Shown one piece after another: positions 1 to 64,000 of a stretch of 64,000 nt of DNA (the first letter of the stretch is position 1; every line of letters begins with the position of its first letter). The DNA comes from Chryseolinea lacunae. Its GTDB lineage: Bacteria; Bacteroidota; Bacteroidia; Cytophagales; Cyclobacteriaceae. The translations under genes were made by a program, and so were the position numbers. Where the stretch lies: the NCBI RefSeq assembly GCF_016735595.1, contig NZ_JAERRB010000007.1:62001-126000 (forward strand), written 5' to 3'. Under the pieces are notes generated by a model. It made no database searches. It was not told the origin of the DNA and was given only the letters and a program-made list of their open reading frames with translations.

Positions 1-768
1 GCGTTTATGCAAGCCATGGCCGGAGGTGCTTCGCCACAAGATGCTGTGATGCAAACCAAAGACATCATCCAGAAATCGAACGTGGCCTACATCAAACCCG
101 AGCGCGTGCAGACGTTCGAGATTGGCTACAAAGGGTTGGTGAACAACAACCTGTTGATCGACGCCAACTACTACTTCAGCAGCTACAACGACTTTATTCT
201 GAACCAGGTGGTGATGGAAATGCAAAGCCCTGTGCTGGGCCCCGATGGAAAGATCAACCCGGCCATCGTTGGCGATTTGCAAAACGGAAAGACCAGACTC
301 TATCAATTGTATACCAACGCCAGCGACCGCGTGACCTCGCAAGGTGCCACACTGGGCCTCACGTATCTGCTGCCTGGCAACTACACAGTAGGCGCAAATG
401 GCACGTGGGCCGATTTCAACCTGCGCAATGCTAACGTGAACGACATCCCGGCTTTCAACACACCCAAGTATAGAACAACGGTTACGTTTGGCAACAGCGC
501 CATCGCCAAGAACTTTGGCTTCAACGTGGCCTGGCGCTGGCAAGACACTTTTGAATGGACCAGCACCTTCAACGGCATGCGTCCCGGCACCATCAAGGCC
601 TACTCGATTGTAGATGCGCAGGTGAGCTACAAGATGTCGCCCATCAAGTCGATTGTGAAATTCGGTGCAAACAACGTGTTCAATAACCAGGTGTATCAGG
701 CCTATGGCTCGCCTTCGATCGGTGCTGTGTATTATGTGAGCATCGTGTTCGATCAGTTAATGAAATAA
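1..768 (+). CDS. TonB-dependent receptor, C-terminal part (5' end outside window)
   Basis: The frame is open from the first base, so the gene is cut by the window edge. The visible ~255 residues read as the last strands of an outer-membrane beta-barrel. They include 'FEIGYKG' and a 'NNLLIDANYYFSSYNDF'-type strand, then alternating aromatic/polar strands, then 'FGANNVFNNQVYQAYGSPS', the usual closing hairpin of TonB-dependent receptors. Such receptors import ligands using TonB energy. The MFS permease gene starts 21 bases downstream, suggesting a shared transcript and a route from outer to inner membrane. The ligand cannot be told from this fragment. The plug and signal peptide are outside the window. 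Confidence 0.85.
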   Translation, partial: AFMQAMAGGASPQDAVMQTKDIIQKSNVAYIKPERVQTFEIGYKGLVNNNLLIDANYYFSSYNDFILNQVVMEMQSPVLGPDGKINPAIVGDLQNGKTRLYQLYTNASDRVTSQGATLGLTYLLPGNYTVGANGTWADFNLRNANVNDIPAFNTPKYRTTVTFGNSAIAKNFGFNVAWRWQDTFEWTSTFNGMRPGTIKAYSIVDAQVSYKMSPIKSIVKFGANNVFNNQVYQAYGSPSIGAVYYVSIVFDQLMK

Positions 769-789
769 GAACAGCAGACTTTTCTTTCT

Positions 790-2040
790 ATGAAATCAGA
801 ACTTGAACTACCCGCCACGCCCCTGGCCGCCACCGAGAGTGTTACGGCCGGGCTGTGGATCACGTTTGGCATTTGCTTGCTGAGCAACATCTTTGGCGGC
901 ACCGTGTCGACTTTGATGTCGGTATACTTGCCCGTGGTGGTAAAGGAAGTGATGGGCGAAGTGAGCCCGGAGCGCCTCGGACAGGTGAGCGCCTACATTA
1001 ACGCCCTCTATATTTTAGGATGGGCCTTTGGTGGATTCACCTGGGGCATCATCAGCGATCGCATAGGTCGTTCGAAGGCGCTGGTGCTGGCGGTGGGCTT
1101 ATACGGATTGCTTACCGTAGCCACAGGCTTCTCGCGCACGTGGGAAATGGTGGTGGCTTGTCGCCTGCTGGCGGGCTTTGGTGTGGGGGGTGTGCTGGTG
1201 ATATCGGCCACGCTGCTCTCTGAAGTATGGCCTGCGCGCACGCGTTCCATTGCCATCGGCATTTTGTCGATAGGCTTTCCCATTGGCGTGTTCTCGGCCG
1301 GGCTGGTCAACTACATTGTGTCAGACTGGCGCCAGGGTTTTCTCATTGGCGCGTTGCCGGTGGCCGTTTCCATGCTGGCCTATTGGGTGGTGCAGGAATC
1401 TGAAAAGTGGCGACTCTCACAAATTGAACCTGCGGCCAACAGCATGCGCAAGAACGCTCAGCTGCACAGCAGCAACCTCGTGAAAGGCTCCCTCATTTTC
1501 GGCTCCATGCTCATTGGCCTGTGGGCCATCTTCTCGTGGCTGCCCACCTGGGTGCAAAGCCTGGTGACCACCGACGGCCAAACCGAACGCGGACTGGCCA
1601 TGATGTTGCTGGGCGCCGGTGGTCTTAGCGGAGGTTTCTTTTCCGGTTGGATAGCCAAAGGGTTGGGTGTGCGTCGCGCCATGATGCTGTGCTTTGGAGG
1701 ATGCTGCGTGTTGTCGGTGCTGCTGTTCAAACTCAACACCACATTCTCGCCCATCATCTATGCCGAGATTGGATGCCTTGCATTGTTCTTTGGCATCAGC
1801 CAGGGATTGTTGTCGGCCTACATCCCACAACTGTTCCCCATCGACATCCGCGCCACAGCCACAGGCTTTTGCTTCAACATAGGTCGCATCGTTACAGCCG
1901 CCGCAGTGTTCTTCATCGGCGCGCTGGTGTCGGCCCTGGGCGGCTATGGCAATGCCATCCTCACGTTCTCGGTTGTATTTCTGATTGGACTGGTCACACT
2001 GTCGTTGACAAAGGATGATGGTGTGAACGTGAAGTCATAA
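790..2040 (+). CDS. MFS transporter, 12 predicted membrane segments
   Basis: A 416-residue polytopic inner-membrane protein of usual MFS length. The loop between segments 2 and 3 carries the MFS signature 'GIISDRIGRSKAL' (G-x-x-x-D-R-x-G-R). Hydrophobic stretches continue to the C-terminus with a central hydrophilic loop near residues 205-230. The early sequence with a long 'VSTLMSVYLPVVVKEVMGE' region resembles the sugar/aromatic-acid type of MFS carriers, but the substrate is not resolved. It follows the TonB-dependent receptor at a 21-base gap and precedes two AhpD-like genes, so it probably forms the inner-membrane step of the same uptake operon. Confidence 0.85.
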   Translation: MKSELELPATPLAATESVTAGLWITFGICLLSNIFGGTVSTLMSVYLPVVVKEVMGEVSPERLGQVSAYINALYILGWAFGGFTWGIISDRIGRSKALVLAVGLYGLLTVATGFSRTWEMVVACRLLAGFGVGGVLVISATLLSEVWPARTRSIAIGILSIGFPIGVFSAGLVNYIVSDWRQGFLIGALPVAVSMLAYWVVQESEKWRLSQIEPAANSMRKNAQLHSSNLVKGSLIFGSMLIGLWAIFSWLPTWVQSLVTTDGQTERGLAMMLLGAGGLSGGFFSGWIAKGLGVRRAMMLCFGGCCVLSVLLFKLNTTFSPIIYAEIGCLALFFGISQGLLSAYIPQLFPIDIRATATGFCFNIGRIVTAAAVFFIGALVSALGGYGNAILTFSVVFLIGLVTLSLTKDDGVNVKS

Positions 2041-2081
2041 ACTACTAAAGACTCTTTACTAACTACTAAAGACTAACTAAA
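2041..2081. repeat. Short direct repeat of an actactaaagact motif
   Basis: The 42-base gap between the MFS and AhpD-like genes consists almost entirely of two exact copies of a 13-mer (2041-2053 and 2062-2074), 21 bases apart, plus partial copies. On the minus strand the core is GTCTTTA, the same heptamer that builds the repeats at 41308-41489. The match between two unrelated intergenic sites suggests a dispersed heptamer-based element. Function is unknown. Confidence 0.6.
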
Positions 2082-2082
2082 A

Positions 2083-2637
2083 ATGGCACACATAAACGTA
2101 CCCGAAGGAGTTCCCGGCATTCGCAGTCTGGTGATGTTTCGTCCGGAAACCGGGAAGCCACTCTATGCGCTGGCGCAGGTGTTGCTGCGCGATCCGTCGC
2201 CGCTCACACCGGCCGAGCGCGAGCTTATTGCCACACACGTGTCGGCACGCAATCATTGCATGTTTTGCATGAGCAGTCACGCTGCCGCGGCGCGTGAGCT
2301 GTTTGGTGCCGAACAGGAAGTGGTGGACTGTGTGATCGAAGACCCGTCTACCGCGCCCGTCACCGACAAGATGCGGGCCTTGCTCAACATTGCAGGCAAA
2401 GTGCAGCAGAGCGGAAAGTCCGTCACGCCCGAAGATGTGGCCGAAGCCCGACGCTATGGCGCCGGCGACCGCGACATTCACGACACCGTGCTCATCGCCG
2501 CCACCTTCTCTATGTTTAACCGCTATGTGGACGGCCTGGCCAGTCTCACACCAACCGACCGCGAAGCCTATGTGCCCATGGGCAAACGTATGGCAACGCT
2601 CGGCTATGTATTACCTCAACCTCAACCTGCATCCTAA
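2083..2637 (+). CDS. AhpD-like / carboxymuconolactone decarboxylase family protein (copy 1)
   Basis: 184 residues. The family signature E-x(n)-C-x-x-C-x3-H is complete: E47 in 'ERELIATHVSARNHCMFCMSSH' region, C59, C62 and H66. In AhpD-type proteins the CxxC pair is redox active and the His and Glu take part in proton relay. This group is usually annotated as peroxidase-related or alkylhydroperoxidase-like. The gene directly precedes a paralogue with the same spacing of catalytic residues. It lies 42 bases after the MFS gene, probably in the same operon. The physiological oxidant or substrate is unknown; carboxymuconolactone decarboxylase activity is less likely because the CxxC motif is intact. 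Confidence 0.85.
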   Translation: MAHINVPEGVPGIRSLVMFRPETGKPLYALAQVLLRDPSPLTPAERELIATHVSARNHCMFCMSSHAAAARELFGAEQEVVDCVIEDPSTAPVTDKMRALLNIAGKVQQSGKSVTPEDVAEARRYGAGDRDIHDTVLIAATFSMFNRYVDGLASLTPTDREAYVPMGKRMATLGYVLPQPQPAS

Positions 2638-2639
2638 GC

Positions 2640-3188
2640 ATGGCACACATCACTTTAGATCCACAACTGCCCGGCATTCGCGGCCCCATGGCCTTCCGAC
2701 CGGAAACAGCAAGGCCTTTGAATGAATTGGCCGAGGTGCTGCTGCGTAGTGACAACTCGTTGTCGCGTGGCGATCGCGAACTCATTGCCACTTATGTGTC
2801 GTCGCTCAACGACTGTTTCTTTTGCCAGAATGCACACGGCGGTCTCGCCCAGCACTATCTGCAATGCGACATGAAGTTTGTCGACGATGTGAAGAAAGAC
2901 TATGCGGCCATGCCCTTGTCCGACAAACTGAAATCGCTGTTGGCCATTGCCGGTAGTGTTCAGAAGGGTGGCAAGAATGTTACGCCCGCGCAGATTGAGA
3001 ATGCCCGCAGCCATGGCGCCACCGACCGCGAGATTCACGACACCGTGCTGATCGCCGCCGCCTTCTGTATGTTCAATCGCTATGTGGACGGCCTGGGCAC
3101 CTGGGCACCACAAGACCGCCAGGTCTATATCGACCGCGGACCGCGCCGGGCAGAAGAAGGTTATATCAATTTTGATCTGTATAAATGA
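2640..3188 (+). CDS. AhpD-like / carboxymuconolactone decarboxylase family protein (copy 2)
   Basis: 182 residues and clearly a tandem duplicate of the preceding gene: both start MAHI, share 'PGIR', 'FRPET' and 'FNRYVDGL', and place C59, C62 and H66 identically. The active-site region reads 'NDCFFCQNAHGG'. Only two bases separate it from the upstream stop codon, so translation is probably coupled. Two diverged copies kept side by side suggest either a heteromeric enzyme or two substrate ranges. A hairpin with a T-rich tail follows at 3263-3312, marking the likely end of the operon. Confidence 0.85.
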   Translation: MAHITLDPQLPGIRGPMAFRPETARPLNELAEVLLRSDNSLSRGDRELIATYVSSLNDCFFCQNAHGGLAQHYLQCDMKFVDDVKKDYAAMPLSDKLKSLLAIAGSVQKGGKNVTPAQIENARSHGATDREIHDTVLIAAAFCMFNRYVDGLGTWAPQDRQVYIDRGPRRAEEGYINFDLYK

Positions 3189-3262
3189 CACGTAGCGTCG
3201 GCTCCAATATCTTGACGGGAATTGAGATAACTGCCGAAAGCGCGTAGCACACGATCAAAATA

Positions 3263-3312
3263 CAGGGGTGTTCCGGAGGGCATGATCTTTCGGAATGCTC
3301 CTGTTTTGTTTT
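3263..3312 (+). terminator. Probable rho-independent terminator of the receptor-MFS-AhpD operon
   Basis: Positions 3263-3276 can pair with 3290-3303 over 14 base pairs if four G-U pairs are allowed. The run ttttgtttt follows at 3304-3312. It lies 75 bases after the second AhpD-like gene. The wobble pairs make it weaker than the other terminators in this window. Confidence 0.5.
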
Positions 3313-3344
3313 CCGTCTTTTCCTACCTTGCCGTGCAAAAAGCT

Positions 3345-4073
3345 ATGCCCTTCACCCCGGCACATCCCGCCGTTGTTCTTCCGTTTCTACGCTGGCGCTA
3401 TGCCTCCGCCACCGGCCTCATTGTGGGTAGCATGGCGCCTGACTTTGAATACTTTTTCAAAATGAGCGTGAGCGGTGTTCATGGTCACACGCTGTGGGGC
3501 ATCTTGTATTTCGATGCACCCGTGTCCGTGTTTCTGGCGCTGGTGTTCCACAACATCGCGAAGCGCAACCTCATCCGAAACCTGCCCGCCTTTGTGCAGC
3601 CCAAGCTACAGGCGCTGGTGGCACTTGATTTTAATGCCTATCTCCGAACCCACATCGTCATCTTTCTGATCTCGGCCATGGTGGGATCGGCCTCGCATAT
3701 TCTGTGGGACGGCTTCACGCACAACGACGGCTACTTCGCCCAGCGGCTGGCCATCTACAAGGAAGTGTTTGTGCCGTTTGGCGGTGTGCGCTATCCGCTG
3801 TTTCATGTGTTGCAGCAGGTCAGCACGGTGGTGGGACTCTCGATTGTGTCGGCCTATGTGATTGCTAAAAAAGGAGAGGAGGGAGCCGTGTACACACCGC
3901 GGTTGGTCTATTGGCTGTTGGTGCTGCTGCTGGCCGCGGCGATTGTGGTGTTGAGGTTTGTGTTGATTCCCGACCGGATCATGCTGGGCAACCTGGTGGT
4001 GAGCAGCATGTCGGGGTTGATGCTGGCGGTGGTGTTGTGTGGATTTATTAACTTTAAGAATACAACAGCGTAA
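3345..4073 (+). CDS. DUF4184 family integral membrane protein
   Basis: 242 residues from the ATG at 3345. An upstream in-frame ATG at 3282 would overlap the terminator hairpin and add an atypical N-terminus, whereas 'MPFTPAHPAVVLPF' is the normal opening of DUF4184 proteins. The sequence has 'GSMAPDFEYFF' and 'SASHILWDGFTHNDGYF', acidic/His motifs inside a multi-pass membrane protein (about six hydrophobic segments). The His/Asp pattern resembles membrane metal-dependent hydrolases of the YdjM/DUF457 type, but no reaction is established. A TACCTTGC sequence (3324-3331) just upstream may be part of its promoter. Confidence 0.8.
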   Translation: MPFTPAHPAVVLPFLRWRYASATGLIVGSMAPDFEYFFKMSVSGVHGHTLWGILYFDAPVSVFLALVFHNIAKRNLIRNLPAFVQPKLQALVALDFNAYLRTHIVIFLISAMVGSASHILWDGFTHNDGYFAQRLAIYKEVFVPFGGVRYPLFHVLQQVSTVVGLSIVSAYVIAKKGEEGAVYTPRLVYWLLVLLLAAAIVVLRFVLIPDRIMLGNLVVSSMSGLMLAVVLCGFINFKNTTA

Positions 4074-4085
4074 GGTTAGGGCCGC

Positions 4086-6428
4086 ATGGCGAAAAAGAAA
4101 ACACAATGGGCCCAGGTAGGCAAACGCGAGGTGGAGCTTTCGAACCTCGAGAAGGTGCTCTTCCCCGAAGACGGCATCGTGAAAGCCGAGGTGATTGAAT
4201 ACTACCTGAAGATTGCCCCAACCTTGCTCAACTATGCCAACGGCCGCGCCCTCACGCTTATCCGTTTCCCCGACGGCATCACCGGCGAAAGCTTCTACCA
4301 GAAGAACCGCCCCGAGTGGGCCCCGAAGTGGATCGAGTTTGTGACGCTGGGCAAAGAAAAGAAAGACTACATCGTGGCCACCGAACCCGCCCTGCTGGTG
4401 TGGCTGGCAAACCTCGCCTCGCTCGAACTTCACCAGCTGCACAGCCGCAAGCCCACGTTCGACATGCCCGACTACATGGTGTTTGACCTCGACCCACCGG
4501 AAGGCTACACGTTCACCAAAGTGATTCCCATTGCCAAGGCCCTTAAAGAAGTCATCGAGACCTATGGCTACACTCCCTTTGTGAAAACCACCGGCGGCAA
4601 GGGCCTGCACATCTGCTGCCCCATTGAAGCCACCCACGACTTTCACACCGTGTTTGAAGCGGCCCAGGACATTGCCAAACCTTTTGTGGAGCGCTATGCC
4701 AACGACGTGACCCTGCACATCAAAAAGGAAGCGCGCAAGGGTAGGGTGCTGGTAGACATATTCAGAATACGCTCCGGCCAAAGCATTGTGTCGCCCTATA
4801 GCCTTCGCGGACGCAACGGTGCGCCCGTGTCGATGCCGCTGACCTGGGATGAGCTGGAGCTGGTGCAAGACCCGAAAGAGTTCAACATACGCACGGCGGT
4901 AGAGAAGGTGGTGCGCGACGGCGATGCGTGGCAAGGGTTCGATGCCTATGCCGTGGCCATCCACACGCACCGCCCCAAAGTGACGGCCAAGAAAAAGAAC
5001 GTTAACCCCGAAGGCACCAAACACAAGTCGCCCGAGCAACTGGAAGCCTACAGCAAGAAGCGCGACTTCACCAAAACACCCGAGCCCGCGGCCGCTCCCG
5101 CAGACAACACCGGAAGCAAGTTCGTAGTGCACCGCCACCATGCGTCGCGCCTGCATTATGACCTGCGGCTGGAGAAAGACGGTGTGCTCAAATCGTGGGC
5201 CGTGCCCAAAGGACTGCCACCGTATCCCGGCGTGAAACGCCTTGCCGTGCAAACCGAAGACCACCCGCTGGAATATCTCACCTTCGACGGCGCCATTCCC
5301 AAAGGACAATACGGCGCCGGTGATATGTGGATCTATGCCCTGGGAAAATACCAGATCACCAAAGACAAAAAGGACGGTTTCTACTTCCGCCTCACCAGCA
5401 AGGAAGTGAATGGCGAATACCGCATCCACAAAATGAAAGACAAGGAGTGGCTGCTGGAACGTGTAGACGAACCGCAGGTGAACTACCTGCATGCGGACAT
5501 CGAACCCATGCTGGCCGAACAAACCGACAAGGTGCCGACAAAAGACGGCTACATCTATGAGATCAAGTGGGACGGCATTCGCGCGCTGGTGTCGCTGGAA
5601 GATGGCCAGGTGAAAATCAAGACGCGCAGCCTTCGCGATGTCACGTCGCAGTTTCCCGAGTTGTGGGCGGGCGACAAAGCCTTTCGCGCCACCAACGGTT
5701 TGTTTGATGCCGAAATAGTGTGTCTCGATGCCGAAGGCAAGCCCATCTTCAAGCGCGTCATTAACCGCCTCAGCAGCACGGGCGAAACCAACATACTGAA
5801 GCTATCCAAGTCCAACCCCGTGCACTGCTACATTTTCGACTGTCTCTATCTCGACGGCAAAGCCCTGGTGAACGAGCCCCTCATCAAACGCAAAGAGTGG
5901 CTCGCCGATGCCGTTCGCCCCGAAACTCCCTATCGCGTGAGCGAGCACATGAACGAAGGCCAATCGCTTTTCGACGCCGCCAAGCTTCACAGCCTGGAGG
6001 GCATCATGGCCAAACGCGCCGACAGCAAATACATGCCCGGTCGCCGCAGCGACTTGTGGCTCAAAATAAAAGTGCGCGAGTCGGCCGAAGTAACGGTGAT
6101 CGGCTTCACCCCCGGCAAGGGCGTGCGTGGCCAAACCTTCGGGGCCCTTCACATAGCCGAACGCATCGGCGACACCCTGCACTATCGCGGCAAAGTAGGA
6201 ACGGGCTTCGACGATGCCACCATGAAAGACATAACCGCCGTGCTAAAGAAAGTGGACGTCATAAAGAAACCCAACGTGGTGGGCACCGTGCTCGACCCCA
6301 AGATAACCACATGGCTCGAGCCGAAGACAATTGCCGAGGTGAGCTATTCGAAGTTGACGCCGGATAATATGTTTCGGGAGCCGGTGTTTATTCGGTTGAG
6401 ACCGGACCTGGAGGTTGCTGCTGAATGA
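4086..6428 (+). CDS. ligD: Multifunctional DNA ligase D (polymerase - 3'-phosphoesterase - ligase)
   Basis: 780 residues with three domains. A primase-type polymerase domain (about 10-295) has metal-binding D134 and D136 in 'VFDLDPPEG' and 'TTGGKGLHI'. A 3'-phosphoesterase domain (about 345-465) begins 'FVVHRHHASRLHYDLRLE'. An ATP-dependent ligase domain starts near 480, with the nucleotidyl-lysine K494 in 'EIKWDGIRAL'. LigD repairs double-strand breaks by bacterial non-homologous end joining together with Ku. The Pol-PE-Lig order is the mycobacterial one rather than the PE-Lig-Pol order of Pseudomonas. No ku gene lies in the window, so the partner must be elsewhere. The start is 12 bases after the DUF4184 stop. 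Confidence 0.95.
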   Translation: MAKKKTQWAQVGKREVELSNLEKVLFPEDGIVKAEVIEYYLKIAPTLLNYANGRALTLIRFPDGITGESFYQKNRPEWAPKWIEFVTLGKEKKDYIVATEPALLVWLANLASLELHQLHSRKPTFDMPDYMVFDLDPPEGYTFTKVIPIAKALKEVIETYGYTPFVKTTGGKGLHICCPIEATHDFHTVFEAAQDIAKPFVERYANDVTLHIKKEARKGRVLVDIFRIRSGQSIVSPYSLRGRNGAPVSMPLTWDELELVQDPKEFNIRTAVEKVVRDGDAWQGFDAYAVAIHTHRPKVTAKKKNVNPEGTKHKSPEQLEAYSKKRDFTKTPEPAAAPADNTGSKFVVHRHHASRLHYDLRLEKDGVLKSWAVPKGLPPYPGVKRLAVQTEDHPLEYLTFDGAIPKGQYGAGDMWIYALGKYQITKDKKDGFYFRLTSKEVNGEYRIHKMKDKEWLLERVDEPQVNYLHADIEPMLAEQTDKVPTKDGYIYEIKWDGIRALVSLEDGQVKIKTRSLRDVTSQFPELWAGDKAFRATNGLFDAEIVCLDAEGKPIFKRVINRLSSTGETNILKLSKSNPVHCYIFDCLYLDGKALVNEPLIKRKEWLADAVRPETPYRVSEHMNEGQSLFDAAKLHSLEGIMAKRADSKYMPGRRSDLWLKIKVRESAEVTVIGFTPGKGVRGQTFGALHIAERIGDTLHYRGKVGTGFDDATMKDITAVLKKVDVIKKPNVVGTVLDPKITTWLEPKTIAEVSYSKLTPDNMFREPVFIRLRPDLEVAAE

Positions 6429-6477
6429 TGCCGACAATTTTTAAGTCAGTTCTCACAAGATCAAGTAGACTAGATAA

Positions 6478-7031
6478 ATGCACAAGGAGGAAATTCAACT
6501 TCACTACGAACGTGTCTGAATAGCAAAGGAATTCCAAAGTACTGGTATAAAGGACCAATAGAAAAGCTTGCTCCCGATTTTTGTGTGCTTGAGTTTGAGC
6601 CTACCAAAAACAGAAGCATGTGGACCTACGCAACATGCTGTATGTCGGCGGAAGGCGACGATAGCCCTGTTGAACTTTATATGTTTTCGGCTACACAGGA
6701 TCGTGGATTGGTTGAGTTGCTCACCGCCGCGGCATCCTATCACAGGAATAATGCAAAGCTGGATTTGAGTCACACCGTCAACTTTGGACAGCCCTGGCAG
6801 AAGGACTCGCCGTGCACCTATGGCTTCATATCCTTGCCCTACCTTGATGGCCCTGACCTTGAACATGCTGTGATTTCGGGATATGAACGCGAAGTGCAGT
6901 TTTATTGGTTGATCCCCGTAACAGAAGCCGAAGTGGATTTTAAGAAAAGCTGTGGTGTGGAGGCGTTGGAGATTAAATTTGAGGAGAGTGGATTTGATTA
7001 TTTAAATCCGAACAGAGCAAGCGTGGTGTGA
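6478..7031 (+). pseudogene. SUFU-domain protein gene with an apparent -1 frameshift near 6513
   Basis: From 6585 the frame encodes a typical bacterial Suppressor-of-Fused-like domain: 'MWTYATCCMS', 'ELLTAAASYH', 'PCTYGFISLPYLDGPDLE', 'FYWLIPVTEAEV' and the usual end 'NPNRASVV'. The family's N-terminus is present but split. ATG at 6478 gives 'MHKEEIQLHYER' and then a TGA at 6517. The frame one base back resumes at 6513 with 'CLNSKGIPKYWYKG' and runs into the domain, as if one T was lost. So this is a recent pseudogene, a sequencing error, or a shorter protein starting at 6585. Such proteins often act as immunity proteins in polymorphic toxin systems; no toxin is adjacent. Confidence 0.7.
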
Positions 7032-7089
7032 AAACACACGGATCAAGTACAGCATAGATGTATCATGTTGATCTATATCAGGAACAGAC

Positions 7090-7626
7090 ATGCAGTCACG
7101 ACAACTAAACTTTTTTATACACCCCGATGACCTCCCGGAGATTGAAGTCTTTCTTCGCGAGGAAAACGCCCTGTTTATCAAGCAACCTACGTTTGAGATC
7201 GCCAACTTGTATTCGGACTCAATAGCCTTCGACGATCGCCATAAGTTCGATACCGTATTTTTGGTAAAGGCAGACCAAGCGAATCACGTGGTGACGCAGT
7301 GGATAGCGCCGCAAGGCTATTGGTTGGTTGACGCTCAATCCAGTTGCGCCATTCAATTCTCGCGCGGAGGTTTAACGAAAGATGGCAAGAAGTTGAACCG
7401 GGCGCGGTTCTACTACACGAGTTTCTACTATCATGAGGGAGAGAGAATTGAAAAGCCGAAGGAATTTGTGGCGTGGGCCGATCGTTTGAAAAGGAAGTTC
7501 AGAAAACGTTTTATGGTGCCGGGAGCTGGGGTGAATGGCAATTATTATAGTCCAAGGGTTGAAAAGATATTGCACCAGCAGCAGACGGGCGTTCATCTGT
7601 CCGGTTGGCATATTGATATTTCGTAG
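7090..7626 (+). CDS. Hypothetical cytosolic protein, 178 aa
   Basis: Not recognised. The protein opens 'MQSRQLNFFIHPDDLPEIE', has no signal peptide or membrane segment, and is mixed alpha/beta with several aromatic residues. The C-terminal part, about residues 130-160, is basic ('RLKRKFRKRF'). It sits 58 bases after the frameshifted SUFU gene in the accessory region. A small soluble orphan beside a SUFU-like gene suggests an immunity-type role, but that rests on context only. A perfect 18-bp inverted repeat follows about 100 bases downstream. Confidence 0.6.
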   Translation: MQSRQLNFFIHPDDLPEIEVFLREENALFIKQPTFEIANLYSDSIAFDDRHKFDTVFLVKADQANHVVTQWIAPQGYWLVDAQSSCAIQFSRGGLTKDGKKLNRARFYYTSFYYHEGERIEKPKEFVAWADRLKRKFRKRFMVPGAGVNGNYYSPRVEKILHQQQTGVHLSGWHIDIS

Positions 7627-7724
7627 TCATTGGACGCGCGCATAAGACAACCTCCGCATTACCTCCTGTTTTGGACCACCAAGACCTCATCCTCACGCCC
7701 CATTCCATGCCAAACCCGACCCTC

Positions 7725-7766
7725 AGCCGACGAAATATCGTTCGCCCCAACGATATTTCGTCGGCT
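7725..7766. repeat. Perfect 18-bp inverted repeat with 6-base loop
   Basis: agccgacgaaatatcgtt at 7725-7742 is exactly complementary to 7749-7766, with loop cgcccc. A smaller palindrome (tatcg...cgata) follows at 7766-7781. No T tract follows on either strand, so it is not a standard intrinsic terminator. It occupies the 226-base gap between the orphan gene and the HU-like gene. Confidence 0.75.
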
Positions 7767-7852
7767 ATCGTCTTAGCGATACCCCTAAAACCTCGATTCC
7801 AACCTAAAAACGCACTCCACGCGTTGGCACGCAAATAGTAAGGGGGGCTGGC

Positions 7853-8545
7853 ATGGTAAAATACATGCTATTCGAAAATCCACTCACTCCTGATCCAGAT
7901 GATCAGAAGGCGGTAGTGGTTCCCATCAGCACAAAGTCGATGGAAGAGGTGGTTGATATGATGATCAGCCGCGGGTCTACGGTTACGAAGGCGGAGGCGC
8001 TTTCGGTTTTGGAAGAGTTGTCGCTGGCAGTGGCGCAGCTCGTGAAAGACGGTCACAATGTTGTGTCGCCCTTGTTCAATGTTTCACTTTCTATCAGAGG
8101 CACGTTTGCCGATGCGAACGACTCGTTCGATGCGGCCCGCCACACCATCAGCGTTCGTGTGCAACCCGGCTTGCGTTTGAAAGAGATGGTTAGCCAGATC
8201 AGAGTAGAAAAGATAATGTCGTTCAAGCCGCTCCCCATTTTGCAATCGTTCAAAGATTTGACTTCAAAAGCAGACAGCACAGCAACTCCAGGTGGTGTAG
8301 CCCACATTGCCGGAAGCGCTTTGAAGTTTGATGCGGCCAACGCGGCGCAGGGTGTGTTCTTCACGGCATTGAATGGAACGCTCACCAAGGTAGATGTCAT
8401 TGCCGATGCCAAACCTTCAAAAATCATCTTCATCATTCCCGCCACCCTGGCTGCCGGTGAGTACTCGATTTCGGTACGCACCCTCATGGCTGGCACGAAG
8501 GAAATGCGTGAAGGTTTTTTGATAAAAAACGTTACGGTGAAGTAA
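7853..8545 (+). CDS. HU/IHF-like DNA-binding protein with C-terminal DUF4469 domain
   Basis: 230 residues. The N-terminal half (about 20-125) matches the Bacteroidota HU-like DNA-binding module, with 'TVTKAEALSVLEELSLAV', 'GHNVVSPLFNVSLSIRGTFA' and the acidic/His strand 'FDAARHTISVRV'. The C-terminal ~100 residues form the beta-rich DUF4469 domain, including 'VAHIAGSALKFDA' and 'AGEYSISVRT'. Proteins of this layout are thought to bind DNA, and many copies occur per genome. A shorter start at 7865 is possible. Its own terminator lies at 8577-8607, so it looks monocistronic. The regulatory target is unknown. Confidence 0.8.
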   Translation: MVKYMLFENPLTPDPDDQKAVVVPISTKSMEEVVDMMISRGSTVTKAEALSVLEELSLAVAQLVKDGHNVVSPLFNVSLSIRGTFADANDSFDAARHTISVRVQPGLRLKEMVSQIRVEKIMSFKPLPILQSFKDLTSKADSTATPGGVAHIAGSALKFDAANAAQGVFFTALNGTLTKVDVIADAKPSKIIFIIPATLAAGEYSISVRTLMAGTKEMREGFLIKNVTVK

Positions 8546-8576
8546 GCGAACGCTTTGCTCAACGCCCACCCGGGAG

Positions 8577-8607
8577 CCAGTCTGCTGCAGCGGACTGGTT
8601 TTTTTTT
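8577..8607 (+). terminator. Rho-independent terminator after the HU-like gene
   Basis: ccagtctgctg at 8577-8587 pairs with cagcggactgg at 8588-8598 (one G-U; the central bases form the loop). Nine T follow at 8599-8607. It is 32 bases after the stop codon of the HU-like gene. Confidence 0.85.
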
Positions 8608-8672
8608 GTCCTGACGGATCGGCGGGTCTATGTGTTTCTGTCGAAAATCAGAACACAGTTGTGTTTGAGTTG

Positions 8673-9125
8673 CTACTTTTCAGATAGTCTTTGCAACAAC
8701 GCTATTCGCTCGTCTTTCTCTTTTAGGAGGGAGTCCTTTTCTTTGACCAGCGCTTCATATAGTTTCTTGATATCCTGAAGCAACTCTTCGTTGGCAGCGT
8801 TTGAATTGTTTACAATATTGGTGCTAATTTGGGTTGACCCACTGTCGTGAGTATTGAATGTGTTTGAAATAACCGCGAGCATCTTTTCCCCATCAAAGTG
8901 TTCGATGGCTTCAGGAGTAACGTGCAACGCCGCGGCCAGTGGAGTCAGCAATCCCCGGTCAATCACTTCAGTCGATTCCAGTTGTGATACTTTTTTTTGC
9001 GTCCACTCTGGTCCGAGCAGGGTGGCCAGCGTTTCTTGCTTCATGCCCAACATATCGCGAAAACGCTTCACATTCCGACCCTGATGCGGGGCCGTTGATT
9101 TCTGAGAAACTTCGTGTTCATTCAT
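8673..9125 (-). CDS. XRE-family helix-turn-helix regulator with C-terminal coiled coil
   Basis: 150 residues from the ATG at 9125. The HTH (about 17-70) reads 'NVKRFRDMLGMKQETLATLL', then 'WTQKKVSQLES', then 'LAAALHVTPEAIEHF'. The C-terminal ~40 residues are a charged heptad helix ('LYEALVKEKDSLLKEKDERI') likely to dimerise. A longer start at 9158 exists, but a TATATTTG -7 box lies between the two ATGs, so 9125 is preferred. It is divergent from the small gene at 9275 and may control it or itself. The ligand is unknown. Confidence 0.8.
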   Translation of the reverse strand: MNEHEVSQKSTAPHQGRNVKRFRDMLGMKQETLATLLGPEWTQKKVSQLESTEVIDRGLLTPLAAALHVTPEAIEHFDGEKMLAVISNTFNTHDSGSTQISTNIVNNSNAANEELLQDIKKLYEALVKEKDSLLKEKDERIALLQRLSEK

Positions 9126-9130
9126 ATCAA

Positions 9131-9138
9131 CAAATATA
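9131..9138 (-). promoter_or_regulatory. -7 box (TATATTTG) of the XRE gene
   Basis: The minus strand reads TATATTTG, an exact TAnnTTTG Bacteroidota -7 element, five bases before the ATG at 9125. Transcription would start at or within two bases of the start codon, giving a leaderless mRNA. No good -33 element is visible at the standard spacing. Confidence 0.5.
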
Positions 9139-9274
9139 AAGAAAAACCCTACGCTCATTACCGGTCAAGGTTTTCAGGTCATAATTTATGCCGCACAGAG
9201 CATACAATATTCCGCCCACCGCAGGTCCATTTCAGTGCACGCCTCGTCATTTGGCGAAAACAAAACACCAACAC

Positions 9275-9550
9275 ATGACAGCACCCGACAAGATTGCCCC
9301 CGGGCTACCGCCGTTTCTCACGCCTGAAATTATCGAAAAACTGGCCCACCTCTTCGACGTTGCGTCGGCCAGCGACCTCCGCGAAACCCTTCTCGAACTT
9401 TATCACATCTACATCCGTCGCGAGCACGAAGCGCTTCACGTCCGGTTCGCAGACATGGCACTCCACGTAGACCTTCTTTCCGATCTCCTGAAAGCCATCG
9501 AAAAAACAGTCCCAACCCACCACCCCGCCAATGCGGCAATGAAGGGGTGA
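9275..9550 (+). CDS. Small hypothetical helical protein, 91 aa
   Basis: Not recognised. From the ATG at 9275 the protein reads 'MTAPDKIAPGLPPFLTPEII' and then an almost continuous amphipathic helical region to the end. An upstream ATG at 9188 would add 29 residues lacking helical character, so the shorter form is preferred. It is divergently transcribed from the XRE regulator with about 150 bases between the starts, a common regulator/target arrangement. It is followed by the 23-bp tandem repeat array. Confidence 0.55.
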   Translation: MTAPDKIAPGLPPFLTPEIIEKLAHLFDVASASDLRETLLELYHIYIRREHEALHVRFADMALHVDLLSDLLKAIEKTVPTHHPANAAMKG

Positions 9551-9608
9551 AGGAAAGCAACGTCTTTCGCGATGGTCCCTGTTGTTCGGCCACACAGTAA
9601 GGAAATTT

Positions 9609-9792
9609 GCATAGTGATGGGAATGCCAAGTTGCATAGTGATGGAAATTAAAATCCTATAGCGATGGGAAGGGGACTCCCATAGTGATGGGAAGGTATGT
9701 CCTATAGTGATGGGAATTGGAATTGGACGGTGATGGGAAAGAGTTTTCTATTGCAATGGGAGGGATCTCTCATGGCGACGGGGGTAGGAGTC
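9609..9792. repeat. Tandem repeat: eight units of about 23 bp
   Basis: A conserved 15-base core, ctatagtgatgggaa or a close variant, recurs at 9609, 9633, 9656, 9679, 9702, 9725, 9748 and 9770. Spacings are 24, 23, 23, 23, 23, 23 and 22 bases. Each core is followed by about eight variable bases. Cores in the middle are nearly identical and the last two are degenerate. The 23-base period rules out a coding repeat, and the spacers are too short for CRISPR. The array lies in the 433-base gene-free stretch 9551-9983, together with the palindrome at 9834-9908. Confidence 0.85.
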
Positions 9793-9833
9793 AGACTTTG
9801 AGCCGATCATGGGAAACGCGCGAAGAATGTCCA

Positions 9834-9908
9834 AGCACAGTCTCTTGTCTCAAGGACTGTGCGTGTTCTTTAGCACCTCGCATAGTCCTTGATGCGAGAG
9901 ACTGTGCT
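9834..9908. repeat. 30-bp imperfect inverted repeat whose arms are themselves palindromes
   Basis: Arm 9834-9863 is the reverse complement of 9879-9908 at 26 of 30 positions, with a 15-base loop. Each arm also folds alone: the left has cacagtc (9836-9842) pairing with gactgtg (9856-9862) around a cttg/caag inner stem, and the right has catagtc pairing with gactgtg through one G-U. It can therefore form one long hairpin or two small ones. No T tract follows. It resembles REP/BIME-type palindromic units. Confidence 0.75.
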
Positions 9909-9983
9909 ACGACGACAATAATCTGTATGAGGGCAACAAAACCGAGGTCAAGTCGTTTCCGTGTTAACTATCAAATAATAGAA

Positions 9984-10391
9984 ATGAACTTAAAATTCCT
10001 GTTGACAACAATACTGGTAGCAGTGTCCGTTTATAGTAGCCCAGCTCAACATTTACGCAAGTCTTATCAAAAGCGTGGCACTGTAAATGCCGTCGGTGGA
10101 ACAAGCCGATACCTTATTATGATAGAGTTGAAGGCAGGTGGTAATTTTGTCTACCACCAATTTATTTTCGCAGGTTCTGGCCGCAGGCTAACGGCCCCGT
10201 TATCTCAAGATTTAGATTCTGGGACGTGGAAAGTCAAAGGCGATAAACTCTTTCTTAATCGTAATTCAAACGAGGTACCTTCCAATGAAACCGTCGCGGA
10301 TCTATATCTGATAAGAAGAAAGCAGTTAAGACGGATTACACGCTCCGGTGAGAAGGAGATCTATCGGGCAACGTCTCAGCGGCTAGACTGA
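9984..10391 (+). CDS. Small secreted protein, 135 aa, unknown function
   Basis: The ATG at 9984 gives a clear signal peptide ('MNLKFLLTTILVAVSVYSS' with a likely cleavage at PAQ-H). The frame extends upstream to 9717 but that part runs through the tandem repeat and palindrome and is not credible coding sequence. The mature ~110 residues are beta-rich ('YLIMIELKAGGNFVYHQFIF', 'SGTWKVKGDKLFLNR') with a lipocalin-like feel, but no family is claimed. Base composition is more AT-rich than flanking housekeeping genes. It is the first of three consecutive small exported proteins. Confidence 0.6.
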   Translation: MNLKFLLTTILVAVSVYSSPAQHLRKSYQKRGTVNAVGGTSRYLIMIELKAGGNFVYHQFIFAGSGRRLTAPLSQDLDSGTWKVKGDKLFLNRNSNEVPSNETVADLYLIRRKQLRRITRSGEKEIYRATSQRLD

Positions 10392-10468
10392 TGTGAGATA
10401 GAAGCTTAAGCAAAACAATTTCACCTCCGCGTGAAAGTATCTATTTTTGGCAATCTTGCCCCGAACTT

Positions 10469-11026
10469 ATGTCAACTCTTGTACGATTCACTTTGATAAT
10501 ATTTTTATTGTCTGCCTGTAGGGAGTCTAATAAAGACAGTGAACGGGCATTAGACGATTTAAGTAGCTTTGCGAAACATTTTTGCCTCCTGGATCACGGG
10601 GTAAGTGGCGCTCATGAATCGAGAGATCAAAAGTCTCTAGTCTTTTCAAAAATGGGAAGATGGGAAAGGTCCTACATCTTAGTTTTAAGAGAACAAGACC
10701 GGGGTGTACGCGGTGTATTTCAAGAAGTAGATTTGGATAAGAATGCTTCGAACGACAAACCAACGGTAGGCTATTTTAGGGGATCTTTCTTCGCGCTGGA
10801 AAAGGAAAAGTGGGAAGAGTTGAAGGTGCAGGCGCAGGAGATAGTTACGAATGGGGCTGAGACGGAGTTTAATGAAGGAATGCTGGATCAGGTTGAGTAC
10901 ATTCTGTCATACAACGGCAGAACAATAAGACTCGGTGGGGAAGATGCTCGCATGAAGGTTGAGCACTTTTCTAAATTCTTATTAGACTCAGTTGTTGACG
11001 ATCATCAATCCCAGTATAAGCAGTAA
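10469..11026 (+). CDS. Small lipoprotein, 185 aa, unknown function
   Basis: The N-terminus 'MSTLVRFTLIIFLLSACRES' is a lipoprotein signal with lipobox LSAC, so the mature protein should be membrane-anchored through the Cys at position 17. The rest is soluble, charged and mixed alpha/beta, with 'EKEKWEELKVQAQEI' helical near the middle. No family was recognised. It lies 77 bases after the previous small secreted gene and 55 bases before the next, in the AT-rich accessory block. Confidence 0.6.
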   Translation: MSTLVRFTLIIFLLSACRESNKDSERALDDLSSFAKHFCLLDHGVSGAHESRDQKSLVFSKMGRWERSYILVLREQDRGVRGVFQEVDLDKNASNDKPTVGYFRGSFFALEKEKWEELKVQAQEIVTNGAETEFNEGMLDQVEYILSYNGRTIRLGGEDARMKVEHFSKFLLDSVVDDHQSQYKQ

Positions 11027-11081
11027 GTGAAGGGTAGATGCGTCGAACTGTTGCAACAGGATGTTTGATATTGGGAGATGT

Positions 11082-11531
11082 ATGAAAAAAAGCATATTGG
11101 GAATTTTGTTAATTTCTATACCTCTAATTTGGTACGGAGAAAGTCGTAAATTTTTTAGATTGACAAATGGCAACTATGTTACCTTATGGAAGACATATGG
11201 CAATTTGTCTTTTATCATTCCAGGCAAATATTACGGAATAGTATTTCCGGGCCGCAGCCATATTGAAACGTCTAACGTCAACTTCATTTCAATTTATCAG
11301 CGAAAAAATAGCAGGGACACCCTCTTTTTTGAAAGCCGATATGATACTAAAATCAACAACGCTACACCAAATGAGCCTGTTCTTGCCAATGTTAAGTTAG
11401 CTTCTGCCAAGGATCTGTCGTTGATACTGGAAACCGAAAGAAGTCAGCGAGATTTTGACAATTGGAGTTTGTTGAATTTGGAGATTAAGGAGAGCTACGC
11501 GCGAGATGAAAATGGAGTAATTCAAAGATAA
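11082..11531 (+). CDS. Small exported or membrane-anchored protein, 149 aa
   Basis: From the ATG at 11082 it begins 'MKKSILGILLISIPLIWYGE', a signal peptide or membrane anchor. An ATG at 11061 adds seven residues and is less likely because Lys-Lys right after Met is typical. The remainder is beta-rich with many aromatic residues and no Cys or metal motif. No family recognised. It shares the low GC content of the neighbouring lipoprotein gene and is directly followed by a lipoprotein remnant in the same orientation. Confidence 0.55.
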   Translation: MKKSILGILLISIPLIWYGESRKFFRLTNGNYVTLWKTYGNLSFIIPGKYYGIVFPGRSHIETSNVNFISIYQRKNSRDTLFFESRYDTKINNATPNEPVLANVKLASAKDLSLILETERSQRDFDNWSLLNLEIKESYARDENGVIQR

Positions 11532-11535
11532 TCGT

Positions 11536-11688
11536 ATGAATAAAGTAGGTTGAATACTACTCCTTCTGTTTTTGACCTTCAACTCGTGCAGACGCGAGAA
11601 CAACATTAGAAGTAAAGAGATAAGATATCGGAAGATCGATATGGACAACCTTTCGCGAATTGTCCAGCCAAAAGGGAAACGTGCGTGA
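11536..11688 (+). pseudogene. Lipoprotein gene remnant with in-frame TGA at codon 6
   Basis: Five bases after the previous stop, an ATG reads 'MNKVG' and then TGA (11551-11553). The same frame continues as 'ILLLLFLTFNSCRRENNIRS' (hydrophobic core plus Cys, a lipoprotein signal) and ends at a TGA at 11686-11688. The nonsense codon falls exactly in the signal peptide and the downstream frame is only 45 codons, shorter than the neighbours. This suggests a decayed fourth member of the exported-protein row. The 159 bases after it (11689-11847) are GC-rich with no gene recognised. Confidence 0.5.
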
Positions 11689-11847
11689 GCGATGGGAACG
11701 GCACCCCACAGCAGCGTGGGTTGTGCGCGGCGCGAGGAGTATAGTGGACAGCGCGACCCGACGTGAGGAGGGGCACGCCCTGATCAGATTAAGTTCGGGA
11801 ATAAGTGACTATGGATAGCGTGTAGGTATTTCCGTGACAAGCCCGCC

Positions 11848-12345
11848 TCACCTCCGCGTCTCCTGATCGAGCACCTTCAACAACGTGGGCATCCTGAACG
11901 GTCCATGCATGTTCTGAACACTCGCCGCCGCTGCCGGAAGCGCTGTGCCGATGGCCGTCACGAACAACGGGTTCTTGCTCGACCTGAGCACAGGCACCAC
12001 GTTGCGCGTGTTGTTGTGGAACGATGTCTTGGCCACACCCACCACGGGAATCTTGCCTCCGAGTGCTTCGAAGAGGTGTGCGCCTAATCCTGCCTTGCCG
12101 TCGTCATTCAAATGAACATAGCCATCCACAACAATTACGTCAAGCGTAGTGAGATCGATTTGCTCCAGCAGTTTCAGGATGCAGGGTAGCTCGCGTTTGT
12201 AGAAGTTGCCGGGTTCGTAGTCTGCCACGTCATCAACATCTGTGCTAATTATCTGGGTGGGAGTAGCTGCCTGCCAGTCGTCGAACAAAACGCCAACGGC
12301 TTTTGCTGTGGTGTTGTGGTAGTAGACATCAATGGCGAGTTTCAT
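11848..12345 (-). CDS. Endonuclease V family protein, short form
   Basis: 165 residues with endonuclease V landmarks: D6 in 'AIDVYYHN', 'YEPGNFYKRELPCIL' (the Y-x-P-G...R-E motif), 'VVDGYVHLNDDGKAGLGAHL' and the Lys of 'GVAKTSF'. Endonuclease V cleaves the second phosphodiester bond 3' of deoxyinosine to start repair of deaminated adenine. The protein is shorter than the ~220-residue E. coli enzyme, mostly at the N-terminus and inside loops, but keeps the acidic residues. The start is seven bases after a duplicated TPR-protein tail. Confidence 0.8.
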   Translation of the reverse strand: MKLAIDVYYHNTTAKAVGVLFDDWQAATPTQIISTDVDDVADYEPGNFYKRELPCILKLLEQIDLTTLDVIVVDGYVHLNDDGKAGLGAHLFEALGGKIPVVGVAKTSFHNNTRNVVPVLRSSKNPLFVTAIGTALPAAAASVQNMHGPFRMPTLLKVLDQETRR

Positions 12346-12351
12346 TGGGTG

Positions 12352-12408
12352 TTACAGTTCTTTACAGAACTCCTTTTTCATCTTCTCCTGAAGAAGTCTG
12401 TCCTTGAT
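12352..12408 (-). repeat. Duplicated 3' end of the TPR gene just upstream of endonuclease V
   Basis: On the minus strand, in frame after the stop of the small gene at 12409-12585, 18 codons read 'IKDRLLQEKMKKEFCKEL' and a stop. The last 11 residues are identical to the C-terminus of the TPR protein (12590 end), while the DNA differs at silent sites. The following bases up to ATGAAACT also match at both places. It looks like a segment spanning the TPR stop and the next gene's start was duplicated and has since diverged. Confidence 0.6.
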
Positions 12409-12585
12409 TTAATGTTTGTTTGGAAGCTTTGTAACTGACCGTTTCTCTTCTGGCCGTGCAAAGATGTCCATCAAAGCCTTTGAGGCGGAGGCGCGTTTTT
12501 CTTCTGGAATGGAGGCCATCAACGCCTTTTCCAGCGCTTCCTTTTCCTCGATGCTGTGATATACAATGGGCTTGATCAGTTTCAT
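12409..12585 (-). CDS. Small hypothetical protein, 58 aa
   Basis: An ATG at 12585, four bases after the TPR stop codon, opens a 58-codon frame. It reads 'MKLIKPIVYHSIEEKEALEK', then 'ALMASIPEEKRASASKALMD', ending 'LPNKH'. The composition is charged and helical, as in small Bacteroidota proteins encoded beside toxins or as translational add-ons, but no family is claimed. Its frame continues after the stop into the duplicated TPR tail. The tight spacing after the TPR gene suggests coupled translation. Confidence 0.5.
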   Translation of the reverse strand: MKLIKPIVYHSIEEKEALEKALMASIPEEKRASASKALMDIFARPEEKRSVTKLPNKH

Positions 12586-12589
12586 GGTG

Positions 12590-13795
12590 TCACAATTCCT
12601 TGCAGAACTCCTTCTTCATCTTCTCCGGCACCGCCTGCCCCAGCGACTCCGCTTTCTTCAGATCCTCGCAGGCTTCGGGGGTGAGTTTCAGTTTTTGTTT
12701 GGCGATGGCGCGGTTGTAGTAGGCGCCGGCCGAATCGGGGTTGTAGAGCAGCACCACGGTGTAGTCGTCGATGGCGTCTTTGTAGCGGCCTTGTTTGTTG
12801 AGCACATTGGCGCGGTTCAGCCACGCCTTGTCGTATTTGTTGTCGAGTTCAATGGCCTGGGTGTAGTCAGAGAAGGCGCCTTTCAGGTCGTTGAGCTTTT
12901 CTTTCACCAGGCCGCGGTTCATCCAGATGCGCGGGTCTTTGTCGGTGATGGTGAGGGCCTTGTTGTAGTCTTCGAGGGCGCCTTTAAAATAGCCGCCTTC
13001 CATGCGTTGGGTGGCGCGCTCCAGGTAGGGGTAGAGCATGCTCGAGTCGCTTTCGATGGCGGCCTCCAGCTGGTCGCGCGACTCGGTGGGCTGCCCCTGT
13101 GTTTTCTTGAGGATGGCCACGTTGTGAAGCGCCACGGTGTGCTGGGGGTTGATGGTGAGCGCTTTTTTATAGTCGCCCAGTGCCGTGGAGTCTTTCGCCC
13201 CTTCTTTGGCAATGCCACGGTTCACATAGAAGTCGGGGTCTTTGCTTTCGAGGCGAATGGCCGAGTCGAGCCAGTGGATGGCGGTGGGGTAGTTCTTCAG
13301 TTTGGTTTCGACCATGCCCAGGTAGTTGAACAGCTGGGGTTTCATGGGGCCTTGCAGGGTCATGATCTGGTTTTTGCCGGTGGTGGTGGCTGCCTGGTTG
13401 AAGTAGATCTTGTTGGTTTCGCCCGGATGGAGGGAAAGCAGTTTGGTGAAGTCGTCTTTGGCCTGGGCATAGAGGCCGAGGCGGAAGCGGATGGTGGCCA
13501 GGCTATAGAGGGCGTCGGGCTGGTCGGGTTTCATTTCCAGGAAGATGGCGTAGTCGGTGTTGGCGCCTTGCAGGTCGCCCAGTTGTTCGCGGGTGGCTGC
13601 GCGCAGCAGGTAGGCATCGGCCTGGTCGGGCATTTCTTTGAGCACCTGGTTGAAGAGGGCGAGGGCTTCGGCATAGTGCCCGGCGTCGTAGGCCACCTGC
13701 GCCTGTTCAAAACGTTGGCGGGTGGTGGACCGTTTTTCCTGGCCGTGACCAACCAGGAAGGAGAGGAGGAATAAGGTGGTGAGGAGAATTCTCAT
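12590..13795 (-). CDS. Secreted tetratricopeptide repeat protein, 401 aa
   Basis: The ATG at 13795 gives the signal peptide 'MRILLTTLFLLSFLVGHGQ'. An upstream ATG at 13909 would overlap the divergent TetR gene and is rejected. At least nine TPR units of ~34 residues follow, with recurring A-x3-Y and N-R-G motifs ('WLNRANVLNKQGRYKDAIDD', 'AYYNRAIAKQKL'). TPR proteins act as protein-binding scaffolds; this one should be periplasmic or outer-membrane attached. It is divergent from the TetR regulator with 67 bases between starts. Partners are unknown. Confidence 0.85.
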   Translation of the reverse strand: MRILLTTLFLLSFLVGHGQEKRSTTRQRFEQAQVAYDAGHYAEALALFNQVLKEMPDQADAYLLRAATREQLGDLQGANTDYAIFLEMKPDQPDALYSLATIRFRLGLYAQAKDDFTKLLSLHPGETNKIYFNQAATTTGKNQIMTLQGPMKPQLFNYLGMVETKLKNYPTAIHWLDSAIRLESKDPDFYVNRGIAKEGAKDSTALGDYKKALTINPQHTVALHNVAILKKTQGQPTESRDQLEAAIESDSSMLYPYLERATQRMEGGYFKGALEDYNKALTITDKDPRIWMNRGLVKEKLNDLKGAFSDYTQAIELDNKYDKAWLNRANVLNKQGRYKDAIDDYTVVLLYNPDSAGAYYNRAIAKQKLKLTPEACEDLKKAESLGQAVPEKMKKEFCKEL

Positions 13796-13862
13796 GCCTG
13801 GAAATTTAACGAAATATTCATCCGCAAAGTGTAAACTCTTTGGCAGAATTACCGGTTTAAGT

Positions 13863-14543
13863 ATGCGTATGGAAACTGCGAAGAAATCTACCCGAAAGAC
13901 CGGCAGCAAAGCTTCTGAAGAACAGCTCCGGGCTGCCTATGTCGAGCACGTGCTCACCCACGGTCACCGCCCTGCGTCGGTGTACAAATTCTGTCTCGAC
14001 CTCGGCATTAAAGAGGAAGAGTTCTATGCCCACATCGGCTCGTTCGACGGCCTGGAAAAACACATCTGGAAAGGCTTCATCGACAAGACCATAGCCCGCC
14101 TGCGCGACGACGAATCGTTTCAGGCGTTCAGCACCCGCGAAAAGATTCTCGCCTTCTATTTCACGTTGCTCGAAGAACTGAAAGCCAACCGCAGCTATGT
14201 GCTCTACCAACTGGAGCATTCCCGCAAACTTGAATTTATTCCCGACTACATAAAGTCCTTCAAAAGCACGTTCGAAACCTTTTTCGAAAGCCTGCTCAAC
14301 GAAGGCAAAGGCAATGGCGAGGTGGCTACACGCCCGCTGCTCGACAAGCGCTATCCCCAACTCTTCTGGATGCACATGGGCTTCATCCTCTTCTTCTGGA
14401 AGGAAGACGACAGCCCCGGCTTCGAAAAGACCGACGCCGCCGTGGAGAAGTCGGTGAACCTCGCCTTCGACCTCATTGGCAAAGGCGCCGTGGACTCGGC
14501 GATGGACTTCGCCAAATTTTTATACCAGAACAAAAAGAACTAA
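13863..14543 (+). CDS. TetR-like transcriptional regulator upstream of an AarF-type kinase
   Basis: 226 residues from 13863 (an ATG at 13869 is equally possible). The N-terminal ~60 residues fit the TetR helix-turn-helix: 'SEEQLRAAYVEHVLTHGHRP' then 'ASVYKFCLDLGIKEEEFYAH', and 'FDGLEKHIWKGF'. The C-terminal helical domain has 'RKLEFIPDYIKSFKSTFETF'. It is followed 12 bases later by the kinase gene, so they are very likely co-transcribed and functionally linked, possibly in isoprenoid quinone or lipid homeostasis. The ligand is unknown. Confidence 0.75.
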   Translation: MRMETAKKSTRKTGSKASEEQLRAAYVEHVLTHGHRPASVYKFCLDLGIKEEEFYAHIGSFDGLEKHIWKGFIDKTIARLRDDESFQAFSTREKILAFYFTLLEELKANRSYVLYQLEHSRKLEFIPDYIKSFKSTFETFFESLLNEGKGNGEVATRPLLDKRYPQLFWMHMGFILFFWKEDDSPGFEKTDAAVEKSVNLAFDLIGKGAVDSAMDFAKFLYQNKKN

Positions 14544-14555
14544 CCACCGCTATCC

Positions 14556-15848
14556 GTGAAAGAATACGATCGCATCCCCGTCACCAAAGTGCAACGGGCC
14601 TCTAAGTTTTTGTCTGCTGGCGCCAAAATCGGAACCAACTACCTGAAGCATTATGGCAAACAACTCGTGACCGGCGAAAGCGATCGCGACCAACTTCACG
14701 CCGACAACGCCAAAGACATCTACAACTCCCTGAGCGAACTAAAGGGCGGCGCCCTGAAGGTGGCCCAGATGCTGAGCATGGACAAGAACCTGTTGCCCAC
14801 AGCCTACCAGCAGAAGTTTGCCATGGCACAATACAGCGCACCGCCGTTGTCGTTCCCGCTGGTGGTGCAGACTTTTCAGCGCTACTTTGGCAAAGGTCCC
14901 GACAAGATCTTCGACACCTTCACCACCAAGGCCATGAACGCCGCCTCTATGGGGCAGGTGCACCAGGCCACGCTCAACGGCAAGAAGCTGGCCGTGAAGA
15001 TTCAATATCCCGGTGTAGGCGACAGTGTGAAGTCCGACCTCGCTATGGTGAAGCCCATTGCGCTGGCCATGTTCAAGCTGAACCCGGTGGAGTATAACGA
15101 GTTTATCCAGGAGGTGGAAACCCGCATGCTGGAAGAAACCGACTACACCCTGGAGCTGCAACGCTCCATCGAACTCTCCGAAAAGAGCCGCCACCTCAAG
15201 AACATTATTTTCCCCACATACTATCCCGACTATTCGTCGCCCCGCATCCTCACCATGGACTGGATAGAAGGCAAACCCCTGGGCCAGGCGCTGACGGAAG
15301 ACATTCCACAAGAAGCCCGCGACACCATGGGCCAGGCCATGTGGGACTTCTACCACTTTCAGATGCACACCCTCAAAGCCGTGCACGCCGACCCACACCC
15401 CGGCAACTTCATTGTGACCCCCGACTACAAACTGGGCATCATCGACTTTGGCTGTGTGAAGGTGATCCCCGAAGATTTCTATCCCCTCTATTTCCAACTG
15501 ATGAACGACAACGTGCTGACCGACCTCGACGTGCAGCGCAAAGCCTTTAGCGACCTCCGCTTCATCTACCCCGAAGACACACCCCGCGAGAAAGAGTTGT
15601 TCACATCCATTTTTGTGAAGCTGGTAGAGTTGTTAGGAAGACCCTTCCGCGCCGCAGAGTTTGACTTTGCCGACAATGCCTATTTCGAAGAGCTCTATGG
15701 ATTTGGCGAGAAGTTGAGCACCTTGAAAGAGCTACGCGAGTCTAAGCGCGCACGTGGTGTGAGCGAGGCAGTGTATATCAACCGGACGTATTTTGGGTTG
15801 TATACCATTCTTCATGATTTGAAGGCGAAGATTAAGACGGCGTATTGA
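14556..15848 (+). CDS. ABC1/AarF/UbiB-family atypical kinase
   Basis: 430 residues starting with GTG at 14556; the family N-terminus 'RIPVTKVQRASKFLSAGAKI' begins there and no ATG is available. The UbiB KxGQ-like helix reads 'LSELKGGALKVAQMLSMDKN', the A-rich loop 'KAMNAASMGQVHQA', ATP lysine 'LAVKIQYPG', catalytic 'HADPHPGNFIV' and metal-binding 'LGIIDFGCVK'. These proteins are ATPases or kinases needed for ubiquinone or lipid metabolism. Unlike UbiB, this Bacteroidota type lacks C-terminal membrane segments. Co-transcription with the TetR gene is expected. Confidence 0.85.
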   Translation: MKEYDRIPVTKVQRASKFLSAGAKIGTNYLKHYGKQLVTGESDRDQLHADNAKDIYNSLSELKGGALKVAQMLSMDKNLLPTAYQQKFAMAQYSAPPLSFPLVVQTFQRYFGKGPDKIFDTFTTKAMNAASMGQVHQATLNGKKLAVKIQYPGVGDSVKSDLAMVKPIALAMFKLNPVEYNEFIQEVETRMLEETDYTLELQRSIELSEKSRHLKNIIFPTYYPDYSSPRILTMDWIEGKPLGQALTEDIPQEARDTMGQAMWDFYHFQMHTLKAVHADPHPGNFIVTPDYKLGIIDFGCVKVIPEDFYPLYFQLMNDNVLTDLDVQRKAFSDLRFIYPEDTPREKELFTSIFVKLVELLGRPFRAAEFDFADNAYFEELYGFGEKLSTLKELRESKRARGVSEAVYINRTYFGLYTILHDLKAKIKTAY

Positions 15849-15947
15849 TTCACAACGTTTGAGACGTGTGGGGGTGACGTTGTTAATGGTCATTGCCAAA
15901 TTCATGTGTAATCTGAAGGCGTGCAATTCTTAGGCGGTCTTGCTTTA

Positions 15948-16120
15948 GGAGACTCCTATGGAGTCGGGTCATTGGGTTAGTTCGTCGTTCTATAGACAGG
16001 ATGATTTCTATAGATCTACGCAAGCAGAATGCCCGATAGCTGTGTGCTGTTTTGCTCCGTCGGAGCACCTTGCCTATAGATATGTTCGGCTTTGTGTGGA
16101 TTGACTCCGTAGGAGTCTCC
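15948..16120. repeat. Cluster of CTCC-NNN-GGAG palindromes flanking CTATAG motifs
   Basis: Three short palindromes share one plan: gactcctatggagtc (15951-15965), gctccgtcggagc (16054-16066) and gactccgtaggagtc (16103-16117). The outer two extend to 18-base arms (15948-15965 and 16103-16120) that are reverse complements except one base. Between them are two tctataga-type palindromes and a cctatagata at 16074-16083. No gene was found in 15849-16283. The ordered symmetry suggests a dispersed palindromic element rather than decay. Confidence 0.65.
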
Positions 16121-16283
16121 TACGGTCGATACGGGTTCTTTGTGACTGGAAGGCGAAGGTCAGAACGACCTGGTGATTTTGATTTGTGTGAATGCTCTTG
16201 GGAGGCGTGTGGCGCCAACGTTACCAATAAAATGACTCTAAATGCTGGGGGATAGGCTTTTTGGGCGACGGGGTCGCGTGGGG

Positions 16284-16538
16284 TTATCTTCCGGGGATCA
16301 GCTTGTCGCAAAACTTGAGGAAGCTGTTGCGGCCTGCTTCCAGGAGCAGGAGTTGTTGGCTTTCGATGAGTTCGGCGAGATAGAGGTCCATGATGTGCAT
16401 CGGTTGGCCGAGGCGCGTCACTTCATCGGCCGGGCTATAGGCCTCAACGGCATACAAATCGGCTCCCCATCCCATCCGTTGTACTCTCCAGACCTGATTG
16501 AAACCTTCGTGCTTGTACTTTCCTGAAAGATCTTTCAT
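16284..16538 (-). CDS. Small hypothetical protein, 84 aa
   Basis: The protein starts 'MKDLSGKYKHEGFNQVWRV' and contains 'PMHIMDLYLAELIESQQLLL'. It is soluble, with a short beta region then helices. Support comes from an ATG preceded 21 bases upstream by TACTTTCG (minus strand, 16560-16567), one base off the TAnnTTTG -7 box, and from codon use like neighbouring genes. No family was recognised. It is isolated between two gene-poor stretches. Confidence 0.5.
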   Translation of the reverse strand: MKDLSGKYKHEGFNQVWRVQRMGWGADLYAVEAYSPADEVTRLGQPMHIMDLYLAELIESQQLLLLEAGRNSFLKFCDKLIPGR

Positions 16539-17191
16539 AACGTGTTTTTTATTGTGATGCGAAAGTAGTCAATCCCAACGTAATCTGATTTGGTTTTGTT
16601 AGGTGCGGTTGCAGCAGAATGTTTTCATGCCCGTGTTTTGGTTGTCCAAATTCAAATGACGACGTGTTGAGTGATGAAAAATATTATTTGGAACGGTATG
16701 TTTTGTCGATCATACTTCATAGAAAAGCAGTAGCCCATAAGTGATTTTGCCTGTGATGCTGTGACCGACCTGCTTTTTAGCATGATGCAACGGTGTGCAT
16801 AGGGTGTTTGTTTAAGGAGCTTTGGTGTGAATGCGATGAAGAGTTGCGTTGAGATCTCGTTGCTGCGGTCAAGTGGTTGATGAATGGTGCATGGTGCGTC
16901 TTTCGTCATCCTTTTTGCGCAACCCTCATCATATTTTGATACCTAAATAAAGGGTGGGTGCAAGGGCAATACGGGGGCGGGTGATATTATCCAGTTGGAT
17001 GTGAACAACGCCGCCGTTGGATGTAGCATCCACCAACCGTTAAAGGATTGATGGGCGTGGAAACACATGGTTTATATACCGCCAGATGGGTTAGCTTTCC
17101 CGACTAGCCATCACTTTTTAGCCGCTCAGGCACACATTCCTACCTAGTGTTAGCATAGAATATTATATTCGCGGATAACTCAATTAACCCT
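16539..17191. other. Gene-free stretch upstream of the M13 peptidase
   Basis: About 650 bases with no convincing gene. An 85-codon minus-strand frame (16652-16909) has no family-like features and a poor start. There is a hairpin-forming gttggatg/catccaccaac segment near 17016-17037. TATATTCG at 17164-17171 is a possible -7 box for the peptidase gene, without a matching -33 element. Nothing else is supported. Confidence 0.4.
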
Positions 17192-19252
17192 ATGAAAAAA
17201 CTAGCACTAGCGGTTTTAGCTGGCGTCGCGATGTCTGCGGTTTCGTGTTCTTCCGATAAAAAGAAGGACGAAGCTGTGGTGGATGTTGGTCTGAACCTTT
17301 CTTACGTCGACACCACCGTGCGGCCGCAAGACGATTTCTTTAAATATGTGAACGGTGGATGGATTGGCAAAACCAACATCCCGGCCGACCAGGGCCGTTG
17401 GGGGTCGTTTAACGAGCTCCGCGAATTCAACAACGATGTGGTGTTGAAGGTCCTGAAAAAAGCAGGCGAAGATGCAAAGCTCTATCCCGAGGGAACCGAC
17501 CAGCGCAAGGCGGCCGATTTCTATTCTATCGGCATGGACTCTGCCCTGGCCGAACACGTGGGCGTTGGCCCCATCAAGCCGCTGCTGGCCAAGATCGAGG
17601 CCGTGAAAAGCAAAAACGATATTCAGACCTACCTGGTTGAAGATGTGATGACCGGCGGTGGCGCCTTCTTTGGTTTTGGCATCTTGCCCGACCTGAAGAA
17701 CAGCAAGAAGATGGCCGCCTACCTGGGTTCGGGCGGACTGGGATTGCCGGAACGTGACTACTATCTGAACACCGACCCCAAGTCGGTGGAAACACGCGCC
17801 AAATATGAGGAACACCTCGCCACGCTCTTCAAGCTTTCGGGCGAAGACGAAGCCAAGGCAAAAGCCAATGGCGCCCTGGTGCTGAAGCTGGAAACACAGC
17901 TGGCCAAATCCATGCTCAGCAAGGAAGACCGCCGCAACCCCGTGAAGCAATACAACCCCAAGTCGTTGAAAGACCTGGCCAAACTCACGCCCTCCGTGAA
18001 CTGGCCAGCCTATTTCGAAGGCCTGAAGGTGAAGGAAGACACTATCATTGTGTCGGAACCCGCCTTTTTGCAGGAATATGAAAAGGTGGTGAACAGCTAC
18101 ACCATCGACCAGGTGAAAACCTATCTGAAGGCGGCCCTGCTCCGTGGCGCGGCGCCCTTTCTTAGCCACGATTTTGTGGAAGCCTCGTTCGACTTCAACA
18201 CCCGCTACATGCGCGGCACCGACAAGATGCGTCCCCGCTGGAAGCGCGTGCTGGATGTGACCGACAGCTACCTGGGCGAAGCCATAGGCAAGCTCTATGT
18301 TGACGATGCTTTCCCGCCTGAAGCAAAGCAGAAAGCCCTCGAAATGGTAGAGAACATCAAGCTGGCCTTTGCCGACCGCATCAAGAGCCTCGACTGGATG
18401 TCGGACTCCACCAAGCAACGCGCCCTGCATAAACTGAGCACGTTCACCGTGAAGATCGGCTACCCGGATAAGTGGAAAGACTATTCGGGCCTCGCCATCG
18501 AGAAGGCTCCCGAAAAGGCATCCTACTTTGGCAACGTGCTGAGCGCAGCGCGCTTCCAGGTGCAACACGAGATCGAAAAGCTGGGCAAACCAGTAGACAA
18601 AACCGAGTGGGAGATGACCCCGCAAACGGTGAACGCCTACTACAATCCCTTGTTCAATGAAATTGTTTTCCCCGCGGGCATTCTGCAACCTCCGTTCTAT
18701 AACTACCGTGCCGACGAGGCCGTGAACTATGGCGGCATCGGTGCTGTGATTGGCCACGAAATCTCGCACGGCTTCGACGATCAGGGTTCGCAGTTTGATG
18801 CCGATGGCAACCTGAAAAACTGGTGGGCCTCGACCGACCTCACCAAGTTCCAGGAAAAAGGCGGTGCTTATGCAGGCCAGTTCGACAAGTATGAGCCGTT
18901 GAAGGGCGTGTTTGTGCAGGGCAAGTTCACGCTCGGCGAAAACATTGGCGACCTCGGCGGCCTTGCTGTGGCCTATGAAGGACTGCAGCTCTATTTGAAA
19001 AACCACGGCCGTCCCGAACTCATAGGTGGCCTCACACCCGAGCAACGTTTCTTCATGTCGTGGGGCACCATCTGGCGTGTTAAATACAGAGACGAGTCGT
19101 TGCGCACGCAGGTGCTCACCGATCCGCACTCGCCGGGCATGTATCGCGCCAACGGCCCGCTCTCTAACTTCGATCCGTTCTATAAAACGTTCGATGTGAA
19201 GGAAGGCGACAAGATGTTCCGCCCGGAAAGCGAACGTGTGAAGATCTGGTAA
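17192..19252 (+). CDS. M13 (neprilysin/PepO-like) zinc metallopeptidase, lipoprotein
   Basis: 686 residues. The N-terminus 'MKKLALAVLAGVAMSAVSCS' is a lipoprotein signal, so it is anchored outside the cytoplasm. Peptidase features are complete: 'NAYYNPLFNEIVFPAGILQP', zinc site H522-E523-x-x-H526 in 'GHEISHGFDDQG', and the third ligand E583 in 'ENIGDLGGL'. M13 enzymes cleave oligopeptides. Length matches the family. The gene appears monocistronic: an imperfect hairpin (accgcaaag at 19267-19275 with ctttgcggt at 19323-19331) may end it before the THX promoter. Confidence 0.93.
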   Translation: MKKLALAVLAGVAMSAVSCSSDKKKDEAVVDVGLNLSYVDTTVRPQDDFFKYVNGGWIGKTNIPADQGRWGSFNELREFNNDVVLKVLKKAGEDAKLYPEGTDQRKAADFYSIGMDSALAEHVGVGPIKPLLAKIEAVKSKNDIQTYLVEDVMTGGGAFFGFGILPDLKNSKKMAAYLGSGGLGLPERDYYLNTDPKSVETRAKYEEHLATLFKLSGEDEAKAKANGALVLKLETQLAKSMLSKEDRRNPVKQYNPKSLKDLAKLTPSVNWPAYFEGLKVKEDTIIVSEPAFLQEYEKVVNSYTIDQVKTYLKAALLRGAAPFLSHDFVEASFDFNTRYMRGTDKMRPRWKRVLDVTDSYLGEAIGKLYVDDAFPPEAKQKALEMVENIKLAFADRIKSLDWMSDSTKQRALHKLSTFTVKIGYPDKWKDYSGLAIEKAPEKASYFGNVLSAARFQVQHEIEKLGKPVDKTEWEMTPQTVNAYYNPLFNEIVFPAGILQPPFYNYRADEAVNYGGIGAVIGHEISHGFDDQGSQFDADGNLKNWWASTDLTKFQEKGGAYAGQFDKYEPLKGVFVQGKFTLGENIGDLGGLAVAYEGLQLYLKNHGRPELIGGLTPEQRFFMSWGTIWRVKYRDESLRTQVLTDPHSPGMYRANGPLSNFDPFYKTFDVKEGDKMFRPESERVKIW

Positions 19253-19352
19253 GCAGAAAGATATAGACCGCAAAGGCGTGAGCGTGCCCGGGTTTCGGCA
19301 ACGAATGCTTGCAGGCTGACGGCTTTGCGGTTAAAATTTATTTCATCTGCAG

Positions 19353-19383
19353 TTTGTAATAAAACGATACTTTACTATTATTG
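19353..19383 (+). promoter_or_regulatory. Promoter of the THX-trp transcription unit
   Basis: TTTG at 19353-19356, exactly 19 bases, then TATTATTG at 19376-19383. This fits the Bacteroidota TTTG-N19-TAnnTTTG promoter with one mismatch in the -7 box. Transcription would start near 19388, about 17 bases before the THX start codon. It is the only good promoter seen upstream of the trp leader. Confidence 0.65.
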
Positions 19384-19405
19384 CCCTCGCTAAGCGCAAA
19401 CAAAA

Positions 19406-19594
19406 ATGGGAAAAGGAGATAAAAAATCTAAAAAAGGAAAGATCTGGAGAGACTCTTATGGCAACTCCAGAAGCCGTGCAGCCCTGAAGGCCAAGTTGAA
19501 GAGAACAGCTTCGAAGAAGACTGTAGCAGATGCTGGCACAGGTGAAGCAGCAGCAAAACCCAAAAGAACGGCGGCTAAAAAGAAAGACGCATAA
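19406..19594 (+). CDS. 30S ribosomal protein THX
   Basis: 62 residues, very basic, beginning 'MGKGDKKSKKGKIWRDSYGN', the typical opening of the small THX (S31e/Thx) ribosomal protein that sits in the head of the 30S subunit. The C-terminal half is a low-complexity Ala/Lys tail ('KRTASKKTVADAG...AAKKKDA'), as common in Bacteroidota members. The stop codon lies only six bases before the trp leader peptide, with no terminator in between, so THX probably shares its transcript with the trp operon. Confidence 0.85.
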   Translation: MGKGDKKSKKGKIWRDSYGNSRSRAALKAKLKRTASKKTVADAGTGEAAAKPKRTAAKKKDA

Positions 19595-19600
19595 AATCAC

Positions 19601-19657
19601 ATGATTAGATTTACAAACATTGCATGGTGGTGGCACAGATCGGAACTCGATATGTGA
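19601..19657 (+). CDS. trpL: trp operon leader peptide with three tandem Trp codons
   Basis: An 18-codon frame translates to MIRFTNIAWWWHRSELDM. Three consecutive TGG codons lie at 19625-19633 and TGA at 19655-19657. Trp is rare, so three in a row in a short frame directly upstream of a terminator hairpin and trpE is the hallmark of ribosome-mediated attenuation. The stop codon overlaps the segment (19653-19662) that can pair with the terminator's 5' side. The peptide itself is expected to have no function beyond sensing charged tRNA-Trp through ribosome stalling. Confidence 0.88.
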   Translation: MIRFTNIAWWWHRSELDM

Positions 19658-19722
19658 ACAGCCTTGTTATGACTTTTAAAATAAGCCGAAGGCCTGCTGT
19701 TCACAGCAGGCCTTCTTTTTTT
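19653..19722 (+). promoter_or_regulatory. trp attenuator: antiterminator and terminator alternatives
   Basis: tgtgaacagc (19653-19662) is exactly complementary to gctgttcaca (19696-19705), which forms the 5' stem end and loop of the terminator. If a ribosome stalls at the Trp codons, 19653-19662 is free and the antiterminator forms, so trpE is transcribed. If it reaches the stop codon it covers this segment and the terminator forms. The geometry matches classical attenuation: stall site about 20 bases before the switching segment. Confidence 0.87.
19688..19722 (+). terminator. Attenuator terminator hairpin before trpE
   Basis: gaaggcctgctg (19688-19699) pairs perfectly with cagcaggccttc (19704-19715) around the loop ttca, followed by seven T (19716-19722). 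It lies 28 bases before the trpE start codon and 30 bases after the leader stop codon. A 12-bp perfect stem inside an operon leader would block trpE expression by default. Confidence 0.93.
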
Positions 19723-19750
19723 GTCCAAACACAACCCTTTGAAAACGCAG

Positions 19751-21157
19751 ATGAAGTATCAACTCAAGACCTACGCAAAGAAACTCCTGGCCGACACCCT
19801 CACGCCGGTGAACATCTACCTGAAGTTGCGCGATGTGTATGCCGGAAGCATTTTGCTGGAGAGCTCCGACTATCACGGCCACGAAAACAGTCTTTCCTAT
19901 ATATGTTGCGACCCCATCGCCTCCTTCCAGGTGAACGGCAACACCGCCGAGAGCCGCTATCCCGATGGCAAGATTGAAAAGCAAACCATCACCAAAATAG
20001 GGCAGGTAACAACACTGCTCGAAGACTTCAAGAATTGCATCGAGCCTGACCGAATTCCTTCTCAATATGCCAACTGCGGCTTGTTTGGCTACATGACCTA
20101 CGACGCCATCCGCTTCTTCGAAGACGTGAAGATCAGCAAAGCCGACCAGGCCATTCCCGATGTGTTGTATAAGCTCTACCGCTACGTCATCATTGTGAAC
20201 CACTTCAGCAACGAGCTCAGCCTCTACGAGCATTGCTACGAACAAGGCAAAGACACCTGCCGCAGCACGCTCGATCGCGTGGAGCAAATCATCTTCAGCA
20301 ACAAATTCTCTACCTATAAATTCACCCTCACCGACAGCGAAACGTCGAACGTGGAGGACGAAGAATTCCTGAAGATCATCGAGAAGGGAAAAGAACATTG
20401 CTATCGCGGCGATGTGTTTCAGATTGTGTTGTCGCGTCGCTTCACCACGGGCTTCAAAGGCGACGAGTTCAATGTGTATCGCGCGCTGCGTTCCATCAAT
20501 CCCTCGCCCTATCTTTTCTATTTTGACTATGGCAGCTTCAAGCTGTTTGGCTCATCGCCCGAAGCACAGTTGCAGGTGAGCAACGGCAAGGCTCATATCT
20601 ATCCCATTGCCGGAACCTTCCGCCGCTCGGGCAACGACCAGGAAGACGCCGCGCTGGCCGAGAAACTCGCCGCCGACGAAAAAGAAAATGCCGAACACGT
20701 GATGCTGGTAGACCTTGCCCGCAACGACATGAGCCGCAACGCCGAACACGTGACGGTGGAAGTGTTCAAGGAAATACAATTCTACTCGCACGTGATTCAC
20801 CTCGTATCAAAAGTAACGGGCGCACTCAAACCCGAGACATCGATCGTGAACATTGCGGCCGACACGTTCCCCGCCGGCACACTGTCGGGCGCGCCCAAAC
20901 ACATGGCCATGACGTTGATCGATAGCTACGAGAACGTGAACCGCAGTTTCTATGGTGGCGCCATCGGCTTCATGGGCTACGACGGGTCGTATAACCACGC
21001 CATCATGATCCGCACGTTTCTCAGTCGCGAGAACAAACTCATCTTCCAGGCCGGTGCCGGTGTGGTGTCGAAATCGAAAGCTGAGAGCGAACTACAGGAA
21101 GTGAACAACAAACTCGCCGCCCTGCGCAAGGCCGTGCAGCTGGCAGAGAAAATATAA
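19751..21157 (+). CDS. trpE: Anthranilate synthase component I
   Basis: 468 residues from the ATG at 19751; a TTG frame extension to 19721 lies inside the terminator tail and is rejected. TrpE makes anthranilate from chorismate with ammonia supplied by TrpG. The N-terminal Trp-feedback motif 'ILLESSDYHG' (LLESS) is intact, so feedback inhibition is expected. Chorismate-binding motifs follow: 'PIAGTFRRSGNDQ', 'MLVDLARNDMSR', 'FPAGTLSGAPKHMAM' and 'GAGVVSKSKAESEL'. It is the first enzyme of the pathway and the first gene after the attenuator. Confidence 0.96.
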   Translation: MKYQLKTYAKKLLADTLTPVNIYLKLRDVYAGSILLESSDYHGHENSLSYICCDPIASFQVNGNTAESRYPDGKIEKQTITKIGQVTTLLEDFKNCIEPDRIPSQYANCGLFGYMTYDAIRFFEDVKISKADQAIPDVLYKLYRYVIIVNHFSNELSLYEHCYEQGKDTCRSTLDRVEQIIFSNKFSTYKFTLTDSETSNVEDEEFLKIIEKGKEHCYRGDVFQIVLSRRFTTGFKGDEFNVYRALRSINPSPYLFYFDYGSFKLFGSSPEAQLQVSNGKAHIYPIAGTFRRSGNDQEDAALAEKLAADEKENAEHVMLVDLARNDMSRNAEHVTVEVFKEIQFYSHVIHLVSKVTGALKPETSIVNIAADTFPAGTLSGAPKHMAMTLIDSYENVNRSFYGGAIGFMGYDGSYNHAIMIRTFLSRENKLIFQAGAGVVSKSKAESELQEVNNKLAALRKAVQLAEKI

Positions 21158-21199
21158 TCGCGAAGAAAACCTAAGACATACCCATCATACCGACACGAC

Positions 21200-21766
21200 A
21201 TGAAAATTCTGGTCCTCGATAACTACGATTCTTTTACCTACAACCTGGTGCACATTCTCCGCGCGCTGAAATATCCGCTCGACGTTTTTCGCAACGACAA
21301 GATTGCGTTAGAAGATGTGAAGGCCTACGACAAGATATTGCTCTCGCCCGGCCCCGGCATTCCCGACGAAGCGGGCATCATGAAAGCCGTGGTGCGCGAA
21401 TATGGCGCCACCAAAAGCATCCTGGGCATTTGCCTCGGCCATCAGGGCATTGGCGAAGTGTATGGCGCGAAGCTGTTCAACATTCCCAAAGTGCTGCACG
21501 GCGTCACGTCGATGGCCACGGTGAAAGACCGCAGCGAATATCTGTTTGAAAATGTATCCGACACCTTTCAGGCCACACACTATCACTCCTGGGCCGTGGT
21601 GCCCGAAAGCATCCCCGCCGACCTGCGCGTGACGGCCGTGAACGATGAAGGCCTGGTGATGGGCCTCAGCCACGTGCGTCACGATGTGAAGGGATTGCAA
21701 TTCCACCCCGAGTCCATCATGACACCCGAAGGGCCAAGGATGATTGAGAGCTGGCTGAAGCATTAG
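21200..21766 (+). CDS. trpG: Anthranilate synthase component II (glutamine amidotransferase)
   Basis: 188 residues, a class I glutamine amidotransferase. It hydrolyses glutamine and channels ammonia to TrpE. The catalytic triad is visible: Cys in 'GICLGHQGIGEVYG' and His/Glu in 'LQFHPESIMTPEG'. 'LLSPGPGIPDEAG' is the oxyanion-strand motif. It may also serve 4-amino-4-deoxychorismate synthase (PabA role), as no separate pabA is seen here. It lies 42 bases after trpE. Confidence 0.94.
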   Translation: MKILVLDNYDSFTYNLVHILRALKYPLDVFRNDKIALEDVKAYDKILLSPGPGIPDEAGIMKAVVREYGATKSILGICLGHQGIGEVYGAKLFNIPKVLHGVTSMATVKDRSEYLFENVSDTFQATHYHSWAVVPESIPADLRVTAVNDEGLVMGLSHVRHDVKGLQFHPESIMTPEGPRMIESWLKH

Positions 21767-21869
21767 TATGTATATGTCTTATTATATAAAATGAATATCT
21801 GAAGAAGAAATAAACACGCAGCCCTAGAGCCGGTCACGGCCAGTCTGCGAAACCACAAGCATCAACACC

Positions 21870-22856
21870 ATGAAAGAAATACTGAACGAACTCATCGACC
21901 ACCGCTCGCTCACAAAAGATTCGGCGAAGAAAGTGCTGGTCGATCTGGCTTCCGGAAAATACAACCCCAGCCTCACCACGGCCTTTATGACGGTCTACAT
22001 GATGCGCAGCATAACCGTTGACGAGCTACAGGGCTTTCGCGACGCCATGCTGGAGCTCTGTGTGCCCGCCCGCTTCGACCAACCTGTGATGGACGTGTGC
22101 GGCACCGGCGGCGACGGCAAGAACACCTTCAACATGTCTACACTCTCGTCGTTTGTGGTGGCCGCTGCGGGGCAGCCTGTGGCCAAACACGGCAACTACG
22201 GTGTGTCGTCCGCTTGCGGATCGTCGAACTTGCTCGAATATTTTGGCTACACCTTCACCAACGACATCGGCACGTTGAAGCGCAGCCTCGACCGCGCCAA
22301 CATCTGCTTTATGCACGCGCCCCTGTTTCACCCCGCCATGAAAAATGTGGCGCCCATCCGCAAGGAGCTGGGCGTGAAAACATTCTTTAACATGCTCGGC
22401 CCTATGGTGAATCCGTCGTTCCCCACACGACAGCTGGTGGGCGTGTTCAGTCTTGAGCTGGCCCGTCAATACGGCTATCTCTATCAAAACACGGAGAAAG
22501 ATTTCCTCATTCTCCACTCGCTCGATGGCTACGACGAAGTGTCGCTGACGGGCGCGTTCAAGTTCTTTCACAACGGTGGCGAGAAAGTGCTGGAGCCGAC
22601 CGACCTGGGCCTGCCACAACTGAAGCACGACGACATTCGCGGCGGCAACACCGTGGAAGAATCGGCAAAAGTTTTTATGAACGTGCTGGAAGGAAAGGGC
22701 ACACCCGCACAGGAAGCTGCCGTGATTGCCAACGCCTCGATGGCGCTCTTCACCGGTCACCAAAACGAAGGCTTGCCCCGCGCCGTGGAGCGTGCCACCG
22801 AAGCACTCCGGTCGGGCAAAGCCCTGCAGGCCTTTAAGAAACTGATGGAAAAATAA
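21870..22856 (+). CDS. trpD: Anthranilate phosphoribosyltransferase
   Basis: 328 residues. It transfers the phosphoribosyl group of PRPP to anthranilate. Motifs are complete: 'DVCGTGGDGKNTFNMST' for PRPP, 'KHGNYGVSSACGSSNLLEYF' and 'FFNMLGPMVNPS' for anthranilate binding. The N-terminal helical domain begins 'MKEILNELIDHRSLT'. The gap to trpG is 103 bases, the longest inside this operon; it has no clear terminator or promoter. It is a separate gene, not fused to trpG as in enterobacteria. Confidence 0.95.
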   Translation: MKEILNELIDHRSLTKDSAKKVLVDLASGKYNPSLTTAFMTVYMMRSITVDELQGFRDAMLELCVPARFDQPVMDVCGTGGDGKNTFNMSTLSSFVVAAAGQPVAKHGNYGVSSACGSSNLLEYFGYTFTNDIGTLKRSLDRANICFMHAPLFHPAMKNVAPIRKELGVKTFFNMLGPMVNPSFPTRQLVGVFSLELARQYGYLYQNTEKDFLILHSLDGYDEVSLTGAFKFFHNGGEKVLEPTDLGLPQLKHDDIRGGNTVEESAKVFMNVLEGKGTPAQEAAVIANASMALFTGHQNEGLPRAVERATEALRSGKALQAFKKLMEK

Positions 22857-22877
22857 GAATCGCTAAACGTTTCATTC

Positions 22878-23681
22878 ATGAACATCCTGGACCAGATTAT
22901 CGAACACAAGAAAACGGAAGTGGAGCAACGCAAAAGTCTCTACCCCGTGAAGCTGCTGGAACAAAGCATCTACTTTGCCACACAGCCGGTGTCGATGAAA
23001 AAATACATACAACGCGAAGACCTGTCGGGCATCATTGCCGAGATCAAACGCAAGTCGCCTTCCAAGGGCGTCATCAATCCACACGTGTCAGTAGAACGTA
23101 CGTCTATTGGCTATATGCAGGCGGGTGCGTCGGCATTGTCGGTGTTGACCGATACAAACTTCTTTGGTGGCAGCAACGACGATCTTACCACAGCCAGAAA
23201 GTTTAATTTCTGTCCCATTCTCCGGAAGGACTTCACCATCGATGAATATCAGATTGTAGAAGCAAAATCCATCGGTGCCGATGCCATTCTGTTGATTGCC
23301 GCTGCGCTGGAGCCAAAGCGTTTGAAAGCCCTGGCCGACTTCGCCCACTCGTTCAAACTTGAAGTGTTGTTGGAAGTGCACAACCTCGAAGAATTGCAGG
23401 CCAGCCTCGACGCCGGTGCCGACCTGATGGGTGTGAACAACCGGAACCTCAAGACGTTTGAATTGAGCGTGGAGATCTCGAAGCAACTGGCCCAACACAT
23501 TCCCGACTCGATGGTGAAGGTGTCGGAGAGCGGCATCGAATCGGTAGAGACAATTATGGAACTGAAGAAGTATGGCTACGAAGGATTTTTGATGGGGCAG
23601 AACTTCATGCAACACAGTCGCCCCGAAGTGGCCTGCAAGGAGTTTATAGACGAACTGAACAAGGCATCACGACAAGCCTGA
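22878..23681 (+). CDS. trpC: Indole-3-glycerol phosphate synthase
   Basis: 267 residues, a (beta/alpha)8 barrel. It closes the indole ring by decarboxylating CdRP to indole-3-glycerol phosphate. Visible motifs include 'IIAEIKRKSPSKGVI' (substrate lysine), 'ILRKDFTIDEYQI', 'LMGVNNRNLKTFEL' and 'VKVSESGIES'. Not fused to trpF. Its last base is shared with the first base of the trpF start codon, indicating translational coupling. Confidence 0.95.
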   Translation: MNILDQIIEHKKTEVEQRKSLYPVKLLEQSIYFATQPVSMKKYIQREDLSGIIAEIKRKSPSKGVINPHVSVERTSIGYMQAGASALSVLTDTNFFGGSNDDLTTARKFNFCPILRKDFTIDEYQIVEAKSIGADAILLIAAALEPKRLKALADFAHSFKLEVLLEVHNLEELQASLDAGADLMGVNNRNLKTFELSVEISKQLAQHIPDSMVKVSESGIESVETIMELKKYGYEGFLMGQNFMQHSRPEVACKEFIDELNKASRQA

Positions 23682-24319
23682 TGGAACGCAACCTGAAGAT
23701 CAAGATTTGTGGCATGCGCGAACCCGCCAACATCCTGTCGGTGGCGGCACTTGCACCCGACTACATGGGGTTTATCTTCTATGGAAAGTCACCACGCTTT
23801 GTCGGCGATACGTTCAGGGTCCCCACGGCATTTCCCGAAAGTGTGAAGCGTGTGGGTGTGTTTGTGAATGAGACGATAGAATCGATTCGCACACTCGCCA
23901 CCATTCACCATCTGCCGTTTGTGCAGCTTCACGGCAACGAAGCCCCCGAGCAATGTGCGGCGCTGCAGGAGGCCGGTCTTAAAGTGATCAAAGTGTTTTC
24001 GGTGGGAGAGGGCTTTGACTGGGAAACAACCACACCCTACAAAACCGTGTCTGACTTCTTTCTCTTCGACACCAAAGGCAAACATTATGGCGGCAACGCG
24101 GTGACGTTTGACTGGAAGATTTTGAAACGCTACGACCAGGAGATACCGTTCTTTCTTAGCGGTGGCTTGACACCGGCCAACATCAAAGACGTAGCAACCC
24201 TGAAAGGCATGAACCTTCACGCCCTGGATGTGAACAGCGGTGTGGAAGATGCCCCGGGAAAGAAGGGCATTGTGAAAGTGAAGGCCTTGTTTAAAGAAGT
24301 GGAACTGCTTGCGTTCTAG
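23681..24319 (+). CDS. trpF: Phosphoribosylanthranilate isomerase
   Basis: 212 residues, a (beta/alpha)8 barrel carrying out the Amadori rearrangement of PRA to CdRP. The catalytic Cys is in '[12 protein letters not shown]' and the general acid Asp in the '[12 protein letters not shown]' region. '[13 protein letters not shown]', '[12 protein letters not shown]' and '[10 protein letters not shown]' fit the family. The start overlaps the trpC stop by one base (TGATGG). Confidence 0.94.
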
Positions 24320-24359
24320 AACGCAGACAGAAAATATACGATATCAAAAACATAACATC

Positions 24360-25541
24360 ATGAAATACACAGTAAACGAAAAAGGATACTACGGCAAATT
24401 CGGTGGCGCATTCATTCCCGAAATGTTGTATCCCAACGTGGAAGAACTACGCACGCGCTACCTCGACATTATCTACGAGGCGGGCTTTCAGAAAGAATTT
24501 CAAAAGCTCCTGCGCGACTATGTGGGCCGCCCCACACCGCTCTATCTTGCCAAACGTCTCTCGGAAAAATACAACACCAACATTTATCTGAAGCGCGAAG
24601 ACCTTTGCCACACGGGTGCTCACAAGGTGAACAACACCATTGGTCAGATCTTGCTGGCGCGCCGTCTGGGCAAGCAGAAGATTATTGCCGAAACTGGCGC
24701 GGGTCAACACGGCGTGGCCACGGCCACCGTGTGTGCCCTCATGGGCATGGAGTGTGTGGTCTACATGGGAAAGATTGATATGGAACGCCAGCGCCCCAAC
24801 GTGGAGCGTATGCGTATTCTGGGAGCCACCGTGGTGCCGGCGCTGAGCGGAAGCATGACGTTGAAAGATGCCACCAACGAAGCGATGCGCCACTGGATCA
24901 ACAATCCTACTGACACGCACTACATCATTGGCTCGGTGGTGGGCCCGCATCCCTATCCCGACATGGTGGCCCGCTTCCAGTCGGTGATCAGCGAAGAAAT
25001 GAAAAAGCAATTGCAGGAAGAAATAGGCAACCCGTTTCCCGACTATGTGTTTGCCTGTGTGGGCGGCGGCAGCAATGCAGCGGGTGCCTTCTATCATTTC
25101 CTGAACGACGAACACGTGACGCTGGTCGCCGCCGAAGCCGCAGGCCACGGTGTGGACTCGGGCGAATCGGCCGCCACCACAGCCCTGGGCAAACCCGGCG
25201 TGCTGCACGGCAGCAAAACCATTCTGATGCAGACGGACGATGGCCAGGTGGTGGAACCCTATTCCATATCGGCCGGTCTTGACTATCCCGGCATCGGCCC
25301 GCAACACGCGCACTTGTTTGACGTGGGCCGCGCCAAGTTTGTGAGCATCACCGACGAAGAAGCCATGAATGCGGGCATCGAGCTGAGTCGCAGCGAAGGC
25401 ATCATTCCCGCCATTGAGTCGGCCCATGCGCTGGCCGCCATGAACAAATTCACGTTCGAGAAAGACGATGTGGTGGTGGTGAACCTGTCGGGTCGCGGCG
25501 ACAAGGACCTGGAGACGTATATCCGTTGGGGTAAGTACTAG
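24360..25541 (+). CDS. trpB: Tryptophan synthase beta chain
   Basis: 393 residues from the ATG at 24360; the frame extends upstream to 24309 but that start lies inside trpF. It condenses indole with serine using PLP. The PLP lysine is in '[17 protein letters not shown]', the phosphate loop is '[12 protein letters not shown]', and '[10 protein letters not shown]' and 'DAEATGHG'-like '[13 protein letters not shown]' are present. It acts as an alpha2beta2 complex with TrpA encoded next. This is the ordinary TrpB1 type by length. Confidence 0.96.
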
Positions 25542-25589
25542 GAATCCCGCATACACAAATCATCCCCAACCAAACGTAAAAACAACAAC

Positions 25590-26372
25590 ATGAAAAATAG
25601 AATCACAGATGTGTTTGCTTCCGGCAAGAAGAACATTCTTTCCGTTTACTACACCGCCGGATTCCCCACACTGAACAGCACCGTAGCGATTGCCGAAGCT
25701 TTAGAGAAAGGTGGCGCCGACATTATCGAGATCGGCATTCCTTACTCTGACCCCGTAGCGGACGGCCCCACCATTCAGGAGAGCAACAAGATTGCACTCG
25801 ACAACGGCATCAACCTGCCCATGATCCTGGAACAGGTGAAGACCATTCGCAAAACGGTGAAGCTGCCGATCATCCTGATGGGCTATGTGAATCCCGTGAT
25901 CCAGTATGGCATCGAGAAGTTCGCAAAAGATGCGTCCGCCGCAGGGGTAGACGGTGTGATCCTGCCCGACCTTCCTATGGATGCTTTCCTTGAAGAATAT
26001 AAGCCGGTGTTTGATGCTGTGAACCTCAGCAACACATTCCTCATTTCGCCAACTACATCCGAAGAACGTATCCGGAGAATTGATGCCGTTACCGAAGGAT
26101 TCATCTATGCCGTGTCGGCGTCGAGCATCACCGGTGCCAAGGCAGATTTTGCGGGGCCTCAACTGCAGTACTTCGACAAACTGAAACAGATGAAATTGAA
26201 GAATCCGTTTCTTATCGGGTTCGGCATTTCCAACAACGCCACGTTTGCCACGGCATCGTCATACGGCGCCGGTGCCATTGTGGGCAGCGCCTTCATCAAC
26301 GTATTGAAAGCATCAACTAACATCAGCGCCGACGCGCAAGCCTTTGCCACGTCGCTGAAAACCAAGGCATGA
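25590..26372 (+). CDS. trpA: Tryptophan synthase alpha chain
   Basis: 260 residues. It cleaves indole-3-glycerol phosphate to indole and glyceraldehyde 3-phosphate and passes indole to TrpB. The catalytic Glu is in 'DIIEIGIPYSDPVADGP' and the Asp in 'GVILPDLPMDAF'. 'FLISPTTSEERIRRI', 'YAVSASSITGAK' and 'IGFGISNNATFATA' are the phosphate-binding and barrel-closing motifs. It is the last trp gene; the DAHP synthase gene starts four bases later. Confidence 0.95.
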   Translation: MKNRITDVFASGKKNILSVYYTAGFPTLNSTVAIAEALEKGGADIIEIGIPYSDPVADGPTIQESNKIALDNGINLPMILEQVKTIRKTVKLPIILMGYVNPVIQYGIEKFAKDASAAGVDGVILPDLPMDAFLEEYKPVFDAVNLSNTFLISPTTSEERIRRIDAVTEGFIYAVSASSITGAKADFAGPQLQYFDKLKQMKLKNPFLIGFGISNNATFATASSYGAGAIVGSAFINVLKASTNISADAQAFATSLKTKA

Positions 26373-26376
26373 TCGT

Positions 26377-27387
26377 ATGATTATAAAACTGAAACCGTCC
26401 ATCGCGTCGCCCGAGAAAGAGGCGATTGTGAGCAACATCAAAAGCCTGGGCTACAAAACCACCGAGGTGAAAACGCAGCAGCATGTCTACCTCGTGGGCA
26501 TTGGCAAGAAAGAATTCGATATCCGCCTGCTGGGCCACATGCCCGGCATCGCCGACATCCACCAGGTGTCTGACGACTACAAGCTGGTGTCGCGCAAGTG
26601 GAAAGTGCAACGCACGCATCTCGATTTGGGCGATGGTGTAGTGATTGGAAACGGCACACTGTCGATTATGGCAGGACCGTGTTCGATCGAAACCGAAGCA
26701 CAGGTGCAGCAAACGCTCGATCACCTGGTGAAGAACGGTGTGCGCATCATGCGGGGTGGCGTGTTCAAACCACGCAGCTCACCCTATGCCTTTCGCGGGC
26801 TTGGGGTGGACGGGCTCAAGATGTGGCACACGCTGGCGCGCAAGGCCGGCATCAAAATCATTAGCGAGGTGATGCAGGTGAGCCAGATTGCAGAGATGCA
26901 TGACTACGTGGATGTGTTTCAGGTAGGCGCGCGCAATACCCAAAACTTCAACCTGCTCGACGAACTTGGTCGTGTAGACAAAGCAGTGATGATTAAACGT
27001 GGCATTTCAGGGACCATCGAAGAGCTTTTGTACTCAGCAGAGTATGTGTTCGCTGCGGGCAACGAAAAGCTGATGCTCTGCGAGCGCGGCATCCGCACCT
27101 ACGAGAAAGCCAGCCGCAACACCATGGACATCAACGCCATTCCCATCCTGAAAGAAAAAACACATTTGCCCGTCATCGCCGATCCTTCGCATGGCATTGG
27201 TATTCGCGAATATGTGGAACCGGTGGCCCTGGCCGCAGTCATTGCCGGCGCTGATGGTGTGATCTATGAAACACACCAGAAGCCCGAAGAAGCCGCCTCC
27301 GACGGACAACAGACGCTGGACTTTAAAGAGTCTGAACGCCTCATTCACAAACTGCGCAAGCTGCACGAACTGCGTGAGAATTTTTAG
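26377..27387 (+). CDS. aroF: 3-deoxy-7-phosphoheptulonate (DAHP) synthase, class I-beta
   Basis: 336 residues. The first ~75 form the ferredoxin-like regulatory domain known from the Thermotoga enzyme. The catalytic barrel follows with 'MAGPCSIETEAQV', 'MRGGVFKPRSSPYAF', 'VFQVGARNTQNFNLL', 'MIKRGISGTIEELL' and 'PVIADPSHGIGIRE'. It condenses PEP with erythrose 4-phosphate, the first step toward chorismate. No chorismate mutase domain is fused. Its place four bases after trpA puts the pathway's entry step under the same attenuator as its Trp branch. Confidence 0.93.
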   Translation: MIIKLKPSIASPEKEAIVSNIKSLGYKTTEVKTQQHVYLVGIGKKEFDIRLLGHMPGIADIHQVSDDYKLVSRKWKVQRTHLDLGDGVVIGNGTLSIMAGPCSIETEAQVQQTLDHLVKNGVRIMRGGVFKPRSSPYAFRGLGVDGLKMWHTLARKAGIKIISEVMQVSQIAEMHDYVDVFQVGARNTQNFNLLDELGRVDKAVMIKRGISGTIEELLYSAEYVFAAGNEKLMLCERGIRTYEKASRNTMDINAIPILKEKTHLPVIADPSHGIGIREYVEPVALAAVIAGADGVIYETHQKPEEAASDGQQTLDFKESERLIHKLRKLHELRENF

Positions 27388-27429
27388 GAAGCGATAGTAC
27401 ATTTACGTTGACATAGAAACAGCACACCC

Positions 27430-27780
27430 ATGACGGTTTACGGAATCAAGAATTGCAACACGGTGAAGACAGCCCTCGACTGGCTGAAACAACACCACGT
27501 GGACATCGACTTTCACGACTATAAAACCAAAGGCATCACCGCTGCCAAACTCAAAGCATGGAGCAAACAGGTAGGGTGGGAGAGCCTGGTGAACAAACGC
27601 GGCACCACCTGGCGCCAACTGGACGAAGTCGTGCAGAAGAAGATTACCAGCGAAGCTGCTGCCATCGAGTTGATGATGGAAAAAACGAGCGTTATCAAAC
27701 GCCCGCTCATCGAAGAAGATGGCAAGGTGCTGGCGTTGGGATTCGACGAAGAGAACTACAAGACGACGTTCAAAGGCTAA
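27430..27780 (+). CDS. ArsC/Spx-like family protein (YffB type)
   Basis: 116 residues. It has the thioredoxin-fold ArsC pattern: 'YGIKNCNTVKTALDWL' with a single N-terminal Cys, 'DFHDYKTKGIT', 'NKRGTTWRQLDE' and 'SVIKRPLIEEDGKVLALGFD'. The pattern matches the YffB branch rather than true arsenate reductase, whose Cys-x5-Arg motif is absent. A reductase or regulator role through glutathione or RNA polymerase is possible but unproven. It is 42 bases after aroF and converges with the histidine kinase gene. Confidence 0.8.
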   Translation: MTVYGIKNCNTVKTALDWLKQHHVDIDFHDYKTKGITAAKLKAWSKQVGWESLVNKRGTTWRQLDEVVQKKITSEAAAIELMMEKTSVIKRPLIEEDGKVLALGFDEENYKTTFKG

Positions 27781-27783
27781 CCG

Positions 27784-29400
27784 CTACGCGGGAAGGGTGA
27801 CGCGGAAGCGTGTGCCCTGGTGAAGCACGCTGTCCACTTCAATGGAACCATTCAGTTTTTCCACCTGCTGTTTCACCAGGTAAAGGCCCAGGCCCTTTCC
27901 GGGAATGTGGTCGTGGAAGCGCTTGTAGAGTTTATAGAGATCTTGACGGTAGCGCGCCAGGTCAATGCCCAATCCATTGTCGGTCACTTCCAGCACAAGT
28001 GTGTCGTTCTCCTGCAACGAAGCGATGTGGATATTGGCAGCGCGTTCGGGCGACCGGTATTGAATGGCGTTGCTGATGAGGTTGTAGAGAATGCTGCTCA
28101 CGTAGGCACGAACCGACACGAACGAGTCGCCCTTCGAGAAATCGTGCGTGATGTTGATGTTGTTGTCGTCGATAAAAACCTTGAGCGACTCCGTGATGAT
28201 CGACAGCACTTGTGGCAACTCCACGCGTTCGTTGATGTTGAACTTGTCGTGCCGGATGTCAATGATCTTGTTGAGGTCTTTGATCACCGTTTCGAGCGAC
28301 ATGGCCGACTGTTCGATGAGTTTGAGAATGTGCTTGCGATCGGCTTCACTCTCGGAAAGATTGGTGATGTTGATGAGACCCAGCAAGCTGGCCACGGGGC
28401 CGCGAAGGTTGTGCGATACGGTATACGAAAATTGTTCGAGTTCCGAATTGCGCGACACCAGTTGCTGGTTGGTCTGCAACAGGTCTTGTTTCTTTTCGGC
28501 CAGCAAGTGTTCGAGCAATTGATTCTGGTTTTCCAGTTCCACCTTTTGTTCCTCAATCTTGTGGTTGGCCATCATGAGGCTTTCCTGGCTTTGCATAAGC
28601 TCTTCGCTTTGCGCCTGTATTTCTTCATTCTGCGTTTCGATGTCCTGGTTCAGTTGAAACAGCTCGCGGTTGTTTTTTTCGAGCAGCTCGTTCTTTTCGT
28701 TCAGGTTGTCGATGAGACGTTCGTTCAGCAATTCAAAATCTTCGAACAGGTTCTTCAGGAAGATCACACTGCCCATCAGGAAGAGAGCGGCCACGAGTGT
28801 GACAAGATTGTTTCCCAGGTAACGCGCCAGGCTATAGGCCGTGTAGCGATCGGAGCTAAAGTAGAATAACGCAGGGTCAAGCAAAATAAGAATGGCCATG
28901 TTGATGAACACGGCCGCGATCAGCAGCTTGCGTTCGCGGATGCTGAACACCATGAGCGGCACAATGCAGGTGGCCAGAATAATGCAAAACACCTGTGGGC
29001 TACGGGGCAGGTAATGAAAACGGTTTGGGTCGAGCACCCGGGGCAGGAGTATGATCACACACGCCGCGATGGGCACCAGAATGCCCAGAATGAAACGGCT
29101 CACGTTGAACCACCGGCTGTCGTTCAGGATCAGAATGAAACACAGCACCACCAGCATGGTGAGGTTGATGGTTGCGCTGGCGTTGAGGTGCCATTGGTTT
29201 CGGCTGAGCTGGTGAATAAACACGATGCTGGCCAGCACCGCCGTGATCAGCACCAGTGCGTTGGTGAGCACAATGGTGCGCATGAGCGACCGCGAAAGCT
29301 TACGGTGAATGCCCGCATACAGGATTCTCTGGATAATTCTTTTCAACGGAGATCGTTCAGGTTTTGGTGGCAAGGTAATTTCACGACGGAATCCAGTCAA
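27784..29400 (-). CDS. Membrane sensor histidine kinase with coiled-coil linker
   Basis: Up to 538 residues. About six membrane segments (roughly 40-215) precede a long coiled coil rich in Gln/Glu/Asn (about 220-325). The HisKA domain has phosphorylated His near 332 in 'FSYTVSHNLRGPVASLLGLI'. The ATPase shows 'LYNLISNAIQYR', 'EVTDNGLGIDLARY' and 'IPGKGLGLYLVKQQVEK'. No receiver domain and no adjacent response regulator. The listed start is TTG inside the end of hemF (20-base overlap); a TTG at 29346 ('LKRIIQRILYAG') is an alternative. No ATG exists before residue 40. Confidence 0.85.
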   Translation of the reverse strand: MTGFRREITLPPKPERSPLKRIIQRILYAGIHRKLSRSLMRTIVLTNALVLITAVLASIVFIHQLSRNQWHLNASATINLTMLVVLCFILILNDSRWFNVSRFILGILVPIAACVIILLPRVLDPNRFHYLPRSPQVFCIILATCIVPLMVFSIRERKLLIAAVFINMAILILLDPALFYFSSDRYTAYSLARYLGNNLVTLVAALFLMGSVIFLKNLFEDFELLNERLIDNLNEKNELLEKNNRELFQLNQDIETQNEEIQAQSEELMQSQESLMMANHKIEEQKVELENQNQLLEHLLAEKKQDLLQTNQQLVSRNSELEQFSYTVSHNLRGPVASLLGLINITNLSESEADRKHILKLIEQSAMSLETVIKDLNKIIDIRHDKFNINERVELPQVLSIITESLKVFIDDNNINITHDFSKGDSFVSVRAYVSSILYNLISNAIQYRSPERAANIHIASLQENDTLVLEVTDNGLGIDLARYRQDLYKLYKRFHDHIPGKGLGLYLVKQQVEKLNGSIEVDSVLHQGTRFRVTLPA

Positions 29401-30289
29401 TACCTTTCGTCAACAATGCCAGTGTGTTTGCCTCGGCCGATGCAGGCTCAGGCGTGTAGTTATAAACCCACTGGGCCTGCGGCGGAAGGCTCATCAAAAT
29501 AGATTCCGTGCGACCATCGGTGTCCAGTCCGAACTTTGTGCCGCGGTCCCACACCAGGTTAAATTCTACGTAACGACCACGACGCAGGTATTGCCAGTGC
29601 TTTTGTTTCTCGGTGAAGGGCAACGCATGATTCTTTTTCATGAAGTGCGTATAGACCGGCGCGAATGCCGAGCCCACACTCTTCACAAAGTCGAAGCGCG
29701 AAGCCTTGGTGAAATCCTGATCGGCCTTCAGATAGTCGAAAAATATGCCGCCGATGCCGCGGGTTTCGTTCCGGTGTTTAATGAAGAAGTAGTCGTCGGC
29801 CCAGCGTTTGAAGTCGGCGTAGTAGGAGGGATGATGCCGGTCGCAAGCGGCCTTGATATGTTCGTGAAAGTAACGGGCGTCGTCTGCATCCACATAGTGT
29901 GGTGTGAGGTCGATGCCGCCACCAAACCACCATGTGCCGTTGCTCATTTCGAAATAGCGCACGTTCATGTGAATGATGGGCACCAGGGGATTAAGCGGAT
30001 GCAACACGATGGATACACCCGTGGCAAAGAAATCGGGATGCACACCGGGCTCCAGGTTCATGGTCTTCATGACGGGCTCGGGAGTCTTTCCCCACACGGC
30101 CGAAAAGTTCACGCCGCCTTTCTCAATAATCTTGCCCTCGGTGAGCACGCGGCTCACGCCACCGCCACCACCCGGACGTTCCCAGGGATCGCTAATGAAT
30201 TTTGCTTTGCCATCGGCCGCCTCCAGCTGCTCACAGATGCTTTGTTGAAGCCCCGTGAACCAGTCTCGTATTTCTTCTTTCGTGGGCAT
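29381..30289 (-). CDS. hemF: Oxygen-dependent coproporphyrinogen III oxidase
   Basis: 302 residues from the ATG at 30289, preferred because a promoter lies at 30308-30338; the longer frame to 30331 would start inside it. HemF decarboxylates coproporphyrinogen III to protoporphyrinogen IX with O2. Motifs: 'WERPGGGGGVSRVL', 'HPLNPLVPIIHMNVRYFE', 'WWFGGGIDLTPHYV', 'RGIGGIFFDYL' and 'GRYVEFNLVWDRGTKFGL'. It marks aerobic haem synthesis. The kinase gene overlaps its 3' end and probably shares its mRNA. Confidence 0.95.
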   Translation of the reverse strand: MPTKEEIRDWFTGLQQSICEQLEAADGKAKFISDPWERPGGGGGVSRVLTEGKIIEKGGVNFSAVWGKTPEPVMKTMNLEPGVHPDFFATGVSIVLHPLNPLVPIIHMNVRYFEMSNGTWWFGGGIDLTPHYVDADDARYFHEHIKAACDRHHPSYYADFKRWADDYFFIKHRNETRGIGGIFFDYLKADQDFTKASRFDFVKSVGSAFAPVYTHFMKKNHALPFTEKQKHWQYLRRGRYVEFNLVWDRGTKFGLDTDGRTESILMSLPPQAQWVYNYTPEPASAEANTLALLTKGIDWIPS

Positions 30290-30307
30290 TGATAAATATT
30301 CGCGGGG

Positions 30308-30338
30308 CAAAGGTATGAAAGCGCCCGCCAATTCGAAA
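30308..30338 (-). promoter_or_regulatory. Promoter of hemF
   Basis: On the minus strand TTTC (30335-30338), 19 bases, then an exact TACCTTTG -7 box (30308-30315). It is 18 bases from the -7 box to the hemF ATG at 30289. Confidence 0.55.
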
Positions 30339-30536
30339 GGTTGCCCTGAAATTAGCCCTCAACCTATGGGATGAACGGTAAGCCCGAAGGAAGTTTTTTA
30401 ACGGCATTATCTCGGAGGATTGTCGCGCATGCATTGAACACAACGCACGTCATTTCTCAGGCATACTTCAACGGTGTTTCAATCGTTTGAATATTGTGAA
30501 ATGTGTATCTTTAGCGTGAGACCAACCCACACCCGC

Positions 30537-32630
30537 ATGTCCATGGCAACACCCTCCCAGGCCCGGCGAAAGCTGAAGCCTGAAGTCGATCGCAATGTCC
30601 TGTTGAAAGCCTACGACCTCATGAGTCAGGCTGCGCGCATGGCCGCCACCTACGACGAGAAACGCGATGTCTGCGGCAAGTATGTGCACAGCACCTCGCG
30701 TGGTCATGAAGCCATTCAGCTGGCCGTAGGGTTGCAACTTCTTCCCATCGACTACCTGTCGCCCTACTATCGCGACGAGTCCATCCTGTTGGGCCTCGGG
30801 CTGACACCCTATGAACTCATGCTCCAGCTCATGGCCAAGCGCGACGATCCGTTCAGCGGAGGCAGATCCTACTACGGTCACCCGTCGCTGCGGCGCGAAG
30901 GCTTCCCCGTCATACCCCATCAAAGTTCAGCCACCGGCATGCAGGCCATTCCCGCCACGGGCATGGCACAGGCCGTTGCGTACCTGGAGTCGCAGGGCCT
31001 GCGCGAACAGCGGCAGTCCGTTGTGGTGTGTTCGCTGGGCGATGGCTCGGTGACGGAAGGCGAAGTGGCTGAAGCATTTCAGATGGCCGTCCTGAAGAAG
31101 CTGCCCATCCTATACCTGGTGCAAGACAACGGCTGGGGTATCTCTGCCACGGGCCCCGAGATGCGCACCATGGACGCCTATGAATATGCCGCCGGCTTCA
31201 AAGGCATGGAGCGCATGGCCGTGGACGGTGCTGATTTTATTGACTCCTACCTCGGCATCAAAAAAGCGATAGACTTTGTTCGCAAGAAAAGAAGCCCCAT
31301 GCTGGTGCATGCCACGTGCCCGCTGCTCGGCCACCACACGTCGGGCGTGCGAAAGGAATGGTATCGTGGGGAAGATCTGGACCAGCACAAACAAAACGAT
31401 CCGCTCCTTCGACTGCATCACTACTTGCTGGAGCATGGCGAAACCGAAGAAACGCTGTCGGCCATACAAGAAGATGTCTATGCCAAAATTGAAGCCGCCT
31501 ACGAGCAGGCCAAAAATTCACCCGACCCCACGGTAGCCGAGTTTGACACACACGAGTTTGCACCAACGCCCATCACCACCGAACAAGGCGAGCGCACACC
31601 GCCATCGGCTGAGAAAGTGATTATGGTTGATGCTGCGTTGCATGCCGTGGATGAGCTGTTGCAAAAACATCCCGAAGCTTTGTTCTATGGACAAGACGTG
31701 GGCCGACGCCTGGGAGGTGTGTTTCGCGAAGCGGCAACACTGGCACAGAAGTATGGCGACGAGCGCGTGTTCAATACACCAATACAGGAAGCTTACATCG
31801 TGGGGTCCACCGCGGGCATGTCGGCCGTGGGAGCAAAGGCCATTGTGGAAATTCAGTTTGCCGACTATGTGTGGCCGGGTATGAACCAGTTGGTGGAAGA
31901 GCTTTCGAAAAGCTGTTATCTCTCCAAAGGAAAGTTTCCGGTGCAGGCGTTGATTCGCATTCCCGTGGGTGCCTATGGTGGCGGCGGACCCTATCACTCC
32001 GGTAGCATAGAGTCTACGTTGCTTACGGTGCGCGGCATCAAGGTGGTCTATCCGTCTAACGCGGCCGACATGAAGGGACTGTTGAAGGCGTCGTTCTATG
32101 ATCCCAATCCCGTTGTGTTGCTGGAACATAAAGGATTGTATTGGTCAAAAGTGCCCGGCACCGCTGATGCCAAAACCATAGAACCCGATGCCGACTATGT
32201 GTTGCCGTTGGGAAAAGCCAACATTGTGCAGCACGCGTCTGACGATAAAATCAGAGAAGGGGCCACGGCGGTGATCATCACCTATGGCATGGGTGTGTAC
32301 TGGGCCCGGGAAGCCTCGCGGGATTGGGATGGACAAGTCGAGATCATGGACCTGCGCACGCTGAACCCGATCGACTGGGAAGCCATTGTGGCCTCGGTCC
32401 AGCGCCATGGACGCGCATTTGTGTTGACAGAAGAACCACTGCTCAACTCGTTTGCAGAATCGCTTGCAGGTCGCATTCAGCGCGAATGTTTCCGAAGCCT
32501 TGACGCTCCCGTGTGGACGCTCGGCGCGGCCAACCTGCCCGCCATTCCCTTGAACGTGGACCTGGAGAAAGCCATGCTTCCCAACGTCAACAAAGTGAAG
32601 GAAGCCCTCCAGGCTTTGCTTTCGTTCTAG
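30537..32630 (+). CDS. Fused alpha-beta E1 subunit of a 2-oxoacid dehydrogenase
   Basis: 697 residues from the ATG at 30537 (next Met two codons later). The N-terminal half is E1-alpha: 'YYRDESILLGLGLTPYELML' and the thiamine-PP motif 'GDGSVTEGEVAEAFQ...LVQDN'. The C-terminal half (from ~360) is E1-beta: 'FYGQDVGRRLGGVFREA', 'IVGSTAGMSAVGAKAIVEIQ' and 'RIPVGAYGGGGPYHSG'. It best fits the branched-chain or generic dehydrogenase E1 found as one chain in Bacteroidota. It decarboxylates a 2-oxoacid and passes the acyl group to an E2 not encoded nearby. TATCTTTA at 30506-30513 may be its -7 box. Confidence 0.88.
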   Translation: MSMATPSQARRKLKPEVDRNVLLKAYDLMSQAARMAATYDEKRDVCGKYVHSTSRGHEAIQLAVGLQLLPIDYLSPYYRDESILLGLGLTPYELMLQLMAKRDDPFSGGRSYYGHPSLRREGFPVIPHQSSATGMQAIPATGMAQAVAYLESQGLREQRQSVVVCSLGDGSVTEGEVAEAFQMAVLKKLPILYLVQDNGWGISATGPEMRTMDAYEYAAGFKGMERMAVDGADFIDSYLGIKKAIDFVRKKRSPMLVHATCPLLGHHTSGVRKEWYRGEDLDQHKQNDPLLRLHHYLLEHGETEETLSAIQEDVYAKIEAAYEQAKNSPDPTVAEFDTHEFAPTPITTEQGERTPPSAEKVIMVDAALHAVDELLQKHPEALFYGQDVGRRLGGVFREAATLAQKYGDERVFNTPIQEAYIVGSTAGMSAVGAKAIVEIQFADYVWPGMNQLVEELSKSCYLSKGKFPVQALIRIPVGAYGGGGPYHSGSIESTLLTVRGIKVVYPSNAADMKGLLKASFYDPNPVVLLEHKGLYWSKVPGTADAKTIEPDADYVLPLGKANIVQHASDDKIREGATAVIITYGMGVYWAREASRDWDGQVEIMDLRTLNPIDWEAIVASVQRHGRAFVLTEEPLLNSFAESLAGRIQRECFRSLDAPVWTLGAANLPAIPLNVDLEKAMLPNVNKVKEALQALLSF

Positions 32631-32641
32631 CCTTTGTTGAC

Positions 32642-32667
32642 TGATGTCGCACCTAAAGGCGACATCA
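32642..32667. other. Hairpin after the E1 gene
   Basis: tgatgtcgc (32642-32650) and gcgacatca (32659-32667) pair perfectly over nine bases with an eight-base loop, 11 bases after the E1 stop. There is no T tract, so it may be an mRNA 3' end stabiliser or a weak terminator. Nothing else is seen in the 137-base gap. Confidence 0.45.
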
Positions 32668-32767
32668 CAAGACGGTTTGAACCGGTTGTGTATCGGGCCT
32701 TACATTTATTCCAAAATAATTGCATATTTGACTGACGCTGACGACAGCTTTACCAATAGAACTGAAC

Positions 32768-33730
32768 ATGAAAAAACAACGCAACCCGCAATCCACCCTC
32801 CGCAAGTTTTTCTTCGCGACCACCGCCACGGCCATGGCCATAGCCTCTTCGTTCACCACGTTTGCACAGGAAGCCACGCGCCCCATTGAAGGACGCTGGG
32901 ATGTGACTGTTGAAAAAGACGGCAAGCAATTGCCCTCGTGGCTGGAAGTGGAACACTCCGGAACACACACGCTGGTAGGACGCTTCTGCTATGCCTTTGG
33001 CAGCGCCCGCCCCATTTCGAAAGTGAACTATGCCGACGGCAAATTCGACTTCGCCATTCCCCCACAATGGGAACCCGGCACCTCCGACATGGTGTTTGAA
33101 GGCACCGTGGCCGACGACAAGCTCACCGGAACCATGGTCTACACCGATGGCCAGAAATACAACTGGACGGCTGTACGCGCTCCGTTGCTCAAAGCTACCG
33201 CACCCGCATGGGGCGCCGCCATCACCCTTTTCAACGGCAAAGACCTCACCGGCTGGAAGGCCATGGGCGATAACCAATGGATTGTGGAAAAGGGCGTGTT
33301 GCGCAGCCCCAAGTCAGGCTCGAACCTGGTGACCGATAAAAAATTCACTGACTTCAAACTGCATATCGAATTTCGCTACGACAAAGGCAGCAACAGCGGC
33401 GTGTATCTGCGCGGTCGCTATGAAGTGCAAATCGAAGACAGCAAAGGCAAAGAACCGTGGTATGGTTTCCTGGGCGGCGTCTACGGATTTCTGACCCCCA
33501 ACGAAATGGTAGCCAAAGCTCCCGGCGAATGGCAGACCTACGACATCACCTTGATTGGCCGCCAGGTCACCATTGTGGCCAATGGCAAAACCATCATCAG
33601 CAACACAACCATCCCCGGCATCACCGGCGGTGCACTGGATAGCAATGAAGGCGAACCCGGTCCGATTTTGCTGCAAGGCGATCATGGTCCCGTAGACTAT
33701 CGTAACATTGTGATCACGCCCGTGAAGTAA
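32768..33730 (+). CDS. Secreted DUF1080 (3-keto-disaccharide hydrolase-type) protein
   Basis: 320 residues with a long signal peptide ending at 'TFAQEATRP'. Residues ~40-135 form an extra beta domain, starting 'IEGRWDVTVEKDGKQLPSWL'. From ~148 a DUF1080 domain follows: 'ITLFNGKDLTGWKAMGDNQW', 'FKLHIEFRYDKGSNSGVYLR', 'EWQTYDITLIGRQVTIVANG' and the end 'GPVDYRNIVITPVK'. DUF1080 members bind or cleave sugars, including 3-keto-glycosides; the substrate here is unknown. A strong terminator follows, so it is monocistronic. Confidence 0.85.
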   Translation: MKKQRNPQSTLRKFFFATTATAMAIASSFTTFAQEATRPIEGRWDVTVEKDGKQLPSWLEVEHSGTHTLVGRFCYAFGSARPISKVNYADGKFDFAIPPQWEPGTSDMVFEGTVADDKLTGTMVYTDGQKYNWTAVRAPLLKATAPAWGAAITLFNGKDLTGWKAMGDNQWIVEKGVLRSPKSGSNLVTDKKFTDFKLHIEFRYDKGSNSGVYLRGRYEVQIEDSKGKEPWYGFLGGVYGFLTPNEMVAKAPGEWQTYDITLIGRQVTIVANGKTIISNTTIPGITGGALDSNEGEPGPILLQGDHGPVDYRNIVITPVK

Positions 33731-33751
33731 TAAAAGAACAATCTCAATTCG

Positions 33752-33792
33752 AAGAGGATGCAGAACATTGTTTTGCATCCTCTTTGTTTTTT
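33752..33792 (+). terminator. Rho-independent terminator of the DUF1080 gene
   Basis: A 15-bp stem (33752-33766 with 33770-33784, one G-U) has the three-base loop att and is followed by a T-rich run (33785-33792, with one G). It lies 21 bases after the stop codon. Confidence 0.9.
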
Positions 33793-33892
33793 ATGTCCGC
33801 CATAAGCAAGTCTTATTGATAAAAGCAAAGTCAATAAAGCTATTCCAACTTTAGCTGAGAAACTGGTGTCTAAAACAACAAACACCAACCCT

Positions 33893-34261
33893 ATGAAAAG
33901 AATATTCCTCCTGATGTTTGTTGCGATTGCCGCCCTGAGCTTTTCTCGATGCGATGAAGACGACGATACCAAATCGAAATCGGATTCAACAATTGAAGGC
34001 ACGGTGAAGAACAATGAGGTCTATACGCACGACTTCGGAACAATGGGTATCGAAGACGGCGCCACACTAACAAAGTCACCCCAACACGCCAAAGCTTTCT
34101 CTCTTCAACGAAACAATGTGGGGCATTTGGTTTTTACCTATGAGGCCGATGGAAGCTTCAAGGGAAAGGACGAAGCGGAGATTGAGTTTTGTTACAGCAT
34201 CGGAAGCGCGGCGTGTTATAAGAAGGAGACGGTGGAGATTGATATTCTGGTAGGGAAGTAA
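33893..34261 (+). CDS. Small exported (possibly lipo-) protein, 122 aa
   Basis: From the ATG at 33893 it reads 'MKRIFLLMFVAIAALSFSRC' then an acidic 'DEDDDTKSKSDST'. The Cys after the hydrophobic core suggests a lipoprotein, but Arg at -1 is unusual for a lipobox, so a plain secretion signal is possible. The mature part has 'NNVGHLVFTYEADGSFKGKD' and 'EFCYSIGSAACYKKETVEID', beta-rich and perhaps Ig-like. An upstream ATG at 33866 adds non-signal residues and is rejected. Function unknown. Confidence 0.6.
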   Translation: MKRIFLLMFVAIAALSFSRCDEDDDTKSKSDSTIEGTVKNNEVYTHDFGTMGIEDGATLTKSPQHAKAFSLQRNNVGHLVFTYEADGSFKGKDEAEIEFCYSIGSAACYKKETVEIDILVGK

Positions 34262-34336
34262 GAAGCAGCGCTGAGTTTTATTTGTTACATATTTCTGTTG
34301 ATACTTAACAGGATTACCGTTATGCGTGTGTATTTC

Positions 34337-34789
34337 CTACGGCCTCAGCGTCTTCAAAACCTTATGCACCTCTGTCAGATCTTTTAAGTTCAAATCATAT
34401 CCCATCCGGAAAAACCGTACGGTAATCTCCGACTCCACCTTCACCACACAGATCACTTCGTTCTTCATAACAAAGGCGTAGCGATTGTTGGGGAGGGAAG
34501 CAAAGCCGCGGTTCAAGGTTTGCACCGCGGCCGAAGACAGGCCGATGTCTACATAATGTTTTTTTATGACGGGATCGTATTGAATGTCGGAGATGTATTC
34601 CACTTCGCTCAGCTGGATGAGCGGCTTCTTGGAAATGCAAATTTTGCTTTTGCCGATCAGCATGAGCAGCTCATTGTCGCACGGCATCTTTTTCACTACC
34701 GCCGACAGCATATAGATGCCTTCGTTCTGTGCCTGCGCACCGGCGAAGCACAAAAGCCAAAGCAACATGCAGGTGATCGACGCCTTCAC
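34337..34789 (-). CDS. Secreted protein resembling the SecDF P1-head subdomain
   Basis: 150 residues with a signal peptide 'MKASITCMLLWLLCFAGAQA'. The mature part reads 'EVEYISDIQYDPVIKKHYVD', 'IGLSSAAVQTLNRGFASLPN' and 'NRYAFVMKNEVICVVKVESE'. This succession of strand, helix and strand resembles the periplasmic P1-head region of SecD. Stand-alone secreted proteins of this sort exist in Bacteroidota without known function. Only 10 bases separate its start from the stop of the upstream fucosidase gene, so they are probably co-transcribed. Confidence 0.6.
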   Translation of the reverse strand: MKASITCMLLWLLCFAGAQAQNEGIYMLSAVVKKMPCDNELLMLIGKSKICISKKPLIQLSEVEYISDIQYDPVIKKHYVDIGLSSAAVQTLNRGFASLPNNRYAFVMKNEVICVVKVESEITVRFFRMGYDLNLKDLTEVHKVLKTLRP

Positions 34790-34799
34790 AATTTGGTGT

Positions 34800-36245
34800 T
34801 TAGTATACGTCTATGGCGGAGAGCAACGGACACGCTTTCGACGCCGTGATGCTCACCCGTATTTTATCGGTGTCAACAGACTGCAAGGGCAGAATGCGTT
34901 TGTAGCCAATGGTTGTTCCGTTTGCCACGGTGTGCCAGGCATCGTTTTCCCAGGCTTCTACCGTGAACGATTTCACGCGTTGTCCCAGTTTGATGTATTC
35001 TTGAATAAGCACATAGCGAACGGGTTGCTTTTTGGCCAGGTGAACTTCTACGGAGCCGGTGGTCACCTCGTCGTTGGTGGCCCAGTAGGTTTCCGGGTTG
35101 GCATCGGTCACGTTGGCCGGTGCATAGGCATCGGCGTCGCCACGATGTGATGAGGCTTCTGTTTTTGCGTGCAGTGCGAGGTTGGTTTTGAACGCAGCGT
35201 CCAGTAAAGCGCGCCATCCTTTGAGGGCCTTTATGTCGTTCTCATGCACGAGTCCACGACGATCGGGAGGGATGTTTAACAGCAAGGTGGAACCGCGACC
35301 AACCGAGGTCAGGTAGATGTCGAAGAGGCGTTCGGGCGTTTTCACGAGCGAGTCTTCTTCTGCATGATAGAACCATCCCGGACGGATCGAAACGTCTACT
35401 TCGGCAGGCACCCATTTTGTGCCGTCGGCTTCGCCTTCATTCAGCAATTTTTCAATGCCCGCTTTGCCGGCAAACAGCGTATCGGTAGAGATGGTGTTCC
35501 AGTTGGTTTCGCCGGCCAGTCCTTTTTCATTGCCTACCCAACGCACACCCGGGCCTGCGTCGCTGAAGAAGATGATGTTGGGTTCCATGGTGCGCACGAG
35601 GTCAAGTGTTTTGGGCCAGTCATAATAGGTTGAGCCTTGTATCTTTCTCGTTTCTTTGGCGCCGCCATAATAACCATCGCCGCCGTTGGCGCCGTCGAAC
35701 CACATTTCCACCACAGGACCGTAGGCCGCGAAGAGTTCGCGCAATTGGTTTCTGTAGTATTCAATATAAGCAGGCGATCCGTAGTCGGCGCGATTTCTAT
35801 CCCAGGGCGAAAGGTAGATGCCGAACTTCAGGCCGTGTTTTTTGCACGCTTCCGATACGGCTTTCACCACATCGCCTTTGCCATTCATGAACGGACTGTG
35901 TTTCACCGAATGTTCGGTGTATTGACTGGGCCAGAGACAAAAACCATCGTGGTGTTTGCACGTGAGAATGGCGGTTTTGAAACCGGCGTCTTTCAGCGTG
36001 GTGATCCATTGGTCAGCGTCGAAGGCCGAAGGATTGAACACGGATGGACTCTCGTCGCCATAGCCCCATTCCTTTCCGGTGAACGTATTGGTGGTGAAGT
36101 GAATAAAAGCATTGGTCTCCATTTCGTGCCACGCCAGTTGACTGGCCGTAGGCACAGGCCCAACGGCAAGAGGCACCGTCACCTCTTTTTTAGGCGTGCA
36201 CGAAAACAAAAGAATACTTACAAGAACAAGAGAACTATAGCGCAT
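34800..36245 (-). CDS. GH29 alpha-L-fucosidase, lipoprotein, with C-terminal carbohydrate-binding domain
   Basis: 481 residues from the ATG at 36245 (36254 also possible). The frame runs on to 36524 but that part lies in the next gene. 'MRYSSLVLVSILLFSCTPKK' is a lipoprotein signal. The GH29 domain (about 30-345) shows 'FIHFTTNTFTGKEWGYG', 'LTCKHHDGFCLWPSQYTEHS', 'KFGIYLSPWDRN' and the nucleophile Asp in 'VVEMWFDGANGG'. The end (about 355-481) is an F5/8 type C-like module ('YWATNDEVTTGSVEVHL'). It should release terminal L-fucose at the cell surface. No polysaccharide-utilisation locus genes surround it. Confidence 0.9.
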   Translation of the reverse strand: MRYSSLVLVSILLFSCTPKKEVTVPLAVGPVPTASQLAWHEMETNAFIHFTTNTFTGKEWGYGDESPSVFNPSAFDADQWITTLKDAGFKTAILTCKHHDGFCLWPSQYTEHSVKHSPFMNGKGDVVKAVSEACKKHGLKFGIYLSPWDRNRADYGSPAYIEYYRNQLRELFAAYGPVVEMWFDGANGGDGYYGGAKETRKIQGSTYYDWPKTLDLVRTMEPNIIFFSDAGPGVRWVGNEKGLAGETNWNTISTDTLFAGKAGIEKLLNEGEADGTKWVPAEVDVSIRPGWFYHAEEDSLVKTPERLFDIYLTSVGRGSTLLLNIPPDRRGLVHENDIKALKGWRALLDAAFKTNLALHAKTEASSHRGDADAYAPANVTDANPETYWATNDEVTTGSVEVHLAKKQPVRYVLIQEYIKLGQRVKSFTVEAWENDAWHTVANGTTIGYKRILPLQSVDTDKIRVSITASKACPLLSAIDVY

Positions 36246-36306
36246 ACATGACATTTTCGTGAATATACAGAAAATGCATTTTATGCAAACAAGATGATGT
36301 TCTGAT

Positions 36307-38322
36307 TTATTGAAGTTGTGCGATCGCGTCTTCCACGCGGTGCACAGGCAGCTGACAGGTTTTGTTATAACACACGAATAGGGTAGGGCCATCCCCCGAC
36401 GCAATTTTGTCGTGCAGCAAAGGAAGTTTGCTTTGGTGTTCCGTTCCTTGCAGCAGCGCATACGGCGCATACTGTTGCATCCACTGCTGGCGAACTGCAT
36501 GAAGATCTTTTCCCACAAGGGCAACTTCTGCCATTCCTTTTTTGATTTCCGTGTGCGCTATGGCCCACTGCGACATGTAGTTTGGCTCCGATTTGATGAG
36601 GTGTGCCAACGAACCCGCCATCGCCACTGCCAACGATTTCCACTCCTCCCGTTCCAGCAACGTGCCAGCCTGAAAAAGATTCTGCGCCATGATGGCGTTG
36701 GAAGATGGAATCACGTTGTCGAATATTTCTTTCTTGCGCGACAACAACGGCTCGGCCGACGTTGATGAGTAATAAAAGAAGCCATCGGTGTCATCATAAA
36801 ATTGGTCCATCACATAGTCAATCAACACTGCGGCCTTTTCTATCCACCGCTCGTCGAACGTTGCCTGATAGAGTCGCAGTTGTGCCTGGATCACGTAGGC
36901 GTAGTCGTCGAGAAAGCCGGTGGTTACGGAGTGTTTCCCTTTCCACGAACGATAGAGCACATTGCCTTGCTGCACTTCGCGCTCCATGAACAGCATGTTC
37001 CTGATGGCGGCGTCCAGAAACGTTTGGTCGGCAAAAAAACGATAGGCATCCACCAGCCCACACACGGTCATGGCATTCCACGCGGTGATAACCTTGTCGT
37101 CGAGGCCGGGGCGAACGCGTTTCGAACGGGCTTCGTGCAGGGTGTGCTTGGCGCTATCCTGCAGCGTCTTCCATTCGTCGTCGCTCAGGCCATGGGCTTG
37201 TAGAAAAACATCGTCGGCTTTGTGCCGGGTAAGAATGTTGTTGCCGAATTCCCAGTTTCCGCCAGGCTTCACGTTGTAGTATTCGGAGATGAGTGGTTCG
37301 TTTTCGCCAAGCAGTTTCTCTAACTCTGTTTTTTTCCAGACATAGAACTGACCTTCTTCGCCTTCGCTATCGGCATCGAGTGCCGAATAGAATCCGCCAA
37401 GTGGATGCGTCATCTCTAGCTGCAGCCAGTCGAACGTTTCGTAGACAACACGTTTAAAGATTTCTGATTTTGTGATGGCATACGCTTCGGCATAAAGGCT
37501 GAGAAGCTGGGCATTGTCGTATAACATCTTTTCAAAGTGCGGGGCAAACCAGTAGGCATCCACCGAATAGCGGGCAAACCCGCCGCCAATCTGATCGTAG
37601 ATGCCGCCGGAGGCTGTGCGTTGCAACGTGAGCACTACCTGCTCAAGGCTGGCGTGGTCTTTTGTGAGGTAGTGGTGGCGCAACAGAAAGAGCCACACCG
37701 AGGGCATAATGAATTTTGGCGCGCGGTCCATGCCTCCCCATTGTTTGTCGAAGTGGGCCTGAAGTTTGGTGAAGATGTCCGAAAGGTCGGCTTGCAATGC
37801 GGAGTCCGACGGTGTTTGCTTGAAACGTTGCACATCCGAACGGAGCAGGTGCAATCTCAATTCCTCGGCAGTGTCTTCAATCTGCTGCCGGTTTCCTTCG
37901 AACGCCTTGTGAATATTTTGCAGCACCTGCACCCACGACGCGGGCGAGAAATAGGTGCCTCCAAAAAACGGTTTCTGTTCCGGGGTGAGGAAAACATTCA
38001 ATGGCCAACCTCCATTAACGCCCAACGCCTGCACGGCTTCCATATACAGGGAATCAATATCCGGACGTTCTTCGCGATCCACTTTAATGCACACATACGA
38101 CGCGTTCATCACGGCCGCAATGTCGTCGTGCTCAAACGACTCGCGCTCCATCACATGGCACCAATGGCACGACGAGTAGCCAATGCTAACCAATATGGGT
38201 TTCCCTTCGGCCTTCGCTTTTTGCAACGCTTCGGGGCCCCACTCAAACCAGTCGACGGGGTTGTGTGCGTGCTGAAGCAGATAGGGTGACGTGGAATGAA
38301 TCAAACGATTGGTATGCGGCAT
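36307..38322 (-). CDS. YyaL/SSP411-type thioredoxin-domain protein (DUF255)
   Basis: 671 residues from the ATG at 38322. The N-terminal DUF255 thioredoxin-like domain has '[20 protein letters not shown]', '[20 protein letters not shown]', the CxxC in '[14 protein letters not shown]' and '[20 protein letters not shown]'. The rest is an (alpha/alpha)6-barrel-like domain as in N-acylglucosamine epimerases ('[20 protein letters not shown]', '[13 protein letters not shown]'). The family is widespread with unknown reaction. It begins one base after the GSCFA stop. Confidence 0.9.
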
Positions 38323-38323
38323 G

Positions 38324-39304
38324 TTAGGGGAGAAGTTGGGATTGAACAAAGTTTATTTCCGTTTCAACAGGCACCGTGGATTTTAGTTCTTCCAGCTTCT
38401 TCAAAAGGTCTTTCAGAAATTGCTGGTGCGCCGCTGTCGCGGGATGGAAAGGCTTGTGGGCCAGGGCGGCACGGATGTCGCGCCAGCGGATCAAAAACTT
38501 CTGAAGGTCGGCCGTGAAATATCGTTCGCCAAACGCTTTCCAGATATAGTCTTCGGCCACTTCCGTGGGATGAATCATGTCGGCTTTGTAGAAACGATAG
38601 TCGCGCAGGTCGTCCATCATGATTTCGAAAGCCGGAAAGTAAGAAACCTCGGAATGCCGTTGAGTGAGGTTGTGACAGGCAGAACGGAGAATGGCCTTGC
38701 TCACACTGTTAAGCTCAAGCGTATCCTTCACATGTCGCACCGGGCTCACGGTGAGGATAACCTTCAGCGATGGATTGAAGGCCAGCAGCTCTGCATATAA
38801 TGCGGAGAACGACGCGGTGATCTCCGCTTCCGTCAACAGCCTTTTCGTGAATTGATGATTCGGCACCTTATGACAGTTGGCCACAATCTCGCCCGTGTCC
38901 TTCCGCTCATAGACCCACGCCGTGCCATAGGTGAGAATGAGCCACCCAGTGTCTCTTAGAAAATAGTGGACGGCGCCAAGGCTGTCTTTGATCTGGTGCT
39001 GAAGTTTATCGAACGACGGTGCTGAGATATCTGAATGAAAATCATAATTTAGGAACACGTCTTGGTTTTGGAGGAAGGTATGCTGCGGCACAGATTCGTT
39101 GAAGAGGGCATACCGAATCGCTTTGTGAATGGCAGCGGGGTTATAGATTACCCCAAACGGATTGGCCAGGGCATTCATTTTCGACAGCAGCATGCGTTCG
39201 CCCATGCTGTGCGCAAAACAGGACCCCAACGTAATAATTTTGTCGTGCAAACGGATGTCAGGATGCCCGGGGCCTATGCTAACGACTGTTCGAAAGTGTT
39301 CCAT
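38324..39304 (-). CDS. GSCFA domain protein
   Basis: 326 residues. The name-giving motif '[16 protein letters not shown]' is near residue 27, followed by '[16 protein letters not shown]' and '[20 protein letters not shown]'. '[20 protein letters not shown]' and '[20 protein letters not shown]' complete the pattern. The Ser, His and Asp arrangement recalls SGNH hydrolases, so an esterase or acyltransferase on polysaccharide is possible; no reaction is proven. Overlapping tightly with the YyaL-like gene, the two probably form an operon. Confidence 0.87.
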
Positions 39305-39395
39305 AAAAATAATGTTTCCGCAAACACTTGAAAATTTAGAGCTTTTTGCGATACTTTAACCTTTGATAAGCAACAGATCAAAACCTGTCAAAATT

Positions 39396-41300
39396 ATGAA
39401 TAACGACCTTACGGCCTTTGAGAAAATCCCTGTAAAAATCTTCAACACCTCCGAAGACGGTTCTGTGCATGTGGCGCGCGAAATCGCGGCCCTCATCAAG
39501 ACCCGCCAGAAGGAGAACAAACCTTGTGTGCTGGGATTGGCCACAGGCTCGTCGCCCACCAGGCTTTATGCAGAGTTGGTGAAAATGCACCAGAAAGATG
39601 GTCTCAGCTTCAAAAACGTCTACACCTTCAACCTCGACGAGTATTATCCCATGCCGCCCGATGCTCTGCAAAGCTATGTGCGGTTCATGCGCGAGCACTT
39701 GTTCGATCACATCGACATCCCCAAAAAGAACATTCATATCCCCGACGGAACCATCGCCAAAGAAGACGTGGCCGAGTTCTGCCGGAGCTACGAAGAAAAG
39801 ATAGACAAACTTGGCGGACTTGACATCCAGATTCTGGGTATCGGCCGCACGGGTCACATCGGGTTCAACGAACCCGGTTCGTCCGAAAAGTCATTGACCC
39901 GCCTCGTCACACTCGATCAGGTAACGCGCATCGACGCCGCCAGCGATTTCTTTGGCGACGAGAACGTTCCCCGCAAAGCCATCACCATGGGCGTTGGCTC
40001 GATCATGAAAGCCAACAAGGTCTACATGATGGCCTGGGGCGAAGGCAAAGCTTCCGTGATCTTCAAAGCCGTGGAAGGCCCTATCTCGGACCAGATCCCG
40101 TCGTCATTCCTCCAGAAACACCGCGACTGCACCGTCATCCTCGACGACGCATCGTCTTCGGGCCTCACACGCATCAAAACACCGTGGATACTCGACAGTG
40201 TGAACTGGAACGATAAACTCATACGCAAAGCCGTGGTGTGGCTGTGCCAGAAGGTGAAGAAGCCCGTGCTGAAGCTCACCAACCACGACTACATGGAGCA
40301 CGGCATGAGCGACATCATCACCGAATACGGCTCGGCCTATAAAGTGAACATCAAAGTATTCAACTTCCTGCAGCACACCATCACCGGTTGGCCCGGAGGA
40401 AAGCCCAACGCCGACGACACCAACCGTCCCGAACGCGCCAAGCCGTTCCCGAAACGTGTGGTATTGTTCTCGCCACACCCTGACGACGACGTGATTTCGA
40501 TGGGCGGAACGTTCATCCGCCTCGTAGACCAGGGTCATGAAGTGCACGTGGCCTACCAGACCTCGGGCAACATTGCCGTGTTCGACGACGACGCCATCCG
40601 CTTCGCCGACTTCGTGCGCGACTTCAACGACCAGTTTGGATTGAGCAAAGCCGACGGTGCACGCTTCTACAAAAAGGTGGTGCAGTCGCTTCAAAAGAAA
40701 GGCCCCGGCCAGCTCGACAGCCCCGAAGTGTTGAAGATCAAAGGCCTCATCAGAAGAGGAGAAGCCAAGGCGGGTGGCCGCTACGTTGGCATTCCCGACG
40801 AACAAATGCACTTCCTCGACATGCCGTTCTATGAAACCGGCGCCGTGAAAAAGAAACCATTGGGCGAAGAAGATATTAAAGTGGTGATGGAAATTCTCGA
40901 GCGTGTGAAACCCCATCAGGTATACGCCGCCGGCGACTTGTCCGATCCGCACGGCACACACCGTGTTTGCCTCGCGGCCATCTTCGAAGCGCTGCGTCGC
41001 CTCAAGAAAAAGCCCTGGGCAAAAGATTGCTGGGTATGGCTCTACCGTGGTGCATGGCAGGAGTGGGACATCGACCAAATTGAAATGGCCGTGCCCCTCA
41101 GCCCCGACGAACTCATGCGCAAGCGCCGCGCCGTGTTCAAGCACCAGTCGCAAAAAGACAGTGCCATGTTCCCCGGCAGCGACAAGCGCGAATTCTGGAT
41201 GCGCGCCGAAGACCGCAACCACGCCACAGCAAATGCCTACAATGCATTGGGACTTGCTGAGTACGAAGCGATGGAAGCGTTTGTACGATACAAGTTCTAG
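39396..41300 (+). CDS. nagB: Glucosamine-6-phosphate deaminase fused to a PIG-L/LmbE deacetylase domain
   Basis: 634 residues from the ATG at 39396. The N-terminal ~270 residues are NagB: 'VLGLATGSSPTRLYAELVKM', 'YTFNLDEYYPMPPDALQSYV' and 'ILGIGRTGHIGFNEPGSSEK'. From ~350 a LmbE-type zinc domain follows: 'VVLFSPHPDDDVISMGGTFI' and 'DLSDPHGTHRVCLAAIFEAL'. NagB turns glucosamine 6-phosphate into fructose 6-phosphate and ammonia. The LmbE domain may remove the N-acetyl group first, so one chain could do both NagA-like and NagB steps. No separate nagA is nearby. Confidence 0.92.
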   Translation: MNNDLTAFEKIPVKIFNTSEDGSVHVAREIAALIKTRQKENKPCVLGLATGSSPTRLYAELVKMHQKDGLSFKNVYTFNLDEYYPMPPDALQSYVRFMREHLFDHIDIPKKNIHIPDGTIAKEDVAEFCRSYEEKIDKLGGLDIQILGIGRTGHIGFNEPGSSEKSLTRLVTLDQVTRIDAASDFFGDENVPRKAITMGVGSIMKANKVYMMAWGEGKASVIFKAVEGPISDQIPSSFLQKHRDCTVILDDASSSGLTRIKTPWILDSVNWNDKLIRKAVVWLCQKVKKPVLKLTNHDYMEHGMSDIITEYGSAYKVNIKVFNFLQHTITGWPGGKPNADDTNRPERAKPFPKRVVLFSPHPDDDVISMGGTFIRLVDQGHEVHVAYQTSGNIAVFDDDAIRFADFVRDFNDQFGLSKADGARFYKKVVQSLQKKGPGQLDSPEVLKIKGLIRRGEAKAGGRYVGIPDEQMHFLDMPFYETGAVKKKPLGEEDIKVVMEILERVKPHQVYAAGDLSDPHGTHRVCLAAIFEALRRLKKKPWAKDCWVWLYRGAWQEWDIDQIEMAVPLSPDELMRKRRAVFKHQSQKDSAMFPGSDKREFWMRAEDRNHATANAYNALGLAEYEAMEAFVRYKF

Positions 41301-41307
41301 TATATAG

Positions 41308-41489
41308 TCTTTAGTCTTTAGTATTGAGTCCTGAGTATTAAGTCTTGAGCATGCTGCTCGAGACTCAATGTTCAGGACTTTTATTTTTGCCAATACCGTT
41401 TCCTGCATTACACGATATCCTTAGCTTTTCACGATCTCAGCATCCATTTACTGACGAATACTCAGGACTAAAGACTCAATACTAAAGAC
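41308..41489. repeat. Heptamer-based inverted repeat (GTCTTTA family)
   Basis: 41308-41340 is built of seven-base units: gtcttta, gtcttta, gtattga, gtcctga, gtatt. The segment 41457-41489, read on the minus strand, contains the same units but with two internal units swapped. They form 33-base arms around a terminator. The core GTCTTTA matches the direct repeats at 2041-2081. Confidence 0.65.
41328..41389. terminator. Bidirectional terminator between nagB and the PepSY gene
   Basis: An outer stem agtcctga (41328-41335) pairs with tcaggact (41373-41380), and an inner stem agtcttgagc (41342-41351) with gctcgagact (41357-41366, one mismatch). The T-rich tail ttttattttt runs to 41389. It lies between converging genes. 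Confidence 0.75.
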
Positions 41490-41495
41490 CAAGAA

Positions 41496-42719
41496 CTATG
41501 ACGTTCCTCGACGCGCCGGTTGAGGTCGGAGTGCTTTTCGTGGTCGGGCCACATTGGCCACTGGCCTTGCAACGACTTCTTTGTTGTTTGCCGATTTCTT
41601 GTTGAGCCTGCCATACCAGATGAGGAAGCCGGTTATGGGGAGTGAGGCTGAGGTGAAGGATGCAAAGAAAGCCAGCAGTTTGCCGGGCAACCCCAGGATG
41701 GCGCCGGTGTGGATGTCGTAGTTCATAGCGCGTAGTTTTTCGCCGGCATTCTTCTCGTCGAAGGGTTCGGACTTCAGGAGGCGGCCACTGAAGCGGTCGA
41801 ACTGATAGCGTTGTGAGAAGTAGCGCGTGCGAGTGCCATAGCGGGCAAGGGCGTTGATGGCACCATTGGTTTTTTCGGGTAAGCTGATGGTGATGAAGTC
41901 TGCATCAGGATTTTCAGCCAACACTTCTGCGTAGATCTTGTCGATAGTGGTGGTTGCGGCGGCGGTTGAATCGGAGAATAGAGTTTTCGGCTTTTTGTAT
42001 TTCGTTCCGCCATTGGCCATCCACTGCACGCCATGGTCAAACCATTCGAACGACCACACAAGTCCTGTCAAAGCAATGGCCAACAATATGAAAAGGCTAT
42101 AGAACCCTAGCACATTGTGAAGATCATAGTTTTTTCGTTTCCACCGTGTGGTGCTCTTCCAGGGGAAGGAGAAGCTTCTTTTCACGGTTCCTTTCTTGGG
42201 CCACCACAGTACAATGCCGGAGATGAGCAAGATCACAAACATGAGCACAGCCGAGCCGACAATCACCGAGCCGATGGCCCGGTTGAGAAGCAGGTTACGG
42301 TGAATGCGGAGCACGATGGAAAAGAACTCATACTTTGTGTTCTCGTTGTGCACAATGTCGCCGGTATACGGGTTGACGTATAGCTTTCGGTTATACACCA
42401 CTTCGCCAAAATAGGTCTTGGCTTTTTTGTTTCGAATCTGCAATGGCCTGAAGGTGTAGGCATGGTCGGCGGCAGCAGGAACTTCAATGCTTTGTATGGG
42501 ATGTCCTTCGCCCGCCGCTTGTTCCGCGCGCTGCAATAACTCAGACAAAGGTTTCCGGATGCCATCGGCCGATATTGAAATGGTTTCCCGATCGTGATAG
42601 ACCAGCGCCTTGATCTCGTCCTCAAAAACATAGATGCATCCTGTCACGCTTATTATAAACACCACTAGCCCGGACAGTAGTCCGAGCCAGAGGTGTATTT
42701 TGCCGATTGCTTTTTTCAT
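41496..42719 (-). CDS. PepSY-associated TM protein (iron-uptake type)
   Basis: 407 residues with four membrane segments: near 10-32 ('LWLGLLSGLVVFIISVTGC'), 150-175, 205-225 and ~355-375. PepSY-like periplasmic parts lie between the first two and the last two. 'KIHLWLGLLSG' and 'DLHNVLGFYSLFILLAIALT' carry His-containing motifs that are typical of this family and are suspected to bind haem for siderophore-iron reduction. It starts seven bases after the stop of the upstream TonB-dependent siderophore receptor, a classic pairing. The C-terminal tail is basic and Arg/Pro rich. Confidence 0.88.
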   Translation of the reverse strand: MKKAIGKIHLWLGLLSGLVVFIISVTGCIYVFEDEIKALVYHDRETISISADGIRKPLSELLQRAEQAAGEGHPIQSIEVPAAADHAYTFRPLQIRNKKAKTYFGEVVYNRKLYVNPYTGDIVHNENTKYEFFSIVLRIHRNLLLNRAIGSVIVGSAVLMFVILLISGIVLWWPKKGTVKRSFSFPWKSTTRWKRKNYDLHNVLGFYSLFILLAIALTGLVWSFEWFDHGVQWMANGGTKYKKPKTLFSDSTAAATTTIDKIYAEVLAENPDADFITISLPEKTNGAINALARYGTRTRYFSQRYQFDRFSGRLLKSEPFDEKNAGEKLRAMNYDIHTGAILGLPGKLLAFFASFTSASLPITGFLIWYGRLNKKSANNKEVVARPVANVARPRKALRPQPARRGTS

Positions 42720-42726
42720 CCGCGCA

Positions 42727-45192
42727 TCAGAAGGTGTATCCTACACTGAACATAAAGTTGCGGGGAGCGCCGGGGTTCACAGTAACGGAAGATCGCCCGC
42801 GACCAAGCCAGTAGGTTTTGTCGGTCAGGTTGTTGATGTTAAACGACAGCTTCACCTTTTCAATTTTGTAGAACAGCGCAGCGTTGAACACGGAATAGCT
42901 GGGAAGTGTGATGTTGCCATACTGCCCGGTGTTTTGTTCGGCCACATAGTTGCCACCAAAGGCAACTCCCGCGCCGCTAAACATACCGTTGTAAACATTG
43001 TACTTGAGCCAGATGCCGCCCATGTTGTTGGGTGTATACTCCTTGTCTTTGCCAACCAGTTCGGGGTCGTCGCTTTTGGTGATGGTGGCTTCGTTGTGTG
43101 CATAGTTGGCCGAGACAGAAAGGTTCGGCAGAATTTTTCCGTTGATGTCCACCTCAAAACCTTTCGATACCTCCTGGCCGCGTTGGGTCAGCAGGTCGGG
43201 GTTGTTGGCGTCGAGCGCGCTAACCAGAATGTTGTTTTGCTCAATGCGATAGATGGCCGTGGTAACGGTGAGGCGGTTGCTAAGCCAATCGCTCTTTGCG
43301 CCAAACTCGATCATGTTGCTGGTGAGGGGATCGAACGGGCCACCATACAAATCCGGATCGCCAATCACACCGGCAGTCTGCGGTTGAAAGCCTTCCACAT
43401 ACGTGCTGTAGAGGTTAATGTTCTTCGCGATGCCATACACCAGACCTACTCGCGGAATGAGGGCAGTTTGTGTTACTTTCTTCTCGTCGGCTTTCTTGTA
43501 GTTTTCGAAATCTGAATAGAACTCCTTGCGCAGGCCCAGCAACACTTGCAGTTTGCCCACCTTGATCTGATCCTGCAGGTAGATGCCGCTGGTGTAGTAT
43601 AGTGTTTGATCGCGGGGCGTCACGGCCGTGAAGTAGCTGGTGATCTCTTGTGGCGTGTAGTTGGGGTTGGCCAGGTCGAAGTGCGGCATGTTGGGCACGG
43701 GGTTTCCGTTTTTGTCGAGCAGATACTGCGACGCCTTGGCGGGATTGTAGGAATTGAGCGCCTTGGTGTTGTCGGCCGTGCGATAGGCACCTGCCAGGGC
43801 GGTCTGCCATGTTCCGGCCGGAGTAGTTTGCCGTGCAAAATCATAGCCCGCCAGGATGGTGTGTTTCACCGGGCCGGTTTGCAAGGCCACGTTGAAATAG
43901 GACATACTGTTGAAGTTGGCATTTTCCTGTGTGCCACGCTGCAAGCGCATCTCCACCAGGGTGGGCATTTCGTTGCCCGCACCATCGCGACCATAGGCGT
44001 TGTTAACACGATGTTCCAGATAATCTCTGTTGTAATGATAGGAAATGAACGACGTGGTAAACGATACCCTGTCAGTGAATTTATGATTCAGCGAAGCCAG
44101 CAGGGAAAGCCCTTGTTCTTTGTTGTAGCTGTTGGAATATGTGGCGATGAGCGAGATTGGGGTGGAGTACAAAAGTCCTTTTCCGTCGGCTCCGCCCAGA
44201 AGAGGCTGACCGCGGTCCACACGTCCGTTGATCGAACTGTAGATCAGATCAACATCAACCCTGGTTTTGTCACTGGGCAAAAACGACAGTGACGGTGCAA
44301 TCAGAATGTCTTTGCTGGCTTGCAAGTCGCGGAAGGAACCGGCATCCTGATAGGCCAGGTTCACGCGATACAAAACGTTTTTCGATTCATTCACGGCGCC
44401 GGTAAAATCACCTTCGGCGCGGATGGTGTTGAAGCTGCCGGCCGAAATGCTGAAGGCTTGTGCCGCCACATCCAGCGGTCGCTTGGTCACGCTGTTCATC
44501 GTGCCACCGGGATCGGCGTAACCATACAGGGCCGAGTTGGCGCCTTTGATCACTTCCACACGTTCGAGGTTGCTGATGAGTGTGGGCGTCCATCCTTTGC
44601 TTATGCGCAGGCCGTTGATCATCACATTGCTGCCCGTGGCAAACCCGCGGATCATGAGGTCGCCCGTGATGGACTCCTGGTTCACACCGCTGATGTTTTT
44701 CACTACGTCGGTGATGCGAAAGGCTTTCTGATCCTGAATCAACTCCTTGGTCACGTAGCTCACGGTTTGCGGAATATCTTTCAACGGCGTGGGCGACTTC
44801 GATGCCAGCGACGACGACTCGGCCTGGTAGGAACCTTCGCGGATGCTGGTGATCACAACCTCGTTCAGCTCGCTGGTGTTTTCGTGCAACACCATGTCGG
44901 GCAAGGTGGTGCTTTCACCGGCCTTCACGTCAACCGATTGTTCTACCGAAAGCAGGCCCACAAACGACGCGATCATGGTGTAGTTTCCGGGAACAATGTT
45001 TCGGATTTCGAATTCACCATTGCTGTTCGATACGGTTCCTTTGGTGGTTCCCTTCAGGGCAATGTTGATGTGTTCGGCGGGTAGCCCGTCGGATGATTTC
45101 ACAATTCCTTTTACCGAACCCGTCTGAGAATGTTGGGCGTTGGCAAAGAATGTGAGCGTTATAAAAAAGACGAGTAGATAAATGTTACGCAT
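42727..45192 (-). CDS. TonB-dependent siderophore receptor with carboxypeptidase-regulatory-like domain
   Basis: 821 residues. Signal peptide 'MRNIYLLVFFITLTFFANA'; then a CarboxypepD_reg-like domain (about 27-112, 'GSVKGIVKSSDGLPAEHINI'). The plug follows (about 135-245, 'KDIPQTVSYVTKELIQDQKA', 'VKGANSALYGYADPGGTMNS'). The barrel ends in 'RNFMFSVGYTF' with the expected terminal Phe. The sequence style matches FhuA/FoxA-type siderophore receptors. With the PepSY protein it forms an iron-uptake operon. No Fur box was looked for beyond eye inspection. Confidence 0.92.
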   Translation of the reverse strand: MRNIYLLVFFITLTFFANAQHSQTGSVKGIVKSSDGLPAEHINIALKGTTKGTVSNSNGEFEIRNIVPGNYTMIASFVGLLSVEQSVDVKAGESTTLPDMVLHENTSELNEVVITSIREGSYQAESSSLASKSPTPLKDIPQTVSYVTKELIQDQKAFRITDVVKNISGVNQESITGDLMIRGFATGSNVMINGLRISKGWTPTLISNLERVEVIKGANSALYGYADPGGTMNSVTKRPLDVAAQAFSISAGSFNTIRAEGDFTGAVNESKNVLYRVNLAYQDAGSFRDLQASKDILIAPSLSFLPSDKTRVDVDLIYSSINGRVDRGQPLLGGADGKGLLYSTPISLIATYSNSYNKEQGLSLLASLNHKFTDRVSFTTSFISYHYNRDYLEHRVNNAYGRDGAGNEMPTLVEMRLQRGTQENANFNSMSYFNVALQTGPVKHTILAGYDFARQTTPAGTWQTALAGAYRTADNTKALNSYNPAKASQYLLDKNGNPVPNMPHFDLANPNYTPQEITSYFTAVTPRDQTLYYTSGIYLQDQIKVGKLQVLLGLRKEFYSDFENYKKADEKKVTQTALIPRVGLVYGIAKNINLYSTYVEGFQPQTAGVIGDPDLYGGPFDPLTSNMIEFGAKSDWLSNRLTVTTAIYRIEQNNILVSALDANNPDLLTQRGQEVSKGFEVDINGKILPNLSVSANYAHNEATITKSDDPELVGKDKEYTPNNMGGIWLKYNVYNGMFSGAGVAFGGNYVAEQNTGQYGNITLPSYSVFNAALFYKIEKVKLSFNINNLTDKTYWLGRGRSSVTVNPGAPRNFMFSVGYTF

Positions 45193-45219
45193 AGGGGGAA
45201 ATGCTTTTTATAATTTCGG

Positions 45220-45250
45220 CAAAGGTGTTTCGGCCGCAGGAGATGCGAAA
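45220..45250 (-). promoter_or_regulatory. Probable promoter of the siderophore receptor operon
   Basis: On the minus strand TTTC (45247-45250), 19 bases, then CACCTTTG (45220-45227), one base off TAnnTTTG. It lies 27 bases before the receptor ATG at 45192. Confidence 0.45.
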
Positions 45251-45728
45251 GCATTGTTTCGAAAACTTCAGAATTTTACCCTTTGTAAGTGAAGGGTCTA
45301 GCTTGGAGAGGGTAGGGATGGGTAGACCAGATATCCTGCCCGGCCTTTGTGTATACCCTGCGTTGAGTCGCTTTGTTAACGTGTAGGACTAACACATAGC
45401 GAATCGAAGTTGTCACGTGTTTAAACTTTCAATAGCTATTTGCAGTCTCTTGATTTTAGCTGGTGAAAAGATGATGCAAGTCAAAGATAAATTCATTGTT
45501 GAATTGATGATGCTATCGTTTGGAAATCCTTCACACGTTTGCGGATATGTAGAACAAAATGCTCGGCACTTGTCTCGTTTCTTTATAGGCATCACATCGT
45601 CTTTATGGCAAGACAACAGCCGTCGGCCACATTGCAGGGAGGTTTCGTCAAAGTCGACCAAGACAAAACTGCTGCTGAACCATTAAACTGTTCAGCATGC
45701 TTTTGAAACATTTAGAAAGGTGAAACGG
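45251..45728. other. Intergenic stretch without a supported gene
   Basis: About 480 bases between the siderophore receptor and the transglutaminase gene. Open frames of 82 and 89 codons overlap on opposite strands (45413-45686). Neither has a family-like feature, and the plus one has only a weak hydrophobic start. No repeat or terminator was recognised. Confidence 0.4.
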
Positions 45729-46679
45729 TCACTGCTGCATCTGCATCTCCTGATGTCGTCTGAAAGAGTTACGCGACACCGATGTGAGTGGTTCTTTTTG
45801 TTGGATTTCGATTTCGCCATCGGCCACCTGACCGTCTTCGTAGGCCACCGTCACAATCACGTCGAGCGTGTGGTTGGACGAGCCGCGGTAGGTTCCTTTC
45901 ACGGGCGAGCAGTCAGAAAAATTCTTTCCAACGGCGAGGCGAACGTGCGTGTCGTTCACCACAAGATTGTTGGTGGGATCAAGGCCAAGCCAGCCATAGA
46001 ACGGAACGTAGGCTTCCACCCACGCGTGGGTTGCACCTTCGCCGCGCATGCCGTTTTTCTTCGGGCAGATGTAGCCGCTCACATAGCGCGCCGGAATGTT
46101 CATGAGCCGAAGCATCACCAGCAGAATGTGGGCAAAATCCTGACACACTCCCGAACGCAGTTTCCACACTTCGTCGAGTGTGGTTTCCACCGTGGTGATG
46201 CCTTTCTTATAGGCAAACGTCGTGTATACGTACTCGCAAAAATGTTTAGCAGACTGAAGGGGCGAGCAGTTCTTGCAACGCTCGTCTTCAATGATCCGCT
46301 GCATGTCGGGCAGCGCGTCAAATTGTTCAAGCCTCAGAAAGTCGATAAGCTCGGGGCGGTACTTCAATTTCAACAATTCCTCCCACTGAAGATCCTGGGG
46401 AATGTTGTCGTCTGGCATGGGCCGTGCAAACGGCGTAACCACAATGCGCGAGTCGATGATCAACTCCGGGTGGGGCCGCGCGTGCGTGAACGTGCCCACG
46501 CTGTTGCCGTAATAATCTTTATAGATGTCCACCACAGGATTTCCCGTGATGGCAATGGTCTGTTCAATCACGTCCTGGTAGTCGTCCTGGATGGGGTAGA
46601 GCATGATCTGGTTGGCGCTGTCGCGCACGAGCCCTTCGTACGTGTATTTGGTGATGTGCCGTATTTTGAATTTTGACAT
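45729..46679 (-). CDS. Transglutaminase-like cysteine peptidase family protein
   Basis: 316 residues. An N-terminal beta domain ('KFKIRHITKYTYEGLVRDSA') precedes the transglutaminase fold with Cys in 'RSGVCQDFAHILLVMLRLMN', His in 'GATHAWVEAYVPF' and Asp in 'WLGLDPTNN'. Bacterial members are proteases, amidases or transamidases. Here it is the last gene of a conserved trio with an alpha-E protein and a circularly permuted ATP-grasp protein, separated by 22 and 46 bases. It probably cleaves or processes the peptide product of that trio. Confidence 0.9.
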   Translation of the reverse strand: MSKFKIRHITKYTYEGLVRDSANQIMLYPIQDDYQDVIEQTIAITGNPVVDIYKDYYGNSVGTFTHARPHPELIIDSRIVVTPFARPMPDDNIPQDLQWEELLKLKYRPELIDFLRLEQFDALPDMQRIIEDERCKNCSPLQSAKHFCEYVYTTFAYKKGITTVETTLDEVWKLRSGVCQDFAHILLVMLRLMNIPARYVSGYICPKKNGMRGEGATHAWVEAYVPFYGWLGLDPTNNLVVNDTHVRLAVGKNFSDCSPVKGTYRGSSNHTLDVIVTVAYEDGQVADGEIEIQQKEPLTSVSRNSFRRHQEMQMQQ

Positions 46680-46701
46680 AGCTGTTTTTTAGCATTAAGA
46701 A

Positions 46702-47637
46702 TCAACTATAGGCGAAGTAGTACTTGTTTAAGGTGCTGCCAATATCGTCAATTTCTGTGGTGATCTCTGTCAAATAATCGTGAAGTCCTATGCGCGACAC
46801 GCTTTGCACGTTGGAGTATTGCACCTTGCTGCGCAGCTTCCCGATCATGAACTGCACTTTGGCAAAACCTTCCTGGTTTTGCTCGCCCTTCAGCCGTTCG
46901 AAATAGCGCGTCAGCTGGTTAAGGGAATACAACACCGACCTTGGGAAATCTACGTTGAACAACACCTGGTCGATGACGTTGCGTGCCTCAAAACCGGATT
47001 GGTAGCGCTTCAGGTACAGCGAATACCCCGAGATCGACATAAGCAGGTATTTCCAGTAGGCCGTGTCTGTCGGCTTGTCTAGATCGTAGGAGAGGTTGCT
47101 CAGCTTCACATCCAGGATGTCGGCCGACTGAATGGCGCGTTCCATATACTTGCCCACGTTCATGAAACACAGGCCTTCGCCGCGAAACATGGTGATGTCG
47201 GTCACGCCAAAATAGATCATACACTCTTTGATGAGGGCATCGAGCACCGTCACCGGGTCTTCAAACTGCAACGCATATTTGAGCCGTTCTTCGCGCACCA
47301 CGTGATAGAATTCGTTGAGGCATTTCCAAAGCTCTGTGGTGATGTTGTCTTGCACGCCGCGGGCATTTTCGCGGGCAATGGTCACCATGTTGAACACGGA
47401 ATTTGGATTGTCGCGGTCCAGCACCATGTATTGCAGCACCTTGCGGCCATTGTTGTCGAGGTCGGAAACGGCGTCATCGTCCAGGCTTCCAAAAATCCGG
47501 AGCACAGGCTGCCACGAAAAATCCTCGGGGCTATCCTGCGAAGAGGCATAGTTTATTTTTAGCATTCTCAGAATGCTATCGGTTCGCTCCATATAGCGAG
47601 ACATCCAGTAGAGTGAATCAGCAACTCGGCTCAGCAT
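46702..47637 (-). CDS. Alpha-E domain protein (DUF403)
   Basis: 311 residues, almost wholly helical, beginning 'MLSRVADSLYWMSRYMERTD', the family signature of the alpha-E domain. 'VFNMVTIARENARGVQDNIT' and 'NVGKYMERAIQSADILDVKL' repeat the R-x-x-x-R/E helical pattern. No catalytic residue is assigned in the family. It occurs with circularly permuted ATP-grasp proteins and transglutaminases in many phyla and is predicted to work with them in peptide synthesis or tailoring. The ATP-grasp stop is 46 bases upstream. Confidence 0.9.
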   Translation of the reverse strand: MLSRVADSLYWMSRYMERTDSILRMLKINYASSQDSPEDFSWQPVLRIFGSLDDDAVSDLDNNGRKVLQYMVLDRDNPNSVFNMVTIARENARGVQDNITTELWKCLNEFYHVVREERLKYALQFEDPVTVLDALIKECMIYFGVTDITMFRGEGLCFMNVGKYMERAIQSADILDVKLSNLSYDLDKPTDTAYWKYLLMSISGYSLYLKRYQSGFEARNVIDQVLFNVDFPRSVLYSLNQLTRYFERLKGEQNQEGFAKVQFMIGKLRSKVQYSNVQSVSRIGLHDYLTEITTEIDDIGSTLNKYYFAYS

Positions 47638-47683
47638 CGGCGTATGATTGTCATGAAGTTAGTTAAAAAAATGAGTTGGGTTT

Positions 47684-49132
47684 TTATTTGGCCAGCACCC
47701 AGGTGTCTTTGCTGCCGCCCCCTTGCGAAGAGTTCACCACCAATGATCCTTCTTTCAGCGCCACACGGGTCAGTCCTCCCGGCACAATCTCGATGCCGTT
47801 GGGCCCGCACAGTGCGAACGGCCTCAGGTCGATGCGTCGGGGCTGCGCCTTGCCATTCACATAGCACGGTGCGTTGGAAAGACTGATGACGGGCTGCGCA
47901 ATGAACTCGCGCGGTGCCTTCAATATCTCTTTCTTGTAGTCGTCTATTTCTTCTTCTGACGCGGCGTGTCCCATCAGCATGCCATAGCCGCCCGAGCCGT
48001 TGGTTTTCTTCACCACCATTTTGTTGATGTTCTTCAGCACGTGCTCGCGCTCGTCGGGCTTCTCTAATTGATAGGTGGGAACGTTTTTCAGGATGGGCTC
48101 TTCGTTCAGATAATAGCGGATCATCTCCGGCACATACACATAGATCGCCTTGTCGTCGGCCACACCATTGCCCACGGCATTCACGATGGCCACATTGCCT
48201 TTGCGATAGGCAGACATAATTCCCGACACGCCCAGCACACTTTGAGGATTAAACACGAGGGGATCGAGGAAGTCGTCGTCCACGCGGCGGTAGATCACAT
48301 CCACCTGCCGAAGCCCTGCCGTGGTCTTCATATACACTTTGTGATTCTCCACCACAAGGTCGCGTCCTTCCACCAGCTCAATGCCCATGAGGCGTGCCAG
48401 CGTGGTGTGTTCGAAGTAGGCCGAGTTATAAATGCCGGGCGTGAGCAGCACCACATTGGGCGACGACACCTGTCCGGGGCTCAGCGACATGAGGTTGTTG
48501 TAAAGAATGTTGGGGTATTGCGTTACCGGCCGCACATAGTTCTGGGGAATGAGGTCGGGAAAAATGCGCTTGGTGATCTCGCGGTTCTCAATCATATACG
48601 ACACACCCGACGGTGTGCGAAGGTTGTCTTCCAGCACGTAGAATGTGCCGTCGTGGTCGCGTATCAGGTCGATGCCGGCAATGTGCACATAAATATCGTG
48701 AGGCACATTCACGCCTTGCATTTCGCGCAGATAGTGTGGGCACGAATAGATGAGGTCGATGGGCACAATGCCGTCTTTGAGGCTGAACTGCTGGTGATAG
48801 ACATCTTTCAGGAACAGGTTCAGCGCCCGCAGCCGTTGTTTGATGCCGCGCTCTATAAAGTCCCACTCAGACGCGGTGATGATGCGGGGAATGATATCGA
48901 ACGGGAAAATCTTCTCGATGCCTTCGCCGCTGGAGTAGACCGTGAACGTGATGCCCTGGCTCATGAAGAGGCCTTTTGCCAGTTCTTCTTTTTTGCTGAG
49001 CTCGTCGGCGGGAATGCTGGACAGGGAGTTGAAGACATTCTGATAGTGCGATCGCACGCGCTCTTCATCGTACATTTCATCCCAGGTATTGCCAGCTAAA
49101 GGGTACTTATGAAAGAGTTCGGTTGCCTTCAT
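47684..49132 (-). CDS. Circularly permuted ATP-grasp protein (DUF404/DUF407)
   Basis: 482 residues. 'GITFTVYSSGEGIEKIFPFD', 'YVLEDNLRTPSGVSYMIENR', 'VNAVGNGVADDKAIYVYVPE' and 'VVKKTNGSGGYGMLMGHAAS' match the family; the GSGGYGM loop should bind ATP. Proteins with a permuted ATP-grasp fold are predicted to ligate amino acids or form amides with carboxylates. It is the first gene of the trio. The end 'SLVVNSSQGGGSKDTWVL' is also family-typical. The target peptide is unknown and no precursor-like small gene is visible next to it. Confidence 0.92.
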   Translation of the reverse strand: MKATELFHKYPLAGNTWDEMYDEERVRSHYQNVFNSLSSIPADELSKKEELAKGLFMSQGITFTVYSSGEGIEKIFPFDIIPRIITASEWDFIERGIKQRLRALNLFLKDVYHQQFSLKDGIVPIDLIYSCPHYLREMQGVNVPHDIYVHIAGIDLIRDHDGTFYVLEDNLRTPSGVSYMIENREITKRIFPDLIPQNYVRPVTQYPNILYNNLMSLSPGQVSSPNVVLLTPGIYNSAYFEHTTLARLMGIELVEGRDLVVENHKVYMKTTAGLRQVDVIYRRVDDDFLDPLVFNPQSVLGVSGIMSAYRKGNVAIVNAVGNGVADDKAIYVYVPEMIRYYLNEEPILKNVPTYQLEKPDEREHVLKNINKMVVKKTNGSGGYGMLMGHAASEEEIDDYKKEILKAPREFIAQPVISLSNAPCYVNGKAQPRRIDLRPFALCGPNGIEIVPGGLTRVALKEGSLVVNSSQGGGSKDTWVLAK

Positions 49133-49321
49133 GGGCTACGGGTTAAGGTTAGGTTAAAACTAAAATACCAACCGGATAACGTATTTATGAAGTTGTTGAT
49201 ATAATTATTTACGCAATCGAATGTTGCGGCAGGAGCGCCAGCGCTAAGAGATAGGGGGGTGGAGGGAACGCAAAAGCGAAAAATGCTTGCGGATTGATTC
49301 GTTTTGTCGACGTATGAAAAC

Positions 49322-49350
49322 AAAAAAGCCACCGGGTAGGTGGCTTTTTT
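49322..49350. terminator. Bidirectional rho-independent terminator after rplI
   Basis: aaaaaagccacc (49322-49333) pairs perfectly with ggtggctttttt (49339-49350) around gggta. The symmetric A and T tracts allow termination on both strands. It ends the rpsF-rpsR-rplI operon on the minus strand. Confidence 0.93.
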
Positions 49351-49370
49351 GTCAATGTGTAGTGCTGCGA

Positions 49371-49814
49371 TTATTCGGCAACAACTTTCACCTGGAGTTC
49401 GTGCTTCACTTCTTTGTGAAGATCAAGCGTCACGGTGTAGGTACCGATTTGCTTAGGGATTTCCTTCAAGTGAACTTTCTTGCGGTCGATATCGAAACCT
49501 TTTGCTTTCAATACGTCGGCAATTTGCAGGGCGGTTACCGCGCCGAAGATCTTTCCGCTCTCACCGGCTTTCGTTCCGATTTCGATGGTCAGGTCGCCGA
49601 TTTTGGCTGCCAGTGCTTCTGCATCTTGTTTCACCTTAGCCGCTTTGTGAGCTGCCTGGCGTACGTTTTCTGTGATCAGTCTTTTGTTAGAATCGTTGGC
49701 GATCAGCGCGAAGCCATTGGGGATAAGGTAGTTGTTACCGTATCCAGCCTTCACTTTCACGATGTCGTTTTTATAGCCAAGTCCTGTTACGTCTTGTTTC
49801 AAAATTACTTCCAT
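49371..49814 (-). CDS. rplI: 50S ribosomal protein L9
   Basis: 147 residues, the normal length. The N-terminal domain begins 'MEVILKQDVTGLGYKNDIVK' and 'VKAGYGNNYLIPNGFA', followed by the long connecting helix and the C-terminal RNA-binding domain ('SGKIFGAVTALQIADVLKAK'). L9 binds 23S rRNA at the L1 stalk base. It is the last gene of the conserved rpsF-rpsR-rplI operon and is followed by a strong terminator. Confidence 0.97.
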   Translation of the reverse strand: MEVILKQDVTGLGYKNDIVKVKAGYGNNYLIPNGFALIANDSNKRLITENVRQAAHKAAKVKQDAEALAAKIGDLTIEIGTKAGESGKIFGAVTALQIADVLKAKGFDIDRKKVHLKEIPKQIGTYTVTLDLHKEVKHELQVKVVAE

Positions 49815-49840
49815 GTCGTTTTTCTTTAAGGGTTCAACGA

Positions 49841-50092
49841 TTATTTCAACGAATCACCAACATACGGAAGCAAAGCTACGTGACGGGCACGTTTCACAGC
49901 TTGAGCCACTTTCTTCTGAAACTTCAGGCTGGTGCCGGTAAGTCTGCGAGGAAGAATTTTGCCTTGCTCGTTGATAAACTTCAGGAGGAAGTCAGGATCC
50001 TTGTAGTCAATGTACTTGATCCCATTCTTTTTGAAGCGGCAGTATTTCGGTTTGATCTCTGCGCGCTTGATCGGTTCATTCATCAATGTCAT
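49841..50092 (-). CDS. rpsR: 30S ribosomal protein S18
   Basis: 83 residues. '[20 protein letters not shown]', '[20 protein letters not shown]' and '[13 protein letters not shown]' are diagnostic. S18 pairs with S6 on the 30S platform. The start ATG at 50092 overlaps the rpsF stop codon (ATGA); a second ATG three codons later is possible. A single Cys ('KYCRF') remains, so no zinc-binding set is present. Confidence 0.97.
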
Positions 50093-50469
50093 CGTGTTGT
50101 CTCCTCAGCTTTTTTTACAGGTTTTCTGTTTTCCTTGTTCTTGAATTCGCCTTTGCGTCTCCGTTCGTTGTACACCACAGCGTGTTTGTCCAACACTGTA
50201 GTCAAAAAGCGCATTACCGATTCATCCCGTCTGTACTCTGTTTCGAGCGTGTCGATTGCCGTACTGGGTGCCGAGAATTCGATGAGGTTGTAGAAGCCAG
50301 TTGACTTCTTGTTGATAGGATACGCTAATTTTTTAAGGCCCCATTGCTCATTATTGAGAATTTCGGCGTTAGCTTTCTTCAACACTTTCACGAATTTTTC
50401 GACAGCATCCTTTGCCTGTTCTTCAGACAAAACGGGATTTAAGATGAATACCGTCTCGTAATTGTTCAT
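50089..50469 (-). CDS. rpsF: 30S ribosomal protein S6
   Basis: 126 residues from the ATG at 50469; the frame extends to 50517 but passes through the promoter. '[20 protein letters not shown]' and '[20 protein letters not shown]' fit S6. The C-terminal tail is basic and rich in Lys/Glu. The gene begins the S6-S18-L9 operon and overlaps rpsR by four bases, so translation is coupled. Confidence 0.97.
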
Positions 50470-50495
50470 GTTTACTGTTTTAGTTTTTGAGGTTG

Positions 50496-50526
50496 CAAAA
50501 GTAGGAAAAACAACCATACTTTAAAA
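50496..50526 (-). promoter_or_regulatory. Promoter of the rpsF operon
   Basis: The minus strand has an exact TACTTTTG -7 box (50496-50503) with TTTT (50523-50526) 19 bases upstream. The box lies 26 bases before the rpsF start codon. Confidence 0.6.
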
Positions 50527-50633
50527 CATCTGGCCGAAAAATGAGGAAAATGCAGGGCGAGAACTTGTTTCATAATGGGATTTTTTGCTATTTCGGGTGT
50601 CCCTCGCATTTTAGGCATTTAACTATTTTGGTT

Positions 50634-50876
50634 GTGCGTTTAAGCGATCAGCAGAAAGAACAGATCCGGTTCAACACCGAAATGATCAAGCTTTTAGTAG
50701 CCTTGATTTTTGGAACCGTAGGAGGGCTTGTTTCGTTCCTTGTAGAAGGAGTGGACACAGGCAAAGAGGCGTTTTTCACAGCAAGTTGCCTTATTGTGGC
50801 CGCGCTGTGCATAGTCTTAGCATACTCCCGATATTCAATAACCATAAACAATGGAATTCCCGAACGAAACGATTGA
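50634..50876 (+). CDS. Small two-segment membrane protein, 80 aa
   Basis: The most likely start is GTG at 50634, giving 'MRLSDQQKEQIRFNTEMIKL' and two membrane segments ('LLVALIFGTVGGLVSFLV', 'TASCLIVAALCIVLAYS'). The open frame begins at an ATG at 50541 but that N-terminus is Cys/Phe-rich and unlike a real one. A third option is ATG at 50682. No family recognised. It overlaps the next small membrane gene by 26 bases, a sign of coupled translation. Confidence 0.55.
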   Translation: MRLSDQQKEQIRFNTEMIKLLVALIFGTVGGLVSFLVEGVDTGKEAFFTASCLIVAALCIVLAYSRYSITINNGIPERND

Positions 50877-51048
50877 TGCGATCCTGATGGGCGGAGCCGT
50901 TTTGGTCATTTTAGCCATAATTGGCGCTCTCATTGCCCTTCTGAGGCAGACCATTCACGATGGCCGGATGCTCAACAAAGGAAAAGTAGAAACTCATCGC
51001 ATAGAGAAAGAAGCAAAGAGGCTTCAACCCCTGGTGAAGCACTCCTAA
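50851..51048 (+). CDS. Small single-pass membrane protein, 65 aa
   Basis: 'MEFPNETIDAILMGGAVLVI' leads into one membrane segment (about 12-32) and a basic cytosolic tail rich in Lys/Arg/Glu. It overlaps the end of the previous small membrane gene, so the two likely work together. No family recognised. Divergent from the rpsF operon. Confidence 0.55.
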   Translation: MEFPNETIDAILMGGAVLVILAIIGALIALLRQTIHDGRMLNKGKVETHRIEKEAKRLQPLVKHS

Positions 51049-51183
51049 ATCCTTCCCGCTGCGCAGGTTGTCCGTGCGTTCTTTTTTGTTATCAAGGTAT
51101 TTTTGTTCGTCAGTTTTCCACTCATCACCTCCGAAACGTTGCCGTTAATTGTTTTGACTCCTTCCGTGTTTTATCCTGTATAT

Positions 51184-51214
51184 TTCCTCTTTCAATCGAT
51201 TGAGCTTATTTTTG
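51184..51214 (+). promoter_or_regulatory. Probable promoter of the DUF1553 cytochrome gene
   Basis: TATTTTTG at 51207-51214 is an exact TAnnTTTG box six bases before the ATG at 51221. A weak -33 candidate (TTTC at 51183-51186) lies 20 bases upstream. Such spacing predicts a leaderless mRNA. Confidence 0.5.
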
Positions 51215-51220
51215 TAAAGG

Positions 51221-53947
51221 ATGATTCGGTCAAACAAAATAGTATTCTTCATTCCCCTGTTGGTGGCTTTTGCGGCTTGCCGCGAGAAGAAAATCGACTT
51301 TAGCGCACAGGTCAAGCCCATTCTCAACAAACATTGCATCAGTTGCCACGGTGGCGTGAAGCGAAATGCAAACTACAGTCTCCTTTTCCGGACCGAAGCC
51401 CTCGACACCGCCGAATCCGGCAAGCACCCCATCGTTCCGGGGCATCCCGAGCAAAGCGAATTCATCCGCCGCATCACATCAACCGATCCGGAAGTGCGCA
51501 TGCCCTATAAAGAACATCCACTCAGTGCCGAAGACATCGAAATCCTGAAGCAGTGGATTAAAGAAGGGGCGGAGTGGGGCGAGCATTGGGCCTACATTGC
51601 TCCCAAGCCGGTGGCCATCCCCGAGGTCACAACGCTTCAGGCGGGCTTTGGAGAAAGTGATACGCCCTGGGCAAAAAATGAAGTAGACCATTTTGTGCTG
51701 GCAAAATTGGAGGAACAAAAGCTTTCTCCTTCGGCAGAGGCCGACAAAGCCACCTTGGTTAGAAGGATATATCTGGACCTTATCGGCCTGCCGCCCACGC
51801 CGGAACAAGCTTCGCGGTTTGTGAACGATGCGGGCGCCGATGCCTATGAGAAGACCGTAGATGAACTTCTTGCCTCGCCGCGCTTTGGCGAAAAATGGGC
51901 GTCGTGGTGGCTCGACATGGCCCGCTACTCCGACACCAAGGGATACGAACGCGACGTGGGCCGATCCATCTGGCGCTATCGCGATTGGGTTATCAATGCC
52001 TTCAACAAAGACATGCCGTTCGATCAGTTCACGGTGGAACAACTGGCGGGTGACCTGCTTCCCAATCCCACCGACGATCAACTGATCGCCACAGCATTCC
52101 ATCGCAACACCATGAACAATGATGAGGGCGGAACTGAGGACGAGGAGTTCAGGGTGGCCGCGCTTATCGACCGTGTGAGCACCACATGGCAAGTGTGGCA
52201 AAGCACCACCATGGCCTGCGTGCAATGCCACACCCATCCCTACGACCCCTTCCTGCACGATGAATACTACAAGTCGTTGGCATTCTTTAACAACACCCGC
52301 GACGAAGACACAGAAGGCGAGCATCCTAACCTGAGAATTTACAAACCCGAAGACGAACAGAAGCTCACAGCCATCAAGGAATGGGTGAAGACGCATGCTG
52401 GTTCAACACAGGAAGCCGAAGTGACCCGGTTTCTCAAAACCCTCGAGCCCAAATTTCACCCGCATGATTTCGATCAATTTGTGAACGGCGAACTGATCGA
52501 CACCAAATGGCTTGGCGTTCGACCCGGCGGAAGCGCCCGTCTCAAACAAATTGACATGGCCGGAAAACGAAACCTGATCGTCAACTACTGGTCCGATTCG
52601 GAGGGAGGTTCGTTTGAGATTCGTCAGGACAAATTGAATGGCGATGTTGTGGGAACGTTGCAGGTGAAGAAGACCTCGGGCAGACAAATCGTTTCCATTC
52701 CGTTGAAGGCAGCTTCCGGAAAACACGATCTCTATTTTGTGTTTCATAACAGCAAGATCAAACCTGACAAAGCCGTTTGTGGCATCGAGTGGTTTGCCTT
52801 CCGCGACGACCTTCCCGGTAAAGGTGATGCACACTATGACGGCATACGCTCAAACTTCATGACGTTGCTCAACACAAGCGTTGACAACACACCCATCATG
52901 ATTGAGAACAATGCCGAGCAACATCGCGCCACACACATTTATGAACGCGGCAACTGGGTGGTGAAGGGAGCGGAGGTGAAGCCCGGTGTGCCCGCGTCGC
53001 TGAATCCATTTCCCAAAGATCAACCCTACAACCGATTGGGATTTGCACATTGGCTGCTGGAGAAACAAAATCCGCTCACGGCGCGCACCATGGTGAACCG
53101 TTTCTGGGAACAGATCTTTGGCGCCGGCATCGTGGAAACGCTGGAAGATTTTGGAACACAAAGCGCCTCCCCAACGCACCAGGAACTGCTCGACTATTTG
53201 TCGCTGCAATTCATGAACGAAGATCGGTGGAGCATGAAGAAGCTCATCAAAACCATGGTGATGTCGGCGACCTACCGCCAGGACTCCAGGCTTACGCAGG
53301 AGATGTTGGAGAAAGATCCGGGCAACCGCTGGCTGGCGCGTGGCCCCCGCGTGAGGCTTTCGTCGGAACAGGTGCGCGATCAGGCGCTGGCGTGTGGCGG
53401 TATGCTGAGCAACAAGATGTTTGGAAAAAGTGTGATGCCCTATCAGCCCAACGGCATCTGGAGTTCGGTGTGGAACGGAGACTATTGGAAAGCGAGCGAA
53501 GGCGAAGACCAATACCGTCGTTCGCTATACACCTACATCAAACGCACAAGCCCGTATCCCTCCATGATGATGTTCGACGGATCGAGCCGTGAGGTTTGTG
53601 TGATCCGACGCATTCGCACAAACACGCCGCTGCAAGCACTTGTCACCTTGAACGATTCGTCGTATGTAGTGGCCGCCCGCGGACTGGCGCTGCGCATGAT
53701 GAAAGACAACGCCACACCGAAAGATCAAATCAATGCAGGCTATCGCATGATTCTGGTGCGCGACATGCCCGCCCAAAAGCTGGCCGTTATGCAAGGGTTG
53801 TATGACGACGCTTTGAAGCAGTATACCACAAACAAAGAAGCTTCGCGCAAGCTGGCCGCCACCCAGAACGATTCACCACAATTGGCGGCCCTGACGCTTG
53901 TGGCCAGTGCCATGTTGAACCTTGACGAAGTATTAACCAAGGAATAG
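51221..53947 (+). CDS. Planctomycete-type cytochrome c with DUF1549 and DUF1553 domains
   Basis: 908 residues. Lipoprotein signal '[20 protein letters not shown]'. The haem motif 'KHCISCHGG' lies in the PSCyt1 domain (about 28-125). DUF1549/PSCyt2 follows ('[20 protein letters not shown]', '[20 protein letters not shown]'), then a beta-sandwich near 410-500, then DUF1553/PSD1 ('[20 protein letters not shown]', '[20 protein letters not shown]'). These genes are typical of Planctomycetes and pair with DUF1501 genes. They are suspected to act in polysaccharide breakdown, but no reaction is known. Periplasmic or outer-membrane location is expected. Confidence 0.92.
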
Positions 53948-53949
53948 CA

Positions 53950-54219
53950 ATGGAAGCAGCATTCAAAAATTGTCAGTCGTGCGGCATGCCGCTGAAGCGC
54001 GATCCGAAAGGAGGAGGCACAAATGCAGACGGCAGCAAGAGCGTGATGTATTGTTCATATTGCTATGAGGACGGAAAGTTCACGCTTTCCAACATCACGG
54101 TCGACGAAATGAAAGCACGGGTGAAAGACAAAATGAAAGAGATGGGCTTCCCGGGATTTCTCGCCGGCTTTTTCACGAAAAACATTCCCACACTAGAACG
54201 CTGGAAAAATCATGTTTAA
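53950..54219 (+). CDS. Putative zinc-ribbon protein, 89 aa
   Basis: Two CxxC pairs, 'NCQSCGMPLKRD' and 'MYCSYCYEDGKF', with a Gly/Asp loop between them, fit the putative zinc ribbon family. The tail is helical ('VDEMKARVKDKMKEMG'). It has no export signal, so it is likely cytosolic, unlike its neighbours. It lies two bases after the DUF1553 gene and overlaps the DUF1501 gene by eight bases, indicating close coupling with the exported pair. Confidence 0.82.
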   Translation: MEAAFKNCQSCGMPLKRDPKGGGTNADGSKSVMYCSYCYEDGKFTLSNITVDEMKARVKDKMKEMGFPGFLAGFFTKNIPTLERWKNHV

Positions 54220-55690
54220 TAATCCATTGGACTTCGAAAATCTGAAAAACATTTCGCGTCGTCACTTCCTGTGGGAGAGTGCCGCAGGACTCGGGGCCGC
54301 AGCGCTGGGTTCTTTTCTTGCGGGATGCGAGTCGCGATCCGCGGGCATAAAAAATTTGGCAACTGCCACAGATCCGATGTTACCCAAGCCGCCGCATTTT
54401 CCCGGCAAGGCAAAACGAGTGATCTACCTTCACATGGCCGGCGCGCCGTCGCAGTTGGAGTTGTTTGACTTCAAACCCGAGTTGCAGAAGCTGAACAACC
54501 AGTTGTGCCCGCCGTCGCTGCTGGAAGGAAAACGTTTTGCGTTTATACGCGGCACACCCAAGATGCTGGGGCCGCAGGCTGACTTCAAACAACGCGGTCA
54601 GTCCGGCGCCTACGTATCTGAGCATCTTCCGCACTTTGCCAAGATGGCCGACGAGGTGGCGTTTCTCAAAGGTGTATATACCGATCAATTTAATCACGCG
54701 CCCGCGCAGCTTTTTGTGCACACGGGTTCGCCACGACTTGGTCGGCCGAGCATTGGCTCATGGGTAACGTATGGCCTGGGCTCGGAGAACAACAACCTGC
54801 CCGGCTTCGTGGTGCTCACCTCCGGGGGCAAGACACCCGATGCCGGCAAGAGCGTGTGGGGCAGTGGTTTTCTGCCATCGGTCTATCAAGGTGTGCAGTG
54901 CCGTTCGGAAGGCGATCCGGTGTTGTTCCTCAGTGACCCCGAAGGTGTTGACCGCGATCTGAAAAAGAAAACGATCGATGCCATCAACGATGTGAACCGC
55001 CAGCACTTCAAGGAATTTAACGACCCCGAAACACTGACGCGCATCGCCCAATACGAAATGGCGTTTCGCATGCAGGTGTCTGTTCCCGAAGTGATGAACA
55101 TCAACAACGAACCCGACTACATACACCAACTCTATGGCACCACGCCGGGCAAGGCCTCGTTTGCCAACAATTGTCTGCTGGCCCGCAAGCTGGTGGAACA
55201 GGACGTTCGGTTTGTTCAGTTGTTCGACTGGGGATGGGATAGTCACGGCACCGACGAGAACCTGGCCATCGACATCGGCTTCCGGAACAAATGCCGGGAG
55301 ATCGATCGCGCCATGACCGCCCTGCTGCTCGATTTGAAACAGCGTGGATTGCTGGAAGAAACCCTGGTGGTGTGGGGAGGCGAGTTTGGTCGAACACCCA
55401 TGCAGGAAAACCGCGAGAACAAAAACAATCCTTTCCTCGGACGCGATCACCACGTGGAAGCGTTCACCATGTGGATGGCAGGCGGCGGCATAAAACCCGG
55501 CACAACCTGGGGCGAAACAGACGAGATTGGATATTATCCCATCAATGGAAAAGTTTCTGTGCACGATGTGCAGGCCACTATCCTTAACCAACTTGGCATG
55601 AACCACGAAAAGTTGACGTATCATTTCCAGGGCCGACCGTTCCGTCTCACCGATGTGGCCGGCAAGGTGATAGAAGAAATCATTGCGTAA
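54212..55690 (+). CDS. DUF1501 family protein with Tat signal
   Basis: 492 residues. 'ISRRHFLWESAAGLGAAALG' is a twin-arginine signal and 'LAGCES' may add a lipid anchor. The body is DUF1501, a sulfatase/phosphatase-like fold: 'RVIYLHMAGAPSQLELFDFK', 'LFVHTGSPRLGRPSIGSWVT', 'FDWGWDSHGTDENLAIDIGF', 'LEETLVVWGGEFGRTPMQEN' and 'GRDHHVEAFTMWMAGGGIKP'. Metal ligands His/Asp are in these motifs. DUF1501 genes are partners of DUF1553 genes; a Tat-exported metal-dependent hydrolase is the likely class. Confidence 0.92.
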   Translation: MFNNPLDFENLKNISRRHFLWESAAGLGAAALGSFLAGCESRSAGIKNLATATDPMLPKPPHFPGKAKRVIYLHMAGAPSQLELFDFKPELQKLNNQLCPPSLLEGKRFAFIRGTPKMLGPQADFKQRGQSGAYVSEHLPHFAKMADEVAFLKGVYTDQFNHAPAQLFVHTGSPRLGRPSIGSWVTYGLGSENNNLPGFVVLTSGGKTPDAGKSVWGSGFLPSVYQGVQCRSEGDPVLFLSDPEGVDRDLKKKTIDAINDVNRQHFKEFNDPETLTRIAQYEMAFRMQVSVPEVMNINNEPDYIHQLYGTTPGKASFANNCLLARKLVEQDVRFVQLFDWGWDSHGTDENLAIDIGFRNKCREIDRAMTALLLDLKQRGLLEETLVVWGGEFGRTPMQENRENKNNPFLGRDHHVEAFTMWMAGGGIKPGTTWGETDEIGYYPINGKVSVHDVQATILNQLGMNHEKLTYHFQGRPFRLTDVAGKVIEEIIA

Positions 55691-55729
55691 CTTTATTTTT
55701 TAATACTTTATTCACGAGGTCCACATCGC

Positions 55730-56650
55730 ATGCCTATTACCCGTAGAAATTTCATAGCGCTTGGCGCATTGTCAGGTAGTGCCCTGGCGTTGAATCCGCT
55801 TGATTCTCTGGCCACGCCGTTGCTTCGTTCGCAAGCGGCAGCCGGTTTTGAATTGTTAATCTTCGCCACCAACTGGGGCTACGCCGGCAGTTGGGATAGC
55901 TTCTGTGCCGCCATCAAAAAAGAAGGCTACGATGGTGCCGAAGCGTGGTATCCAACCGACCCGACAGAGCGCAAGAATTTTCTCGATGCGTTTCAGAAAC
56001 ACAATCTGAAGTTCGGATTCCTGGTTGGCGGATCGGATGCTGACTATCAAAAACATTTTCAGCAATTCAAGTCGGCCCTTGAACCGGCCGCAGCGCTGAA
56101 CCCCGTATACATCAATTGCCATTCGGGCCGCGACCACTTTTCGTTCGAACAAAACAAAACGTTTATCGACCTGACCACCGAAGTGAATGGTCGCACGGGG
56201 GTGAACATCTACCACGAAACCCATCGCTCGCGCATATTATACGCTGCGCCGGTGGCCCGGCAATACATGGAAAAGATTGCCGCACTTCGCCTCACACTAG
56301 ACATTTCGCATTGGTGCAACGTGTCGGAAACATTGCTGGCCGACCAGCCCGAAACCGTGGCGCTTGCCTTGAGCCGCACGGGTCACATTCACGCACGCGT
56401 GGGCCATGCCGAAGGACCACAGGTGAATGACCCGCGCGCACCGGAATGGAAAGACGCAGTGAATGCGCACTTTGCCTGGTGGGATAAGGTGGTGCAACGA
56501 CACCGCAGCGAAGGCAAACGCCTCACCATGCTCACCGAGTTCGGCCCCATCGACTATATGCCCGCGTTGCCCTACACGCGGCAGCCTCTGGCCAACCAAT
56601 GGGAGATCAATGCCTATATGTTGAAAACCTTGCGCACCCGCTACGCCTGA
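55730..56650 (+). CDS. Tat-exported sugar phosphate isomerase/epimerase-like (TIM barrel) protein
   Basis: 306 residues. A twin-arginine signal 'MPITRRNFIALGALSGSALA' precedes an AP-endonuclease-2-type TIM barrel. Metal ligands are likely Glu/His in 'GYDGAEAWYP', 'INCHSGRDHF', 'NIYHETHRSRILYA', 'LDISHWCNVSETL', 'HIHARVGHAEGPQV' and 'LTEFGPIDY'. The family includes xylose isomerase-like epimerases and ketoglycoside lyases. Export with DUF1553/DUF1501 partners suggests action on periplasmic sugars. It overlaps the next start by one base. Confidence 0.85.
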   Translation: MPITRRNFIALGALSGSALALNPLDSLATPLLRSQAAAGFELLIFATNWGYAGSWDSFCAAIKKEGYDGAEAWYPTDPTERKNFLDAFQKHNLKFGFLVGGSDADYQKHFQQFKSALEPAAALNPVYINCHSGRDHFSFEQNKTFIDLTTEVNGRTGVNIYHETHRSRILYAAPVARQYMEKIAALRLTLDISHWCNVSETLLADQPETVALALSRTGHIHARVGHAEGPQVNDPRAPEWKDAVNAHFAWWDKVVQRHRSEGKRLTMLTEFGPIDYMPALPYTRQPLANQWEINAYMLKTLRTRYA

Positions 56651-58071
56651 TGCTCTGGTTAACACAAATTTTCGGACGCTTCCATCCACTGCTGGTGCAC
56701 TTGCCCATCGGCATACTCATCATCGGGTTTCTGTTCGAGTGCCTGGCATTCTGGAACACCTATCGCATGTTGCGCAGGGCGGTGCAGCCCACACTGTTTC
56801 TCGGTGCGCTGTCGGCCATTATTTCGGCAGTGAGTGGATTTTTTCTTTCGCGCGAGGGCGGCTACGACGATCGCCTGCTGATGCTTCATCAGAATTTTGG
56901 AATTGCCACAGCGGCGTTCGCCACACTGCTGTTCTTTGTTCGCAAAAGCGTGGTCACCTATTTCCCCGATAAGAAGCGGCGGAGGATCGTTCGCATTTTC
57001 ATGTATGCTCCTTTGATGGGATTGCTTTCTATAACCGGCCACCTCGGTGGCTCGATGACCCATGGCGAAGACTATCTCTTCGCGCCCCCCGCACAAGATG
57101 AGAAAACGGCTACCCCCTCGGTAAAAATAACGTCCATTGCCGCGGCCGATAGTGCCGTGCTGTATGCCGATGTAATTGAGCCAATCCTGGAAGCCAAATG
57201 CTACAGCTGTCACAGTTCGGCCAAACAAAAAGGACAGCTCAGGCTCGACAGCGAAGAACACATTCGAAAAGGAGGGAAGCACGGCGAGGTGTTGGTGCGC
57301 GGTGTGGCCGATTCGAGCAGCCTGTATGGTCGTTTGATGTTGCCGCTGGAAGACGAAAAACACATGCCCCCAAATGAGAAGCCCCAGCTTTCATCGTCAG
57401 AAATTGCATTGGTGCAGGCTTGGGTTGAAGACGGTGCAAGCTTTAACAAACGCATCGGAAGTTTTCAGCAACACGACAGAATCAAAGGATACCTGGCTGC
57501 GTTGCTCACACATCCCGACAAGGACGAAAGCATCCCCGAATGTGATGTGAGCGCCGCCGACGACAACGCCGTGCGTGCATTGACCTCGCGCGGTGTTTTG
57601 ATTTTGCCCGTGGGCGAAGAGAGCCACTATTTGTCGGTCAGTTTTGTAAATGCCCGCAACACCGGCGACGCCGATCTGCAAACCCTTTTGCCGCTGAAAC
57701 AACAGATCGTATGGCTCAATCTGAGCCGCTCCAAGATTACCGACGAAGGCCTCAAGACGGTGGCCCAACTCTCCGGCATACGCCAGCTGCAACTGGAATA
57801 CACGGCAGTAGGCGATGCGGGCCTCAATCACCTGACATCGCTCGAACAGCTGAGATTGCTCAACGTCGTGGGCACAAAAGTGACCGACGCCGGCGTGGCC
57901 AGTCTCTCGCCATTAACAAATCTGAAAAAGCTTTTCCTCTATCAAACCACCGTCACCGCCGAAGGCATCCGCAAGTTTCAGTCATCAACGCCCGCTGTGA
58001 TTGTCGACACCGGAAGCTATCAATTGCCGGTGCTGGCAACGGACTCTGTGGTTTACAAGCGCAAGACTTAG
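56650..58071 (+). CDS. Membrane protein with DUF2231-like segment, PSCyt1 haem domain and LRRs
   Basis: 473 residues from the ATG at 56650 (TGATG overlap). Four membrane segments (about 10-160, 'HPLLVHLPIGILIIGFLFEC') form a DUF2231-like domain. A periplasmic cytochrome domain follows with haem motif 'AKCYSCHSSAKQKG' and Met ligand region 'EDEKHMPPNEKPQ'. The end (about 325-455) has leucine-rich repeats, such as 'IVWLNLSRSKITDEGLKTVA'. It could pass electrons across the membrane for the exported enzymes of this cluster. The LRRs may bind partners. The domain combination is typical of Planctomycetes. Confidence 0.85.
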   Translation: MLWLTQIFGRFHPLLVHLPIGILIIGFLFECLAFWNTYRMLRRAVQPTLFLGALSAIISAVSGFFLSREGGYDDRLLMLHQNFGIATAAFATLLFFVRKSVVTYFPDKKRRRIVRIFMYAPLMGLLSITGHLGGSMTHGEDYLFAPPAQDEKTATPSVKITSIAAADSAVLYADVIEPILEAKCYSCHSSAKQKGQLRLDSEEHIRKGGKHGEVLVRGVADSSSLYGRLMLPLEDEKHMPPNEKPQLSSSEIALVQAWVEDGASFNKRIGSFQQHDRIKGYLAALLTHPDKDESIPECDVSAADDNAVRALTSRGVLILPVGEESHYLSVSFVNARNTGDADLQTLLPLKQQIVWLNLSRSKITDEGLKTVAQLSGIRQLQLEYTAVGDAGLNHLTSLEQLRLLNVVGTKVTDAGVASLSPLTNLKKLFLYQTTVTAEGIRKFQSSTPAVIVDTGSYQLPVLATDSVVYKRKT

Positions 58072-58166
58072 ATACCATTTAATCATCTTTAGAAAAAGCC
58101 ATCACTGTCGTTGGCAACAACGGTCGTAGCATAGTCTCTCGCCCCTGAGTTGCCCAAAATAGATGA

Positions 58167-58206
58167 ATAAAAAAACAACCCCGCCGCTGTTGCCAACGCC
58201 GGGGTT
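58167..58206 (-). terminator. Rho-independent terminator of the coiled-coil gene
   Basis: On the minus strand aaccccgg pairs with the later cggggtt segment (58177-58206, about seven base pairs plus two after a mismatch) and an extended T tract follows (58168-58175). It lies about 27 bases after the stop codon at 58233. Confidence 0.7.
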
Positions 58207-58232
58207 TGTCTTGTAGAAATGATGTTCCTGTT

Positions 58233-59156
58233 TTATTTCACCGTGAACTGACCGCTACCCATCAGGTAGTCGTCGGTATACACTTCGAGTTTGTAGGTTC
58301 CAGATGTATATTCCGAGCCTTTGTCGTAGAGGAAGGAGAGTTTCTGGTGGGTGTTGTCGAACAACACTTCCTGTGACTCGGTGTAGAATTCTTCTTTACC
58401 GTTGAGCAGGAAGGTTCCGGAGCCGCGGGCCACGTCGAACAGCACCTGGCCGTTTTCGTCAACGATGCGGATCATGATTTTTTTGCCTTCGATGGGGGCC
58501 ACTTTGTTTTCGGCGATGTTAAATTCCACTTTCAGTTTTCCAACCTGGCGGCTTTTGAAAGGCGACTCGCGTTCCTTGCCACGGTCCGATAGTGCCACAA
58601 TGTGCATGTTCTCCACCTTCAGTTGTGAGGCGATGGCCACTTTGGTTGCCAACTCCTCTTTCGTTTGGCTGAGGCGGTTAATGGAATCGCCCAGTTGATT
58701 TTTCTGAGTCTTCAGCGTCACGTTTTCCGACAGCAGTTCTTTGTTCACAGACTTGAGCTTCACGATTTCTTCGTCCTTCACTTTCAACAGGGTTTCGTAG
58801 CCCTCCACTTTATCTTTCAGTGCTTTGATCTCTTTGCCGGTGGCGCGTTTGGAGCGTTTCAATTCGGCTTCCACTTCGCTTTTTGCTTTCTGCAGGTCGG
58901 TCACATCGCCGCCCAGTTTTTTCACCTCGGCTATTTTCTGGTCGAGCTCTGCGTTGATCTCGGTCATGCGTTGCATGGTGGTGGCCAACTCCTGTTCGGT
59001 AGAGGTGAGGTCGGTTTTGATTTCCTGTTTCTCCTGTGAGTCGAGATAGATCTTGATGCCTTGCACCACAATGACCAGCGAGAGCAGGGCAATGATGATG
59101 GCGTTTTTATTACTTTTTTTCGGAGCTTCCGTTGGCTCGGTTGTCAATTCGCTCAT
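58233..59156 (-). CDS. Membrane-anchored coiled-coil protein, 307 aa
   Basis: From the ATG at 59156 (an upstream start at 59216 is less likely): a short cytosolic head, one membrane segment ('NAIIIALLSLVIVVQGIKIY'), then ~140 residues of heptad coiled coil. A C-terminal beta domain of ~105 residues follows ('VGKLKVEFNIAENKVAPIEG', 'GTFLLNGKEEFYTESQEVLF'). The layout suggests a periplasmic tether or envelope scaffold. No family function is known. The methyltransferase gene lies upstream on the same strand. Confidence 0.7.
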   Translation of the reverse strand: MSELTTEPTEAPKKSNKNAIIIALLSLVIVVQGIKIYLDSQEKQEIKTDLTSTEQELATTMQRMTEINAELDQKIAEVKKLGGDVTDLQKAKSEVEAELKRSKRATGKEIKALKDKVEGYETLLKVKDEEIVKLKSVNKELLSENVTLKTQKNQLGDSINRLSQTKEELATKVAIASQLKVENMHIVALSDRGKERESPFKSRQVGKLKVEFNIAENKVAPIEGKKIMIRIVDENGQVLFDVARGSGTFLLNGKEEFYTESQEVLFDNTHQKLSFLYDKGSEYTSGTYKLEVYTDDYLMGSGQFTVK

Positions 59157-59224
59157 GGCAATGGATAGGGTATGGATAAATGGATGAGAGCAAAAATAGG
59201 TTTTCTTGCCATGCAATTCAATGG

Positions 59225-60010
59225 CTAGTGTTGCAAAACAACGTGTTGTTTGTTCAACGATGGATCGAAGAACACAAGGCCGCAGCGAAACAGGTCGGCC
59301 GTGGCATAGACCAGCGAATGGTTTTGAATGTCTTTCCAGGCCCGGGCCATCTCGGGCGAGTAGTGAATGTCGTCGATCACCAGCACGCTCCGGCTATGCA
59401 CTTTGCGGGCAATGGTCTCGAAGTATCTGAGGGTGGGGGCATGGCGGTGGTTTGCATCCAGCAGGGCAAAGTCGATGCGCTTCAGGGTTTCGAGCTGACG
59501 CGGCAGGGTGTGGTCGATGTTTCCCCGCACCAACGTGATGGCCCGGGCGCCGGCCTGCTCAAATCCCGCCTCGGCAATGTTGGCGATGGGCTCCGCGCCT
59601 TCGAAAGTGGTGACGGCACAGTCGTTGCCCAGGGCCAGATACTGCGTGTTTATCCCCAGGGAGGTTCCTAGTTCCACCACGTCGTGGCAGTCAAACGCTT
59701 TGATGATGCGTGCGTATAAACGCGAATACTTTGCCGGGCTGGCGCTGGTGCGCGCCACGGCACTGATCTTCCGTTTTGTTCCCGACAGGGCCTGTGAGGT
59801 GGCACCGAGGTCGGGCACGTCGATGACCCGGTGGTCGGCCAACAACTGTTTCCGGAATTGCTCGATCGTGCGATAGGGGGCCGTGTCTGATTTTGCGCAG
59901 ACGACTTCCTTGTAGAAATCAAAAAAAAAGGGAGAGTGAAGGGAGTGTTCGCCTACGGCATCGAGCCAATAGGTGAAGTACGATTGAAGTTGAAAGAAAG
60001 TATTCGCCAC
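59225..60010 (-). CDS. Class I SAM-dependent methyltransferase-like protein
   Basis: 261 residues. The Rossmann SAM motif is 'DVVELGTSLGINTQYLALGN', followed by the acidic 'VTTFEGAE' and 'IDFALLDANHRHAPTLRYFE' and 'SVLVIDDIHYSPEMARAWKD'. This pattern resembles O-methyltransferases with the metal-Asp pair ('LLDANH', 'VIDDIHY'). The N-terminal ~85 residues ('FQLQSYFTYWLDAVGEHSLH') are an added helical part. Substrate unknown. The apaG gene precedes it by 10 bases, so co-transcription is likely. Confidence 0.8.
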   Translation of the reverse strand: MANTFFQLQSYFTYWLDAVGEHSLHSPFFFDFYKEVVCAKSDTAPYRTIEQFRKQLLADHRVIDVPDLGATSQALSGTKRKISAVARTSASPAKYSRLYARIIKAFDCHDVVELGTSLGINTQYLALGNDCAVTTFEGAEPIANIAEAGFEQAGARAITLVRGNIDHTLPRQLETLKRIDFALLDANHRHAPTLRYFETIARKVHSRSVLVIDDIHYSPEMARAWKDIQNHSLVYATADLFRCGLVFFDPSLNKQHVVLQH

Positions 60011-60020
60011 TCAGATGCGC

Positions 60021-60407
60021 TCAGTTGAGCCGAAGCGGAGCCACCATGGTGAACTCGGGAATGTTGACTTGCATGGTTGTGCCGTCTACCACGCGTTCCA
60101 TGAGGTAGGTGCCCACCATTTTGCCGATGCCCGACTTGAGGTTGCAGCCCGACACATATTGATGTGCCTGACCGGGTTCGAGCACGGGTTGCTGGCCCAC
60201 CACGCCTTCGCCTTCCACTTCGCGTTGGGTAAAGCCGGCGTCGAAGATGTGCCAGTGACGGCGCAACAACTGGATGGTGTATTCGCTATGGTTTTCGATG
60301 GAAATGCGGTACGTGAAAACGTAGTGATACTGGCTCGGGCTGGAGTATGCCGGCTGGTACTCAGTCTCTACGCTTACCTTGATCCCTTGTGTGATTTCCG
60401 TTACCAT
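60021..60407 (-). CDS. apaG: ApaG domain protein
   Basis: 128 residues, from the ATG at 60407 (60416 is the alternative). 'VSVETEYQPAYSSPSQYHYV', 'LLRRHWHIFDAGFTQREVEG', 'GVVGQQPVLEPGQAHQYVSG' and 'GTYLMERVVDGTTMQVNIPE' are the family's signature, an Ig-like beta fold. In enterobacteria ApaG is linked to Co2+/Mg2+ resistance. The biochemical role is unproven. Confidence 0.93.
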   Translation of the reverse strand: MVTEITQGIKVSVETEYQPAYSSPSQYHYVFTYRISIENHSEYTIQLLRRHWHIFDAGFTQREVEGEGVVGQQPVLEPGQAHQYVSGCNLKSGIGKMVGTYLMERVVDGTTMQVNIPEFTMVAPLRLN

Positions 60408-60532
60408 ACGATTCAAAAATATTAATTTTTCTCAATTCTAGTCACGATGCTTTTTATTTACTGTCAATGATCTGTGAATCAATCGATTAATTTACATTTT
60501 TTGCCGGTAGCCCGCGGTTCAGAAAACGGTTT

Positions 60533-60563
60533 TTTGCACATTTCGCGATTGACACTAGTTTTG
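60533..60563 (+). promoter_or_regulatory. Consensus promoter of ung
   Basis: TTTG at 60533-60536, exactly 19 bases, then TAGTTTTG at 60556-60563. Both elements are perfect for the Bacteroidota consensus. The ung ATG begins at 60569, five bases after the -7 box, so the transcript is predicted to be leaderless. Confidence 0.8.
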
Positions 60564-60568
60564 AATGT

Positions 60569-61231
60569 ATGGATGTTAAAATTGCCCACAGCTGGAAAAG
60601 CAAGCTCACCCCAGAATTTGAAAAACCGTATTTCCTTCAACTCATCGAGTTCGTGAAGCAGGAGTATAAAACCCAAACCGTCTATCCTCCCGGCAAAGAG
60701 ATATTCCGCGCGTTCGACTGCAGCGACTTCAGCGATGTGAAAGTGGTCATCATTGGGCAGGATCCCTATCATGGTCCGGGGCAGGCCAACGGGTTGTGTT
60801 TCTCCGTGCGCGAAGGCGTAAGAAATCCGCCGTCGCTGGTCAACATCTTCAAGGAGATCAAACAGGATTTGGGTAAGCCCATTCCCACCTCGGGCGATCT
60901 GGAACGCTGGGCCACACAAGGCGTGTTGCTGCTCAACGCAACGCTCACGGTACGCGCATCGTCGCCGGGGTCGCATCAGAACAAGGGGTGGGAAGTTTTT
61001 ACCGATGCCGTCATCAAGAAGATATCCGATGAGAAAGAAAACGTGGTCTTCCTGTTGTGGGGGGCCTATGCGCAGAAGAAGGGAGAGATCATCGATCGAA
61101 ACAAACACCTCGTGCTGGCGTCGGCGCACCCGTCGCCGTTCTCGGCCGACCGTGGCTTTTTTGGAAGCAAACACTTCAGCAAAACAAACGACTATCTGAA
61201 GCGGAAGGGCATCGCGGAAATTGAGTGGTAA
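60569..61231 (+). CDS. ung: Uracil-DNA glycosylase (family 1)
   Basis: 220 residues. The water-activating D65 is in 'VVIIGQDPYHGPGQANGLCF', the uracil contact His in 'LASAHPSPFSADRGFFGSKH' near 188. It removes uracil from DNA after cytosine deamination. The start at 60569 is fixed by the family N-terminus 'MDVKIAHSWKSKLTPEFE' and by the promoter five bases before it. Monocistronic: it is followed by a bidirectional terminator. Confidence 0.97.
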   Translation: MDVKIAHSWKSKLTPEFEKPYFLQLIEFVKQEYKTQTVYPPGKEIFRAFDCSDFSDVKVVIIGQDPYHGPGQANGLCFSVREGVRNPPSLVNIFKEIKQDLGKPIPTSGDLERWATQGVLLLNATLTVRASSPGSHQNKGWEVFTDAVIKKISDEKENVVFLLWGAYAQKKGEIIDRNKHLVLASAHPSPFSADRGFFGSKHFSKTNDYLKRKGIAEIEW

Positions 61232-61258
61232 GCATCGTGTGATGCACAGATCATAAAT

Positions 61259-61309
61259 AAGAAAGCCTGAAGATGAAGCGATGTTGCAATCTTCAGGCTT
61301 TCTTATTTT
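61259..61309. terminator. Bidirectional terminator between ung and lepB
   Basis: aagaaagcctgaagat (61259-61274) pairs perfectly with atcttcaggctttctt (61289-61304) over 16 bases, with a 14-base loop. The tail is tattttat on the plus strand and A/T-rich on the minus strand. It lies between converging genes. Confidence 0.9.
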
Positions 61310-61351
61310 ATGGATGGAACCGCTTTCGCATCTCCACCATGAAGTTCGGTT

Positions 61352-62512
61352 TTACCGGATCAGGTTAAAGAATCTGCTCCAGCGAATTTTGTGAATAAAG
61401 TCTGCATTCTTGTCGATCGACAACCAGATGAAGAACGCTTTTCCCACGATGTGATCTTCCGGAACAAAACCCCAGAAGCGTGAGTCGAGCGAGTTGTGGC
61501 GGTTGTCGCCCATCATAAAATAATAGTCTTGTTTGAACGTATACTCTTTCAGTTCCTGGCCGTCGATGAAAAGTTTTCCGCCTTCAATCTTCACGTCTTT
61601 GTTGTGATCGTAAAGCTTGATGGTGGCGCCATAGAAGGTGAGGGTCGAATCGTTGATGGCGATGGTGGCGCCTTTCTTGGGAACCCACAGCGGACCAAAG
61701 TTGTCGGTGGTCCAATTGGAGTAACGTTTCTCTGAGCCGCCTTCCCAGTCGAAGAAAGATGAGTAGGGGATCTGTCCTTCCACTTCGTCGCGTTTCACTT
61801 TCTCTACCGCTTTGATGTAGGACAGTTTCTTGAGTTCGGCCGCGCGTTCGTCGGTGAGCCACATCATGTAATAGAACTTGCCGTCCTGCTGGCCGCCGCC
61901 CTGATAATCTTCCGGACCCGAAAGTCCCAGTTTGTTCAGGTTGCGTTCGTTGATGGGGCTGTCTGACATGACCTTATAGCTGTATTGCATCTCAGGAGGA
62001 TTGGGCATGGCCTCGCCGTTGGTGAACACCTGCTGATCTTTGATGGTGATGATGTCGCCAGCTACGGCCACACACCGTTTGATGTAGTTGGTCTTGAGAT
62101 CAACCGGGTAGTCGATGTTGTCGTTCAGGCCGCGTGGCGGAACGTTAAACACCACCACGTCGCCGCGTTTCACATGGCTGATGCCGGGCAGTCTGTATTG
62201 GGGCAGTTTAACCCACTCCAAATAGGAAGGGATGTTGGTGAACCATATTTTCTGATGGGTCAATGGAACCTGCAGAGGAGTGGTGGTGGTGCGTGTGCCG
62301 TAGTGAAACTTGCTCACAAACAAGAAGTCGCCCACCAGCAGGGAGTTTTCCATAGAAGGCGTCGGAATGGTGTAGGCCTCCATGATGAGCCAGCGGATGA
62401 GCGTGGCGGCGATCACGGCAAACAGGATGGCGTCCCACCACTCGCGTGTTTTCGACTTGGGGGCTTCCTTTTCTTTTTCTTCTGACGACTTTTTCCAAAA
62501 CTGCCAATTCAT
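61352..62512 (-). CDS. lepB: Signal peptidase I
   Basis: 386 residues. One N-terminal membrane segment (about 27-44) precedes the catalytic Ser S53 in 'TIPTPSMENSLLVGDFLF' and the general base Lys in 'YIKRCVAVAGDII' near 146. 'MMGDNRHNSLDSRFWGFVPE' is the conserved box E. It removes signal peptides from exported proteins. The insertion of ~110 residues between the Lys motif and box E is longer than in E. coli and is usual in Bacteroidota. It follows dapB in the same direction, after a 115-base gap. Confidence 0.95.
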   Translation of the reverse strand: MNWQFWKKSSEEKEKEAPKSKTREWWDAILFAVIAATLIRWLIMEAYTIPTPSMENSLLVGDFLFVSKFHYGTRTTTTPLQVPLTHQKIWFTNIPSYLEWVKLPQYRLPGISHVKRGDVVVFNVPPRGLNDNIDYPVDLKTNYIKRCVAVAGDIITIKDQQVFTNGEAMPNPPEMQYSYKVMSDSPINERNLNKLGLSGPEDYQGGGQQDGKFYYMMWLTDERAAELKKLSYIKAVEKVKRDEVEGQIPYSSFFDWEGGSEKRYSNWTTDNFGPLWVPKKGATIAINDSTLTFYGATIKLYDHNKDVKIEGGKLFIDGQELKEYTFKQDYYFMMGDNRHNSLDSRFWGFVPEDHIVGKAFFIWLSIDKNADFIHKIRWSRFFNLIR

Positions 62513-62627
62513 AGGGATAGTGTTCTAAATAAAAAACCTGCAAATAAAGGTAAAATTATCGACCTGTGGATGAGTCGCCCGCGAGGGCTCAAAATTTCAG
62601 CCACGGCCATTCTTTTGGGGGGATTCT

Positions 62628-63335
62628 TCAGAATTTAAGAAAGTCGTCCATGCCCAGCACGCCTTTCTTGTCCTTCAGCCATTCGGCCACCATCACGGCA
62701 CCCAGCGCAAATCCTTCGCGGGAGTGGGCGATGTGCTTGATTTCCAGGTCGTCGATGGCCGATTCGTATTTCACAACATGGGTGCCGGGCACCTGGTCGA
62801 TCCGGAATGATTCTATAAACAAGTCTTCGGATTTCCCGGTCTGGTCATTTACCCAGCTTTTCTTGCGGGTCAGGTGTTTCATCACACCTTCGGCCAGCGT
62901 GATGGCCGTGCCGCTGGGGGCGTCGCGTTTTTCGGTGTGGTGCACTTCGTCCATGCGGATGTCGTATTGCGGGAAGTTGTTCATCAGCTTCGCCAGAAAC
63001 TCATTCACCTTAAAGAACACGTTCACGCCCAGACTGTAGTTCGACGCATAGAAGAACGTGCTGTTCTGCTGGCGGCACAGGGTTTCAATTTCAGGTTTTC
63101 GGGCCAGCCATCCGGTGGTGCCACACACCACGGGCAGTTGCCGCGACAAACACCGGCGGATGTTGTTGAAGGCGGCATCGGGATGCGAAAACTCGATCGC
63201 CACATCGCCTTCTGCGGTGTCAAACGCATCGCTGTTGTCAACGTCTATCCGGGCTGTCACCACGTGGCCACGTTCGAGGGCGATCCGTTCAATGATCTTT
63301 CCCATTTTACCGTAGCCGAGGAGAATTATGTTCAT
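62628..63335 (-). CDS. dapB: 4-hydroxy-tetrahydrodipicolinate reductase
   Basis: 235 residues. The N-terminal NAD(P) fold begins 'MNIILLGYGKMGKIIERIAL'. 'VVCGTTGWL' and 'YASNYSLGVNVFFKVNEFLA' are substrate motifs, with the catalytic His-His and Lys in 'DEVHHTEKRDAPSGTAITLA'. It makes tetrahydrodipicolinate for lysine and meso-diaminopimelate. It lies between the DUF5683 gene and lepB, a frequent Bacteroidota order. The N-terminus lacks the long GRMG loop of E. coli DapB but is normal for this phylum. Confidence 0.94.
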   Translation of the reverse strand: MNIILLGYGKMGKIIERIALERGHVVTARIDVDNSDAFDTAEGDVAIEFSHPDAAFNNIRRCLSRQLPVVCGTTGWLARKPEIETLCRQQNSTFFYASNYSLGVNVFFKVNEFLAKLMNNFPQYDIRMDEVHHTEKRDAPSGTAITLAEGVMKHLTRKKSWVNDQTGKSEDLFIESFRIDQVPGTHVVKYESAIDDLEIKHIAHSREGFALGAVMVAEWLKDKKGVLGMDDFLKF

Positions 63336-63447
63336 GCTGCTGAAGTCAGATTTTATTCGGGGTTAAAAATGCATTTTTTATTGGAATGCGCAATAAGCAT
63401 TTCAACGCAGGGGAAGATCCGGTTTTTGATAGGAGAAAAGGCGTTCC

Positions 63448-64000
63448 TCAGAACTTGAGCACCAGCGACACACCCGAGGTGCGACCCACAAGGTCGTTGT
63501 ATTCCACGCTGGGGTACCAGCTCACTTTGAGTTGGGGATTGAGATCGAACTCTTTCAGGTGAGCATCTACGTGCGCATCGACCAGCTGAAGTAAATACAT
63601 GCCGCCCATGAGCACAATCATGAAGTCGCGCTGGCGGCGATAGAGGTCCACCACATTTCGATAGGTGGAGGTGGTGTAGACATCGCCGGGTGCAATGTCG
63701 CTGTCACCAGTATAGCCATTCTCCAGATTAGAGAATAGTTTTGCTTTGTAGTTGATATAGCCATCCTGATAGAAATTGATGGCATAGCCCAACGCGATGA
63801 AACCTCCATACACGAGGGGAAGCTTCCAGTATTTTTTATTGTAGATCTGCCCAAGCCCGGGCAACACGGCGGCATAGAGCAAAGCCTTGCGCGGATTGTA
63901 GCGGGCGGCATAGGTCTTGAGCAACACGGTGTCCTGACTTTCCACAATGAGGCTGTCGCTCTCACGGTCGACCGCCGCCTTTGTGCCCTGCGCGAAGGCC
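63448..64000 (-). CDS. DUF5683 family protein, 5' end outside window
   Basis: The frame runs open to the window edge, so the gene is truncated. The visible part includes 'AFAQGTKAAVDRESDS' from the signal-peptide junction, then 'YNPRKALLYAAVLPGLGQIY' and 'NKKYWKLPLVYGGFIALGYA', the DUF5683 core. Two membrane segments are visible. A GTG at 63945 could serve as start only if the signal sequence were not used, so the partial gene is preferred. Function unknown; it is usually found beside dapB, as here. Confidence 0.85.
   Translation of the reverse strand, partial: AFAQGTKAAVDRESDSLIVESQDTVLLKTYAARYNPRKALLYAAVLPGLGQIYNKKYWKLPLVYGGFIALGYAINFYQDGYINYKAKLFSNLENGYTGDSDIAPGDVYTTSTYRNVVDLYRRQRDFMIVLMGGMYLLQLVDAHVDAHLKEFDLNPQLKVSWYPSVEYNDLVGRTSGVSLVLKF

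What the first reader, a model, noticed from the sequence alone, without database searches (positions are those of the whole stretch)
19601..19722. Complete ribosome-mediated trp attenuator with a WWW leader peptide in a Bacteroidota operon
The sequence directly shows an 18-codon frame with three consecutive Trp codons, a perfect 12-bp terminator with seven T, and an exact 10-bp antiterminator (19653-19662 with 19696-19705) that includes the leader stop codon. The switching segment lies about 20 bases past the Trp codons, as required. Attenuation of trp operons is established in enterobacteria; I do not know whether this exact form has been described in this lineage. The Trp-sensing switch here would also cover aroF, the entry step of the aromatic pathway.
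Basis: partly seen in the sequence, partly recalled or inferred. Interest (0 to 1): 0.85.

Follow-up and report, generated by a model that had tools for sequence, protein, structure and literature searches.

The report
Tryptophan attenuator behind a ribosomal-protein gene
A short RNA switch that should turn the tryptophan-making genes on when tryptophan runs out is really there and belongs to a type already known in this bacterial phylum; what looks new is that in this genus it seems to have no promoter of its own and follows directly behind a ribosomal-protein gene.

Summary
Comparison shows it is real: 132 of 175 Bacteroidota trpE upstream regions carry a WWW leader (0 of 875 shuffles), and the antiterminator strands co-vary (GTGA with TCAC in 80 of 91 loci; TCAC in 3 of 30 without GTGA). 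The class is known: Rfam RF01692 "Bacteroid-trp" (2010). The window is a divergent relative, 26.3 bits against a cut-off of 49.

The new part lies outside the given coordinates. The leader starts 6 nt after the stop codon of the single-copy bTHX ribosomal-protein gene. All 13 TrpE-tree members of this clade have thx within 15 nt, leaving no room for a promoter. The one good Bacteroidota-type promoter match in 12 kb lies upstream of thx; elsewhere such a match usually lies just upstream of the leader (78 of 115). So the trp operon is probably an extension of the thx transcript, leader translation coupled to bTHX. Nothing was tested at the bench.

The parts
19353..19383 (+). Bacteroidota-type promoter match TTTG-N19-TATTATTG (9 of 10 consensus letters) upstream of thx
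   Evidence: Only match of 9/10 or better on the + strand of 15849-27800 (0.65 expected from shuffles, so its place, not its existence, is the evidence). Same element 9/10 in 13 of 14 fused loci, 2.9% of shuffles. Consensus recalled; the form TAnnTTTG is also quoted in PMC6414381.
19406..19594 (+). thx, 30S ribosomal protein bTHX (62 aa), first cistron
   Evidence: NCBIfam TIGR04560 50.2 bits, cut-off 26; Pfam PF17070 33.8, cut-off 29.7; a second THX model, NF011339, 32.8 bits, is under its cut-off of 58. One match in each of 6 genomes of the genus.
19601..19657 (+). trpL leader peptide MIRFTNIAWWWHRSELDM*, starts 6 nt after the thx stop and in its frame
   Evidence: NIAWWWH in 8 of 9 near leaders (L001, L084-L089, L004, L009; the ninth, L088, has KIAWWWH), 18 codons in all 9 (L088 counted from its ATG).
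19625..19633 (+). three Trp codons, the sensor
19618..19671 (+). protector hairpin (1:2): the Trp-codon strand pairs with the antiterminator strand
   Evidence: Folded; RNAalifold consensus on 14 loci with changes on both sides in several pairs.
19653..19662 (+). segment 2, 5' strand of the antiterminator; holds the leader stop codon
   Evidence: own-versus-swapped test; GTGA/TCAC co-occurrence.
19696..19705 (+). segment 3, 3' strand of the antiterminator; overlaps the top of the terminator stem and its loop
19688..19715 (+). intrinsic terminator, 12-bp stem, loop TTCA
   Evidence: covariation on 14 loci.
19716..19722 (+). T7 tract
19751..21157 (+). trpE, anthranilate synthase component I
   Evidence: TIGR00564 416 bits, below its own cut-off of 517.7; Pfam PF00425 261 and PF04715 96 bits, both over cut-off.
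21200..21766 (+). trpG
   Evidence: TIGR00566 over cut-off.
21870..22856 (+). trpD
   Evidence: TIGR01245 over cut-off.
22878..23681 (+). trpC
   Evidence: NF001377 over cut-off.
23681..24319 (+). trpF
   Evidence: PF00697 over cut-off; the NCBIfam isomerase models are under theirs.
24363..25541 (+). trpB
   Evidence: TIGR00263 over cut-off.
25590..26372 (+). trpA
   Evidence: TIGR00262 over cut-off.
26377..27387 (+). aroF-type DAHP synthase, 4 nt after trpA
   Evidence: NF006421 and TIGR01361 over cut-off; gap.

Best explanation
This is a ribosome-mediated tryptophan attenuator of the Bacteroid-trp type, placed as the second cistron of the bTHX mRNA. RNA polymerase starts upstream of thx (about 19390). 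Ribosomes that finish bTHX are thought to reinitiate at the leader ATG 6 nt further on. If Trp-tRNA is scarce they stall on the three UGG codons; this uncovers segment 2 (19653-19662), which pairs with segment 3 (19696-19705) before the terminator is complete, and polymerase reads on into trpEGDCFBA-aroF. If Trp-tRNA is plentiful the ribosome reaches the UGA inside segment 2, masks it, and the terminator 19688-19722 forms, leaving a roughly 330-nt thx mRNA. Shown by sequence: the anatomy, its conservation, the pairing, the position of the only good promoter match. Inferred: the transcription start, stalling, reinitiation, termination in the cell, and that no other promoter serves the operon.
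For: Anatomy exact. WWW leaders in 132 of 175 trpE upstream regions, 0 of 875 shuffles. Folds with a ribosome at any of the three Trp codons, RNA ended at 19705, give the antiterminator (-15.2 kcal/mol); with the ribosome at the stop codon it cannot form (-2.3) and only the terminator remains. Own segment 2/3 duplexes beat the swapped mean in 66 of 81 representatives. In four sister loci (L005, L006, L065, L135) the terminator core reads CCGATC or CCGATT and segment 2 the matching GATCGG or AATCGG; in L090 CCGAA goes with TTCGG (read). GTGA is kept whether read as stop (61 loci) or as Val (28). Model R1 hits 44 of 59 genomes (own included) at E <= 0.01; in 36 of these the best hit lies directly upstream of trpE, in 2 (G039, G058) before a trpG-like gene of a split operon. 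thx: in the TrpE tree the 13 fused loci make up one whole branch, 100/100; promoter match upstream of thx 9/10 in 13 of 14 fused loci, best inside thx plus gap 6/10.
Against: No transcript, ribosome-profiling or termination data. At full length the terminator is always more stable than the antiterminator (-25.8 against -15.7 kcal/mol), so antitermination depends on timing. 43 of 175 trpE regions have no WWW leader found and 25 not even WW (a few of the 175 have under 300 nt of upstream DNA). Own duplexes lie in the best 5% of swaps in only 19 of 81. 6 of the 44 R1 genomes have their best hit elsewhere than a trp operon that I looked at. The promoter evidence is a string match; the 14th fused locus, L090, has only an 8/10 match without TA, at the shuffled rate of 16%; a different promoter type inside thx would be missed. 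Searches do not correct for relatedness beyond the 80% filter. Reinitiation is inferred from spacing alone.
Confidence: 0.85

Rival explanations
1. The attenuator works as described but has its own promoter inside thx, of a kind the consensus scan does not see; thx is only a neighbour.
For: The scan covers one promoter type only. In E. coli the pheM attenuator follows the ribosomal-protein gene rplT (adjacency seen; that it also has its own promoter is recalled).
Against: No TTTG/TAnnTTTG match better than 6/10 inside thx plus gap in 14 loci, whereas 78 of 115 non-fused WWW leaders have 9/10 or better within 90 nt upstream. The sigma-70-like scan lists no + strand site between 19406 and 19600 either.
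Confidence: 0.15
2. The hairpin is simply the terminator of thx and the WWW frame is chance.
For: TGGTGGTGG is common in this genome, 618 matches on both strands.
Against: WWW leader, pairing and position are kept across the phylum where thx is not adjacent.
Confidence: 0.02
3. Ribosomes read through the thx stop codon and make a bTHX-leader fusion, so the sensor is the tail of bTHX itself.
For: The leader is in the thx frame: the gap is a multiple of 3 in 13 of 14 fused loci.
Against: Frame is expected to persist by descent between two coding stretches; each leader has its own ATG, in L088 a TTG and then an ATG.
Confidence: 0.03

Closest known systems
Bacteroid-trp RNA, Rfam RF01692 (Weinberg et al. 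2010, PMC2864571)
   Same: Phylum, Trp-leader role by its Rfam title, hairpin over the UGG run, GGAACA/GUGAACA stretch, start of the terminator stem; aligned end to end with the window. Model R1 and RF01692 hit overlapping places upstream of trpE in G051.
   Different: 26.3 bits against the gathering score of 49; terminator core GGCCUGCUG instead of GGCUUGUC; no own promoter found, follows thx.
E. coli trp attenuator (trpL)
   Same: Same logic (recalled): Trp codons, 1:2 protector, 2:3 antiterminator, 3:4 terminator.
   Different: WWW instead of WW (recalled); the window matches no Rfam family at its gathering score; the leader is not the first cistron.
E. coli rplT-pheM-pheST attenuator
   Same: Attenuator leader next to a ribosomal-protein gene (rplT-pheM adjacency seen).
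   Different: Senses Phe and controls a tRNA synthetase; own promoter and larger spacing (recalled).

Membership tests
RF01692 Bacteroid-trp | score at or above the curated gathering score of 49 bits | tested here: not met
   26.3 bits; no hit at gathering. Of the 20 loci given to, 3 pass (L141, L121, L041); none of the six genus loci among them does.
RF01692 Bacteroid-trp | Trp-rich leader frame upstream of trp biosynthesis genes in Bacteroidota | tested here: met
   That this defines the family is from its Rfam title and PMC6414381 passages.
RF01692 Bacteroid-trp | homology by intermediates | tested here: met
   G051 upstream of trpE: R1 54.1 bits at 57283-57413 and RF01692 65.5 bits at 57307-57433. 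One locus only; R1 E-values are rough.
Ribosome-mediated transcription attenuators | mutually exclusive antiterminator and terminator switched by ribosome position | tested here: met
   By folding only; co-variation.
Ribosome-mediated transcription attenuators | amino-acid-dependent termination in the cell | not testable with these tools
   Needs RNA 3'-end mapping.
bTHX (TIGR04560) | score over curated cut-off | tested here: met
   50.2 bits, cut-off 26; the other THX model NF011339 is not met, 32.8 against 58.

The most novel reading that the evidence does not exclude
In one clade of Cyclobacteriaceae-like bacteria the trp operon lost its own promoter and became the attenuated extension of a ribosomal-protein transcript: supply of trp enzymes is set by the bTHX promoter multiplied by a Trp-tRNA switch whose leader is translated only by ribosomes arriving from bTHX, which ties tryptophan synthesis to ribosome production.
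Probability: 0.5. Interest if true: 0.55.

Novelty: new variant of a known kind. Interest (0 to 1): 0.42.

Why it matters
It shows that the curated phylum-level family misses nearly all of these relatives (1 of 59 genomes over the cut-off, own included and with stricter filters, although a WWW leader is found before 37 of their 52 trpE genes). If the thx arrangement works as proposed, it is a natural case of an amino-acid operon wired to a ribosomal-protein promoter and of an attenuator whose leader depends on translational coupling, in a phylum that hardly uses Shine-Dalgarno starts (recalled). That would make transcription-translation coupling in Bacteroidota directly testable.

Tried and rejected
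Chance WWW frame or plain thx terminator: rejected. A second copy of the attenuator elsewhere in the genome: not found, next best R1 hit 34 bits; the weaker hits were not examined one by one. Other Rfam families, such as RF00506 Thr_leader, appear only below their cut-offs. The idea that aroF is the sole entry enzyme: not held, (of the other two PF00793 genes, L193 has DAHP synthase plus chorismate mutase domains; L194 has the first alone and is probably KDO8P synthase, recalled, not tested). Frame kept between thx and leader as a sign of readthrough: explained by descent. G051:C45 R1 hit (L188): no Trp-rich leader seen by eye, dropped.

Literature: searches. Bacteroid-trp is named in 3 papers; no paper held both 'protein THX' and trpE, and none held 'tRNATrp gene', trp operon and attenuat together. 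The library is open-licence PMC only, so this does not show absence from print. Papers seen as passages: PMC2864571 (for Bacteroid-trp only its row of Table 1), PMC6414381, PMC4833913, PMC6429828, PMC1173090, PMC5371410; the rest only as search listings. Lopatovskaya et al. 2010 was seen only as a reference.

Rows left out: G111 (its TrpE match begins at base 19 of the contig, no upstream DNA). The 43 class regions come from 42 genomes (G069 twice; G000, G021 and G048 were already in the relatives set); 103 of the 149 class genomes had no TrpE match at E <= 1e-100 and were not looked at. The relatives set of 59 and its 52 trpE regions include the window's own genome. One search used the 115 WWW leaders outside the fused group with 100 nt of upstream DNA, and letter shuffles that keep only base composition. 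One search used 138 of 175 loci (leader with WW, terminator found, right spacing) and 81 representatives; one search used the 121 of these with WWW. The fused group of 14 is defined by its small gap, so '14 of 14' is no test; the test is that its 13 members with full TrpE fill one branch with no other row in it (for L135 only 33 codons were fetched). tRNA genes were sought in 30 of the 175 loci.

Full report
What is there. The sequence at 19601-19722 is as described: an 18-codon frame with WWW at 19625-19633, a 12-bp perfect terminator (19688-19699 with 19704-19715) followed by T7 to 19722, and a 10-bp perfect alternative pairing (19653-19662 with 19696-19705). The fold of the region is 4 standard deviations below shuffles, 0 of 200 as good.

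How it would switch. Folding only the RNA that a ribosome leaves free (A-site plus 16 nt, a rough assumption) gives the antiterminator at -15.2 kcal/mol for a ribosome on any of the three Trp codons when the RNA ends at 19705; with the ribosome at the stop codon the antiterminator cannot form (-2.3) and only the terminator remains. Without a ribosome the Trp-codon strand pairs with segment 2 and the terminator forms. Once the whole RNA is made the terminator is the more stable state in every case folded, so the choice is made by timing, as recalled for E. coli.

Conservation. I collected 175 trpE upstream regions: 80 named loci, 52 from the 59 nearest genomes including the window's own, 43 from an even draw of the class (46 of 149 genomes had a TrpE match at the threshold). 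WWW leaders: 75 of 80, 37 of 52, 20 of 43; at least WW: 78, 43, 29. Controls: reverse complement WWW 0 of 175, WW 4 of 175; shuffles WWW 0 of 875, WW 24 of 875. The element is widespread in the class but not universal. Model R1, built from 14 loci, hits 44 of 59 genomes at E <= 0.01: by my count of the listed places the best hit is directly upstream of trpE in 36, before a trpG-like gene in 2 (G039, G058), and elsewhere in 6 (G018, G035, G045, G048, G052, G054).

Pairing evidence. Real segment 2/3 duplexes average -12.6 kcal/mol, swapped ones -9.7; own better than the swapped mean in 66 of 81 representatives, but in the best 5% of swaps in only 19 and of letter shuffles in 39. GTGA occurs within 45 nt after WWW in 91 of 121 loci (5 of 121 in the 45 nt before the leader), read as a TGA stop in 61, as Val in 28 and in the third frame in 2; the partner TCAC is in the terminator in 80 of these 91 and in 3 of the 30 without GTGA. 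In L005, L006, L065 and L135 the terminator core and segment 2 have changed together (CCGATC or CCGATT with GATCGG or AATCGG), in L090 CCGAA with TTCGG (read). RNAalifold on 14 loci gives the protector hairpin and terminator, with both-side changes in 16 of 32 pairs, though the covariation term is small, -2.1 of -38.6 kcal/mol.

Known family. Rfam RF01692, Bacteroid-trp, is titled Bacteroidete tryptophan peptide leader RNA and was published in 2010 (table row only). A 2019 paper likens it to the E. coli trp leader and notes it upstream of the trp operon of Flavobacterium psychrophilum (passages). The window aligns to it end to end at 26.3 bits, under the cut-off of 49; 1 of 59 genomes passes. 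R1 and RF01692 meet upstream of trpE in G051. I therefore treat it as a divergent relative that works like the family and formally misses its score.

The thx neighbour. The frame 19406-19594 is 30S ribosomal protein bTHX, with one match in each of 6 genus genomes. Its stop is 6 nt before the leader ATG. Among 175 regions, 18 have thx found upstream of the leader: in 14 the gap is -1, 0, 3, 6 or 15 nt, in 4 it is 39, 57, 75 and 185 nt. The 13 of these 14 with full TrpE fill one branch of a 44-row tree, 100/100, with no unfused row in it; all 6 genus genomes are fused. A Bacteroidota-type promoter match of 9/10 lies upstream of thx in 13 of 14 fused loci, spacing 18-20 (2.9% of shuffles); L090 has 8/10, which shuffles give in 16%. 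Nothing above 6/10 lies inside thx and the gap. Of 115 WWW leaders elsewhere, 78 have 9/10 or 10/10 within 90 nt upstream of the leader ATG, against 3.2% of shuffles. In the window the match at 19353-19383 is the only one on this strand in 15849-27800 (0.65 expected by chance). Open frames of 60 codons or more ending within 40 nt of the leader occur in 2 of 114 other loci. The simplest reading is that the clade lost the trp promoter and lives on readthrough from thx. This is an inference from sequence.

Operon. trpEGDCFBA-aroF follow with gaps of -1 to 103 nt and no promoter match of 9/10 between. aroF is under the same switch if the operon is one transcript, but a DAHP synthase-chorismate mutase protein is encoded elsewhere.

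Verdict. A real attenuator of a described kind, in an unusual arrangement.

Noticed in passing
L033 2888-2961 (Xanthocytophaga flavus); also L198 and L199: A second tRNA-Trp gene (anticodon CCA, 74% identical to the other tRNA-Trp copy of that genome) lies between the trp attenuator terminator and trpE; a tRNA-Trp upstream of trpE was seen in 3 of the 8 genomes searched (G205, G211, G212). In L199 the leader itself was not read. The attenuator that senses Trp-tRNA would also control a tRNA-Trp gene.
   Followed up: partly
L189 (G027), L045 and L077 (Rufibacter): Two leader-terminator units with Trp codons in tandem before trpE: two R1 hits in G027 and read by eye in all three.
   Followed up: partly
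L186 (G039) and L187 (G058): trpE lies on another contig and a leader with WFW plus terminator precedes trpG-, trpD- and trpC-like frames (named by eye), so the attenuator seems to follow the pathway genes when the operon is split.
   Followed up: partly
window 19601, relative to thx 19406-19594: The leader is in the reading frame of thx in 13 of 14 fused loci; probably descent, not tested further.
   Followed up: partly
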